From an uncultured Bacilli bacterium (GTDB lineage Bacteria > Bacillota_I > Bacilli_A > RF39 > UBA660), in NCBI GenBank assembly GCA_944358855.1, contig CALVSC010000004.1, positions 1 to 45,932 of the forward strand: a stretch of 45,932 nucleotides of DNA, in the 5' to 3' direction. This document shows, piece after piece, positions 1 to 45,932 of this stretch (the first letter of the stretch is position 1; each line of letters starts with the position of its first letter). The notes under the pieces were generated by a model. That model worked only from the letters and a program-made list of their open reading frames with translations. It had not been told where the DNA came from and did not search any database. The translations under genes and the position numbers were made by a program.

Positions 1-1
1 A

Positions 2-73
2 AGACTTCCTGAAAGAAATGAACTTAATGCTGATATTAATGAAGCATTAATCGTTGAATACTACAACAAATAA
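2..73 (+). CDS. rpsD: 30S ribosomal protein S4, C-terminal fragment
   Basis: The window opens inside a plus-strand gene whose last 23 codons are visible. They read RLPERNEL, then an Ala-Asp-Ile-Asn-Glu stretch, then LIVEYYNK and stop. This is the typical C-terminus of ribosomal protein S4, the small-subunit assembly protein that binds 16S rRNA (Bacillus forms end similarly with RLPERSEL and LIVEFYSK). The 5' part lies outside the window. A hairpin terminator starts at the stop codon. The call rests on C-terminal similarity only. Confidence 0.85.
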   Translation, partial: RLPERNELNADINEALIVEYYNK

Positions 74-99
74 AAAATAGGCAAAAGCCTATTTTTTTT
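72..99. terminator. Bidirectional rho-independent terminator between rpsD and the histidine phosphatase gene
   Basis: An A-run, then ATAGGC, an AAAA loop, GCCTAT and eight T's form a stem of about 11 pairs with a tetraloop. A-runs on one side and T-runs on the other let it end both rpsD (plus strand) and the convergent minus-strand operon, whose last stop codon lies inside it. Confidence 0.85.
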
Positions 100-640
100 G
101 TGGTTCCATAACTTCAATTGTCTCACAATAACAATTCTTGATATCGACATCAATCAAATTCCCATGTAAATCATGATGACGTAATAAATGATGAAGAGCT
201 CGAACTACAGCTCCATGAGAAACAACCAAAATATGTTGATGAGGGTGCTTTTTTATAACATAATCTAAAAAGTCCTGTGCTCTTTTAAAAATACTCTGTA
301 CACCCTCAACACCTAAATCTGTAGAATTCAAATCATAATCCCAATACTTTAAAACATCATATTGACTTCTAGGTTGACCTTCTAATTCACCCATTTCTCT
401 TTCAACTAAACGATTATCAGGAAAAGTTTCCACTCTGTCCCCTACTAAAATAAACGCTGTTTCAACTGTTCTGATTAAAGGCGACATATAACAAAAATCA
501 TATTCAACATCTTTCAATTTCTCTCTAAGCTTTTGACATTGTCTCCTTCCTTCATCATTTAATTGATGATTAGCTCTACCTTGAATAACATTTTGATAAT
601 TCGACTCAGTTTGACCGTGTCTAACCAAAGTAATTTTCAT
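89..640 (-). CDS. Histidine phosphatase (phosphoglycerate-mutase-like) family protein
   Basis: A 183-residue protein starting MKITLVRHGQTESN. The RHG signature (residues 7-9) holds the phospho-accepting His, a second His is in VVSHGAVVRAL near residue 142, and the acidic E-R-E-M-G-E segment is typical of cofactor-dependent PGM-like and broad-specificity phosphatases (GpmB/CobC type). The substrate cannot be told from sequence. The start at 640 is chosen because GGGAGG lies four bases upstream. An in-frame ATG at 652 sits directly after the tyrS stop, and that GGGAGG falls just inside the extended reading frame. It is the third gene of the T-box operon with the CYTH gene and tyrS, so it is probably co-transcribed when charged tRNA-Tyr is scarce. 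Confidence 0.85.
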   Translation of the reverse strand: MKITLVRHGQTESNYQNVIQGRANHQLNDEGRRQCQKLREKLKDVEYDFCYMSPLIRTVETAFILVGDRVETFPDNRLVEREMGELEGQPRSQYDVLKYWDYDLNSTDLGVEGVQSIFKRAQDFLDYVIKKHPHQHILVVSHGAVVRALHHLLRHHDLHGNLIDVDIKNCYCETIEVMEPQKK

Positions 641-652
641 AAAACCTCCCAT

Positions 653-1882
653 TTATTCAAACTTTCCAATAAAATATTTCTTCTTTCCACGTCTGATAAC
701 TACATATTTATGTTCTATTGCATCATTTTTTGTAATTTGAAATTCCAAATCAGTAATCTTATCACCATTAACACTAATAGAAGAGTTCTGAATAAATTCA
801 CGCGCTTCTCTCTTGCTAGAACAAACATCAAACTTTACTAAGAAGTCAACAAGATTACCCTCTTCCGCAACAAAAGGTTCAATACCTTTAAAAGCATCTT
901 CTAACTGTTTAGAAGTTAAATCTTTAATATTTCCACTAAATAAAGATTCACTTATCTTAACAGCATCTAAATAAGCTTGTTCTCCATGTAAGTCCGTAAT
1001 AATTTCACGTGCCAATGCTTTATGAGCCTCTCTTAAATGTGGATTTTCATTATTTGACTTTTCTAACTTTTCAATTTCTTCAGGTGTTAAAAAAGTAAAA
1101 ATCTTAAGATAAGAAATAACCATTTCATCATCAACATTAATTAAATATTGATATAACTCATAACTAGATGTCTTCTCTTCATCTAGCCATAAGGCATTTC
1201 CTTCACTCTTACCAAACTTATTTCCATATTTATCTAATACCAAAGGCATAGTAAATGCATAAGCATCTTTTCCAGTCTTTTTCTTAATCAAATCAAGACC
1301 CGTCGTGATATTTCCCCATTGATCAGATCCTTCTGCTTGCAACACACAACCTTTATTTTCATATAACCATAAAAAGTCATAACCTTGAATCAAAGTATAA
1401 GTAAACTCAGCAAAAGTAATACCAGAATCTAATCGTCTACGAATAATATCTTTATCTAACATATAATTAATATTAATATATTTACCAACATCTCTTAAAA
1501 AATCAGTCAATTCATATCCTTTAAACCAATCATAATTATTAACAACTTCTGCTTGTCCGTTAAAAATCTTACTAACTTGCGCTTGTATTCCTTCTAAATT
1601 CTTATTAAGTGTTTCTTTAGAAATAATCTCACGTTCAGCAGTAGGACGTGGATCACCAATAAGACCTGTTGCTCCACCAACTAAAAGAATAGGATGATGC
1701 CCCGCTTTTGCAAGTCTTTTAGCTGTTACCAAAGAAGAATAATGTCCTAAATGTAAACTATCAGCGGTAGGATCAGTTCCCCAATAAAAAGTAATAGGTT
1801 TACCGTTTAATACTTTTTCTAAATCTTCTCCTGCCATATCTTTTATTAAACCTCTCCATTGTAATTCTTCAAATAATGTCAT
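653..1882 (-). CDS. tyrS: Tyrosyl-tRNA synthetase
   Basis: A 409-residue class I aminoacyl-tRNA synthetase that charges tRNA-Tyr in the cytoplasm. The HIGH motif reads HLGH (residues 44-47), the KMSKS loop reads KFGKS (222-226), and an S4 RNA-binding domain forms the last 70 or so residues (FDVCSSKREAREF, SISVNG). Length and domain order match bacterial TyrRS. Its ATG overlaps the stop of the upstream CYTH gene by four bases (ATGA), and GAGGAAAG precedes it, so the two are translationally coupled. Expression is expected to be controlled by the T-box leader ahead of the CYTH gene, where a UAC Tyr triplet is visible. Confidence 0.97.
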   Translation of the reverse strand: MTLFEELQWRGLIKDMAGEDLEKVLNGKPITFYWGTDPTADSLHLGHYSSLVTAKRLAKAGHHPILLVGGATGLIGDPRPTAEREIISKETLNKNLEGIQAQVSKIFNGQAEVVNNYDWFKGYELTDFLRDVGKYININYMLDKDIIRRRLDSGITFAEFTYTLIQGYDFLWLYENKGCVLQAEGSDQWGNITTGLDLIKKKTGKDAYAFTMPLVLDKYGNKFGKSEGNALWLDEEKTSSYELYQYLINVDDEMVISYLKIFTFLTPEEIEKLEKSNNENPHLREAHKALAREIITDLHGEQAYLDAVKISESLFSGNIKDLTSKQLEDAFKGIEPFVAEEGNLVDFLVKFDVCSSKREAREFIQNSSISVNGDKITDLEFQITKNDAIEHKYVVIRRGKKKYFIGKFE

Positions 1883-2424
1883 TTTCTTTCCTCCTCTAAT
1901 TTCAATTCATAAATATCATCTAGACGATAACCATAGTCTAAATAAACACCTTCAACATCTCGACTAGTAACACTATCCTTAGAAATATCTAACTTTTCTA
2001 AGACCTTATAAACATCTTCTTCACTTTTTCCCTCAATCTCTAAATAAGTAGGAATAAGTGGCCAAGAATCAATATCAATTTCAACCCCATCTAACAAATA
2101 TTGTATACGACGATTCTCTTGATAACCTTTAGCAACAAAACCCAACTCATTTAAAATTAAATTTGTTTTCTCAAAATCATCTACTTCAACCTCTAATTCT
2201 TGTGTTCCATCAATCTCTGAAGAAACAATATTTTTAATAGTTAAAGTAGTCCTATCACCATTCGTCCTCAAGCGAATCCATTTACCTTCAATTTTAGGAA
2301 TAAAATCATAAACATATCGTCTTTGTAAATGATCCCAACAAAACTCTGCACCTACATTTTTTAACTTTTTTAAAATTTGATCTTTATTAATTTCTAATAC
2401 CCTAACTTCATACTCTGTATGCAT
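1879..2424 (-). CDS. CYTH domain protein (class IV adenylate cyclase/triphosphatase-like)
   Basis: A 181-residue protein of the CYTH (CyaB-thiamine triphosphatase) tunnel fold. It begins MHTEYEVRVLEI, where the hallmark ExExK reads E4-x-E6-x-R8. Further tunnel signatures are RLRTNG (51-56), TLTIKN, QELEVEVDD (75-83), EIDIDSWPLIPTYLEIEG (115-132) and a late SRDVEGVY. These charged residues normally bind triphosphate and metal. The family includes adenylate cyclases and inorganic or thiamine triphosphatases, and this member's substrate is unknown. The start at 2424 follows GGAGGT directly behind the T-box terminator; a longer in-frame extension would run into that leader RNA. It is the first gene of the tyrS operon, an unusual place for such an enzyme. 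Confidence 0.85.
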   Translation of the reverse strand: MHTEYEVRVLEINKDQILKKLKNVGAEFCWDHLQRRYVYDFIPKIEGKWIRLRTNGDRTTLTIKNIVSSEIDGTQELEVEVDDFEKTNLILNELGFVAKGYQENRRIQYLLDGVEIDIDSWPLIPTYLEIEGKSEEDVYKVLEKLDISKDSVTSRDVEGVYLDYGYRLDDIYELKLEEERK

Positions 2425-2436
2425 AATTTCACCTCC

Positions 2437-2650
2437 AAAAAAAAGAACTATTCTCCCTATAAGGACGAATAGTTCGCGGTACCACCTTATTTTATAGATT
2501 AACTCTATACCCTCAAATATCTTAACGCGATAAACGATTTTTCTCCGAATGGTGTAATTCATAATTATTTGCTTTCAGTTTCCACCCAACACTGAATCTC
2601 TATATAACTAAAATAATTATTACTATTCATTCATCAACAAAAATTGTTGT
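2437..2650 (-). promoter_or_regulatory. T-box leader (tRNA-Tyr sensing) of the CYTH-tyrS operon
   Basis: The transcribed minus strand holds the T-box core AAGGTGGTACCGCG (2488 down to 2475). It is followed by a terminator with stem halves GAACTATTC (2475-2467) and GAATAGTTC (2453-2445) and an eight-U run (2444-2437), just before the SD of the first gene. Upstream, AATAATTATT and AAATAATTAT arms can form Stem I. A GAATTACACC segment places a UAC triplet (2556-2554) in the specifier-loop position, which matches Tyr and the tyrS gene downstream. Uncharged tRNA-Tyr should pair with the T-box bulge and favour read-through. The specifier assignment was made by eye. Confidence 0.92.
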
Positions 2651-2654
2651 ATCT

Positions 2655-2682
2655 AATATACCATACTTTTTTATATTTGCAA
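2655..2682 (-). promoter_or_regulatory. Promoter of the T-box/CYTH/tyrS operon
   Basis: The minus strand shows TTGCAA (2682-2677), a 16-base spacer and TATATT (2660-2655), with TG one base upstream of the -10 (extended -10). The expected RNA start is near 2648, at the 5' end of the T-box leader. Confidence 0.7.
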
Positions 2683-2712
2683 ATAAAAAGAAAAGAATTA
2701 TTTAGATTCTTT
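2681..2712 (-). terminator. Terminator of the ytxH operon
   Basis: On the minus strand AAAGAAT (2712-2706) and ATTCTTT (2698-2692) form a short AU-rich hairpin overlapping the ytxH stop codon, followed by a mostly-U tract. The weak stem makes this less certain than other terminators here. The T-box promoter begins inside its U-tract. Confidence 0.55.
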
Positions 2713-3117
2713 CTTTTCTAACTTCTTTAAAACATCTTTAGTAACAGCAATTGCTTTAAGACGTACTTCTTCAGCAGCATCTCTAAGAACAGGTGTTCCT
2801 TTATCAATTGCTAAATCTACTAACTCTTGTGCTTTTTCCTTTAATTGCTCTGCTTTTTCTTTCGCAATTTCCAAAACTTTTTCTTTGTCTAAATCAGCAA
2901 TCTCTGCTTTAATCTCTTCTACTTTAACATTGAATTCTTCTTTAACTTCACGAATATCAATATTTTTAATTTGAGCAATTAATTCATTCATTTTCTCTTT
3001 TAATTCTGCTCTTGTTTCACTACCTTTTTTAGGAGCAAACAAAATTCCAAGTCCTGCACCAACTGCTGCACCAGCTAAAAACTTAAAAACGCCATTATTT
3101 CCTTTTTCTTTACTCAT
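2698..3117 (-). CDS. YtxH-like general stress/envelope protein
   Basis: A 139-residue protein. After a short charged start it has a Gly/Ala-rich hydrophobic stretch (FKFLAGAAVGAGLGILFAPKKG, about residues 12-33), the signature of the YtxH family. A long, highly charged helical part follows, likely coiled coil (KEKAEQLKEKAQELVDLAI). It is probably anchored to or inserted in the membrane with the helix in the cytoplasm. Its start overlaps the stop of the DUF948-like gene by one base (TAATG), so they are coupled. Family members are often stress induced in bacilli, but the molecular role is not known. It is the last gene of a four-gene operon. Confidence 0.8.
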   Translation of the reverse strand: MSKEKGNNGVFKFLAGAAVGAGLGILFAPKKGSETRAELKEKMNELIAQIKNIDIREVKEEFNVKVEEIKAEIADLDKEKVLEIAKEKAEQLKEKAQELVDLAIDKGTPVLRDAAEEVRLKAIAVTKDVLKKLEKKESK

Positions 3118-3422
3118 TAAAAATCCTCCTCTTCTTTTTTATTCTTATTAAATATTTTAGAAATAATTCCAGAGAAAAGTCCAATTACTTTATCTCCAAT
3201 TACAGAAATACTATATCCAGTTTTATCTAAGATATCGAAAAATCCATTAAAAGAATTTACTTTGGCTGAAACATCATGAACAACTTCATCAACATTATCC
3301 AAAACTCTATCTACCTTATCTAAAATCTGAATCATTCTTATTCCTAAAATAATTAAAACAATTAATAGTATCACACCAAATATATATAGTAATATTGGTA
3401 AAATAGCACTTAATACATCCAT
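3117..3422 (-). CDS. DUF948/YtxG-like membrane protein
   Basis: A 101-residue protein with one N-terminal transmembrane helix (ILPILLYIFGVILLIVLIIL, about residues 7-26), then an amphipathic helix with regularly spaced Val/Asp (DKVDRVLDNVDEVVHDVSAKVNS) and a charged tail KKEEEDF. This is the layout of DUF948 proteins, which in bacilli are usually paired with YtxH, as here. It lies 12 bases after the acidic protein gene and overlaps ytxH. It is probably a membrane partner of YtxH. No enzyme motif is visible. Confidence 0.75.
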   Translation of the reverse strand: MDVLSAILPILLYIFGVILLIVLIILGIRMIQILDKVDRVLDNVDEVVHDVSAKVNSFNGFFDILDKTGYSISVIGDKVIGLFSGIISKIFNKNKKEEEDF

Positions 3423-3434
3423 AAACTAACCTCC

Positions 3435-4475
3435 TTATTCTTTATTTTCATCTTCATACATAGAATCAATAAGATCAAAAAGATTATCATCAGTAGATGG
3501 ATCAGGTGTTGCTTTCTTTTCTACTTTCGCATCAGTTACTAAAGAATCTTCTTTTTTCTTTTCTTCTTCATCATAATCTTCCGTAACTCTACGACCTGTT
3601 GCTCTTTCTTTACTTGAATCTTTATAATCAATATTATATTCTAACCCTAAATCATTAAAATATTCTTCAGCATCACCCATGGTAACAGAAGAAACACTAG
3701 GTTTTTCATCATCACTTAAATCAACTAATAAATTATCTTCTTCTTTTACCTCTTCTTTAGGTTCTTCTTTTTTTTCGTCCCCATTAATATCTGCTGCAAT
3801 ATCATCAGCTAAATTTCCATAAGCTTTTCTTCTTACTTCATCAACAGTAACTCTTTCTCTAGTATAACTAGAAATATGTACTTCACGTTTTGGCATAATT
3901 TCTTCTTTTTTATAATTTTTATCTAAGATACCATAAATAGGAGAAATAATTGGTGAAGGCTTAAATACTGTTTTCTTTTCTTTTTCATACGTACCATATT
4001 CATGAGATAAATTATCTGTATAATCTCCACCATGATATAAATTCTTACTATGATAATCATCCAAAGAACTTGAATAATAAGAACTTACTTCCTTTTCTTG
4101 TGGTCTTTCTTCAACTACAGGAGCCTCCTCTTTCTTGACCACTTCAACAATTCGAGGTTCAGGAACTTCTTCTTCATGATAATAATTTTGTTCTGTAAAT
4201 TCGTTATCATCTACAAAATTAAATTCTTCATGTTCCTCCTTCTCTGGAACTATTTCAAAATCTTCATCCTTTGGTTTATAATCGTTATAATCATCTTCCT
4301 CTACTTCTTCTTTTCTCTCAGGTAAAATGACTTTCTTTGCAATAGGTTTTTCATGAACCTTTACTTCTTTTTCTCTTTTTACCTTATCTTTTTTTGGCTT
4401 TGCTTTAGGCTTTTCTTCTACTTCAACATACTCTTCCTCAAAAAGTGCATTTTTAATTTTATCAAAAACACCCAT
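3435..4475 (-). CDS. Acidic, largely disordered protein with N-terminal amphipathic helix
   Basis: A 346-residue protein not recognised as a known enzyme. It starts MGVFDKIKNALFEEEYVEVEE, an amphipathic helix followed by acidic residues that recalls the membrane-targeting N-terminus of SepF. No SepF core domain follows. Residues 20-170 are dominated by Glu, Lys, Asp and Tyr and look disordered. A more ordered, possibly conserved segment lies at 171-192 (FKPSPIISPIYGILDKNY), and another near 205-230 contains YTRERVTVDEVRRKAYG. It is the second gene of the lipoprotein-acidic protein-DUF948-YtxH operon, 11 bases after the lipoprotein gene. A scaffold or membrane-linked linker role is possible but only inferred. 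Confidence 0.7.
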   Translation of the reverse strand: MGVFDKIKNALFEEEYVEVEEKPKAKPKKDKVKREKEVKVHEKPIAKKVILPERKEEVEEDDYNDYKPKDEDFEIVPEKEEHEEFNFVDDNEFTEQNYYHEEEVPEPRIVEVVKKEEAPVVEERPQEKEVSSYYSSSLDDYHSKNLYHGGDYTDNLSHEYGTYEKEKKTVFKPSPIISPIYGILDKNYKKEEIMPKREVHISSYTRERVTVDEVRRKAYGNLADDIAADINGDEKKEEPKEEVKEEDNLLVDLSDDEKPSVSSVTMGDAEEYFNDLGLEYNIDYKDSSKERATGRRVTEDYDEEEKKKEDSLVTDAKVEKKATPDPSTDDNLFDLIDSMYEDENKE

Positions 4476-4486
4476 GATTTCACCTC

Positions 4487-5161
4487 TTAATCCATATCAT
4501 TTAATTCAAAATTATCTTCATCTGGAATATGACCATTATTTTCTATTTCAGCATTCTGCCAATCTTCAAACTTCAAAACAGATTTATCATTTTCAGCTTG
4601 AGACTCAAAAATATTAAAACTTTCTTCTTTATAATTTAATACATTATCTCCAATTAAACTTTCTAATACTTTATCATTAAATTTAACAGAACGTAACAAA
4701 TAGCACATATTATTAATGGTAGGAACTAAATATTGTTTAGGAGTAATCACTTCTATCTTACAATAATTAAATACCATTTCTACAAAATATTGATCATCAT
4801 ATTCATTAATCTCAATATAACCGTTCTTTTTTCCATATTTTAATTTTTCTGAATAATAAGCATCCTTATCTACCTTATAAGTATTTTTAGACTTATGATA
4901 ATACCCAATCGCATCTACATATAAATAATATTGATTATCATACCTATCTGATAAAATAGCATTATAATCCTCTTTATTTACAAACCTAATACCACTTGGT
5001 ACATAATACTCATATCCATCAAAATTAACATTTGTCAATTTTGTATCTTTTGACAATATAGTATCAATATTTTCTTGAAAATCACTTATACTAAGTGTTT
5101 TAATACTACATCCAGATACAAATAATAACAAAACAGAGAGTAAAACTAATCTTTTTTTCAT
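4487..5161 (-). CDS. Hypothetical lipoprotein
   Basis: A 224-residue protein with a clear lipoprotein signal: MKKR, a hydrophobic run (LVLLSVLLLF) and the lipobox VSGC, with Cys18 as the lipidated residue. The mature part is rich in Tyr, Asp and Asn with alternating beta-like stretches (YYVPSGIRFVNKEDY, NQYYLYVDAIGYY) and has no recognised domain. It should be tethered to the outer face of the membrane. It is the first gene of a four-gene operon behind a good sigma-A promoter, which suggests the operon is an envelope module. Confidence 0.75.
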   Translation of the reverse strand: MKKRLVLLSVLLLFVSGCSIKTLSISDFQENIDTILSKDTKLTNVNFDGYEYYVPSGIRFVNKEDYNAILSDRYDNQYYLYVDAIGYYHKSKNTYKVDKDAYYSEKLKYGKKNGYIEINEYDDQYFVEMVFNYCKIEVITPKQYLVPTINNMCYLLRSVKFNDKVLESLIGDNVLNYKEESFNIFESQAENDKSVLKFEDWQNAEIENNGHIPDEDNFELNDMD

Positions 5162-5181
5162 AATTCACCTACTCTTACTAC

Positions 5182-5209
5182 ATTATATCAAATTTTTAGT
5201 AAATGTAAA
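5182..5209 (-). promoter_or_regulatory. Promoter of the lipoprotein-ytxH operon
   Basis: The minus strand shows TTTACA (5209-5204), a 16-base spacer and TATAAT (5187-5182), with TG at the extended -10 position. It lies about 20 bases before the lipoprotein start codon. Confidence 0.75.
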
Positions 5210-5225
5210 AATTTTTTCCCAATCT

Positions 5226-5864
5226 TTACTTTTTTAGACACTTTATAGCTTCAACAGCATAAATAGGCATTCCCTTAGAAGAAAAACGATCTTCATACTC
5301 TGTCGTAATAAAGTCAAGAGGAATATCACTATGCAAATCTAAAGTAAGATTTTTTAATACATAACCTGCCTCACTAAAACTCATTAAAGAATAACAAAAA
5401 AGATCTGCATTATCTGTCCTCATACAGATATCATAATCACCTAAAAAAATAGATTTATATTTCTCCAGAAAAACCTTACTAGAAAGTCTACGCAAATGAT
5501 GTCGTTTTTTAGGCCAAGGATCAGAAAAATTTAAATAAATTCTACTTACTTCTTGTGAAAATACTGAATCAATATCTAAAGCATCCATTCGAATAATAGC
5601 TAAATTAGAAAGATTATCGTCTATTTTAGGCAAACACTTTGCAACAACACTATCATATTTCTCAATACCAATAAAATTGATATCAGGATATCTTTTAGCA
5701 TTTTCACGAATAAATTGTCCTTTTCCCATACCTATTTCAATATAAATAGGATGATTATTTCCAAAATACTCATGCCACTTTCCACAATAATCTTTAGGGT
5801 TTTTAACTAAAAAAGCTGATGAAGATAATATTTCTTCTTTATTTTTTACATTTCTAAGTCTCAT
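5226..5864 (-). CDS. trmB: tRNA (guanine-N7-)-methyltransferase
   Basis: A 212-residue SAM-dependent methyltransferase that makes m7G46 in tRNA variable loops. The SAM-binding motif reads IYIEIGMGKGQFI, followed by NFIGIEKYDSV. The family signature FSDPWPKKRHHLRRL lies in the middle, and TDN..LF follows. The C-terminus TTEYEDRFSSKGMPIYAVEA is typical of TrmB. The start at 5864 (MRLRNVKN) matches family length. The in-frame extension upstream of it is read in the opposite direction by the 58-residue gene. The two are divergently arranged. Confidence 0.95.
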   Translation of the reverse strand: MRLRNVKNKEEILSSSAFLVKNPKDYCGKWHEYFGNNHPIYIEIGMGKGQFIRENAKRYPDINFIGIEKYDSVVAKCLPKIDDNLSNLAIIRMDALDIDSVFSQEVSRIYLNFSDPWPKKRHHLRRLSSKVFLEKYKSIFLGDYDICMRTDNADLFCYSLMSFSEAGYVLKNLTLDLHSDIPLDFITTEYEDRFSSKGMPIYAVEAIKCLKK

Positions 5865-5931
5865 AATATCACATCCATCATATATTATAACAGAAATAAA
5901 CTTCAATGCATACAATAAAAAGGAGGGCTTT

Positions 5932-6108
5932 ATGAATCCATTTCCATTTCCATACATTCCCACAATACCACCCAAAGAAAACAATATATACAAAGAACTT
6001 GAAAAAATAAAACAAGAAATAAATGAACTTGAAAAAAGAATAAAAAAACTAGAACAAAATAAAGAAAACGAATATTTACAAAAAGAAGATGGAATGTATA
6101 TGATATGA
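5932..6108 (+). CDS. 58-residue small protein with Pro-rich start and coiled coil
   Basis: A short gene with an excellent ribosome-binding site (AAGGAGGGCTTT directly before ATG), ending with TGA at 6106-6108. The product starts MNPFPFPYIPTIPPKEN, followed by a heptad-like charged helix (YKELEKIKQEINELEKRIKKLEQN) and a tail LQKEDGMYMI. A terminator hairpin begins at its stop codon, so it is a monocistronic unit. Low-GC Firmicutes often carry small proteins of this shape (Phe/Pro-rich head plus a single coiled coil), but no function is established that I can name. The strong RBS, defined terminator and helix periodicity support a real gene. Confidence 0.75.
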   Translation: MNPFPFPYIPTIPPKENNIYKELEKIKQEINELEKRIKKLEQNKENEYLQKEDGMYMI

Positions 6109-6131
6109 ACACAAAAAGTGTTCTTTTTTTT
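6107..6131 (+). terminator. Terminator of the 58-residue gene
   Basis: GAACAC, an AAAAA loop, GTGTTC and eight T's. The stem starts within the TGA stop codon. Confidence 0.85.
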
Positions 6132-6139
6132 AGGGTTTA

Positions 6140-6148
6140 TGGTATACT
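6140..6148 (+). promoter_or_regulatory. Extended -10 promoter of the fem operon
   Basis: TG-G-TATACT at 6140-6148 is an extended -10. The -35 position would fall in the U-tract of the preceding terminator (around 6120-6125) and is poor. RNA would start about 6155, so an in-frame ATG at 6154 cannot be the fem start and 6175 is used. Confidence 0.6.
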
Positions 6149-6174
6149 AAAGAATGAAAAGAAAGGATGATAAA

Positions 6175-7488
6175 ATGGCAAAATTAGTAAAATTAAAAGA
6201 AGATGCATATGAAAACTATTTAAAGAAACAACCAAAATCACATTTCCTACAATCTTATGCTTGGGGAGAACTATCAAAGCAGAAAAAAGGGTTAACTCCA
6301 TACTACCTTGGTTTAATAGATGAAGATAAAAATATTTTAGGAACAGCACTACTACTTCAAAAACATTTACCAATGAAGTATAGCTATTTTTACTGTCCAA
6401 GAGGATATGTAATCGACTATGAAAATGCAGAATTAGTTAAAGAAATGACCAAAGAAATAGTAAAATTCGTTAAAAATAGAAATGCCATTTTTATAAAAAT
6501 AGATCCCGATTTAATTTATAAAGATGAAAATTACTTAGGAGAAGAACAAAAACTTCCATATGATACAAATAAGATTTTTGAAACTCTAAAAAAACTAGGA
6601 TATAAACACCAAGGATTTACTAAGAATTTTGAAACGATGCAGCCACGATATACCTTTAGAATTGATTTAACCCAAAGTATGGAAGACATCGAAAATCACT
6701 TTTCAAAAACAACAAAACAACGTATTGCAAAAGCAAAAAAATTAAATACTATAGTAGAAATAGGGACAGAAAAAGATATAAAAGAATTTTATCATTTAAT
6801 GACATTAACTGAAACAAGAAAAGACTTTGTATCATACAATGAAGATTATTATCAAACCCTATATGAAATTATGAATGGTAGTGAAAATGCCAAAGCAACA
6901 CTATTTTTAGGAAAGGTAAATATTGATAAAACATTAGAAAGCATAAAAGATAACTTAAAAACTATCAACAATCAAATCTCTATATTACCAATAGATAACC
7001 TAAGTAAAAGTGCTAAAAACAAACTAAAAGAGTTAACAAGGCAAAAAGATAATTGTAATGAAGAAATTAAAAAATATGAAAACTACAAAGAAAAATATGG
7101 AAATGAATTAACATTAAGTGCCCACATGATTGTAGAATACGCCGACAAAGCCTGGGTACTATATGCAGGTAATCACAACATATTAACCGAAACTTATGTA
7201 AATTACTATACTTATTTAGAACATATTAAATACTGCAAAGAAAAAGGAATAAAAATCTACGATCAATTTGGTACAATAGGAGATTTATCAAAAGATAACC
7301 CTAGATTTGGACTTCACGAATTTAAAAAGAAATTTGGAGGAGACTATATTGAATTCCTAGGAGAATTTGACTATATAACAAATAAACCAATGTATTTTAT
7401 ATTTACTAAACTAGTACCTATTTATAGAAAAATAATCCGTAAAAAAAGTAAAAAGGAGATAGAAAATGAAGTTAAAAAAAATAACTGA
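6175..7488 (+). CDS. FemABX-family peptidoglycan aminoacyltransferase, first copy
   Basis: A 437-residue Fem-type enzyme. The family transfers amino acids from aminoacyl-tRNA to the lipid II stem peptide to build the interpeptide bridge, at the inner face of the membrane. Typical signatures are HFLQSYAWGELSKQKG-like (24-39), YFYCPRGYVIDYEN, NAIFIKIDPDLIY, PRYTFRIDL and, near the end, YDQFGTIGDLSKDNPRFGLHEFKKKFGGDYIEFLGEFDY. Between the two GNAT-like halves is a coiled-coil insertion (about residues 255-305) rich in Lys/Asn/Glu, as in FemA and MurM. The start at 6175 has AAAGGA seven bases upstream. Its 3' end overlaps the second fem gene by 23 bases. The amino acid added cannot be read from sequence. 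Confidence 0.93.
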   Translation: MAKLVKLKEDAYENYLKKQPKSHFLQSYAWGELSKQKKGLTPYYLGLIDEDKNILGTALLLQKHLPMKYSYFYCPRGYVIDYENAELVKEMTKEIVKFVKNRNAIFIKIDPDLIYKDENYLGEEQKLPYDTNKIFETLKKLGYKHQGFTKNFETMQPRYTFRIDLTQSMEDIENHFSKTTKQRIAKAKKLNTIVEIGTEKDIKEFYHLMTLTETRKDFVSYNEDYYQTLYEIMNGSENAKATLFLGKVNIDKTLESIKDNLKTINNQISILPIDNLSKSAKNKLKELTRQKDNCNEEIKKYENYKEKYGNELTLSAHMIVEYADKAWVLYAGNHNILTETYVNYYTYLEHIKYCKEKGIKIYDQFGTIGDLSKDNPRFGLHEFKKKFGGDYIEFLGEFDYITNKPMYFIFTKLVPIYRKIIRKKSKKEIENEVKKNN

Positions 7489-8758
7489 AGAAGAATTTAA
7501 AAAATTTGCAGATAAAAATCCCGAAATTACTTTTTATCAAACAACATCCTGGGCAAATTTAAAAAAGAAAAACGGTTGGGACGCTCACTATATAGGATTA
7601 GAAAAAGATAAAAAAATAATGGCAGGAACGCTAATTTTAGCTAAAACATTACCAATTATAAAAAAGAAAATGTTTTATGCCCCTAGAGGATTCTTAATAG
7701 ACTATAATAATAAAAAATTATTAGAAGAATTCACAAAGCAAATAAAAGAATATGCAAAAAAAGAAAATGCTATATTTATAAAAATCGATCCTTACGTAGA
7801 ATATAAAGAACGAGATAACAATGGAGAAATTGTAGAAAATGGAAACGATAATAGTATCTGCGTTGATAATTTAAAAAAAATAGGATATAAACACTTTGGA
7901 TTCAATCTAATGCAAGATACTCTACAACCAAGATGGATGCACGTAATCGAAACAGAAAATAAAACTCTAGATGATATCATGAAAGATATGGAATCAAAAA
8001 CGAGACAAATACTTCGCAAAAACGAACGTTCTGGAATTACTACAAGAGAAATTACGAAAGAAGAATTGCCAATCTTTAAAGATATCATGCAACATACTAG
8101 TGATAGAAGAGAATTTGTAGATAGACCATTATCCTACTATCAAAACATGTGGGACGCTTTACATGACGATGGAATACTAAAAATACTAGTTGCCGAAATA
8201 GACTTTAATAAATTTGAAGAAAATACTAAAGCAGAATTAGAAACTAACGAAAAAGAATTAAAAGACAGAATTTATAAGCATGAAAATAATATTCTAAAAA
8301 TGAATCCTAAGAAATATGAACAACACAACAAAAAGAATGAACAAGAAATAGAAAGATTAAAAAATCAATTAAATAAAATTAAAAACTATAAAGAAAAGTA
8401 TGGTGATAAAAAACTTTTAGGAGGGATACTATTTCTTATATATGGAAATGAAGTGTTATCACTGCATGGTGGAACCTTAGATGACGTGATGCAATTTCAA
8501 TCAGCATATACCATTCACTTTGCTGGTGTAAAATATGCTGTAGAAAACCATTATAAAAGATATAACTTCTATGGTATAACAGGAGACTTTAGAAAAGAAA
8601 ACCCTCTATATGGATTATACTTATTTAAAAAAAGTTTTGGTGGGCATGTAGTAGAATTAATAGGGGAATTTGACTATATTATTTCTCCATTCTGGTACAG
8701 AACTTACAAAATAGCCTTTGCCACTTATCACAAATTAAAAAATCTCAAGAAAAAATAA
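7466..8758 (+). CDS. FemABX-family peptidoglycan aminoacyltransferase, second copy
   Basis: A 430-residue paralogue of the upstream gene with the same architecture: ITFYQTTSWANLKKKNGW near the N-terminus, FYAPRGFLIDYNN, NAIFIKIDPYVEY, QPRWMHVIE, a Lys-rich coiled coil (about 255-305), and YNFYGITGDFRKENPLYGLYLFKKSFGG near the C-terminus. The start ATG at 7466 has AAGGAG upstream and lies inside the end of the first gene, so the two are translationally coupled. Fem paralogues normally act in sequence, each adding one residue of the cross-bridge, so a bridge of at least two residues is inferred. A terminator follows. Confidence 0.93.
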   Translation: MKLKKITEEEFKKFADKNPEITFYQTTSWANLKKKNGWDAHYIGLEKDKKIMAGTLILAKTLPIIKKKMFYAPRGFLIDYNNKKLLEEFTKQIKEYAKKENAIFIKIDPYVEYKERDNNGEIVENGNDNSICVDNLKKIGYKHFGFNLMQDTLQPRWMHVIETENKTLDDIMKDMESKTRQILRKNERSGITTREITKEELPIFKDIMQHTSDRREFVDRPLSYYQNMWDALHDDGILKILVAEIDFNKFEENTKAELETNEKELKDRIYKHENNILKMNPKKYEQHNKKNEQEIERLKNQLNKIKNYKEKYGDKKLLGGILFLIYGNEVLSLHGGTLDDVMQFQSAYTIHFAGVKYAVENHYKRYNFYGITGDFRKENPLYGLYLFKKSFGGHVVELIGEFDYIISPFWYRTYKIAFATYHKLKNLKKK

Positions 8759-8782
8759 TCGAATAAACTCGATTATTTTTTT
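8750..8782. terminator. Bidirectional terminator between the fem operon and the WXG island
   Basis: AATAATCGA (8754-8762) and TCGATTATT (8769-8777) form a nine-pair stem with a six-base loop, flanked by A-run and T-run. It ends the fem operon on the plus strand and the convergent minus-strand gene whose stop lies inside it. Confidence 0.85.
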
Positions 8783-9321
8783 ATGTTTTTCATTACTAAC
8801 GCCATTAAACCATATAAAGACTTTGTTAACTTTTCATTTTTAAACTCTGTCGTTGGAATATCTTTCAACAATTTATATTTGCTAACATCATAAGGTCCGC
8901 TGGAAAAAGATACCTGATTAAAAACCTTACCATTATCACTTAAAAAATAATAAGTAATTTCCCTAACAAACTGATTAGGAGACATTATAATATCATACAT
9001 ATATGTACTTCCATGAAATGGTATATCATAATCACCTAAAGAGAAAATATTATCAATAGTTAAATTATTCTTTAACCCAAAAGACATCGCTTCCCCAAGA
9101 ACACGTTTTATTTTTTCTTTGAAATCAAAAGACGTATTCTCTTCCCAAATAAACTTCTCCGTAGTTCCTTTCCCATTACTAGCAACAAAGCCATTTTTCA
9201 TTTCCTTTTCAATTTGAAAACCATCTAGTATAGGAATAAAAAGATTATCTTTTTCATTAAGTTTTTTTACCATTTCTGTTGCTATTTTAATATTCTTATC
9301 TTTATCTAACAAAAGCTCCAC
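8773..9321 (-). CDS. Unknown 182-residue protein, partner of the C39-like WXG-fusion protein
   Basis: Not recognised. It is a soluble-looking protein of about 182 residues with no signal peptide or transmembrane helix. It opens with a charged helix (KNIKIATEMVKKLNEKDN), then mixed alpha/beta sequence (FIPILDGFQIEKEM, NNLTIDNIFSLGDYDIP, YYFLSDNGKVFNQVSF) and a C-terminal helix (LTKSLYGLMALVMKNIKK). The reading frame starts at a GTG at 9321 that overlaps the end of the C39-like gene by 16 bases. GGAG is only two bases from it, so the exact start is uncertain (a TTG three codons on is possible). The overlap means tight coupling. A chaperone, immunity or regulatory role for the upstream secreted enzyme is an inference from position only. 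Confidence 0.65.
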   Translation of the reverse strand: MELLLDKDKNIKIATEMVKKLNEKDNLFIPILDGFQIEKEMKNGFVASNGKGTTEKFIWEENTSFDFKEKIKRVLGEAMSFGLKNNLTIDNIFSLGDYDIPFHGSTYMYDIIMSPNQFVREITYYFLSDNGKVFNQVSFSSGPYDVSKYKLLKDIPTTEFKNEKLTKSLYGLMALVMKNIKK

Positions 9322-10094
9322 ATCTCCTTTCCCTCATTAAGAAACACATCAATATTATAAGTAGTATTAGAACGAGATTCACTATTAGGATCTGCAACAG
9401 AAATAGTACCATCTTCATTTAAACCAGTTAATACAATAAAATGACCACCCCTAGTAAAAGTACCTGGCCCCATGGACATAATAACCGTCTTATCACTTTC
9501 TAAAGCTGATATAATATTATCACTAGTAACAGATGTTTGTGAGCAATCTACACCATAATCATCTGCAATAGCATCAAAATATGACCAAGCAGTACCCGCA
9601 CCATAAACATAATAGCCATTATTATCACCATAAGCAGCTGTTTCTATAGGAGTAATCTCTTCTCCAGTTAAATAAGTTAAAACCATCGCCATAGCCGTAG
9701 GACCACATCCAGAAGTGGCAATCGTACCATCACCATAAGCATTTCCATATTGATATTGATAATAATTTACAAAATCACCATGAGTAATAGCTAAATCATC
9801 CATAATTTGATTAGCCGCTTCATAATCCCCTGCTTTATACTTTTCAGCAGCTTGTGTAATATATTGAATAACAATATCAAAATTACCAATTACAGTCTGA
9901 GTATCTTCTCTTAGACTATCAAAAGTTCCACGGCAAAATTCAGCAGCCGGTCCCAGGAAAACAGAATCATCACTAACAACACCATCTGTAGTATCATAAA
10001 CTGACAAGAACTCTTTTGCTTTTTGATTAATATCATTAGTAACATTTACTGCATCAGAAAAGATCCCATAATCCTCTACTTCATATTCATTCAT
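9306..10094 (-). CDS. WXG-like N-terminal hairpin fused to C39-like cysteine peptidase domain
   Basis: A 262-residue protein without a Sec signal. Residues 1-100 form two helices joined by VFLGPAAEF (45-53), where F-L-G aligns with the W-x-G turn of WXG100 proteins. A YKAGD (Y-x-x-x-D, 86-90), resembling the type VII secretion signal, lies after the second helix. Residues 105-262 resemble C39-like papain-fold peptidases: SGCGPTAMAMVLTYL with Cys130, GGHFIVLTGL with His218, and VADPNS with Asp235. The same N-terminal domain occurs on the GH73-like protein at 11172-11975. It is probably exported by an ESX/T7SS machine and acts at the cell surface or outside. The target peptide bond is unknown. 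The start has GAGGTG five bases upstream. Confidence 0.82.
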   Translation of the reverse strand: MNEYEVEDYGIFSDAVNVTNDINQKAKEFLSVYDTTDGVVSDDSVFLGPAAEFCRGTFDSLREDTQTVIGNFDIVIQYITQAAEKYKAGDYEAANQIMDDLAITHGDFVNYYQYQYGNAYGDGTIATSGCGPTAMAMVLTYLTGEEITPIETAAYGDNNGYYVYGAGTAWSYFDAIADDYGVDCSQTSVTSDNIISALESDKTVIMSMGPGTFTRGGHFIVLTGLNEDGTISVADPNSESRSNTTYNIDVFLNEGKEMWSFC

Positions 10095-10126
10095 GCCAAC
10101 ACCTCGATATCTTACTTTATAAAAAC

Positions 10127-10155
10127 ATTATAACTTAAAAAAGAAAAAAACAAAA
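10127..10155 (-). promoter_or_regulatory. Promoter of the C39-like gene
   Basis: The minus strand has TATAAT (10132-10127), with TTTTGT (10155-10150) 17 bases upstream. The -35 overlaps the U-tract of the preceding WXG gene's terminator. The -10 is convincing, the -35 weak. Confidence 0.55.
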
Positions 10156-10180
10156 TAAAAAATGTAGTTTCCTACATTTT
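10150..10180 (-). terminator. Terminator after the two small WXG genes
   Basis: On the minus strand AAAATGTAG (10180-10172), a GAAA loop and CTACATTTT (10167-10159), followed by a U-rich tract. The stem overlaps the stop codon of the 99-residue WXG gene. Confidence 0.85.
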
Positions 10181-10478
10181 ATATATTTTCTACATTTTGT
10201 GCTGCTCTTGTATCTGCCGCTTCATCAGCAGCAACTACTGAATTAATATGATTTTTCATAGCAACAACTTTTTGATAGAAACCATCATAACAATTACGAA
10301 TCTCTGTATAACGATCTTGTGCTCCTTCTGCTCCACTACTTGCCCAGTTTTCACCATATAATTGATTCATAGTATTATTAATATCATCAAAGATTCCCAT
10401 AATATCAGTAGCATTTTTATAAATTGCATCTGCATAATTTCTTGCAGAACCATAATCTTGTAATTCAAATTCGTTCAT
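10179..10478 (-). CDS. WXG100-like protein (99 aa)
   Basis: A 99-residue all-helical protein of ESX-substrate size. It begins MNEFELQDYGSARNYAD, and its E-x-E-(L/V)-x-x-Y-G start matches the beginnings of the C39-like and GH73-like proteins in this island. The turn between helices is ENWASSGAEGAQDRY (about 43-57), a loose W-x-x-x-G version of W-x-G. The C-terminal helix ends in AADTRAAQNVENI. It has AGGAGG upstream and lies 11 bases after the 98-residue WXG gene. It likely forms a heterodimer with a neighbouring WXG protein, as EsxA/EsxB do. Confidence 0.8.
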   Translation of the reverse strand: MNEFELQDYGSARNYADAIYKNATDIMGIFDDINNTMNQLYGENWASSGAEGAQDRYTEIRNCYDGFYQKVVAMKNHINSVVAADEAADTRAAQNVENI

Positions 10479-10489
10479 AAATTAACCTC

Positions 10490-10786
10490 CTAAAACAAAT
10501 GAGCTCCAGCAGCTTCATTGTCTTCCTCTGCACGATTTAAAATATTAGCACTTTTTCCAATAGCAACTCCTAAATCATTTAAAAGAATAGCAAACTTATT
10601 AAAATTATCTGCTTGCTCCAAATAAGAATTGTTAAACTCTGTTGCAGAAGGTCCTCTCCAAATAGATAACAATCCATCAACATTAGCTCTCAAACTACTC
10701 AATATATTTTGTAATTCTTCGCTACTAGCAATAGTATTTTGACTATTCATATCCATACCAGCTGTATTAGCTTTTAATCCTGACAT
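10490..10786 (-). CDS. WXG100-like protein (98 aa)
   Basis: A helical hairpin protein with a textbook motif LLSIWRGPSATEFNNSY (W-R-G at the turn, about residues 40-42), placing it in the WXG100 family of type VII substrates. The chosen ATG (10786) has AGGTG seven bases upstream. An in-frame GTG four codons earlier lies on top of that SD and is not favoured. It is the first gene of a two-gene unit with its own extended -10 promoter, followed by the 99-residue WXG gene. The phrase I-W-R-G-P-S-A-x-E-F aligns directly with V-F-L-G-P-x-A-x-F in the two hydrolase fusions. Confidence 0.87.
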   Translation of the reverse strand: MSGLKANTAGMDMNSQNTIASSEELQNILSSLRANVDGLLSIWRGPSATEFNNSYLEQADNFNKFAILLNDLGVAIGKSANILNRAEEDNEAAGAHLF

Positions 10787-10811
10787 ATCATCACACACCT
10801 AACTTAAAATG

Positions 10812-10820
10812 ATTATAACA
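10812..10820 (-). promoter_or_regulatory. Extended -10 promoter of the two-gene WXG unit
   Basis: The minus strand reads TG-T-TATAAT (10820-10812). No good -35 is seen in the T-rich stretch upstream. It lies about 25 bases before the WXG start codon. Confidence 0.6.
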
Positions 10821-10870
10821 TTAAAAACAAAGAAAGAAAACAAAAGAGAAAAAAATGACAATATTTTACA

Positions 10871-11158
10871 CTAAATCTTTAAAGCCGCTATTTCCTCATC
10901 TGTTTTCTGAATCTCTTGTATTGCAGTTTTAATATATTGAGCAAGTTGCAACGCCTCATCAGCTTTAGCAGTTGCTAATTTCACTTGTCCTTCACACTGT
11001 TTAGTAAAACTGTTCTTAGCACTTCCCTCCCAGGTACTTAAACTGCTCGTCATATTAGTTGCATAATTACTAACATCTGTTTTTAACACATTTGCTGCAT
11101 CACTCAACTTTGTGGCAGCAGAACTTAATTGATCATAATCACAAACATATTTAGCCAT
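10871..11158 (-). CDS. WXG100-like protein (95 aa)
   Basis: A 95-residue helical hairpin protein. It starts MAKYVCDYDQLSSAATKL, has the turn LSTWEGSAKNSF (W-E-G, about residues 42-44) and a second amphipathic helix ending DEEIAALKI. Size and motif are those of the WXG100 family. The start at 11158 has AAAGGAG five bases upstream; a longer in-frame version would overlap the end of the GH73-like gene. It lies 13 bases after that gene and is probably co-transcribed with it and the 136-residue WXG protein. Confidence 0.88.
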   Translation of the reverse strand: MAKYVCDYDQLSSAATKLSDAANVLKTDVSNYATNMTSSLSTWEGSAKNSFTKQCEGQVKLATAKADEALQLAQYIKTAIQEIQKTDEEIAALKI

Positions 11159-11171
11159 AAAAACTCCTTTC

Positions 11172-11975
11172 TTACGCAATAGGATCCCATTGATCCAATC
11201 CATAATCTTCAATAACATTAATTAAATCATCCGCATAAGTCAAAGACGTTGCATAACCACAATTTTTTACAGCATGGCAAGCATCCACATAATTCGTAGA
11301 CTCAATAACAGGACGATATAAATCAGTAGATAACAACTCTGCATGATCAACAATAGAATCAGAAACAGAATCGTAATCACGGAAATCCGCATAAATTTGA
11401 TAAGATGAACCATCAGAGCTCTGTTCACTAGTAAGACAATTTACTCTTTTTCCTGTCCAACTACTACCAGCCTTTATTCCAAAAACATTATTACCAATAC
11501 TAGATTTTCCCCAGCCACTTTCCAAAATAGCTTGAGCCATAGTCAACGAAGGTAATACTCCATACTCATTATAAGCCTCTACTGCTCCATCTTTAATAGA
11601 ATTAATAAAATCCAAACGATATCCTGACAAATTAGCAGGATTCTCATAATCACTAGCAATTGCTCCAATTCCTTCTAATCTTAAATTAATAGAAGCCTCA
11701 CTATCACTATTTTGATAATTTTGATTAACTTGAATCAAAAAATCACTAATCTTTTGAAAATTATCACTAACAATGCTAATATTACTATGCAACTCTTCAA
11801 CACTTTGGTTAACAAAATCAGCTACCGGTCCTAAAAAAACATCCTGATTAGAAAAAACAGACTTAGAAGATGTAATACAAGTATCTAAATCACCAACGTT
11901 TTCCTTTAAAGAATTAGTAAGTACTACACCATCGGTGAATATACCATAATTACCAACTTCAAATTCTTCTTTCAT
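11172..11975 (-). CDS. WXG-like N-terminal hairpin fused to GH73-like glucosaminidase domain
   Basis: A 267-residue protein without a Sec signal. Residues 1-100 match the N-terminus of the C39-like protein: E-F-E-V-x-x-Y-G-I-F, then DVFLGPVADF (45-54) at the inter-helix turn and YQNSD (87-91) as a Y-x-x-x-D signal. Residues 115-262 are a mannosyl-glycoprotein endo-beta-N-acetylglucosaminidase-like (GH73) domain with LPSLTMAQAILESGWGKS (Glu152 as likely acid), NNVFGIKAG, and FRDYDSVSDSIVDHAELL. The enzyme should cut the glycan strands of peptidoglycan. It sits between two WXG genes 13-14 bases apart, which suggests one operon and export by a type VII system. Confidence 0.87.
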   Translation of the reverse strand: MKEEFEVGNYGIFTDGVVLTNSLKENVGDLDTCITSSKSVFSNQDVFLGPVADFVNQSVEELHSNISIVSDNFQKISDFLIQVNQNYQNSDSEASINLRLEGIGAIASDYENPANLSGYRLDFINSIKDGAVEAYNEYGVLPSLTMAQAILESGWGKSSIGNNVFGIKAGSSWTGKRVNCLTSEQSSDGSSYQIYADFRDYDSVSDSIVDHAELLSTDLYRPVIESTNYVDACHAVKNCGYATSLTYADDLINVIEDYGLDQWDPIA

Positions 11976-11989
11976 ACCACCACTCCTAA

Positions 11990-12400
11990 CTAAATTGCAG
12001 TTGCTTCTAATTTAACAGAAGTAACAGATGACAATTTACTATTAATTTGCGTTTTCAAATCATTTAAAGAATTTTGACATTCTGAAATCTTCGCTTGCCA
12101 TTCACCAGCAACTTTCGTCTCATTATTACTAGAAGCACGAGCATACATACTACGAGCATTTTCTAATTCACTTTTGATAGACACATATTTTTCATACAAA
12201 TCACAAGCAGCTGCAAATTCACTCATTTGATTAGAAATAGAATTAGAATAAGTACTTGCAAAATCTCTAGCTTGAGAAGTAATACTATCATAGGATGTCC
12301 CACTCCAAGAAGAAGATAACTCATCAATCCTAGAAGAATAACTAGATAATGAAGAAGAAACACTACTTTTATCAGAATTAACATTACCACTACTAACCAT
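11990..12400 (-). CDS. WXG100-like protein (136 aa)
   Basis: A 136-residue, Ser-rich helical protein. The turn is LSSSWSGTSYDS (W-S-G, about residues 28-30), followed by a long helix and a C-terminal extension (about 40 residues) beyond the usual 100, with ARSMYARASSNNETKV and a final helix. It resembles longer T7SS-associated WXG or TIGR04197-type proteins. The ATG at 12400 follows GGAGGTAATA; a longer in-frame start lacks an RBS. It is the first gene of the unit that includes the GH73-like fusion and the 95-residue WXG protein. Confidence 0.82.
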   Translation of the reverse strand: MVSSGNVNSDKSSVSSSLSSYSSRIDELSSSWSGTSYDSITSQARDFASTYSNSISNQMSEFAAACDLYEKYVSIKSELENARSMYARASSNNETKVAGEWQAKISECQNSLNDLKTQINSKLSSVTSVKLEATAI

Positions 12401-12481
12401 ATTATTACCTCCAATCTTATATCTTAATATTATCATTAATAATACAAAATAACAATAAACATAAACAGGATACTGTAAAAT

Positions 12482-14125
12482 TTAACGCTTTTTAAAAAAA
12501 CGAATTTTCTTTCCAAAAACATGTTCAAAAACTTTAAAACGATAAGCATATAAAAAGTACACAACAATACCAATAACACCGTAAACCAATAATATAAATA
12601 AGTTATAAATTCGAACATCAGAGGATAATGGAACAAGAAATTGAACAAAATATAAAACAATAAACATCAACATAGAACCGCATATAACATCAATTAAATT
12701 CTTAACAAATACTTCATATCCAATTTGGTATTTTACTTTTAAAATAATAATACATATTAAAAACGAAACAAAATATCCTAACAAACTAGCACAGATAACA
12801 CCATAATAAGCAGGTAATCCCATCTTATAAAAGGCAATCATAAGATTAGAATTTAATAATATTTTAATAACTAGACCAACACCCAAACTAACAATAACAG
12901 TTTTATAATCTTTTAAAACTTGAACTATAGTAATTGTTGCCGTAAAAAGTCCTATCATAAGTCCTACAAAAATATAAAATGACAAAATATTAGCCCCATA
13001 TTCACTAGCTCCATAAAAAAGATTCCAAATCGCAGGAGATAATAAACTAATACCTAAAGTCATAGGAATAGTAAAAAATACTAAAATACTTAAAGCTTGA
13101 TTTATTTTATGATTAATATCCTCTTTGTCTTTCTTAACAACACTTTGCGTAAGATTAGGAATCAAACTAACAATAATCCCTGTAGAAATAGCAAGTATAA
13201 TCATATTAAATTTAGCAGCCCAGGTCGACAAAGCACTCATAACTTCTTCTGCATCGGTAACAGAAAAATGAGCATTTTCTGCCAATCCCTTTACAACAGT
13301 AACCATATCTACATAACTATATAAAGATTTAAAAACATCTATTAAAATGAAAGGAACAGCATAAATAACAATTTTTTTAAATATCTGTTTATTAGTAATA
13401 ATAGGCTCATTAATAGGTCTAATTTTTTCATTAAACTTATTTTTATTTTCAACTTTTTTATAAACTAAATATAAGTAAGAAGCAATAGCTCCAGCAGTTG
13501 CTCCAAAGACCGCAATACCAACTGCAGAAGTTAACGATAAATCAAAAACTTTAATAGCCATAAAACTACCAAGTACAATAACAACAACACGAACTAATTG
13601 CTCTAAAACCTGAGAAAAAGAAGGTGCATCCATAAAACGATGTCCCTCAAAATAACCGCGATAAATACTCAAAAGAGGAACAATCAAAATAGCACTAGCA
13701 ATTACTCTTATAACAAAAGTAACATCTTCAATAGTATTACCACCTGTTAAATCACCCAAAATACTTCGAGCAATAAATGGTGCAAAAAGAATTAATATTA
13801 AAAAACAAATAAAACCTAATAACAACGCCACTTTCTTACCAATAATAAAAGCTCTTTTTTTAGCATTATAATATCCTAAAGTTTGATACTCTGAAACTAT
13901 CTTACTAATTGCTAAAGGAATACCAGCAGAAGATAAAGACATAAAAAGAATATAAATAGTATAGGCATAACCATATAAAGCTCCACCACGCTCACCAATA
14001 ATAGCATGAAAAGGAATAACATAAACAATACCTAATATTTTAGTTAAAACAATTCCTAAAGTAGCAATAAATGCTCCCTTCACAAAACTACTTTTACGAA
14101 TACCTTTCTTTTTTTTCTTATCCAT
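12482..14125 (-). CDS. MurJ/SpoVB-type polysaccharide or lipid II flippase
   Basis: A 547-residue integral membrane protein of the MOP/MATE-like superfamily with about 14 hydrophobic helices. The start MDKKKKKGIRKSSFVKGAFIATLG and segments such as YVIPFHAIIGERGGALYGYAYTIY, SSAGIPLAISKIVSEY and RGYFEGHRFMDAPSFSQVLEQLVRV are characteristic of the SpoVB/YtgP (MurJ) branch. In bacilli these flip lipid-linked peptidoglycan precursors to the outer face. The start has GGAGG six to seven bases upstream. It lies just upstream of the WXG island on the same strand, separated by 80 bases. Whether it is the housekeeping MurJ or a paralogue cannot be told here. Confidence 0.9.
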   Translation of the reverse strand: MDKKKKKGIRKSSFVKGAFIATLGIVLTKILGIVYVIPFHAIIGERGGALYGYAYTIYILFMSLSSAGIPLAISKIVSEYQTLGYYNAKKRAFIIGKKVALLLGFICFLILILFAPFIARSILGDLTGGNTIEDVTFVIRVIASAILIVPLLSIYRGYFEGHRFMDAPSFSQVLEQLVRVVVIVLGSFMAIKVFDLSLTSAVGIAVFGATAGAIASYLYLVYKKVENKNKFNEKIRPINEPIITNKQIFKKIVIYAVPFILIDVFKSLYSYVDMVTVVKGLAENAHFSVTDAEEVMSALSTWAAKFNMIILAISTGIIVSLIPNLTQSVVKKDKEDINHKINQALSILVFFTIPMTLGISLLSPAIWNLFYGASEYGANILSFYIFVGLMIGLFTATITIVQVLKDYKTVIVSLGVGLVIKILLNSNLMIAFYKMGLPAYYGVICASLLGYFVSFLICIIILKVKYQIGYEVFVKNLIDVICGSMLMFIVLYFVQFLVPLSSDVRIYNLFILLVYGVIGIVVYFLYAYRFKVFEHVFGKKIRFFKKR

Positions 14126-14180
14126 AAACTGCCTCCATTATCTAAATAATAACACAAAAGAAAAAAAAGAAAAAGACACT

Positions 14181-14351
14181 CTAATAATATATAATCATAG
14201 CAGAAAAACAAAATACCTGCTCTTCACTAAAAACACCTACACTAACTTGATACTTAATATCAACAACTTCCCCATCTAACGAATTCAAAAATTCATTAAT
14301 ATCCTCTTCTAAATCTTTTTCATCCTCTTCATCAAATATTTTCACTTTCAT
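14181..14351 (-). CDS. Cse60-like small protein (DUF2758)
   Basis: A 56-residue protein starting MKVKIFDEEDEKDLEEDIN, with DIKYQVSVG and ending EEQVFCFSAMIIY. This pattern is that of the Bacillus Cse60/DUF2758 family, named for a sporulation-associated gene but widespread in low-GC Firmicutes. Biochemical function is unknown. The start at 14351 follows GGTGATATT; the in-frame extension upstream has no RBS. It lies upstream of the flippase gene on the same strand and diverges from the unknown gene at 14452. Confidence 0.8.
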   Translation of the reverse strand: MKVKIFDEEDEKDLEEDINEFLNSLDGEVVDIKYQVSVGVFSEEQVFCFSAMIIYY

Positions 14352-14425
14352 AATATCACCAATATAATTATAAATAAAAGAAAGCAAAATAAATATCGAA
14401 ATAACTGTACAAACTACCTTTTTAG

Positions 14426-14434
14426 TGCTATTCT
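14426..14434 (+). promoter_or_regulatory. Extended -10 promoter of the 177-residue unknown gene
   Basis: TG-C-TATTCT at 14426-14434, about 18 bases before the start codon. No clear -35. Confidence 0.45.
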
Positions 14435-14451
14435 AATCGGGAGGTGAAAAT

Positions 14452-14985
14452 ATGAAAACATTAAAAACAATTACAGGAAAAGAATTTTCATTTAAAACTG
14501 AAAACAAAGATAATATTAGTGTGCTATGCCCAGGATATGTAATTACACCAGATGGTGAATTTGTGGATATAAAGGATAATGAAGATCATAGTTCAGTATT
14601 CACCGACTATTTAAAAGAATATCTTGAAGAACCAAACCAAACTTATCTAGATATAATAAGAGGTATAAGATTATTAACAGAACTTAACCACATAGTATAT
14701 TTAGGTGTAAGACCAGAAGATGTAAATCGTTTCTTAAACGCTCAACCAACTGATATGGGATACATCATATTACCAGACGACTCAGAAAAAATCACACCAG
14801 AACAAGCACAAAGTTGTTTAAACTTAATAGAAACAAACAAATCAAAATTTGGTAACTATAATATTATAAATATTAGTTTTCACTTTAAAGAAAGTTTATG
14901 TACCGATACAACCGACTGCTTAGATTATGACAGTATTGTAACTAAACTAAGTGAAAGAGCTCAACAAGGCTCAATGCAAAGATAA
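14452..14985 (+). CDS. Unknown 177-residue soluble protein
   Basis: Not recognised. It is a soluble protein with no signal or membrane helix. The start MKTLKTITGKEFSFKTENKDN leads into VLCPGYVITPDGEFVDIKDNEDHSS, which has a P-D-G-E-F-V turn. Helical middle segments follow (DIIRGIRLLTELN; VRPEDVNRFLNAQPTDMGY), and the C-terminal half has four or so Cys/Met residues. It has an excellent RBS (GGGAGGTGAAAAT) and its own promoter and terminator, so it is a single-gene unit. Nothing in the neighbours suggests a role. Confidence 0.65.
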   Translation: MKTLKTITGKEFSFKTENKDNISVLCPGYVITPDGEFVDIKDNEDHSSVFTDYLKEYLEEPNQTYLDIIRGIRLLTELNHIVYLGVRPEDVNRFLNAQPTDMGYIILPDDSEKITPEQAQSCLNLIETNKSKFGNYNIINISFHFKESLCTDTTDCLDYDSIVTKLSERAQQGSMQR

Positions 14986-14995
14986 AAATAGACAT

Positions 14996-15030
14996 AAAAA
15001 TCTACACAAAACAAAATGTGTAGATTTTTT
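14996..15030 (+). terminator. Terminator of the 177-residue unknown gene
   Basis: AAAAATCTACACA (14996-15008), an eight-base loop, TGTGTAGATTTTT and a T-run form a 13-pair stem. Confidence 0.88.
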
Positions 15031-15035
15031 ATTAA

Positions 15036-15067
15036 TAAAAACTACACCAATAAATTATTAGTGTAGT
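15036..15067 (-). terminator. Terminator of the leuS operon
   Basis: On the minus strand ACTACACTAATAA (15067-15055) pairs with TTATTGGTGTAGT (15053-15041, one G-U pair), followed by TTTTATT. It lies 12 bases after the leuS stop. Confidence 0.8.
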
Positions 15068-15078
15068 CATAACTAAAC

Positions 15079-17472
15079 TTATTTAACAACAATATTAACA
15101 ATCTTACCCTTAATAACAATAACTTTTACAATCTCTTTACCATCAGTAAATCTTTTAACATTATCAGGTTCCATTGCTTTTTTCTTAATTTCATCCTCAC
15201 TATCATCAACATGAATAGTAATAGTAGCACGAACTTTACCATTTACTTGTACCGCAATTTCTTTTTCTTCTTCTACTAAATATTTTTCATCGTACATAGG
15301 ATAATCTTGATTATGAATAGAATATTCGTTTCCTATAGCCTCCCAAAATTCTTCTGTTAAATGAGGAGCAAATGGAGCTAACATTAATAAAAGTTGTTCA
15401 ATATAATATCTAGGTATACCATTCTTTTCATACTTAACCAAGACATTCGTATATTCCATTATCTTAGCCATTGAAGTATTAAATTGGAACTTTTCAATAT
15501 TATCTCTAATGACTTTTAATGAAGAATGAAGAACTTTATCAACATCAGAATAACGCTCATCACTTTCAACTAATGCCTCCGTTAATCTTTCTACTTTACG
15601 ATAGAACTTATTAATAGCAACAATTCCATCATCCGTCCATGGTCCACCATCAACATAATTAAAGCCAAACATTAAATATCCACGTAAAACATCAGCACCA
15701 TACTCTTCGACTAAAGGATCTGGAGCAACCGTATTACCTTTAGACTTACTCATCTTTTCACCATCTGGTCCTAAAATAGTACCTTGATGAACTAAAGATA
15801 AGAATGGTTCATCAAAATCTAAGTATCCCATATCTCTTAAAGCTTTAGTAAAGAATCTAGCATAAAGTAAATGCATACAAGCATGTTCAATACCACCAAC
15901 ATATTTATCAACAGGTAACATCTTATTGATGATATCTTTATCAAAAGGAGCTTTATCATTATGAGCATCAGGATATCTCAAATAATACCAACTAGAACAT
16001 ACAAAAGTATCTAAAGTATCTGCTTCACGTAATGCAGGTTTACCACATTTAGGACAAGTACAATGCATAAAACTATCACACTTTTTCAATGGACTCTCTC
16101 CATCTGGAGTAAACTCAACATCCATTGGCAATTGAACTGGCAAATCTTCTTCAGGAACCGGAACAATTCCACAATCTTCACAATATATAATTGGAATAGG
16201 TGCTCCCCAATATCTCTGACGAGAAACTAACCAATCTCTCAACTTATAAGTAACAGTCTTTTTACCAAAACCATTTTCTTCTAAGTAACTGCACATCTTA
16301 TTAATAGCTTCTTCTTTATTTAAACCATCTAAGAATCCTGAATTAATATGAACACCATCACCAATATATGCTTCCTTAGAAATATCTCCACCCTCTAAAA
16401 CTGGAATAATATCTAAATCAAACTTTTTCGCAAAAGCATAATCTCTTTCATCGTGTGCTGGAACAGCCATAATAGCTCCAGTTCCATAACTTGCTAAAAC
16501 ATAATCACTAATCCAAATAGGAATCTTTTTATTATTAACAGGATTAATAGCATAAGCACCAGTAAACACACCTGTTTTTTCCTTCGTTGTACTAGTTCTC
16601 TCAATTTCACTTTGACGACTTGCTTGTAATTTGTAGTCTTCTACTGCAGATTTTTGTTCTTTAGTAACGATTTTATCAACTAAAGGAAGTTCTGGTGCAA
16701 GTACACAATAAGTAGCTCCAAATAAAGTATCACATCTTGTAGTAAAAACAGTAAATTCCTCTTCACTACCATCTACTTTAAAAGTAACATAAGCCCCTTC
16801 ACTTCTACCTATCCAATTTCTTTGAAGGTTCTTCGTACGCTCTGGCCAATCCAATTTATCTAAATCACGTAATAATTCTTCAGCATAATCTGTAATCTTA
16901 AAGAACCATTGACTCATATTCTTTCTAACAACCATAGTTCCACAGCGTTCACAAGCACCACTAATAACCTGTTCATTAGCAAGAACTGTATTACAAGATG
17001 GACAGAAATTAACAGGAGCTTCCTTTTTATACGCAAGCCCATGTTCATAAAGTTTTAAAAACATCCACTGAGTCCACTTATAATAGTCTTCTTTACAAGT
17101 CTTAACTTCATAATCCCAATCCCAGGATCCTCCAATACCTTTCAATTGTTTTTCCATAGTCTCGATATTTTTATCTGTACTAATTGCTGGATGAATACCT
17201 GTTTTTATAGCATAGTTTTCAGCTGGTAGTCCAAAAGCATCAAATCCCATAGGATGAAACAAATTATAACCATCCATTCTTTTAAAACGAGCCCAGGTAT
17301 CCGTTACTCCATAATTATACCAATGTCCCATATGTAATTTAGCTCCACTTGGATAACTAAACATCTCTAAACAATATAACTTTTTCTTATCGCTATCTTT
17401 ATCAAATTTATAAAGATGATCCTCTTCCCATCTTTTTTGCCATTTCTTTTCAACTTCACTAAAATTACGCAT
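15079..17472 (-). CDS. leuS: Leucyl-tRNA synthetase
   Basis: A 797-residue class I synthetase that charges tRNA-Leu and edits mischarged products. The HIGH motif reads HMGH in [17 protein letters not shown] (about residues 46-49), and KMSKS is in [21 protein letters not shown]...CERCG zinc-like cluster lies near residue 160, the editing (CP1) domain shows [12 protein letters not shown] and VPAHDERDY, and the C-terminal domain ends with [11 protein letters not shown]. Full length for the bacterial enzyme. The first codon overlaps the preceding membrane-protein gene by eight bases, so translation is coupled. Transcription should be controlled by the Leu T-box at 17836-18039. Confidence 0.97.
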
Positions 17473-17821
17473 GATCTGTCATTCCCTTCTTTATATAAAA
17501 TTTACCAACAAAGTGATAACTAACAAATATTACTGGTATTACCAATACCAAAGCAATCAACATTTGCCATAAATATGTATTTAACATAGATACAATAGTA
17601 ACAATAAGAGAAATATCAAAAGAAGATACTAATGCAATAATTTGTAACAACTGCGGATAATCAACTTTTTTCATATTTAACTTATATCTTACCATCAAAT
17701 ACTTAACTTCCATAGGATATTTCTTACCTTTATTTTTTTTTGCTCTACTTACAATAAAAATTTCATAAACTATTAAAACTAAAATAAAGCATAATAAAAA
17801 TAAAACCAATTCTTGAACCAT
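17465..17821 (-). CDS. Small membrane protein encoded ahead of leuS
   Basis: A 118-residue protein with three predicted transmembrane helices: residues about 4-24 ([20 protein letters not shown]), 58-80 ([20 protein letters not shown]) and 85-107 ([21 protein letters not shown]). The cytoplasmic loop is very basic ([24 protein letters not shown]). No family is recognised with certainty. It is the first gene behind the Leu T-box, has AGGAGG upstream and overlaps leuS by eight bases. Whether its function relates to leucine or merely shares the promoter is unknown. Confidence 0.75.
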
Positions 17822-17835
17822 ACATATCCTCCTAT

Positions 17836-18039
17836 AAAAAAACGCCCTTATAAATATAAGGACGAATTATCGCGGTACCACCTTACTTCATAGATAAACT
17901 ATGCAGCTTTATAGAAATAAAGGTCTTACCCTACATACTTATAGCAAGTCAAGTTCATATATAACTTATATTTACTTCCACCAACCGTAAACTCTCTAAA
18001 ATAAGTCCATATATTACTACTACCAGCAATATGTCAACT
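17836..18039 (-). promoter_or_regulatory. T-box leader (tRNA-Leu sensing) of the leuS operon
   Basis: The minus strand carries TAAGGTGGTACCGCG (17885-17871), and the terminator CGTCCTTATA (17864-17855) with TATAAGGGCG (17852-17843) and a seven-U run. SD AGGAGG of the first gene follows. Upstream, Stem I can be traced through GGTTGGTGGAA (distal part). A GAACTTGAC segment places CUU (17953-17951), a Leu codon, in the specifier position, consistent with leuS downstream. The purine after the specifier is G rather than the usual A. The specifier call was made by eye. Confidence 0.9.
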
Positions 18040-18045
18040 GTTATT

Positions 18046-18074
18046 AGTATAGTAAAAAAAGACTATTTTGACAA
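18046..18074 (-). promoter_or_regulatory. Promoter of the leuS T-box operon
   Basis: The minus strand has TTGTCA (18074-18069), a 17-base spacer and TATACT (18051-18046). The -35 lies in the loop and 3' arm region of the terminator of the preceding GH31 gene (18054-18083). A TTGACA at 18037-18032 lies downstream of this and is inside the leader. Confidence 0.75.
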
Positions 18075-18083
18075 GTCTTTTTC
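18054..18083 (-). terminator. Terminator of the GH31 gene, overlapping the leuS promoter
   Basis: On the minus strand AAAGACT (18080-18074) pairs with AGTCTTT (18064-18058), followed by more U's (to 18054). The loop contains the leuS -35 sequence. Confidence 0.75.
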
Positions 18084-18101
18084 TAGATTTTTAAGTAATA
18101 A

Positions 18102-20522
18102 CTAAAACTCACTTATATACTCAAGAAGCCTTAAAAACAATTGAATATACTTCTTAGTAAGTCCTTTTTTCTTTAACTTTCTAATAGCGATACGCTTATG
18201 ACTAATAGTATCTTTACTAAACATTATTTTTGCTATATCTTCTTTTAGATAAGTATTAATCTGCAAATCAACTAAGATACTCTTAACATCATCATCAATT
18301 AATCTAACAGCATCTATCTCTATATCTCTACCCTTACAGTTTACTGTTAATTGTCCAACAGTAGGCACTGCAAACAATTCAACAATAAAGTCAGGTCCAT
18401 CTGAATAAGCTTTTACGTTTAACTTTTGAGAATTAAAATATGCTGTAACATCTTCTGCTTGTTTAGTATTTCTAAACACCAACTTATAATTCCTTTTCTC
18501 AGGAACAATGCCACTCTTTCCTTCAATAGAACGAATAATAACAGTATAATTATTACGTAAATAATTATAATCAATAGAAGTTTTCAAAAAATAACCATCT
18601 TTATATAAAGAAGTAATACCATCATCCTCATATAAAGTATAAGTATTAGAAACACCTGGAAATATTTGAATTTCCATATCAGTAGGCAACCCTACATTAT
18701 TATAATCACTTCTATTAGAAAGTGGAATAATACTACCAGCGTGAGCAAAAACTGGATAATCTTCTTCTTTAAAGAAAGAAACATATTTTTTATTACCAGG
18801 AAATTTCTTACCAGTTCTAAAATCATACCAAATACCATCTGGAATAAAGAAACGATGAACAGTACGATTCATAGTAGTATCTTTCTTATCCAAAATTGGA
18901 CAAACTAACAATTGAGATCCAAAATAATATTGATTTTTATATAAATCATCATCATATACCCATAAATAATTATAATAAAACGGTTGAATTAACGGCGTAC
19001 CAGACTTTGTATAATTATAGGCTTCCGTATATAAATATGGAATCAATCGATGTCTAAGTCTCAAGTAATCAGCAGCAACATTTTCTGTTTTTACATCCCA
19101 TAACCAAGGCTCACGTTTATAATATGGCCCTCTTGCACCATGGAAACGTAAAATAGGAGAAAAAACACTTAATTCCAAATAACGAATATAAAGTTCACTT
19201 TCTTCCATACCACCATGATTACCACCTACATCATGACTCCACCAACTAACACCAATATTAGCGGCATTTAGATATTGAAAAGGAAGTTTTTTTAAAGCAT
19301 CCCAACTAATCTCACTACTACCACCATATAAGACAGGATATAAATGAGGGGCATAAATACCATTTCTCCCTAAAATCATACTTCTTTTAGCTGGATTTCT
19401 ACCAGAATCCAAGTACAAATAATGATTCATAATCCATAAATTAGTAGGATTACCATCACCCTTATAATCATTCCAGAAAAAATCTACACCATAAGACTCT
19501 AATGGATGCAAAAATGCTTTAAACCAAACATCCAATATTTTAGGATTTAATGGATCAAATAAAATAATTTTATTATCAACAACACCTAAAAACTCACTAG
19601 CTTGTTTATAATATTGCTCATGTGGATAAAAACCTTCTGTTGGATCAATACACAAACCAACTCTAATACCTCTCTGATGAAACTGATCAATCATCTTTTT
19701 AGGATCACGAAATAAATTTGTATTAAAAGTATACCCTGTCTTTAAACCTTGATACTCGCCAATATTTCGATAATGCCAATCATGATCAAACAACATAACA
19801 GAAAAAGGAATTTTCTTCTTTTCAAAGTTTTTAATTAACTCCATAGTACTATTATCATCATAAGTAATATTTCTACTCCACCAGTTTCCAAGAGCATATC
19901 TAGGAATCATGGCAGGAGAACCTGTCATTTTAAAATAATCAAACAACGCTTGTTTAAAATCTCTATCATACATAAAAACATAAGTATCGATATGATCAGC
20001 AGGAGGATCAGCTAATGTTCCATCTTCCATAATAAGTTTATTTTTACTATCATCAAGAGAAGAAAAACCATCTAAAGAATATAATCCTTTATTCATTTCT
20101 CTAGAAGAATTAACGTCTACACTAATAAAATTACCAAGCATATTCTTAGCTTCAGCATGACCAAAATACCAATCTTTATTACGATCTCTTTCACGGCTTA
20201 ATAAAGTAATTTTTAAATTCTTCATAGGATCAACTTTAGGTCCTACAAAAGGCTGTCTTTTAACATATACTAAATGAAAATACTTAGTAGTTATTTCAAC
20301 AAACTGAGTATCTTGTTTTACATTAAATTCTGGATAACCAAGATTTCTTCTTAATACTAACTGCGTTGGACGATCAACAAATGCTCCGCTAGGAGAATAT
20401 TCTAATCGTACAATACGCTCTGTAATCACTGTAATACGAAAGTTGCTACCCTTAACAAAAGTTTTATCATCACTTCTAGCTCTAGAATAGTCAACTTCAA
20501 ATTGTTTTCCTAGTGGATACAT
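18102..20522 (-). CDS. Glycoside hydrolase family 31 protein (alpha-glucosidase-like) with substituted acid/base residue
   Basis: An 806-residue cytoplasmic protein (no signal peptide) of GH31, a family of alpha-glucosidases, alpha-xylosidases and related enzymes. It has an N-terminal beta-sandwich (1-210) and then the barrel, with FWNDYKGDG holding the nucleophile Asp352 and GVSWWSHDVGGNHGG (424-438). RFHGARGPYYKREPW and C-terminal beta domains follow. The acid/base loop, usually G-D-x-x-x-S-W, reads GSSEISW (401-407), so the Asp position is Ser402, while Glu404 is nearby. After the last beta domain come about 70 extra, mostly helical, basic residues. The ATG at 20522 has AAGGTG six bases upstream; a GTG three codons earlier is part of that SD region. 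Substrate not assignable. Confidence 0.9.
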   Translation of the reverse strand: MYPLGKQFEVDYSRARSDDKTFVKGSNFRITVITERIVRLEYSPSGAFVDRPTQLVLRRNLGYPEFNVKQDTQFVEITTKYFHLVYVKRQPFVGPKVDPMKNLKITLLSRERDRNKDWYFGHAEAKNMLGNFISVDVNSSREMNKGLYSLDGFSSLDDSKNKLIMEDGTLADPPADHIDTYVFMYDRDFKQALFDYFKMTGSPAMIPRYALGNWWSRNITYDDNSTMELIKNFEKKKIPFSVMLFDHDWHYRNIGEYQGLKTGYTFNTNLFRDPKKMIDQFHQRGIRVGLCIDPTEGFYPHEQYYKQASEFLGVVDNKIILFDPLNPKILDVWFKAFLHPLESYGVDFFWNDYKGDGNPTNLWIMNHYLYLDSGRNPAKRSMILGRNGIYAPHLYPVLYGGSSEISWDALKKLPFQYLNAANIGVSWWSHDVGGNHGGMEESELYIRYLELSVFSPILRFHGARGPYYKREPWLWDVKTENVAADYLRLRHRLIPYLYTEAYNYTKSGTPLIQPFYYNYLWVYDDDLYKNQYYFGSQLLVCPILDKKDTTMNRTVHRFFIPDGIWYDFRTGKKFPGNKKYVSFFKEEDYPVFAHAGSIIPLSNRSDYNNVGLPTDMEIQIFPGVSNTYTLYEDDGITSLYKDGYFLKTSIDYNYLRNNYTVIIRSIEGKSGIVPEKRNYKLVFRNTKQAEDVTAYFNSQKLNVKAYSDGPDFIVELFAVPTVGQLTVNCKGRDIEIDAVRLIDDDVKSILVDLQINTYLKEDIAKIMFSKDTISHKRIAIRKLKKKGLTKKYIQLFLRLLEYISEF

Positions 20523-20588
20523 AGTCAACACCTTCTTATTATTCTAGTAACATAATATCATAAATAAAATAATATTCCAAGATAAAAA

Positions 20589-21719
20589 CTAGGCTTTTTT
20601 ATCTAAAAACAAGACATAATACTCTTCAAACGTAATATCATTTTCATAAATATAAGTAGCTATCTTTTTACCAACATAGCGATAATGCCAAGGCTCCGCA
20701 CGAAAACCAGTTATTGCTTCATACTTCTCAGGGAATCTTTGTATAAAACCATATTTATGAGCATTTTCCTGTACCCAGTCATATTCAGGAGACTCTGCAA
20801 AAACATTAGAGTTACGACTACCAATATCAAAAGCTAAACCAGTCTGATGTTCGGAAAATCCAGGCATCGCAACAAAGTTTTTAACATAATTATCCCCGTA
20901 TAGCTCTCGGTAAGTATCACAAGTTTCTTCTTGTTCTTCATAACTACGATAACTAGAATTTATAACCAAATCAAACCCATCTTTTTTAGCATCTTTATAC
21001 ATACTAATAAATGCATTAACAGCAATTCTACTACCCTCTTGCGTATCATCACTAGCATACTTCAAATCAATAGATACTAAATCATCCGGTACAAAACTCT
21101 TTTTCAAAGAGCGATGTTTATTAACTAACATTTCTGTACTAAACTCTGTAACAACTTCAGGATCCTCATAATTTTCTTTATCCATATCTAAATTAACTGC
21201 TAACACAGTAGTTTCATCATTTTCTCCAGTGGCATTCGAATACTCAACATATCTATCATAATTACTTAATTTAGCATAAGGAAGACTATAAAACTCTTCT
21301 AAATAATTAATCTTATCTCTTTTAGCAAACTCTGTAACATCTTTATCACTACCATGAGCTAAAATCATGGAAATATTATCATTACTATACCCTTTTTTTA
21401 TTAACGTATTAATATTTCTTATCAGATGTTTATGATTTTGATAATCAATCTTAGAGTATTGATCTAAATACTTTTCATTATAATCACTACTCATAAAAGC
21501 AGCATTTAAAGTCTTGTTTTCTCCTACTGAAAGAACATAATCTTTCTTAAATTGAAACAAAATATTTCTAGCTGCCTCTTTAGTATATCCTAGACTAGTA
21601 AGAGAAGAAATTTGTACTTGATAAAAAATAAAAAGAGCTAATAATATCGCACAAACTACTCCAACAATCTTCAATTTCTTTATAATAGATTTCTTCAATC
21701 GAAATTTCTTCTTTTGCAT
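20589..21719 (-). CDS. Membrane-anchored VanY-type (M15B) D-alanyl-D-alanine carboxypeptidase
   Basis: A 376-residue protein with a basic N-terminus and one transmembrane helix (residues 18-34), so the catalytic part lies outside the membrane. Residues 40-180 hold two short helical repeats beginning LGYTKEAARNI and KGYSNDNISMI. The zinc peptidase domain of family M15B is at about 200-365, with SSYRSYEEQ, the ligands His291 and Asp298 in SEHQTGLAFDIG, and EPWHYRYVG with Glu342 and His345. The enzyme trims the terminal D-Ala from peptidoglycan stem peptides. It is divergent from the patatin gene, and their promoters are side by side. Confidence 0.92.
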   Translation of the reverse strand: MQKKKFRLKKSIIKKLKIVGVVCAILLALFIFYQVQISSLTSLGYTKEAARNILFQFKKDYVLSVGENKTLNAAFMSSDYNEKYLDQYSKIDYQNHKHLIRNINTLIKKGYSNDNISMILAHGSDKDVTEFAKRDKINYLEEFYSLPYAKLSNYDRYVEYSNATGENDETTVLAVNLDMDKENYEDPEVVTEFSTEMLVNKHRSLKKSFVPDDLVSIDLKYASDDTQEGSRIAVNAFISMYKDAKKDGFDLVINSSYRSYEEQEETCDTYRELYGDNYVKNFVAMPGFSEHQTGLAFDIGSRNSNVFAESPEYDWVQENAHKYGFIQRFPEKYEAITGFRAEPWHYRYVGKKIATYIYENDITFEEYYVLFLDKKA

Positions 21720-21738
21720 ATCATCACCTACTATATCC

Positions 21739-21747
21739 AGTATATCA
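21739..21747 (-). promoter_or_regulatory. Extended -10 promoter of the VanY-type gene
   Basis: The minus strand has TG-A-TATACT (21747-21739), about 20 bases before the start codon; no good -35. It abuts the divergent patatin promoter. Confidence 0.5.
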
Positions 21748-21753
21748 TAGAAA

Positions 21754-21782
21754 TTGTATTTTCATATAAATTATGCTACAAT
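21754..21782 (+). promoter_or_regulatory. Promoter of the patatin-radical SAM unit
   Basis: TTGTAT (21754-21759), a 17-base spacer and TACAAT (21777-21782), with TG-C immediately before the -10. It is about 30 bases before the patatin ATG. Confidence 0.78.
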
Positions 21783-21812
21783 AAATCACGTAAAAAAGGG
21801 AGAAATAGAAAT

Positions 21813-22976
21813 ATGCGTGCATTAGTATTATCTGGTGGTGGATCAAAGGGTTCCTACCAAATTGGTGTATGGAAAGCACTAAAAAAATTACACATAAAAT
21901 TTGACATAGTAACAGGAACATCAATTGGCGCTTTAAATGGAGCATTAATTACCCAAAAAAGCTATAGAAAAGCCTTAAAACTATGGAACAATGTAAATCT
22001 AGAACTATTATTTGGAGAACAAGCTGCAAACAAAACAAATGATATAGATATTATGAAAATGTATGGAAAAGAATTTATAAAAAATGGTGGAATGGATGTT
22101 AAAGAAATAGAAAAGCTAATCGCCAAAGAAATTAATTATAAAAAAGTACTACGCTCAAAAATAGATTTTGGCTTAGTTACTTATAATTTAACAAACAAAA
22201 AGCCAATAGAAATTACTAAAAAGGAAATTCCACAAAAACTATTTGCAGATTATTTAATGGCATCAGCTTCTTGTTATCCTGCATTTAAACAAAAAAATAT
22301 AGAAGGAGAACAATATATTGACGGAGGATTTTTTGATAATCTGCCAATTAACTTGGCTATAAAAATGGGCGCTGATGAAATTATAGCAGTAGATTTATCT
22401 GCCCCTGGTCTAAATAAAAAACCTACAAAAAACTTACCTACTATAAAGATTAAACCAAATAACAAACTAACAAACTTTTTAAACTTCAACGGAGAAGGTG
22501 CAAAAAGAAATATTAAACTTGGTTATAATGATACTTTAAAAAAATATCATAAACTAGAAGGAAAACATTATAGTTTTAAAACAGGAACACTAAAAGCAAA
22601 TTATAAAAAACATTTTGAAACATATGAATATCTATTATCTAACATTCTAAATAGTGAAAAAATAAAAAAAGATTTCCTAAAAATAATAAAACTATCTAAT
22701 ATATCAATAGAAAATGTATTAGATAAAATTAATTTAAAAATCATGGAAAGTGTTGCTAAAGACTTAAACTTAGATGAAACAAAAATATATACAGAAAGAA
22801 AATTTAACAAAAGATTAAAGAAAAAATTAAAAACTGAACAAACGAAAAAATGTAATCAATTAAAAACAATGATAACAGATATAAAAGAAAATAAAAAAGG
22901 AATAAAAAGAAAAATATTACTAAATCCTTGGTTATTCTTAAAAGCATTATATTTATATACAATTTGCGAGGTGTAA
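21813..22976 (+). CDS. Patatin-like phospholipase (alpha/beta hydrolase, RssA-like)
   Basis: A 387-residue protein with patatin hallmarks: the oxyanion loop GGGSKGSY (8-15), the nucleophile elbow GTSIG (35-39, Ser37) and the Asp of the dyad in YIDGGFFDNLPI. This is a Ser-Asp lipid acyl hydrolase, probably acting on membrane phospholipids from the cytoplasm. The C-terminal third is an unusually Lys-rich helical extension with no motif. The start at 21813 gives MRALVLSGGG directly at the mature fold and has GGGAG upstream; the longer frame includes the promoter. The following radical SAM gene starts one base after its stop, and its SD lies inside this gene. Confidence 0.9.
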   Translation: MRALVLSGGGSKGSYQIGVWKALKKLHIKFDIVTGTSIGALNGALITQKSYRKALKLWNNVNLELLFGEQAANKTNDIDIMKMYGKEFIKNGGMDVKEIEKLIAKEINYKKVLRSKIDFGLVTYNLTNKKPIEITKKEIPQKLFADYLMASASCYPAFKQKNIEGEQYIDGGFFDNLPINLAIKMGADEIIAVDLSAPGLNKKPTKNLPTIKIKPNNKLTNFLNFNGEGAKRNIKLGYNDTLKKYHKLEGKHYSFKTGTLKANYKKHFETYEYLLSNILNSEKIKKDFLKIIKLSNISIENVLDKINLKIMESVAKDLNLDETKIYTERKFNKRLKKKLKTEQTKKCNQLKTMITDIKENKKGIKRKILLNPWLFLKALYLYTICEV

Positions 22977-22977
22977 T

Positions 22978-23922
22978 ATGAACAACTTTAAATATTCAAA
23001 CGCAAACAAAAGGTACCATACCCTAGATTACTATTATAAAACCAGATTTCATTCAAAAGTATTTAAAGTAAGCTTAAATGCTGGATTTACTTGTCCTAAT
23101 ATTGATGGAACGGTTGGTCATAGTGGTTGTATTTATTGTTCTAAAAGTGGTAGTGGCGAATTTGCAGGTAATAAAGAAGATTCTTTAAAAAAGCAATTTG
23201 AAGAAATAAAAAACATGATGCTTCATAAATGGCCAAACGCTAAATACATTGGTTACTTTCAAGCGCATACGAATACATATGCAGACGTAAAAACACTAAA
23301 AAGGCTATACGAAACAGTATTATCATTTGATAATGTAATCGGATTAAACATCGCTACTAGACCAGATTCAATTAGTGATGAATGTCTAGAATATTTAACA
23401 GAATTAAATAAAAAAACTTATTTAACAATAGAGTTAGGATTACAAACAACAAATGAAAAAACAGCAAAATTAATAAATCGCTGTCATACCCTAGATTGCT
23501 TTGAAACAATGGTTAAAAAACTAAGAAAGCAAAATATAGATGTAGTAGTCCATATCATTAATGGTCTACCATATGAAACCAAAGAAGATATGATTAACAC
23601 AGTAAAGTATTTAAATGACTTAGATATACAAGGAATAAAAATACATATGCTAAGTATATTAAAAGATACTCCATTAGAAAAAATGTATAAGAAAAAGCCA
23701 TTTAAAGTATTAACAAAAGAAGAATATATAGACATTGTTGTATCACAATTAGAATACTTAAGACCAGAAATCATAATACATAGAATTACTGGAGATCCAA
23801 AATTAGATGATTTAATAGAACCAGATTGGCTTACGAAAAAATTCTGTGTACTAAATGACATTGATAAAGAAATGGTAAAAAGAGAGACATATCAAGGAAA
23901 AAAAGTAAACAGCAACAAATAA
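22978..23922 (+). CDS. Radical SAM protein, TIGR01212/YhcC family
   Basis: A 314-residue radical SAM enzyme. The 4Fe-4S cluster motif has the wide spacing typical of this family: Cys at CPNIDGTVGHSGCIYC (about residues 39-54, C-x(11)-C-x2-C). Further family features are GYFQAHTNTYADV, NIATRPDSIS, LTIELGLQTTNEKTAKLINRCHT and DVVVHIINGLPYETKEDM. Members are implicated in a tRNA or RNA modification pathway (YhcC/YtqA), but the reaction is not established. Its SD GAGGTG is within the end of the patatin gene and its start is one base after that stop, so the two form one unit. Confidence 0.92.
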   Translation: MNNFKYSNANKRYHTLDYYYKTRFHSKVFKVSLNAGFTCPNIDGTVGHSGCIYCSKSGSGEFAGNKEDSLKKQFEEIKNMMLHKWPNAKYIGYFQAHTNTYADVKTLKRLYETVLSFDNVIGLNIATRPDSISDECLEYLTELNKKTYLTIELGLQTTNEKTAKLINRCHTLDCFETMVKKLRKQNIDVVVHIINGLPYETKEDMINTVKYLNDLDIQGIKIHMLSILKDTPLEKMYKKKPFKVLTKEEYIDIVVSQLEYLRPEIIIHRITGDPKLDDLIEPDWLTKKFCVLNDIDKEMVKRETYQGKKVNSNK

Positions 23923-23930
23923 TAACAAAC

Positions 23931-23963
23931 AAAAAAAGATTCAACAGAATCTTTTCTTTTTTT
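23931..23963. terminator. Terminator between the radical SAM gene and the QmcA-like gene
   Basis: AAAAGATTC (23934-23942), an AACA loop and GAATCTTTT (23947-23955), flanked by A-run and T-run. It serves both convergent genes. Confidence 0.85.
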
Positions 23964-24924
23964 AAATTTGATCTGCAGGTTGTTCAACTGGTTTAGGAAC
24001 AGCTTTAGGTTTTACAGCTGGCTTTGGAGGACGAGGTCCTTCAAACATCTCATTTAAAGTTGTCCCGAATGTTGCTAAATTTTGTAACTCGCTTGGAACA
24101 ATAATCTTTGTAGCTTGTCCATTCGCAACATTAACCATAGCTTCATAACTCTTAAGTTTTAATACTGCTTCATCCATATTTGCATCTTTTAATAAACGAA
24201 GTCCTTCAGCTGTTGCCTCTTGAACTTTAACAATAGACTCAGCTTGTCCTTCAGCTTGTTTAATCATTGCTTCTTTAGCAGCTTCAGCCTTTAAAACTGT
24301 ACTAGCTTTTTCACCTTCAGCAATAAGAATTTGACTTTTCTTTTCACCTTCAGCTCTTAAAATAGCTTCACGTCTTTCACGTTCAGCACGCATTTGTTTT
24401 TCCATTGCTTCTTGAATATCTCTAGGAGGCAAAATGTTTTTAACCTCAACACGATGTACTTTAATACCCCAAGCATCTGTTGCTTCATCCAAAATACTAC
24501 GCATTTTAGTATTAATAACATCACGACTTGTTAATGTCTGATCAAGTTCCAAATCACCAATAATATTACGAAGTGTTGTAGCAGTTAAATTCTCAATAGC
24601 ACTTATTGGATTTTCAACACCATAAGTATAAAGTTTAGGATCAGTAATTTGATAATAAACTACTGTATCAATCTGCATAGTAACATTATCTTTTGTAATA
24701 ACTGGTTGTGGAGCAAAGTCTTTAACCATTTCCTTTAAACTAACAGTACAAGCCACACGATCCAAAATAGGTACTACATAATGTAACCCTGTTTGCATCG
24801 TTCTGTGATAAGCCCCCAATCTCTCAACCACTAATGCTTTAGATTGAGAAATAATTTTAACACCTGCTGCAATAATTACAATAATAACTAATAAAACAAT
24901 AAGCAATAAATATCCAAATCCCAT
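23962..24924 (-). CDS. SPFH/band-7 (stomatin-like, QmcA-type) membrane protein
   Basis: A 320-residue protein with an N-terminal hydrophobic anchor (residues 3-24) and an SPFH domain (SKALVVERLGAYHRTMQTGLHYVVPILD, KDFAPQPVITKDNVTMQIDTVVYYQITD). A long Ala/Glu-rich coiled coil follows (ERERREAILRAEGEKKSQIL, about 185-260), then a Pro-rich tail. QmcA-like stomatins form cage-like membrane oligomers often paired with NfeD. Here NfeD is immediately upstream and overlaps by one base, giving the canonical two-gene module. Its role in membrane microdomain organisation is family knowledge. Confidence 0.9.
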   Translation of the reverse strand: MGFGYLLLIVLLVIIVIIAAGVKIISQSKALVVERLGAYHRTMQTGLHYVVPILDRVACTVSLKEMVKDFAPQPVITKDNVTMQIDTVVYYQITDPKLYTYGVENPISAIENLTATTLRNIIGDLELDQTLTSRDVINTKMRSILDEATDAWGIKVHRVEVKNILPPRDIQEAMEKQMRAERERREAILRAEGEKKSQILIAEGEKASTVLKAEAAKEAMIKQAEGQAESIVKVQEATAEGLRLLKDANMDEAVLKLKSYEAMVNVANGQATKIIVPSELQNLATFGTTLNEMFEGPRPPKPAVKPKAVPKPVEQPADQI

Positions 24925-25349
24925 TATTTACTCTCCTTCCCATGGACGATTAGTTTTACGCCATCCATTTTCTCAACAATAACTTTATCACCTACATGAT
25001 ATTCTTCATCTGCTGCCGCTGTCCAAGTACTACCATATACTTTAACTTCACCAAACTTATCTGGTAAAATTTCTTTCGTAACAGTCGCTTCTTTTCCAAT
25101 AACCCTATCTAAATTTGTAGGAACTATTTTCTCTCTGTTTTTAAATTTCTTTACTAAAGGAAGAGTAACAATTAATGAAACCACACTAACCACTACAAAC
25201 GTTAATAACTCAAGCAAAATAGAATCCGTAAAGAAAGATACTAAGAAAGCTGCTAACGCTCCTACTGCAAACCATATTGTAACAAGATTCACAGTTATAA
25301 GTTCAATACATAATAGGACTACAAATAAAATTATCCAATAAATAGCCAT
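24924..25349 (-). CDS. NfeD-like membrane protein
   Basis: A 141-residue protein with three or four N-terminal transmembrane helices (IYWIILFVVLLCIELITVNLVTIWFAVGALAAFLVSFF and LLELLTFVVVSVVSLIVTLPLV). A C-terminal OB-fold beta barrel follows (GKEATVTKEILPDKFGEVKVYGSTWTAAADEEYHVGDKVIVEKMDGVKLIV). This short NfeD form usually works with an SPFH partner, which follows it with a one-base overlap. It has a consensus promoter about 20 bases upstream of the start. Confidence 0.9.
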   Translation of the reverse strand: MAIYWIILFVVLLCIELITVNLVTIWFAVGALAAFLVSFFTDSILLELLTFVVVSVVSLIVTLPLVKKFKNREKIVPTNLDRVIGKEATVTKEILPDKFGEVKVYGSTWTAAADEEYHVGDKVIVEKMDGVKLIVHGKESK

Positions 25350-25370
25350 AAAACTTCACCACCTACTTAA

Positions 25371-25399
25371 ATTATATGATAGGAAAACGTCTTTTTCAA
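25371..25399 (-). promoter_or_regulatory. Promoter of the nfeD-qmcA unit
   Basis: The minus strand has TTGAAA (25399-25394), a 17-base spacer and TATAAT (25376-25371). It is divergent from the promoter at 25410-25438. Confidence 0.85.
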
Positions 25400-25409
25400 T
25401 AACTTTTTC

Positions 25410-25438
25410 TTGTTTATCATATTTTTTTATATTATAAT
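25410..25438 (+). promoter_or_regulatory. Promoter of the Ig-repeat membrane protein gene
   Basis: TTGTTT (25410-25415), a 17-base spacer and TATAAT (25433-25438), about 25 bases before the start codon, divergent from nfeD. Confidence 0.8.
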
Positions 25439-25462
25439 GATATAGAAGATAGGAGCAAAAAA

Positions 25463-26170
25463 ATGGAAAAAGGTTTATCAAATAAACAAAGATATATAAT
25501 AGCAGGTGCTATAGCAGTCTGGGGAGTAATTTTTATCGGAAGTGGAGTTACTATGACAATGATGGATACTCCTATAAAAAAAGAAAAAACAGAATTTAAA
25601 GTGGTACAAAAAAGAGTAGCCAATATGAAAAGTAATGAAATAAGACTTAAAGCAATGGAACAAGAGATTAATCAACCAATCAGTGTAAATATTAAAGACT
25701 ACTTAGAAAATGTAAATGACATAGATAACGATATTATTGAAGATCTTAAACTAGATACATCTATGGTCAATGTAAATCAAGCAGGAACATATACTTACAC
25801 AGTTACCTATAAAAAGAAAACCTTTAATGGAACATTTACCATTAAAGAAAAACCATTGCCAAATATGGTATTAACACTTAAGGATTTAAATATTGAATTA
25901 GGTTCAACATTATCTACAGACATTCAAAACTATATTAACGAACCTCTAACAGATGAAGTAAAACAAAATATTACATTAGACTTATCAAAGGTAAATACAG
26001 CACAAGCAGCTAATTATCAATATACAGTAACCTATAATGGAAGACTTTATACGGGAACTATTACTATTTTCTCTCCACAAAAAACAGAACAACAAGAAAC
26101 ACCAAATAACCAACAAACACCAGGAAAAACAGAAGAAAATAAAAATACAGATGAACAAAAACAGAGCTAA
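25463..26170 (+). CDS. Membrane-anchored protein with two Ig-like repeats
   Basis: A 235-residue protein with a transmembrane helix near the N-terminus (about 11-32). An outward region has two repeats of about 65 residues that align with each other: ISVNIKDYLENVNDI... ending AGTYTYTVTYKKKTFNGTFTI, and LSTDIQNYINEPLTDE... ending AANYQYTVTYNGRLYTGTITI. The T-Y-T-V-T-Y and G-T-(F/I)-T-I strands are typical of bacterial Ig-like or DUF5011-type surface modules. The tail (about 206-235) is low complexity, rich in Gln, Thr, Asn, Lys and Glu. Probably a surface-exposed cell-wall-spanning protein; no ligand is known. Good RBS (AGGAG), own promoter and terminator. Confidence 0.75.
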   Translation: MEKGLSNKQRYIIAGAIAVWGVIFIGSGVTMTMMDTPIKKEKTEFKVVQKRVANMKSNEIRLKAMEQEINQPISVNIKDYLENVNDIDNDIIEDLKLDTSMVNVNQAGTYTYTVTYKKKTFNGTFTIKEKPLPNMVLTLKDLNIELGSTLSTDIQNYINEPLTDEVKQNITLDLSKVNTAQAANYQYTVTYNGRLYTGTITIFSPQKTEQQETPNNQQTPGKTEENKNTDEQKQS

Positions 26171-26190
26171 AACTAGCTCTGTTTTTTTTA
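26157..26190. terminator. Bidirectional terminator between the Ig-repeat gene and fhs
   Basis: ACAGAGCTA (26161-26169), an AAAC loop and TAGCTCTGT (26174-26182), with A-run and T-run on either side, overlapping both stop codons. Confidence 0.9.
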
Positions 26191-27804
26191 ACTTAATCCA
26201 ACAATTTCATCATCAACCAAATCTATCTTTTCATAATTAGGATGTTTAGGTAAGCCCGGCATTCTAAGAATACTACCAAATAAGACAGTTATAAATCCAG
26301 CGCCACTATACAATTCTATATCTCTTACATAAATAGTATAATCTTTTGGATTACCAAGTTTCTTCGCATCGTCTGATAAAGAATATTGTGTCTTAGCTCC
26401 ACAAATAGGAAGATAAGACAAATCATTCTCTTCTATTAATTTAATCTTTTCCAAAGCTTCCTTACTATACTCTACACGATTAGCATGATATATTTTAGTA
26501 GCTAACGCAAAGATTTTATCTTGTATATTTTGATCATCTTGATATAAAAAGTGGAAACTGCAAGGCTCATTAACTGCTTTTTCAACCTCTTTAGCTAAAG
26601 AAATAGCACCTTCTCCTCCATCCATATAAGCAGTACTAACAGCAACCGCAATATTATGGCTATGACACCAATCAACTACAACATCATGTTCTGCTTTTGT
26701 ATCACTATCATAAGCATTTAAACATACAACCAAAGGAATACCAAACAATTGCATATTTTGAACATGAGCCTCAAGATTACATAATCCCATTTGAACAGCC
26801 TGAACATTTTCTTTTAAAATATCATCCTTTGCAACAGAAGCATTATATTTTAAAGCCTTAATAGTTGCTACTAAAACAATAGCATCTGGATGAATTTCAG
26901 CCTTACGACATTTAATATCTAAAAATTTCTCTGCACCCAAATCAGAACCAAAACCAGCTTCAGTAATGACATAATCCCCTAAAGACAAACCTAACTTCGT
27001 CGCAACAATACTGTTACACCCATGAGCAATATTAGCAAAAGGGCCCCCATGAATAATAGCAGGAGTCTGTTCTAAAGTTTGAACTAAATTAGGATAAAAT
27101 GCATCTTTTAAAATAACAGCCAAAGAACCCTCAATATGTAAATCTCTTGCATAAATCATTTTTTTATCTTTTGTATATCCTACAACAATATTACCTAGCA
27201 TCTCCCTTAAATCATCGAAATCTTTTGCTAAACATAAAAGTGCCATAATTTCACTAGCAGCCGTAATATTAAATTTTTCATTTCTACTTTCTAAAGAAAT
27301 TCTTCGTAATGCTCTATCATTAACATCTAGACAACGATTAAAGCAAACTTCATCAATACCAAGCTCATTACCATGAAAGATATGATTATCAATAGCAGCG
27401 CACAATAAATTATTAGCAGAAGTAATTGCATGGAAATCACCTGTAAAATGTAGATTAATATCTTCCATTGGAATTACTTGACTATAACCACCACCTGTTG
27501 CTCCACCCTTCATGCCAAAAACAGGTCCAAGTGACGGTTCACGCAAAACAAGAACAGGATTTTTATGCAACTTATGTAATGCATCTCCTAACCCTATACT
27601 AACAGTCGTTTTGCCCTCACCATAAGGAGTAGGACTAATTGCTGTAACCAAAACTAGTTTGCCACGACCTTCTCCCGGCTTCTTTGTAATTTTAGCTTTG
27701 TCCTTACCATATAAAATATACTCATCATCACTTAAATTTAAAGAATCTAAAATAACACGTATATCTTCTTTATTTGCTTTTCTAGCAATCTCTATATCGG
27801 TCAT
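26188..27804 (-). CDS. fhs: Formate--tetrahydrofolate ligase
   Basis: A 538-residue enzyme that makes 10-formyl-THF from formate, ATP and THF, feeding one-carbon metabolism (purines, fMet). Signatures include the phosphate-binding loop SPTPYGEGKTT (about 57-67), REPSLGPVFGMKGGATGGGYSQVIPMEDINLHFTGD and the conserved AGFGSDLGAEKF. It is slightly shorter than the usual 550-560 residues. The ATG at 27804 has GAGGTG seven bases upstream; a GTG three codons earlier lies in the SD. With pyruvate formate-lyase elsewhere in this window it could use formate made from pyruvate. Confidence 0.97.
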   Translation of the reverse strand: MTDIEIARKANKEDIRVILDSLNLSDDEYILYGKDKAKITKKPGEGRGKLVLVTAISPTPYGEGKTTVSIGLGDALHKLHKNPVLVLREPSLGPVFGMKGGATGGGYSQVIPMEDINLHFTGDFHAITSANNLLCAAIDNHIFHGNELGIDEVCFNRCLDVNDRALRRISLESRNEKFNITAASEIMALLCLAKDFDDLREMLGNIVVGYTKDKKMIYARDLHIEGSLAVILKDAFYPNLVQTLEQTPAIIHGGPFANIAHGCNSIVATKLGLSLGDYVITEAGFGSDLGAEKFLDIKCRKAEIHPDAIVLVATIKALKYNASVAKDDILKENVQAVQMGLCNLEAHVQNMQLFGIPLVVCLNAYDSDTKAEHDVVVDWCHSHNIAVAVSTAYMDGGEGAISLAKEVEKAVNEPCSFHFLYQDDQNIQDKIFALATKIYHANRVEYSKEALEKIKLIEENDLSYLPICGAKTQYSLSDDAKKLGNPKDYTIYVRDIELYSGAGFITVLFGSILRMPGLPKHPNYEKIDLVDDEIVGLS

Positions 27805-27824
27805 ATATATCACCTCACGTCTAC

Positions 27825-27853
27825 ATTATAACATATTTAAAACTTTTATGAAA
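27825..27853 (-). promoter_or_regulatory. Promoter of fhs
   Basis: The minus strand has TTTCAT (27853-27848), a 17-base spacer and TATAAT (27830-27825) with TG-T before the -10. Confidence 0.72.
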
Positions 27854-27954
27854 TTTGCAAAACAAACAATAAAATAATAGAAAAAAGCAAAAATTCTATA
27901 AAAGAAATAAAAAAATAACTAACTAAAATCCAAAAAAATATAAAAAACCTCCAT

Positions 27955-27983
27955 TTGCTATTCAAAAAAATAACTGTTATTAT
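27955..27983 (+). promoter_or_regulatory. Promoter of the thioester adhesin gene
   Basis: TTGCTA (27955-27960), a 17-base spacer and TATTAT (27978-27983) with TG-T before the -10, about 30 bases before the start codon. The stretch 27854-27954 is AT-rich and holds nothing else I can name. Confidence 0.6.
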
Positions 27984-28013
27984 CAAAAACGTTAAGAAAA
28001 AAGGAGGAAAAAC

Positions 28014-29429
28014 ATGAAAAAAATATTAGTTTTCTTAATTGCAATATTTATTAGTTTTGGTTGTTACATAAATGTAAATGCTAGTACAACCTTTTATGAG
28101 GCAGAATATATTGATGGTATATATATGAAAAAGCAGCAACAAAACTCATCTACCATTTACTATCAAAAAGCCCGATTTTTTAGAGAAAGTGGAACAAATA
28201 GATATGCTTATTGCATTGACCCTTTTGTGTTTTTTAAAGAAGGAAGTAGCTATAATCAAACAATAACCCCAAATAACCTTAGTGCAGAACAAAAACAAAG
28301 AATAGAATTAATTGCTTACTTTGGTTACGGTTATAAAGATCATACAGACCCAAAATGGTATGCTGTAACGCAAATGATGATATGGCAAACCGCAGAACCT
28401 ACAGGTAAATTTTATTTTACATCTGGACTAAATGGTCCTGCAGTCGCACCATATAATACAGAAATCAATATTATTAATGGGTTAATACAAGAATACAATC
28501 GAAACACTTCACTAAAAGATAAAACCTACACAATAATAGAAGGTCAAAATCTTCAAATAACAGACACAAATAATTTATTACACTATTATCAAGTGAATAA
28601 TCCAACATTTAAGATTTCAAACAACACATTAATAGCTAATAATTTAAAAGAAGGAAATTATACAATCACTTTATCTAGAAAAGAAAACAATCACAATATG
28701 CCAATTTTATTTTATCAATCAGAAAATAGTCAAGCTCTAATGCAAACTGGAGATATACCAGAAAAACAAGAAAAACTAAATATAAATGTAATAAGAACAA
28801 AAATAGAAATAACAAAATTAGATGAAGATACTAATTCAACAACACCAAGTGGTGCTGGAAAATTAGCTGGTGCTATATACGGATTATACGATAAAGAAGG
28901 AAAAGAAATTGCTACAGTAACGATAGATGAAAATAACAAAGGACTAATAGAAAACATTCCCTTCGACAAATATTATATTCAAGAAATAAAAGCCCCAACA
29001 GGGTATGAATTAGATACAAACAAATACCCTATAGAAATAACAGAAGAAAAATATCAACACACAATTACATTAAAAGATAAAATCATAAAAAAAGAAATAA
29101 CCATATATAAAACATATGATGAAAATAACAAAATTCCAGAAGCAAACATTTCTTTTTCAGTTTATGATAAAAACAATAAACTAGTTGCTACAATGACTAC
29201 TGACGAAACCGGAAAAGCATCAATTACTTTACCATATGGTGAATATAAAATAGTACAAGATAACACAACGCCTGGTTATCATAAAGTAAATGACTTTTCT
29301 ATAAATGTAATAGACAACATACCAGAAAATATTATTCTAACAGACTACAAAATAAAAGTACCTAATACTAACTCTACCTTTATAACAATAATTATTAATC
29401 TAATTATTAGCTTATTAAATCTATTTTAA
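28014..29429 (+). CDS. Surface adhesin: thioester domain plus two SpaA/CnaB-like domains and degenerate sorting signal
   Basis: A 471-residue secreted surface protein. A signal peptide covers residues 1-24 (cleavage near NAS-TT). Residues 25-230 form a thioester domain: RYAYCIDPF with Cys67 and WYAVTQMMIWQ with Gln120, the pair expected to make an internal Cys-Gln thioester that can bind host or surface amines covalently. Two SpaA/CnaB-like domains follow: 262-355, with ITKLDE (Lys268) and YIQEIKAPTGYELD (Glu324), and 360-445, with IYKTYDE and YKIVQDNTTPGYHK. The C-terminus has VPNTN (449-453), a degenerate LPxTG-like motif, then a hydrophobic run ending ...LLNLF without the usual positively charged tail. 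A sortase ORF overlaps its stop. Confidence 0.85.
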   Translation: MKKILVFLIAIFISFGCYINVNASTTFYEAEYIDGIYMKKQQQNSSTIYYQKARFFRESGTNRYAYCIDPFVFFKEGSSYNQTITPNNLSAEQKQRIELIAYFGYGYKDHTDPKWYAVTQMMIWQTAEPTGKFYFTSGLNGPAVAPYNTEINIINGLIQEYNRNTSLKDKTYTIIEGQNLQITDTNNLLHYYQVNNPTFKISNNTLIANNLKEGNYTITLSRKENNHNMPILFYQSENSQALMQTGDIPEKQEKLNINVIRTKIEITKLDEDTNSTTPSGAGKLAGAIYGLYDKEGKEIATVTIDENNKGLIENIPFDKYYIQEIKAPTGYELDTNKYPIEITEEKYQHTITLKDKIIKKEITIYKTYDENNKIPEANISFSVYDKNNKLVATMTTDETGKASITLPYGEYKIVQDNTTPGYHKVNDFSINVIDNIPENIILTDYKIKVPNTNSTFITIIINLIISLLNLF

Positions 29430-29947
29430 AAAGAATTTTAGGGTTAGTATGCATCTTATTTTTATATTGTTTAGTATGTCATCATATATATGAAAAACAA
29501 ACAGAAGTATCAAAAAAAGAATTATCTACAACACCATCTATTCAATACGAAGAAGATAAAATAGGTACAATAGCAATCAATAAAATTAAACTAAATCAAC
29601 CATTATATCAAATAGACAGTATACATAATAATGTAGAAGAAAATGTAACAATATTAAAAGAATCTATTCTGCCAGAAGAAGAAAACAGTATATTATTTTT
29701 AGCAGCTCATTCAGGAGAAGGAAAAATAGCATATTTTAACAACTTAGATAAATTACAAATTGGAGATAAAATAAAAATTAATTATAATAATAAATTATAT
29801 ATTTATAGAATTGATGATATCTGGGAAGAAGAAAAAACAGGTTACATACACATTAACAAAAGTAGTAACAAACAGCTGGTACTAACAACCTGTAGTCCTC
29901 ATAAAAAAAACAAACAACTAATAATTAATAGTAATTTAATTGCATAA
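29423..29947 (+). CDS. Class D-like sortase ORF with no canonical start codon
   Basis: The ORF is open from 29411 to the TAA at 29945-29947 and contains no ATG, GTG or TTG in frame. From the ATT at 29423 the product is 174 residues: a basic start LKRILGLVCILFLYCLV (signal anchor), a linker, then a sortase barrel with IGTIAINKIKLNQPLY, ILFLAAHSG (His96) and QLVLTTCSPHKK (Cys157). The Arg expected a few residues after the Cys is not evident (KNKQLII). The ATT overlaps the adhesin stop (ATTTTAA), a typical coupled layout if it was once ATG. It may use a rare AUU start, have lost its start, or contain a sequencing error. It probably anchors, or once anchored, the upstream adhesin. Confidence 0.7.
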   Translation: MLKRILGLVCILFLYCLVCHHIYEKQTEVSKKELSTTPSIQYEEDKIGTIAINKIKLNQPLYQIDSIHNNVEENVTILKESILPEEENSILFLAAHSGEGKIAYFNNLDKLQIGDKIKINYNNKLYIYRIDDIWEEEKTGYIHINKSSNKQLVLTTCSPHKKNKQLIINSNLIA

Positions 29948-29948
29948 T

Positions 29949-29976
29949 AAAGATACTAGTTTATACTAGTATCTTT
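29949..29976. terminator. Terminator between the sortase and CtpA-like genes
   Basis: AAAGATACTAG (29949-29959), a six-base loop and CTAGTATCTTT (29966-29976) form an 11-pair stem. On the minus strand it is followed by TTATTATG, on the plus strand by a mixed sequence, so it mainly serves the minus-strand protease gene. Confidence 0.7.
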
Positions 29977-31254
29977 CGTATTTTCTAAAAAATCTAAAGC
30001 TGTTTGTAATTGAAAATCATGCTCATCGTTAGGTGCTGAAAAATATTCACTCGTAAGTAAAACTTCTTTGTCTGGTGAAATACCTTTACCATCAATCCAA
30101 TTTCCCTTCGGAGTAAGCCACTTTTCCGTAGTATACTTCACACTAGTTCCATCAGATAACGTATAAGCAGTTTGTACAGTTCCTTTCCCATAAGTAGTAT
30201 CACCAATCAAGTAAGAATTACTATAAGACTCCTTAAAAGCAGAAGCTAATATTTCAGATGCAGAAGCACTAGCAGAATCGATTAAAACCACTACTGGATA
30301 ATCTCTAGATTCTTTTGTACTATCTTTTATTTTTGTTTTATCTTTTTTAAATTGAACCTGATATAAAACTTCATTCTTTTTCATAAACAACTCTAATATT
30401 TTCTTGGTTTGTTTAACATGTCCACCAGGATTAGAACGAACATCAATGATCAAAGAATGGATATTTTTCTTTTCTAATTTAGCAAGTTCATTTTTAAATT
30501 GTTTATAAGTATTAGCCGCAAAACTATCAATAGAAATATAACCTGTATTACCATTATTTAATGCGTATACTTTAGAAGTAACCGTTACCAAATCAATCTC
30601 TTCTACATGAAGAGTTTTCTCAATTTCTTCGTTATCTCTGCGAATTAAAACTTTTACTTCATCATTAGAACTATTACGAATACTACCCGTAATGTCACTC
30701 ATATTATCAGCAGTAACAACATCACCATTAATTTTAAGCAAAATATCTCCTACCCTTATATCCGCTTTCTCAGCCGGAGAATTTTTAGATACATCTAAAA
30801 TTACAATATTATCATCAACCGCCGAAATAGTAATACCTACACCCGTATAACTACCATCAACAGATTCATTAAAACTCTCTGACTTCTCTTCATCCATGTA
30901 AACAGAATAAGGATCATCTAAAGAAGAAAGCATACCATCAACTGCAGCATCTACTAAGTCCTGCTCTTTTATATCCTTATAATAATTATCTAAAATATGA
31001 TTATAGACAGCAACCAACTCTTGTAACTCTGAAGAAACTTTTTCTCCTTGTATCTCATTCTTAAATAAAGAAAAACTATTACCAATGACAATACCAAATA
31101 TAATAGCCAAAAGAAGTAATACTAAAACCTCAAAAGTATTAAATCCCGTTTTCTTTTCTACAATAATTTCTCTAACTTCATCATCTTTATCTATTTCCTC
31201 ATCAGTTACTATAACTTTACGAAAATTAGGTTTAATAAACGGAAACTTACGCAT
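29956..31254 (-). CDS. CtpA/S41-family carboxy-terminal processing serine protease
   Basis: A 432-residue membrane-anchored protease. It has an N-terminal cytoplasmic tail (1-40), one transmembrane helix (41-64), a PDZ domain (about 135-215, with SYTGVGITI and SPAEKADIRVGDILLKING) and the S41 catalytic domain. The Ser-Lys dyad is in VVVLIDSASASASEIL (Ser near 331) and GDTTYGKGTVQTAY (Lys357). It acts on the outer side of the membrane. Family members cut C-termini of secreted proteins or signalling factors. The start at 31254 has GAGGTG six bases upstream; a GTG six codons earlier sits in the leader before that SD. Confidence 0.93.
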   Translation of the reverse strand: MRKFPFIKPNFRKVIVTDEEIDKDDEVREIIVEKKTGFNTFEVLVLLLLAIIFGIVIGNSFSLFKNEIQGEKVSSELQELVAVYNHILDNYYKDIKEQDLVDAAVDGMLSSLDDPYSVYMDEEKSESFNESVDGSYTGVGITISAVDDNIVILDVSKNSPAEKADIRVGDILLKINGDVVTADNMSDITGSIRNSSNDEVKVLIRRDNEEIEKTLHVEEIDLVTVTSKVYALNNGNTGYISIDSFAANTYKQFKNELAKLEKKNIHSLIIDVRSNPGGHVKQTKKILELFMKKNEVLYQVQFKKDKTKIKDSTKESRDYPVVVLIDSASASASEILASAFKESYSNSYLIGDTTYGKGTVQTAYTLSDGTSVKYTTEKWLTPKGNWIDGKGISPDKEVLLTSEYFSAPNDEHDFQLQTALDFLENTKDTSIN

Positions 31255-31295
31255 ATTATCACCTCGATACACCTATATTCATTTTAACATAAAAA

Positions 31296-31322
31296 CAAAA
31301 AAAATAAAGGATATTTATCCTT
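31296..31322 (-). terminator. Terminator of the thioredoxin-like gene
   Basis: On the minus strand AAGGAT (31322-31317), an AAAT loop and ATCCTT (31312-31307), then a U-rich tract. A TG-T-TAAAAT (-10 candidate of the CtpA-like gene) lies just downstream at 31289-31281. Confidence 0.72.
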
Positions 31323-31857
31323 CATTTAACTTTTCCTGAATAGCCTCTTGACCTTCAATATAATGAACAACATCTCCATCCTCAAATTCAATCAAGGTTG
31401 GTCCTGAAATTTTTAAATCAGATAAATCATCAACACTATCATTTGAAGTATCAGAAACATATTTCTTATTAAATGCACTACTCATATCAACGGTATAAAT
31501 AGGTACTTGTGTTCCCATATCTTCGTATGTTGTTATCATATTAGTATAGGTAGATTTAGCCTCATCAGAAGACATATCATAATATAATACATAATAATGA
31601 TCTTTATCAATAGAAAAACTATTTCCAGCTAAAATCTCTTGATATTGAATATCTGCTTCTGCTGGCTTTGCATTAATAATATCTGAAGTAGAAGTATCAT
31701 GACTTAAAATATATACGGTAATAAAATAAAAAGCTACTAAGACCACAGCAACGACAAGTGCCACAATAAATATCTGCTTAAAATTACCATCAAATGAACT
31801 AGGCATACTATCTACTTTCTCATGCATTTTTCTTCTATATTGTCTATTTTTTGCCAT
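31315..31857 (-). CDS. Membrane-anchored thioredoxin-fold-like protein lacking CxxC
   Basis: A 180-residue protein with a basic N-terminus (MAKNRQYRRKMHEKV), one transmembrane helix (about 27-50) and an extracytoplasmic domain. It resembles a thioredoxin-like fold: YYVLYYDMSSDEAKSTY, PIYTVDMSSAF and SGPTLIEFEDGDVVHYIEG (a cis-Pro-like GPT). No Cys-x-x-Cys is present, and there is no Cys at all in the domain, so a redox role is unlikely. The start at 31857 has GGGTGG upstream; a TTG four codons earlier would absorb the SD. It has its own promoter and terminator. Function unknown. Confidence 0.72.
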   Translation of the reverse strand: MAKNRQYRRKMHEKVDSMPSSFDGNFKQIFIVALVVAVVLVAFYFITVYILSHDTSTSDIINAKPAEADIQYQEILAGNSFSIDKDHYYVLYYDMSSDEAKSTYTNMITTYEDMGTQVPIYTVDMSSAFNKKYVSDTSNDSVDDLSDLKISGPTLIEFEDGDVVHYIEGQEAIQEKLNEG

Positions 31858-31873
31858 ATTACCACCCAAAAAA

Positions 31874-31902
31874 ATTATATCACAAGAAAAAAAAGAGGTA
31901 AA
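31874..31902 (-). promoter_or_regulatory. Promoter of the thioredoxin-like gene, inside the previous terminator
   Basis: The minus strand has TTTACC (31902-31897), a 17-base spacer and TATAAT (31879-31874) with TG-A before the -10. The -35 is the loop of the terminator of the upstream lipoprotein gene. Confidence 0.65.
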
Positions 31903-31908
31903 GCTCTT
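31886..31908 (-). terminator. Terminator of the LolA-like lipoprotein gene
   Basis: On the minus strand AAGAG (31908-31904), a six-base loop and CTCTT (31897-31893), followed by eight U's. The stem is short but the U-run is strong. Confidence 0.65.
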
Positions 31909-32899
31909 ATTTCATAGTCGCAACAACACCAATAGATTGTGCAACATCAAGCATTTCCTCTTGATTCATAACATCACTAACCAAATAATATTCAATACCA
32001 TTACTAGTCCAATTTAATGAATTATTTGTCATTACTCCTAAAGTATCCATTAAGAAATAAGGTTCTCCATATGTAGGAACAACGGTAAACTCATCTTCAA
32101 CATTAGCAGTCTCTTCCACTAATAGAAATGGTTTTTCTCCTTCAAATGTCATAATAATTCTTTCACCATCACCCTTATCAATCTTCTCCTCATTTGTAAG
32201 TTTTGTTCCACTAGGCAACATTAATGGATAAATACTATTTAATATACTATCAGAAGTAGACATTGTATCCTCTGTTAAATATGTTTTCATCACTGTATCT
32301 AAATGAAAATAATTTTTCTTAAAATCCGGTGAAAAATCAATACTATGATAATCCATAGTCATACAAATAACAGAATCACTATTATATATTTCAACTTTTT
32401 TTAATTTTAATTTTTTAGATAACGTAATCTTCTGTTTAACCAAATTTCTGTTATTAGGATAATTAACTTCCGTCATAAAAGTATATCCATCTTTTCGTTC
32501 TTTAAACATTCTATTATCATCATCTTTTATATCATTAATTAAAGACTCTAATAAATATATTTGTGAATTATTATAAGGCCAGTCACTCTGAAATTTAAAA
32601 CTCTTATTAAGAGAAGGGGTAACAACATAAACACCATCATCATTTTTTAAAATTATTTGAGTATGATTATTTGAAACATTAGTTAAACTAACACGATACT
32701 TATTATCTTTTTGATAAGCAACCGAAACATCATAATGATATACATTATCATTATTAACTAATTCCAAACTCCCCTCAACATAATAGGAATCTGCATCTTT
32801 TACTTTCTTCTCTAAATCTCGAACAATATCTTCTTCTCCATATTTTCCACAACCAGAAAGCAATAAGATACAAAACAAAAGCATAATTATTTTTTTCAT
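31907..32899 (-). CDS. Lipoprotein with LolA-like fold (outer-membrane-lipoprotein-sorting-like, GerS-like)
   Basis: A 330-residue lipoprotein with signal MKKIIMLLFCILLLSGC (lipobox LSGC, Cys17). The mature domain has alternating beta strands typical of LolA/GerS-type lipoproteins: DADSYYVEGSLELVNNDNVYHYDVSVAYQKDNKYRVSLTN, then VYVVTPSLNKSFKFQSDWPYNNSQIYLLESL. The W-P-x-N-x-x-Q-(I/V)-Y phrase is characteristic. The C-terminal part (about 210-330) is a second domain with ERIIMTFEGEKPFLLVEE and SNGIEYYLVSD. It is anchored outside the membrane. The family binds lipids or partners in sporulating clostridia; here the role is unknown. Good RBS (GAGGTG). Confidence 0.78.
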   Translation of the reverse strand: MKKIIMLLFCILLLSGCGKYGEEDIVRDLEKKVKDADSYYVEGSLELVNNDNVYHYDVSVAYQKDNKYRVSLTNVSNNHTQIILKNDDGVYVVTPSLNKSFKFQSDWPYNNSQIYLLESLINDIKDDDNRMFKERKDGYTFMTEVNYPNNRNLVKQKITLSKKLKLKKVEIYNSDSVICMTMDYHSIDFSPDFKKNYFHLDTVMKTYLTEDTMSTSDSILNSIYPLMLPSGTKLTNEEKIDKGDGERIIMTFEGEKPFLLVEETANVEDEFTVVPTYGEPYFLMDTLGVMTNNSLNWTSNGIEYYLVSDVMNQEEMLDVAQSIGVVATMK

Positions 32900-32953
32900 A
32901 TTTCACCTCTTTGAAGTATCTAATAAACAATATGAAAACAAAAAAAATATATG

Positions 32954-32980
32954 CAAAAAAAAGGATAGATAATCTATCCC
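32954..32980 (-). terminator. Terminator of the cdaA-cdaR operon
   Basis: On the minus strand GGATAGA (32979-32973), a three-base loop and TCTATCC (32969-32963), then eight U's (32962-32955). It starts at the cdaR stop. Confidence 0.9.
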
Positions 32981-34333
32981 TTATTCAACAATTCTAACAT
33001 TAACTTTCTTTGTCTTAGGAGTATATGTAAGTCTCGAGTCTGTTTTCTCAACAAAAACTTCAACTTCATATTCACCAGGTGTATAATCTTCTAAGTCAAC
33101 ATAAGCAACAATAGAACTTGCATCAATATTATTAACGATATCACTACTTCCACTAACAGAAACAGTAACAGAAGTATCATCTGCCGACAATGCCTGAACA
33201 GACAATCCATCACCCAGATTTCTAAACTCAATTGTATTAACTGTAAATTCTTTAGTTACAGAATTAGCCACTTTAACATCAACAGTAATTGTTTTTTCAC
33301 TAATATCAGTAATACCTTTTGGACGTTTCAAAGTAACTGTATACTTCTTATCCTTCTCTAATCCCTTAACATCTACTTCTACTTCTAATTCCTCAATCTT
33401 ATCAACTGCTGCTTGTTGTCCATAAATAGTAACTGTAGAAACATTGGTATCTAAAGATTGAATAGACTTACCAAATGCTAATTTACCAGTTGGAACAACC
33501 TTAATAGGAACCTCTTTATGAGGAGAAGTAATTGTGATTTTAGCATCTACAGTAGATGGAACAATTTCAACATTAACACGTTTACCATTTTCATCATAAG
33601 CAACTAAAGGAACATCTTTAAGAGTAATTTCGCCAGCTTTAGGATTAGCAATCTCATCAACATCAACTAAAGCACGAACCGTTGCTACTTTATCTAATTT
33701 ATATTGTGCTCCTTTTACAATAACTTCACTACGATCAAGTTCAACATCATCAATATATAATTTACTATCTAAATTATCTTGATGTAAAATATCAACAGTT
33801 AAACTCTTATTCTCACTAACTTTCTCATAAATAGTAACCGTTACTTCAGATGGATCTAATCGATAATCCAAAGAACTAAGCCTTTGAGAATATTCTAATT
33901 TTACTTTATGATTACCAGGCTTTAATCCAGTTAAATCCACACTAACTCCTCTAGAAGGTGCTTGTTTAGCCAAGAAAATATGTCTTCTTTGACCAATTAA
34001 AGTAATATCAACAGTTTTAGGTAACCCTTCAACTACATATAACTCTTCATTATAAATAGCTTCTACTGGCTCATCATATAAAACTTCAGCATATTGGTCA
34101 ATCATAATATTAGATTCCTGATCAATAATAACAAAAACACCAAAAGCTAATATTAAACTAACAACTATTAAAGTACCTTTTTTTCCAGCAATACGATCAA
34201 AATTCTTTGTACTTCCTTTAAAGAATTCTGCCACTTTTAACATAAATTTGGTTATGGGAGTAATTAACCATTTATCAAAGAACTTTCCTACAAGACGGAA
34301 GAAAGCTCCAAATCCTCTACTTATCTTCTTCAT
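32981..34333 (-). CDS. cdaR: CdaR (YbbR-domain) regulator of diadenylate cyclase
   Basis: About 450 residues: a basic amphipathic N-terminus, one transmembrane helix (about residues 50-70; GTLIVVSLILAFGVFVIIDQ), then four YbbR repeats outside the membrane. The repeats share a pattern of (E/D)xxxxxVxGxxxxVDKI(E/D)xVxVxVDVxGLxKD, for example SNVSTVTIYG-like QAAVDKIEELEVEVDVKGL. CdaR controls CdaA activity in bacilli. The start is ambiguous: ATG 34333 (MKKISRG, with AGGA upstream) is preferred over ATG 34348 (MRKRYMKK). Both overlap the end of cdaA, so translation is coupled. A terminator follows. Confidence 0.92.
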   Translation of the reverse strand: MKKISRGFGAFFRLVGKFFDKWLITPITKFMLKVAEFFKGSTKNFDRIAGKKGTLIVVSLILAFGVFVIIDQESNIMIDQYAEVLYDEPVEAIYNEELYVVEGLPKTVDITLIGQRRHIFLAKQAPSRGVSVDLTGLKPGNHKVKLEYSQRLSSLDYRLDPSEVTVTIYEKVSENKSLTVDILHQDNLDSKLYIDDVELDRSEVIVKGAQYKLDKVATVRALVDVDEIANPKAGEITLKDVPLVAYDENGKRVNVEIVPSTVDAKITITSPHKEVPIKVVPTGKLAFGKSIQSLDTNVSTVTIYGQQAAVDKIEELEVEVDVKGLEKDKKYTVTLKRPKGITDISEKTITVDVKVANSVTKEFTVNTIEFRNLGDGLSVQALSADDTSVTVSVSGSSDIVNNIDASSIVAYVDLEDYTPGEYEVEVFVEKTDSRLTYTPKTKKVNVRIVE

Positions 34334-35147
34334 ATATCTCTTCCTCATCTATCTCTTCATCAAAATCAACTTCTTGTTTAGGACGAAGTTCGTCAATTAA
34401 CATCATACGAACATCATCAAGAGTCAAGTTATATAGCATTTCTCCCTTTAATGCTATAGAAACTCTTCCTGTTTCCTCAGAAACCACTAAACAAATAGCA
34501 TCCGTCTGTTCAGATAAACCTAAAGCTGCTCTATGTCTTGTACCAAGTCTACGATTTAATTTAGGACTGTTACTAGTTGGAAAAACAGCTCCGGCACAAC
34601 TAATTCTATTTCCTTGAATAATAACACCACCATCACAGAATGGATTACCTTTAAAGAATATAGAAACTAATAAATCACTAGAAATATCAGCATATATTTT
34701 TTTAGCTTTCTCAATATACTTACTTAAACTAATATCTCTTTCTATAACGATTAGAGCACCAATTCTTTCTTTTCTCATATAATCAACAGCGTTTACAACT
34801 TCATAAACCAAATGCTCTCTCTCATCAACCGTTAAAGTCTTATGTCTACCGAGCAACTGACTACGACCCAATTGTTCCAAAATAGCTCTAATCTCAGGTT
34901 GGAAAATAACTATAATAGCAATTGGTCCCCATTGAATAATATAATCAAGTAAAACTGAAACAGTAGTAAAATTTAACCAGTTACCAATCAAACTTAAAAT
35001 AATAACAAAGACAACACCCTTAAATATTAAAGACAGCTTTATATTATTTTTAATATTCTTTAAAATAAAATAAAATATTACCCAGACAATACATATATCT
35101 ATTAATTTTCTTAATAATGATAAAATATCAGTAATTGTTATCGACAT
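34317..35147 (-). CDS. cdaA: Diadenylate cyclase CdaA (c-di-AMP synthase)
   Basis: A 276-residue membrane enzyme that joins two ATP into cyclic di-AMP, the messenger for potassium and cell-wall homeostasis. It has three N-terminal transmembrane helices (about 12-30, 38-57, 65-82), then the DAC domain with NPFCDGGVIIQGN and LGTRHRAALGLSE. The RHR motif (204-206) is intact. The usual D-G-A reads D-G-G (172-174). The C-terminus is very acidic (DFDEEIDEEEIYEEDK). It has TTGGAGGG upstream and lies 20 bases after the 121-residue membrane gene, with cdaR overlapping its end. Confidence 0.95.
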   Translation of the reverse strand: MSITITDILSLLRKLIDICIVWVIFYFILKNIKNNIKLSLIFKGVVFVIILSLIGNWLNFTTVSVLLDYIIQWGPIAIIVIFQPEIRAILEQLGRSQLLGRHKTLTVDEREHLVYEVVNAVDYMRKERIGALIVIERDISLSKYIEKAKKIYADISSDLLVSIFFKGNPFCDGGVIIQGNRISCAGAVFPTSNSPKLNRRLGTRHRAALGLSEQTDAICLVVSEETGRVSIALKGEMLYNLTLDDVRMMLIDELRPKQEVDFDEEIDEEEIYEEDK

Positions 35148-35167
35148 CTAATCCCTCCAAGTTTTAA

Positions 35168-35533
35168 TCATTGCTTATTAGCAGGTTTTTCTGCAGTAGT
35201 ATTTTCTGCAGCCACATTTATATTAGTAGACGCTGGCGTCACAACTGTTGCACCAGTAAGTTTAGCAATATCTTCATTACTAACGACATCTCCCAATTCA
35301 GAATTCATAACAGTAGGCATTTCTTGAACTACTGGTTGTATATTCTGTGTAGTAGCCACATCAGATACGCTAGCATACATTTTATTTTGTTTATCAGCAA
35401 GTTCTTTTCGTTTCATTGTTTCTTCAGCTAAATAACCAATACAAGCACAAATTCCGATGATACCCACTACCAGAACAACTATATATACAGGTCCTGATAA
35501 TACATCCCGGAAAAATGAAATAATAATATCCAA
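35168..35533 (-). CDS. Small single-pass membrane protein at the head of the cdaA operon
   Basis: Not recognised. From a TTG at 35533 the product is 121 residues: a hydrophobic start and one transmembrane helix (about residues 14-35, VYIVVLVVGIIGICACIGYL), a basic/charged stretch (EETMKRKELADKQN), then a low-complexity Val/Thr/Ala/Glu-rich tail ending AEKPANKQ. The TTG is chosen because GGGGTGG is five bases upstream. The in-frame ATGs upstream (35575, 35554) have no SD and sit in the promoter. RNA starts close to the SD, giving a leader of only about 13 bases. It is 20 bases upstream of cdaA on the same strand, so probably co-transcribed. Confidence 0.6.
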   Translation of the reverse strand: MDIIISFFRDVLSGPVYIVVLVVGIIGICACIGYLAEETMKRKELADKQNKMYASVSDVATTQNIQPVVQEMPTVMNSELGDVVSNEDIAKLTGATVVTPASTNINVAAENTTAEKPANKQ

Positions 35534-35552
35534 GAATACCACCCCTATTCTC

Positions 35553-35558
35553 ATTATA
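35553..35558 (-). promoter_or_regulatory. Candidate -10 of the cdaA operon
   Basis: The minus strand reads TATAAT (35558-35553), ten or so bases before the GGGGTGG SD. TTGTTT upstream (35587-35582) is too far (23 bases) to be a normal -35. Confidence 0.45.
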
Positions 35559-35586
35559 ATGATATCATTTTTCATAATAAAAAACA

Positions 35587-35609
35587 ATAAAAATCAATCT
35601 TATGATTGA
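35587..35609 (-). terminator. Terminator downstream of tRNA-Thr
   Basis: On the minus strand TCAATC (35609-35604), an ATAA loop and GATTGA (35599-35594), then TTTTTATTG. Confidence 0.78.
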
Positions 35610-35651
35610 CTCATCTATAAAAAGGTTGTTTATTCAAACCGTACATCCCAA

Positions 35652-35727
<76 letters not shown>

Positions 35728-35730
35728 ATA

Positions 35731-35757
35731 TAAAAAAAGATACAAAAACATTGTATC
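35731..35757 (-). terminator. Terminator of the DUF378 gene, overlapping a candidate tRNA promoter
   Basis: On the minus strand GATACAA (35757-35751), a five-base loop and TTGTATC (35745-35739), then seven U's (35738-35732). A TG-A-TACAAT extended -10 (35758-35750) that could drive the tRNA gene lies in the 5' arm. Confidence 0.75.
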
Positions 35758-35792
35758 ACTTTTCTAAATCTTTGAAAACCTTTTTACAAAAA

Positions 35793-35993
35793 TTATTTGC
35801 TTTCAATATGATTAAATAGGATGCCAATATTAACTAATCCAGCAATCCCAACAATAGTATATATGATTCTACTAAATAAAGAGCCAGTACCAAAAATTGT
35901 ATCAACTAAATTAAAATCTAGGATACCTATAAGTCCCCAATTAATAGCTCCAATAATAGTAAAAACCAACAATATTTTTTGAACAGTTTCCAT
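35793..35993 (-). CDS. DUF378 (YuzA-like) small membrane protein
   Basis: A 66-residue protein with two transmembrane helices. The N-terminal half METVQKILLVFTIIGAINWGLIGI is the DUF378 signature (G-A-I-N-W-G), followed by DFNLVDTIFG, a short loop and a second helix (RIIYTIVGIAGLVNI). Function is unknown for the family. Good RBS (AGGAGG), own promoter and terminator. Confidence 0.9.
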   Translation of the reverse strand: METVQKILLVFTIIGAINWGLIGILDFNLVDTIFGTGSLFSRIIYTIVGIAGLVNIGILFNHIESK

Positions 35994-36011
35994 ATTATCC
36001 CTCCTAAATAT

Positions 36012-36041
36012 AGAATATCCAAAAAATAATTATTTATACAA
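36012..36041 (-). promoter_or_regulatory. Promoter of the DUF378 gene
   Basis: The minus strand has TTGTAT (36041-36036), an 18-base spacer and TATTCT (36017-36012), about 15 bases before the RBS. The -35 overlaps the U-tract of the NlpC/P60 gene's terminator. Confidence 0.6.
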
Positions 36042-36067
36042 AAAAGAATCTAAATTTATTAGATTCT
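36040..36067 (-). terminator. Terminator of the NlpC/P60 gene
   Basis: On the minus strand AGAATCTAA (36067-36059), a five-base loop and TTAGATTCT (36053-36045), followed by a U-run. It overlaps the NlpC/P60 stop codon. Confidence 0.88.
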
Positions 36068-37087
36068 TCTAACCGCAATAACATGAGTTCCACTACCACG
36101 AGTCCAAGCAGCAACATCACTTGCAATAACACCTTGAACTGGATTCGTAGCGTGAACCATTTGACCATTACCAGTATAAATAGCAGTATGAGTAGGATTC
36201 CCAGCTGAATATCCCCAAATAAGAATATCACCTGGTTGAGCAGACTCATAACTAACTAAAACACCATCATTCATTTGTGTTGAACTACTTCTACTAATAG
36301 AAATACCTATTTGACTATATAAATATTGAACAAAACCACTACAATCAAAACCACTAGGTGTATTACCACCAGCAACATAAGGGCTACCTACAAGAGAATA
36401 AGCAAGTTGTACTAAAGCATTCATATCACCTGATGGTAAAATATTATTTTGATAATTTTGATTAATGGTAGGTTCTAAAACAGGTTCAGGCTTTGCATTT
36501 ACTTCAACAGAATAAGTAACAGACGATGTATTTCCATATTTATCAATTGCTTTAACAACCACTTGATAACTACCTGGAACATTAGTATCTACATTACTTT
36601 CAATTGTATAATAATTTGTAGCATCATCTAAAACTTCATCTTTCTGTTGATAAGAAATATCACCATCAACCTTATCATAAACAGAAGTTAAATTATTAAA
36701 AGCATCAAAAGAATCACCCTCGGTCAATGTAATAACATCTTCTTTAAGCTCAATCTCTGGCGCAATAGTATCTTTTACCTCAACAATAATAGACACTTCT
36801 TTAATAACCTGATCTTTTTCAACTTCAACAATAACTTCTTGTGGTCCTACTACATTTGTATCAATATCTTTTTTAATAGATACAATATCACCGTCAATAT
36901 CGTCAACAACTTCACGAATATCATAATTGGGACTACCATATTCTATCATAGCTGTTTTAGAAACTTTTACATCAATACTATTATAAATATGATAATATTC
37001 ATAAAAATAATGAAACATCAATCCTATAAATAGTACAAACGTAACAACTAAAAGCTTACGTTTCGACGGTAAATTTTCAATTTTCAT
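36059..37087 (-). CDS. Secreted or membrane-anchored NlpC/P60 peptidoglycan hydrolase with Ig-like repeats
   Basis: A 342-residue protein with a basic start and a transmembrane/signal anchor (about 11-28). Two to three Ig-like or DUF5011-type repeats follow (about 35-197; for example DTIAPEIELKEDVITLTEGDSFDAF and VPGSYQVVVKAIDKYGNTSSVTYSVEV). The C-terminal NlpC/P60 domain (about 222-342) shows GSPYVAGGNTPSGFDCSGFVQYLY with Cys249, PTHTAIY with His300 and MVHATNP with His312. These papain-fold enzymes cut D-Glu-meso-DAP or related peptide bonds in stem peptides. It has a perfect-consensus promoter and its own terminator, which suggests high expression. Confidence 0.92.
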   Translation of the reverse strand: MKIENLPSKRKLLVVTFVLFIGLMFHYFYEYYHIYNSIDVKVSKTAMIEYGSPNYDIREVVDDIDGDIVSIKKDIDTNVVGPQEVIVEVEKDQVIKEVSIIVEVKDTIAPEIELKEDVITLTEGDSFDAFNNLTSVYDKVDGDISYQQKDEVLDDATNYYTIESNVDTNVPGSYQVVVKAIDKYGNTSSVTYSVEVNAKPEPVLEPTINQNYQNNILPSGDMNALVQLAYSLVGSPYVAGGNTPSGFDCSGFVQYLYSQIGISISRSSSTQMNDGVLVSYESAQPGDILIWGYSAGNPTHTAIYTGNGQMVHATNPVQGVIASDVAAWTRGSGTHVIAVRRI

Positions 37088-37113
37088 ACATATCTCCCCC
37101 TGAGATAACGTAT

Positions 37114-37142
37114 ATTATAACATATTGATTAAAACTTGTCAA
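37114..37142 (-). promoter_or_regulatory. Consensus promoter of the NlpC/P60 gene
   Basis: The minus strand has TTGACA (37142-37137), a 17-base spacer and TATAAT (37119-37114), with TG-T before the -10: a full sigma-A consensus plus extended -10. Confidence 0.92.
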
Positions 37143-37166
37143 AAATCATCACCTGAATTCAAATAA

Positions 37167-37598
37167 TTATAAATACTTTTTAAGTTCCTTTTCTGCTTTT
37201 TTCTGAAACTTTAAAAACTCCTTAGCCATATTCAAATCCTCTTTATCAATATCATCACTTGCTGATTTAATACGTTTCTCCATCTCTAACTGTCCCATCA
37301 CAAGTCCTTGCACCAACATCTCAGCCATACTAGCATCACTATTATCAGAAATCACTTCTTTAAAAATCCCCATAGAAGACATCATTTTGGTCATAGTTGA
37401 CTCATCTTCTACCTTTTTATCTAAAGATAACAACTTATCACGACTCATTTCTAAAAAAGAAGAATACTCATCTCTTACCTTTTCAATACTCCCTATAATT
37501 TTATTATCCTTCCCTTTCAAATACTCCAAAACCTTCTCACAAGCAAAATGCCCCATCGAAGCATCTTTATATATTTTTTCCAATAATTCACAATCCAT
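37167..37598 (-). CDS. Unknown helical 143-residue protein
   Basis: Not recognised. It is an all-helical, charged, soluble protein: MDCELLEKIYKDASMGHFACEKVLEYL at the start, a central EYSSFLEMSRDKLLSLDKKVEDES, a Met-rich segment (TKMMSSMGIFKEV; MAEMLVQGLVMGQLEMEK) and a Lys/Glu-rich end. The pattern of two or three long helices with Met/Glu/His suggests a ferritin-like or DUF2383-like bundle, but no metal-binding E-x-x-H pairs are clear. The start at 37598 follows GAGGTG; a GTG three codons earlier lies in the SD. A TATAAT (37617-37612) precedes it. Confidence 0.6.
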   Translation of the reverse strand: MDCELLEKIYKDASMGHFACEKVLEYLKGKDNKIIGSIEKVRDEYSSFLEMSRDKLLSLDKKVEDESTMTKMMSSMGIFKEVISDNSDASMAEMLVQGLVMGQLEMEKRIKSASDDIDKEDLNMAKEFLKFQKKAEKELKKYL

Positions 37599-37720
37599 AT
37601 TAATCACCTCAATTATAGTATGAACACTATATCAAACTTTATACAAAAAAAGAAGCACATTAAATGTCGAAAAGTGTATCAAAACAGCAAAAGAAAAAAG
37701 ATAAAATATATAAAAGCACA

Positions 37721-37747
37721 AAAAAAGATACTATTTAAAGTATCTTT
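37721..37747 (-). terminator. Terminator of the pflB-pflA operon
   Basis: On the minus strand AAAGATACT (37747-37739), a six-base loop and AGTATCTTT (37732-37724), then a U-run. It overlaps the pflA stop. Confidence 0.88.
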
Positions 37748-38441
37748 TTTGGAAATAATCGTATAGTTGATTACATTTATCTTTATCCATATCATCTTTA
37801 TCTTCATAAGGATAAGAAATTCCTAACTTTATATATTTTTCTCTACCTAGCCTATGAAACGGAAGAAAGTCAACTCTTTCTATATTATGAATATGTTGCA
37901 AATAAGAAACCAAACTATCCATATATTCATAACTATCTGTAATTCCCGGAACAACAACTTGTCTAATCCAAATTTTTTTATTAAGTTTATTGCAAACATC
38001 AATAAAATGTTCCACTTCTTTCATTTCCATACCAGTAATTTCTCTGTATCCTTCAGGAGTAGTATGTTTCACATCTAAAAGAATTAAATCCACATAAGAT
38101 AACAATTCTTCATAATCACCAAGTCCAACACCAGAAGTATCCAAAGCTATGTGAACATTTTTTTCTTTCAACAATTTACAAACCTCTATAATATAATCTT
38201 TTTGTAAAAGAGGTTCTCCTCCTGAGAAAGTAACGCCACCATTATTTCTAAAATAAGGTTCGCATCGCATAATTCGTTTAACTAACTCTTCAGGAGTATA
38301 ATTATCATCTCTTCTTTTCCACATTTCTGGATTATGACAATATTTACAGCGTAACATACATCCATTAAAGAAGACTACACAGCGAATACCAGGTCCATCG
38401 ACAAGTCCAAAAGTTTCAATAGAATCAATACTAGCTTTCAT
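37731..38441 (-). CDS. pflA: Pyruvate formate-lyase activating enzyme
   Basis: A 236-residue radical SAM enzyme that installs the glycyl radical on PflB under anaerobic conditions. The cluster motif CMLRCKYC (Cys-x3-Cys-x2-Cys) is in VVFFNGCMLRCKYCHNPEMW, preceded by ETFGLVDGPGIR. GGVTFSGGEPLLQ is the SAM-binding GGE motif, and LLDVKHTTPEGYREITG, IRQVVVPGITDS and LPFHRLGREKY follow. It lies two bases after pflB on the same strand, the usual order, and shares its promoter. Confidence 0.97.
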   Translation of the reverse strand: MKASIDSIETFGLVDGPGIRCVVFFNGCMLRCKYCHNPEMWKRRDDNYTPEELVKRIMRCEPYFRNNGGVTFSGGEPLLQKDYIIEVCKLLKEKNVHIALDTSGVGLGDYEELLSYVDLILLDVKHTTPEGYREITGMEMKEVEHFIDVCNKLNKKIWIRQVVVPGITDSYEYMDSLVSYLQHIHNIERVDFLPFHRLGREKYIKLGISYPYEDKDDMDKDKCNQLYDYFQKRYFK

Positions 38442-38443
38442 AA

Positions 38444-40684
38444 TTACATTTTCTCATGGAATGTTCTTGCGATAACTTCCTCTTGTTGCTTTCTAGTTAA
38501 TTTGTTAAATCTTACAGCGTATCCAGAAACACGAATAGTAAGTAATGGATATTTATCAGGATGATCCATAGCATCAATTAATGTTTCACGATTTAATACG
38601 TTAACATTTAAGTGATGTGCTCCTTGAACAAAATATCCGTCCATTAAGTTAACTAAATTTTCTACTCTTTCATCTGCTGTTTGTCCTAATGCATTTGGAA
38701 CAACTGAGAAAGTATTAGAAATACCATCACGACAGCAGTTTGCCCAATCTAATTTAGCAACAGAGTTCAAAGAAGCAATTGCTCCACTTTGATCTCTTCC
38801 ATGCATAGGGTTAGCACCTGGAGCAAAAGCAACACCAGCTTTTCTTCCATCAGGAGTAGCTCCTGTATTAGAACCATAAACTACATTTGAAGTAATCGTT
38901 AATACAGATAATGTTGGATGTGCATTTCTATAACATACATGAGAACTTAATTCTTTATAGAAAACATCTAAAATTTCTTTACCAATTTCATCTACTCTAT
39001 CATCATCGTTACCATATTTAGGGAAATCCCCTTCAATTTCAAAATCAACAGTAATTCCATCTTCATCACGAATTGGTTTTACCTTTGCATATTTAATAGC
39101 TGAAAGAGAATCTACTGCTACAGAAAAACCTGCAACACCATATGCCATCAAACGATTTACATAAGTATCATGTAATGCCATTTGACCAGCTTCATAAGCA
39201 TATTTATCATGCATGTAATGAATAATATTCATAGCATCAGAATAAATTCTAGCAACCTCATGCATCATTTTATAATAAGCTGTCTTAACTTTATCATAAT
39301 CTAAAACTTCATCAGTCATTTTTTCAAATCCAGGAATAACAAGTTCACGTTTAACCTCGTCAACTCCTCCATTAATAGCATATAATAAAGTTTTTGCTAA
39401 GTTACAACGAGCACCAAAGAATTGCATATCCTTACCAACACGCATTGCTGAAACACAGCAGGCAATAGCATAATCATCGCCCATACTTGGTCTCATAACA
39501 TCATCATTTTCATATTGAATTGAATCAGTAGCAATACTAACTTTAGCACAATATTTCTTCCAAGCTCTTGGTAAATCTTGTGCCCATAAAATAGTCATAT
39601 TTGGCTCTGGAGCACTCTCCAAATTCTCTAGAGTATGAACAATACGGAATGAAGTCTTATTAACCATAGACTTTCCTTCACTAGTAATACCACCTAAAGA
39701 ACAAGTTACCCAAGTTGGATCTCCAGAGAATAATTCGTCATATTCAGGAGTTCTCAAATGACGAGCTGCTCTTAATTTAATAACAAATTGATCAATAATC
39801 TCTTGTGCAGCTTCTTCAGTTAAAGTTCCATTCTTTAAATCTCTTTCAAAATAAATATCAAAGAAAGCATCTACTCTACCTAAAGACATTGCAGCACCAT
39901 TATCTTCTTTAATAGCTGCTAAATATCCAAAATAAGTCCATTGTACTGCCTCTTGAGCATTTTTAGCAGGTCCTGAAATATCAAAACCATATGTTGCAGC
40001 CATATCTTTAATTTCTTTTAATGCTCTATATTGCATAGAAATCTCTTCACGTAAACGAATAGTTTCATCATCCATAACAGTGATTTTCATATTATCAAAA
40101 TCGCTTTTCTTTTGAGCCATTAAATAATCGATACCATATAATGCAATTCTACGATAATCACCAATAATTCTACCACGTCCATAAGCATCAGGTAATCCAG
40201 TTAACAACTTATTATGACGAGCTTTTCTAATTTCTGTTGTATAAGCATCAAAAACACCATCGTTATGAGTTTTTACTAAATTGGTTTCTTTGATGAATTT
40301 TTCTAATTCAGGATTCATCTTATAACCATATGCATCTAATTCCTGATAAACCATCTTTATTCCACCTTTAGGAACAATACTTCTCTTTCCTAATTTATCA
40401 GTTTGAAGACCTACAATAACATCATCATCTTCACATATATATCCAGGAGCAAAAGCATTAATTCCAGCTGGGTGATCAACATCAATATCAATAACATGTT
40501 TCTTAACTTCCTCTAAACACATATCTTCATATACTTTTAAAACACGTTTTGTTTTTTCTGTTGGTCCACTTAAAAATGATTCATCACCATCATAAGCTGT
40601 ATAGTTTTTCTTAATGAAATCACTAACGTTAATTTCATTACACCATACACCCTCTTTAAAACCTTTCCATTGTTCTTGTTCCAT
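38444..40684 (-). CDS. pflB: Pyruvate formate-lyase (formate C-acetyltransferase)
   Basis: A 746-residue glycyl radical enzyme that converts pyruvate and CoA to acetyl-CoA and formate, so fermentative anaerobic metabolism. The adjacent active-site cysteines are in [26 protein letters not shown], and the glycyl radical site in [19 protein letters not shown] at the C-terminus. Length is typical. GAAGGTG precedes the ATG. It is followed immediately by pflA. Formate made here can feed Fhs, encoded elsewhere in the window. Confidence 0.98.
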
Positions 40685-40706
40685 CTATAATCACCTTCCC
40701 ATACGT

Positions 40707-40734
40707 ATTATATCATAATGAATATATTTTCCAA
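40707..40734 (-). promoter_or_regulatory. Promoter of pflB-pflA
   Basis: The minus strand has TTGGAA (40734-40729), a 16-base spacer and TATAAT (40712-40707) with TG-A before the -10. It diverges from the ssrA promoter. Confidence 0.75.
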
Positions 40735-40768
40735 ACGAAAACAACACTTTTTTGCAAAAGTTTACAGC

Positions 40769-40797
40769 TAGACTTTTCACTTACTATATGATATAAT
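40769..40797 (+). promoter_or_regulatory. Promoter of ssrA
   Basis: TAGACT (40769-40774), a 17-base spacer and TATAAT (40792-40797) with TG-A before the -10. The predicted start fits the mature 5' end at 40806. Confidence 0.78.
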
Positions 40798-40805
40798 CTA
40801 CCTAC

Positions 40806-41185
40806 GGGGCTGACCAGGTTTCGACGGGAATAATAGAGCATAGATGGCAAGTCGAAAGTCCACGTTACGGACACAAAAAAATAAACGCAAACAAAGCTAA
40901 AAATGCAGTTGCTAACATGTTTGGTGGAAACCAAACATTAGCATTTGCCTAATCGAAAAAAGGCCTGCGCTTTCTCTTATTTCTTACCTAGGAAATAACT
41001 GAAGGTTCATTTATTATAGGTTATAGCTATTTTTCTCCCAAAAAATAGAAAGAACAAAAGGGATAGTATATTATCTTGGTCGTTAACTACTTGGATACTA
41101 TACGAATATAATTAGTTAACTAAACTTGTAGAAGTTTATGTAGCTTTATTTTCGGACAGGAGTTCGATTCTCCTCAGCTCCACCA
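40806..41185 (+). ncRNA. ssrA: Transfer-messenger RNA (tmRNA)
   Basis: A 380-base tmRNA that rescues stalled ribosomes with SmpB. The 5' end GGGGCTGACCAGGTTTCGACGGG and 3' end GGAGTTCGATTCTCCTCAGCTCCACCA form the tRNA-like domain (acceptor GGGGCUG with CAGCUCC, encoded CCA). The tag ORF runs from resume codon GCA 40887 to TAA 40950-40952, 21 codons. It starts ANKAKNAVAN and ends GNQTLAFA. This is longer than in most Firmicutes and its LAFA end resembles Mollicutes tags. Pseudoknot-like segments fill the rest. Confidence 0.98.
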
Positions 41186-41224
41186 TTGACAATTTTGTTC
41201 AAAATATTTGAACTTTAAATATAT

Positions 41225-41253
41225 AAAGCCAATCGAAAGATTGGCTTTTTTTC
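41225..41253 (+). terminator. Terminator of ssrA
   Basis: AAAGCCAATC (41225-41234), a GAAA loop, GATTGGCTTT and a T-run form a ten-pair stem. Confidence 0.92.
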
Positions 41254-41282
41254 ATAAAAAAATCACATCCAAAGATGTGATT
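41254..41282 (-). terminator. Terminator of the rnr-smpB operon
   Basis: On the minus strand AATCACATC (41282-41274), a four-base loop and GATGTGATT (41269-41261), then a U-run (to 41254). It lies back to back with the ssrA terminator. Confidence 0.88.
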
Positions 41283-41296
41283 AATAATAACAATTA

Positions 41297-41737
41297 CTAC
41301 CCGTAATTTTTAACATTTCTTAAAGCTTCACGCTTCATATCTCTTTCTTTTATAGATTCTCTCTTATCATAATCTTTTTTACCACGACAAACACCTAAAG
41401 AAACTTTAAGAATATTATTTTTAAAATAAAGTTTTAAAGGTATCAACGTAAGTCCTTTCATAGTAATTGCTTCTTCTATTTTTTTTATTTCTTTCTTATG
41501 TAAAAGTAATTTTCTATTTCTCGTTTCTTCATGATTAAAAATATTTCCCTCTTTATAAGGAGAAACAAACATATTTAAAAGATAAACCTCATGATTTCTA
41601 ACAATACCATAACAATCTTTTATGTTACACTTCCCATCTCTTATAGACTTAATTTCTGTTCCTGTTAATACAATGCCAGCTTCAAAGGTTTCTTCTACAA
41701 AATAATCATGTTGTGCTTTTCGATTTATAATCTCCAT
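41297..41737 (-). CDS. smpB: SsrA-binding protein SmpB
   Basis: A 146-residue tmRNA partner. It opens [39 protein letters not shown], the classic SmpB N-terminus, continues [29 protein letters not shown], and has the basic tail [19 protein letters not shown]. The start at 41737 has TAGGAG seven bases upstream; an earlier in-frame start would overlap the CapA-like gene. It is convergent with ssrA, with two terminators back to back between them, and follows the CapA-like gene by four bases. Confidence 0.96.
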
Positions 41738-41741
41738 ATTA

Positions 41742-42929
41742 TCAACTCCTACTAAGTCCAAAAGTAAGTTCAGGATAGTAAGAACTTACTATACTTTTAT
41801 ATTCATTATAATAATTTTTGTAACCGGATAGAATAGTATCATTCAAACTAGAATAAGGATATACCTTAAAATTTCGTTTCCCTCCATAATTAGAATCAGT
41901 ATATAAAAGTTCTGCTTTAGGAGAGTCAACAGTAACCGTCGTTTCTTCTTTAGTTACGACTTTATTTATTGTAACTTCCATTGCTAAGCCTGTCAACCGT
42001 TCAATACCTACCTGATCAGAAATAAAATTACCCAACGAATAAATAACAAAAGTTTTTCCATCATTAATATATTCAACTGGCTCAACCACATGAGGATGTG
42101 CACCAATAATAAGTCCTACTCCTAAAGAAGATAAGTAATTAGCAATCTCTCTTTGTGTTGACGAAACATCATGAGAATATTCAGTACCCCAGTGCATCGC
42201 AACAATAATTAAATCGACTTGATCTCTAACTTTATCAATATCATTTTTCGCTTTCTCTGGAGAATAAACATTATTTAAGTATTCTTTACCAGAAGGAGTT
42301 TCTAAACCATTTGTCCATGTTGTATAGGAAAAGAAAGCATATTTAATTCCGTTACATTCATAAATTCTAACCTTATCTCTTTCTTCCTGAGAAGTTCTTT
42401 GACCATCCCAAACAACCCCTTTTTGTTTAGACCAATAATTAACAGAATGAATAACGCCAGATTCACCTTTATCCATCGTATGATTAGTTGCTAAAGAAAC
42501 AAGATTAAATCCAGCATCAATAAAAGCATCACCAACTTCATCAGGAGAGTTAAATCTAGGATAATTAGAAAATCCCAAGTCACTGCCTCCAAGAATAGTT
42601 TCTTGATTATAATAAGCAATATCATATTGAGAAGAAATTGGTTTTATATACTCTAACATTGGTTTAAAATCATAACTACCATCATCCAATTTTGCATCCT
42701 CATAAATAGCACTATGAATCAAAGCATCACCAACCATAAATAGATTAAAACTATATTTTTTTGGATATTTTTCTTTTTTAACAGCCTCTTTCACAGGCTC
42801 TTTTTTTTCTTTATCTTGTTTCAAAGAAAAATTAGAAAGCAAAAAGGCGCTAGAAAAAACAATGATTAATAAAACCAAAAGCAATAGTTTCCCAGCAAAT
42901 TTTAACTTTCTAACTCTCTTAACCGCCAT
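41742..42929 (-). CDS. CapA-family (poly-gamma-glutamate biosynthesis-like) protein
   Basis: A 395-residue protein with a basic start and one transmembrane helix (about 13-31), then a metallophosphatase-fold CapA/PgsA domain. [14 protein letters not shown] (usual G-D-x-x-x-H), [36 protein letters not shown]-like [12 protein letters not shown] and [37 protein letters not shown] all match the family's metal-ligand motifs. Family members belong to poly-gamma-glutamate capsule systems but single copies outside cap operons are common, with unclear role. It sits between rnr and smpB with gaps of four bases on each side, so probably one operon. Confidence 0.9.
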
Positions 42930-42933
42930 ACAC

Positions 42934-45042
42934 TTACAACTTCCTAACTACCTCAAAATCAATTATCTTTTCCTCTCTTGATGCTCTAACAACTCTTACT
43001 AATAGTCTCTCACCTATTGTATATTTTACATGACTTCTCTCACCAGTTAACGTCATGTGTTCTTCATCATAATGGAAAAAGTCCTTCATATCACGTAAAG
43101 GAACTAATCCTTCAATTAAATTATCTAACTCTACAAACATTCCAAAACTTGTAACAGTTGAAATAATTCCTTCAAACTCTTCGCCAATATGACCTTCCAT
43201 ATATTCTGCCATCTTCATATCTTCTACTTCTCTTTCACAATCAACGCTTGCTCTTTCTCGATCAGAAGAATGTTCTGCGATATAAACCAACTTCTCCTCC
43301 CATTTTCTAACAGTTCCCATATCAAGATGCTTATCAAACAAATAAGTTCTTAACAATCGATGAACTGTCGTATCAGGATAACGTCTAATTGGTGAAGTAA
43401 AATGCGTATAACACTGACTAGCCAAACCATAATGTCCTAAATTTTCAGGTCGATATACAGCTTTTTGCATACTTCTAAGCAATAAACTAGATAAGATTTT
43501 AAATTCCGGTTTATCTTCCAAATATTTAATAATTCTTTGAACAGTTTTAGGACTAGTATCTTTTAAATCACCTGGTATTTGATATCCTAAACTTCCAACA
43601 AAACTTAAATAACTACGTAACTTTTCTTCCTTTGGAACTTCATGAACACGATAAATAAAAGGCAATGACATAAAATAAACATGCGTTGCAACACATTCAT
43701 TTGCAGCAATCATAAAATCCTCAATTAACTTTTCACCAGCACCACGATCACGTAAAACAATCTCCGTAGGCTTACAATCTTTATCAACTAATATTTTAGC
43801 TTCATCTACCTCAAAATCAATATAACCACGTTTTTCTTTCATCTTACGCAAAATATCTGCTAATTCTTTCATTGTTTTTAATGAATTAACGAATTTCTCA
43901 TAACCTTCTGGAACTTCATTCTTCTCTAAAATAGAATTAACTTTCTTATAAGTCATTTGAATGCGAGAACGAATAACACTTGGAAAAATTTCGTAATCAA
44001 GTTGCTTCCCTTGATGATCAAATTCCATAACACAAGAAATTGCCAAACGATCAACATTAGGATTTAGAGAACATATACCATTAGAAAGTTCATGAGGCAA
44101 CATAGGAATTACTCTATCTACCAAATATACACTAGTTCCCCTTTCCATAGCTTCATTATCTAATGGACTACCTTCTTTAACATAATAACTAACATCAGCA
44201 ATATGTACCCCTAATTTATAATGCCCATTTGCCATTTTCTCTATGGAGATAGCGTCATCAATATCTTTAGTATCATCTCCATCTATAGTAAATATTTCCC
44301 AAGTTCTTAAATCTCTACGGCCAAGTAAATCAATATCTTTTACTTCCATAGGAATATTTTTAACTTCTTCTTTTACATCTTCAGGAAATTCAGTATGAAT
44401 ATTATATTTATAAACGATAGATAAAATATCTACTCCCGGATCATTTTTATGACCAATAATTTCAACAACTCTACCATCATACTTTGATTGTTTATTTAAC
44501 TTTTTACCAAGTTCAACTACTACTTTATGACCATCAACAGCATTTAATGCATTCTCTTTTTTAACAACAATATCTAATTTAATTTTAGAATCATCTAAAG
44601 TAATATGTCCTAACCCTTTTTTGTCGAAATTAATTTCACCAATATATCGTTCCAAATTTCTTTTTAATATTTTTAAAATTCTTCCCTCCATACGATCGAT
44701 ATTAATTTTCGTAGTAATCTCAACTAAAACAGTATCTCCATGAATGGCACCATTCATATTCTCAGGAGCAATATAAACATCATCTTCCATATTTTCAATT
44801 TCAACAAAACCAAACCCTTTTTTATTTGCTCTTAAGACACCTTTTCTTAAATGACTATCTTCAAGCATCATATATCTTCCTTTATTAGAGCAATATATAA
44901 TAACTTCTTCCTCCATCTTACGTAACTCTTCACCTAAACTTTTAACTCCTTCTACTTCATGAAGATCTAGGGCATCTTCAAGTTCATAAATAGTAAGAGC
45001 TTTATCACTATTTTTTAATACATTAATAATATCATCTCTCAT
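42934..45042 (-). CDS. rnr: Ribonuclease R
   Basis: A 702-residue 3'-5' exoribonuclease. An N-terminal helix-turn-helix-like domain (MRDDIINVLKNSDKALTIYELEDAL) is followed by cold-shock domains (RKGVLRANKKGFGFVEIENMEDDVYIAPENMNGAIHGDTV). The RNB catalytic domain carries the metal-binding signature IDGDDTKDIDDAISI, and HIADVSYYV and VYLVDRVIPMLPHELSNGICSL follow. A C-terminal S1 domain (EFEGIISTVTSFGMFVELDNLIEGLVPLRDM) completes it. The start at 45042 has GAAGGTG upstream; a GTG three codons earlier overlaps it. With SmpB and tmRNA in the same locus it degrades trapped mRNAs. Confidence 0.97.
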   Translation of the reverse strand: MRDDIINVLKNSDKALTIYELEDALDLHEVEGVKSLGEELRKMEEEVIIYCSNKGRYMMLEDSHLRKGVLRANKKGFGFVEIENMEDDVYIAPENMNGAIHGDTVLVEITTKINIDRMEGRILKILKRNLERYIGEINFDKKGLGHITLDDSKIKLDIVVKKENALNAVDGHKVVVELGKKLNKQSKYDGRVVEIIGHKNDPGVDILSIVYKYNIHTEFPEDVKEEVKNIPMEVKDIDLLGRRDLRTWEIFTIDGDDTKDIDDAISIEKMANGHYKLGVHIADVSYYVKEGSPLDNEAMERGTSVYLVDRVIPMLPHELSNGICSLNPNVDRLAISCVMEFDHQGKQLDYEIFPSVIRSRIQMTYKKVNSILEKNEVPEGYEKFVNSLKTMKELADILRKMKEKRGYIDFEVDEAKILVDKDCKPTEIVLRDRGAGEKLIEDFMIAANECVATHVYFMSLPFIYRVHEVPKEEKLRSYLSFVGSLGYQIPGDLKDTSPKTVQRIIKYLEDKPEFKILSSLLLRSMQKAVYRPENLGHYGLASQCYTHFTSPIRRYPDTTVHRLLRTYLFDKHLDMGTVRKWEEKLVYIAEHSSDRERASVDCEREVEDMKMAEYMEGHIGEEFEGIISTVTSFGMFVELDNLIEGLVPLRDMKDFFHYDEEHMTLTGERSHVKYTIGERLLVRVVRASREEKIIDFEVVRKL

Positions 45043-45098
45043 TAGTATCACCTTCTAACTTTATTATACTTGATTTTATTCTAGAAAACTAGATTTTT

Positions 45099-45129
45099 AT
45101 AAAATAAAAGACTCTATACAGAGTCTAAA
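45099..45129 (-). terminator. Terminator of secG
   Basis: On the minus strand AGACTCT (45126-45120), a GTAT loop and AGAGTCT (45115-45109), then a U-rich tract. It overlaps the secG stop. The downstream rnr may have its own promoter or rely on read-through. Confidence 0.8.
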
Positions 45130-45340
45130 TAAACATAGATACTAAACAAATACCAAAAAATGCTAATCCTAAAACCCAAGTAAGACGAGTAATAAATAAC
45201 TCAGAACCTCTTTCTTTACGATGTGTAAATAACTCAGATGTAGTACCAGATATAATTTGAGCAGCACCTTCTGCTTTACTACTTTGTAAAAGAACAATAA
45301 TAATTAATAAAATTGATATAACTAAGAGTACTGTTTCCAT
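45125..45340 (-). CDS. secG: Preprotein translocase subunit SecG
   Basis: A 71-residue protein with two transmembrane helices: METVLLVISILLIIIVLLQSSKAEGAAQIISG (the conserved L-Q-S-x-K-x-x-G after the first helix) and RLTWVLGLAFFGICLVSMFI. It assists SecYEG at the membrane. The start at 45340 follows GGAGGTGTATT; the in-frame extension upstream has no RBS. secG upstream of rnr-smpB matches the gene order known in bacilli. Confidence 0.94.
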   Translation of the reverse strand: METVLLVISILLIIIVLLQSSKAEGAAQIISGTTSELFTHRKERGSELFITRLTWVLGLAFFGICLVSMFI

Positions 45341-45366
45341 AATACACCTCCGATAACAATACCAAT

Positions 45367-45395
45367 ATGATACCATAAATTATATTCAATTGCAA
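45367..45395 (-). promoter_or_regulatory. Promoter of secG
   Basis: The minus strand has TTGCAA (45395-45390), a 17-base spacer and TATCAT (45372-45367) with TG-G before the -10. Confidence 0.78.
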
Positions 45396-45432
45396 TAAAT
45401 GAAATAAGATTTTATAAATATTGTAATTCCTG

Positions 45433-45461
45433 TTGAAAAATAAAAATAAATAAAGTATGAT
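45433..45461 (+). promoter_or_regulatory. Promoter of the terminal lipoprotein gene
   Basis: TTGAAA (45433-45438), a 17-base spacer and TATGAT (45456-45461), about ten bases before the RBS, divergent from secG. Confidence 0.78.
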
Positions 45462-45479
45462 TAAATAAAGGAGGAGTAT

Positions 45480-45911
45480 ATGAGTAAGAAAATATTATTA
45501 GGTTTTGTTGCGACTGCTATGCTATTTTCATTAACAGGTTGTGGTAAAAGCCTTGAATGTACAATGTCTGAAGAAGGCGACGGTATGACTATGACTCAAA
45601 CAATGAATGTTGGATTCAACGGTGACAAAGCTGCAAACTTAAAAGCAGATATTAGTGTAAAACTTGATGAACAATACACTGACTACATTGACGAATTTGA
45701 AGATACTTTAAAAGAACAATTTAAAGACTTCGAACAAAGTGGTATGACTTTAGACGTAAAAAGCGGAAAAGACAATGTAAGTGTAATTATAGAAGCTGAT
45801 TTTGAAAACATGACTGATGAACAAAAAAATGAAATTGGCTTCAATAGTGAATCAAATAACTACGATGATATCAAGAGCAGTTTAGAAGACTCAGGATATA
45901 CCTGCAAATAA
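45480..45911 (+). CDS. Hypothetical YehR-like lipoprotein
   Basis: A 143-residue lipoprotein. The signal MSKKILLGFVATAMLFSLTGCGK has lipobox LTGC with Cys21 as the lipidated residue. The mature part is small and acidic with a helix (YTDYIDEFEDTLKEQFKDFEQSG) between beta-like stretches (AANLKADISVKLDEQY, NVSVIIEADFENMTDEQK), resembling YehR/DUF1307-type lipoproteins. The Cys pair in LECTM and YTCK may form a disulfide. It has AAAGGAGG upstream, its own promoter and a terminator at its stop. Function unknown. Confidence 0.75.
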   Translation: MSKKILLGFVATAMLFSLTGCGKSLECTMSEEGDGMTMTQTMNVGFNGDKAANLKADISVKLDEQYTDYIDEFEDTLKEQFKDFEQSGMTLDVKSGKDNVSVIIEADFENMTDEQKNEIGFNSESNNYDDIKSSLEDSGYTCK

Positions 45912-45932
45912 AAAAAGGCCATGCCTTTTTTT
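45911..45932 (+). terminator. Terminator of the terminal lipoprotein gene
   Basis: AAAAAAGGC (45911-45919), a CAT loop and GCCTTTTTTT (45923-45932). The U-run reaches the end of the window. Confidence 0.85.

Follow-up and report, generated by a model that had tools for sequence, protein, structure and literature searches.

Is a sortase gene whose reading frame holds no start codon still a working gene and, if so, from where would it be translated? The question arises in the window, the whole 45,932-nucleotide stretch of DNA analyzed here, which belongs to a metagenome bin of 1.25 Mb that is 74% complete. The frame occupies positions 29411-29944 of the + strand, between an in-frame TAG (29408-29410) and the terminal TAA (29945-29947). 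As a reading made from the sequence alone (the sequence-only reading) had noticed, a codon count over its 178 sense codons found no ATG, GTG, or TTG, and the gene is missing from the window's mechanically made list of ORFs. Canonical start codons make up 4.6% of the codons of this genome, and a 178-codon gene devoid of them has a chance probability of ~2e-4, that is, ~0.2 expected per genome. Their absence anywhere in the frame is only mildly odd. The true anomaly is the lack of a start at the N-terminus of a conserved protein, not the absence of internal codons.

The product had been described as a full sortase, and this was borne out. It matched the PF04203 profile with 59.9 bits against a curated cut-off of 26.6 (Pfam Sortase, 2.6e-16, residues 54-173). 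The AlphaFold2 model (mean pLDDT 89.7) showed an N-terminal signal-anchor helix followed by an eight-stranded sortase barrel. Sortases of the PDB matched this model with Z scores of 14-18 over 124-140 residues, the best match being Streptococcus suis SrtC1 (Z 17.8 over 128 residues). The catalytic His100 (29708-29710, +) and Cys161 (29891-29893, +), counted from 29411, were invariant in 37 sequences; they are the residues previously numbered His96 and Cys157 from the ATT at 29423. By NCBIfam score, the protein appears akin to classes C and D and a member of neither, as it reached 61 of 160 bits for class C (NF033745) and 53 of 165 and 58 of 140 bits for class D (NF033746 and NF058671), all below cut-off. 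Like class C/D sortases (PDB 3re9, 4d70), it has the barrel fold with His and Cys, and its gene adjoins that of a SpaA-type substrate with an LPXTG-like motif. Unlike them, it is short, has an anchor only at its N-terminus, and carries Gln at the position of the catalytic Arg.

The sequence-only reading had also remarked that the usual Arg after the Cys was not evident. As a matter of fact, no catalytic Arg was found on strand beta 8 in the alignment. Gln169 (29915-29917, +) stands at its place, aligned with the Arg of THRLLV and GHRIVM in two other sortases of the same genome, and it was invariant in 37 of 37 aligned orthologs. The Arg is thus missing, but not as a sign of decay, since Gln is invariant across the family; judging from the alignment, Gln169 is a trait of the whole family rather than a lesion of the window copy. 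The assignment to the sortase fold and family stands despite Gln169, and we lowered the claim of activity: the family would either work without Arg or perform a modified reaction. Incidentally, we noticed Gln-for-Arg sortases at 29915-29917 of the window and at loci L002, L023-L037, and L041-L073; a second paralogous group (TTQTIYVA) also has Gln at this position, with Arg retained in the genome's other sortases. A search of the open-access literature found nothing relevant on Gln-type sortases. This matter is separate from the start-codon question.

The gene upstream (28014-29429, +, from ATG 28014 to TAA 29427-29429) encodes an adhesin of 471 aa, with a thioester domain (Pfam TED, 1.5e-11), two SpaA prealbumin-like repeats (SpaA, 9e-25), and a C-terminal sorting signal. 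Comparison with the adhesin ends of 15 orthologs placed the sorting motif VPNTNST at 29358-29378 (+), followed by a hydrophobic stretch with no basic tail; orthologs have VPNTxTN. More generally, the adhesin of the window (28014-29429) and its orthologs share VPNTx[TS][NT] and a hydrophobic tail without the usual terminal positive charges. Directly after the sortase gene, a terminator-like hairpin (29949-29976, +; 12-pair stem and T-rich tail) may end this two-gene unit, a weak indication as one such hairpin was found against 0.6 expected. A CtpB-like S41 protease gene (29956-31272, −) converges on the unit. CtpB acts in the SpoIVFB pathway in Bacillus subtilis, and its position beside the sortase unit is probably a coincidence.

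The sortase must start within 29411-29428 (+), between the in-frame TAG and the place where its frame overlaps the stop codon of the adhesin; this stretch reads CTT ATT AAA TCT ATT TTA. The most likely initiation codon is the ATT at 29423-29425 (+). It sits 1 nt upstream of the adhesin TAA and would give a 7-nt overlap between the two genes; it corresponds to the ATG of ATGGTAA in the ortholog L010, as window ATT TTA AAA aligns with ATG GTA AAA. Started there, the sortase coding sequence identified by Pfam, AlphaFold2, and the PDB match would span 29423-29947 (+). The alternative is TTA 29426-29428, which directly overlaps the adhesin stop and corresponds to the ATA of the nearest relative, L009 (ACT ATA AAA). 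The two codons are not distinguishable with certainty, ATT being the more likely.

The window's oddity is shared with close relatives. A search of the genus retrieved a sortase ortholog in 14 of 15 other species, the fifteenth (G008) having a paralog only. The sequence-only reading had proposed, as a check, to look in related strains for an ATG at 29423. In substance this check was borne out: 10 of the 14 have ATG at the homologous stop-coupled place, seven as an ATGA overlap and the others as ATGGTAA or nearby. The four others (L009, L014, L015, and L016) have no canonical start. With the window copy (L008), five of 15 orthologs are start-less. The first canonical start codon comes only at codon 136 in L009, 90 in L014, 88 in L015, and 103 in L016, and the coupled codon is ATA in L009, L014, and L015 and GTA, then ATA, in L016. 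Accordingly, start-less copies overlap the adhesin as ATAA, GTAA, or ATTTTAA, and most ATG-bearing copies as ATGA or ATGNTAA. Outside the genus, ~46 family loci were compared, and every one that extends as far as the start has a canonical codon near the N-terminus.

The start-less copies bear the mark of purifying selection. Their frames are intact, and dN/dS values were 0.219/0.973 for L008-L009, 0.190/1.336 for L014-L016, and 0.217/0.789 for L014-L015, resembling those of start-bearing pairs; these are NG86 estimates, YN00 being mostly unusable owing to saturation. Intact frames with dN well below dS indicated that start-less copies are maintained, which argues against silencing. Moreover, the N-terminal residues right after the overlap were equally conserved in start-bearing and start-less copies. 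Since conservation begins right after the overlap, the start-less copies are likely translated from at or just before it. A search over 28 nt found no Shine-Dalgarno sequence in any of the five start-less copies, nor the extended form present in infC and ccpN, and it was likewise absent in nine of the 10 ATG-bearing orthologs, L012 being the only exception. As even most ATG versions have none, those would rely on ribosomes terminating at the adhesin stop; the geometry is unchanged in the start-less copies.

We wondered whether other genes of these bacteria lack a canonical start. The survey covered samples of G003 (~350 kb) plus the window against G006 (400 kb), with overlap filtering, and looked in 167 ortholog pairs for genes whose first canonical codon is preceded by 25 or more conserved residues; AUH genes that happen to have a canonical codon within ~25 residues would escape it. 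Three of the 167 pairs were flagged: two sortases (window and G003) and an SpoIVFB-like M50 protease. In G003, we also came across an SpoIVA-like frame (L090:4912-6108) that opens mid-protein, with 125 codons without a canonical start, directly behind the end of another gene; it looks like an insertion or a misassembly.

The gene for SpoIVFB lies downstream of an M23-domain SpoIVFA-like gene. Its N-terminus, IIK[NT]xxxxxxIHPxFYL, had no plausible canonical start in all 12 genus members that hold the gene; the sole canonical codon of L103 is a GTG, one codon upstream of the motif, and the copy of the window's own genome is L104. In the family, 44 of 80 genomes had no canonical start before the conserved HP motif, and 14 had none before HELGH. 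At one and the same codon, which is ATG in nine distant relatives, these 44 have ATA (40), ATC (three), or ATT (one). Start-less SpoIVFB-like loci were recorded at L094-L105 and L126-L193 (e.g., L074:465-1214:-). A purine-rich, Shine-Dalgarno-like stretch precedes the AUH codon in 37 of 40 cases, partly dictated by the K-D-G of SpoIVFA. The overlapping Tyr codon is TAT in all 40, compared with 92% elsewhere (p ~0.03), a weak sign of selection for AUH beyond this codon. Read-through from an upstream ATG past an in-frame stop (ATGGGAAGTATTTAG) was considered and rejected, as this ATG is absent in L129, L134, L135, and others.

A third case may be infC. In the genus, it reads GGAGGTG-TTA-ATT-ATA, with a strong Shine-Dalgarno before ATT/ATA (L214-L227), and L215 has ACG where others have an upstream ATG, which makes an AUU/AUA start likely. 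We noticed that the apparent ATG/GTG starts of infC fall inside the Shine-Dalgarno. In Staphylococcus aureus, infC starts at AUA (PMC13009471). An intact copy of its product, IF3, was found in 14 of 16 genomes.

The sequence-only reading had offered three readings of the sortase frame: a start-silenced gene, a translation-limited gene with AUU initiation, and a sequencing error. The second fared best, as assemblies of four other species are start-less at the same place with intact frames and dN well below dS; silencing and error both appeared unlikely. That the start was lost and the gene is a young pseudogene might be read from the whole frame being without a canonical start and from the Gln that replaces the catalytic Arg. 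Yet L008 and L009, at 67% identity, have acquired no stop or frameshift and keep dN well below dS, and Gln is found throughout the family, ATG-bearing copies included. Furthermore, the five start-less species fall in at least two parts of the sortase tree, on which this state needs two changes, albeit with weak support, the alternative being one origin followed by reversals. We thus hold the loss of function to be quite improbable. A sequencing or assembly error that removed a normal ATG would suit a window drawn from a single incomplete bin, but four other bins, whose sequences around the site are individual to each, would have had to suffer it too, and SpoIVFB is start-less in 44 genomes; such an error is scarcely credible. 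We grant as little credit to an altered start-codon rule or genetic code across these genomes. At least three gene families on AUH (sortase, SpoIVFB, and infC) would speak for it, whereas in 164 of the 167 pairs surveyed a canonical start stands at the expected place; this leaves room for a modest wider use of AUH, beyond the genes detectable by the survey.

Another possibility was that −1 ribosomal frameshifting joins adhesin and sortase, the latter needing no start of its own. The sortase frame is indeed −1 relative to the adhesin in all genus members, the adhesin ends in a hydrophobic tail without a basic end where the sortase begins with one, and the fusion would be topologically possible (an out-in hairpin with the lysines inside). 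But a search for an X XXY YYZ heptamer found none, neither in the 16-22 nt within which four of the five start-less copies could shift to −1 nor in the longer open window of L016, and RNA structure at the junction was weak (z −0.32). In 10 relatives the overlap holds an ATG, and in L012, L020, L021, and L022 an in-frame stop lies one or two codons upstream of it. These two features together point to separate initiation as the ancestral mode, and we consider frameshifting very unlikely.

We therefore return to initiation at the overlap. Collectively, the comparisons indicate that these bacteria start some proteins at AUU/AUA beside a preceding stop codon and that the sortase gene is not broken; it is probably live and translated from a near-cognate codon by termination-coupled re-initiation. 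Some ribosomes that end the adhesin at TAA 29427-29429 would stay rather than leave and, without a Shine-Dalgarno, start anew in the −1 frame a few nucleotides back, at AUU 29423-29425 or its neighbor UUA, presumably with initiator tRNA at the near-cognate codon. Ancestrally, the two genes would have shared the common ATGA overlap. One G-to-A substitution, turning ATGA into ATAA, would keep the adhesin stop (TGA to TAA) and weaken the sortase start to AUA, and a few sortase molecules per adhesin would be expected. We infer the exact initiation codon, the yield, and any benefit. AUH at the sortase start is by itself weakly informative, because isoleucine codons are 9% of codons and a TAA stop, given how the two frames lie, forces NTA.

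Termination-reinitiation at ATGA overlaps is known (PMC10666635, PMC2268962), with the same 4-nt architecture as the ATG-bearing orthologs and coupling without a Shine-Dalgarno. In Escherichia coli, re-initiation without a Shine-Dalgarno uses initiator tRNA and is IF3-sensitive (PMC2268962). It is known at AUG/GUG/UUG, and ATT overlaps have been suggested as a rare possibility only (PMC10666635). An ATT start gives ~0.3% of ATG in E. coli (Hecht et al., as cited in PMC10666635). IF3 tolerates weak pairs at the third codon position only (PMC10158994), which AUA and AUU would fit. GUA, the homologous codon in L016, fits less well, and the neighboring ATA would serve.

Near-cognate starts as such are already known, usually with extended Shine-Dalgarno sites (PMC13009471, PMC5472188), unlike the sortase here. 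In Firmicutes, infC (AUU/AUA), ccpN (AUA), and cvfC1 (AUU) have conserved AUH starts that lower yield (PMC13009471); they use extended Shine-Dalgarno motifs, whereas the sortase has none and would rely on termination of the upstream gene. The GTC start of sigR in Streptomyces, repressed by IF3 (PMC5472188), resembles the sortase case in that one member of two coupled genes has a near-cognate start, conserved across a genus. Yet sigR is the upstream gene with a very strong Shine-Dalgarno, and the sortase gene is the downstream one, at a stop overlap without a Shine-Dalgarno. What is new, as far as the open-access literature goes, is the stop overlap without a Shine-Dalgarno, and the presence of such starts in sortase and spoIVFB: our search of that literature found neither.

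The sigR-rsrA pair shows that a near-cognate start can set a ratio, with one partner scarce relative to the other (PMC5472188). By analogy with sigR, for which function has been tested (PMC5472188), a low enzyme-to-partner ratio is likely for the sortase. In both coupled pairs, the catalytic member comes second with a weak start, the sortase after its substrate and SpoIVFB after SpoIVFA, which is part of the SpoIVFB inhibition complex in B. subtilis (PMC9042235). It is conceivable, and we propose it tentatively, that nearly every near-cognate codon close by (AUA, AUU, perhaps GUA/UUA) can serve the post-termination ribosomes of this family for re-initiation without a Shine-Dalgarno, and that selection thereby keeps the catalytic partners scarce. 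The adaptive value of the weak sortase start is unproven, because ten sister species do with ATG.

Gene finders accept ATG, GTG, and TTG only, so genes with near-cognate starts are lost or shortened. SpoIVFB, a sporulation protease, would be truncated or mis-annotated in dozens of genomes. If confirmed, the adhesin-sortase pair would be a natural test of how little the identity of the start codon counts for a ribosome that has already reached the site, since the overlap exists with ATG and with ATA in closely related species.
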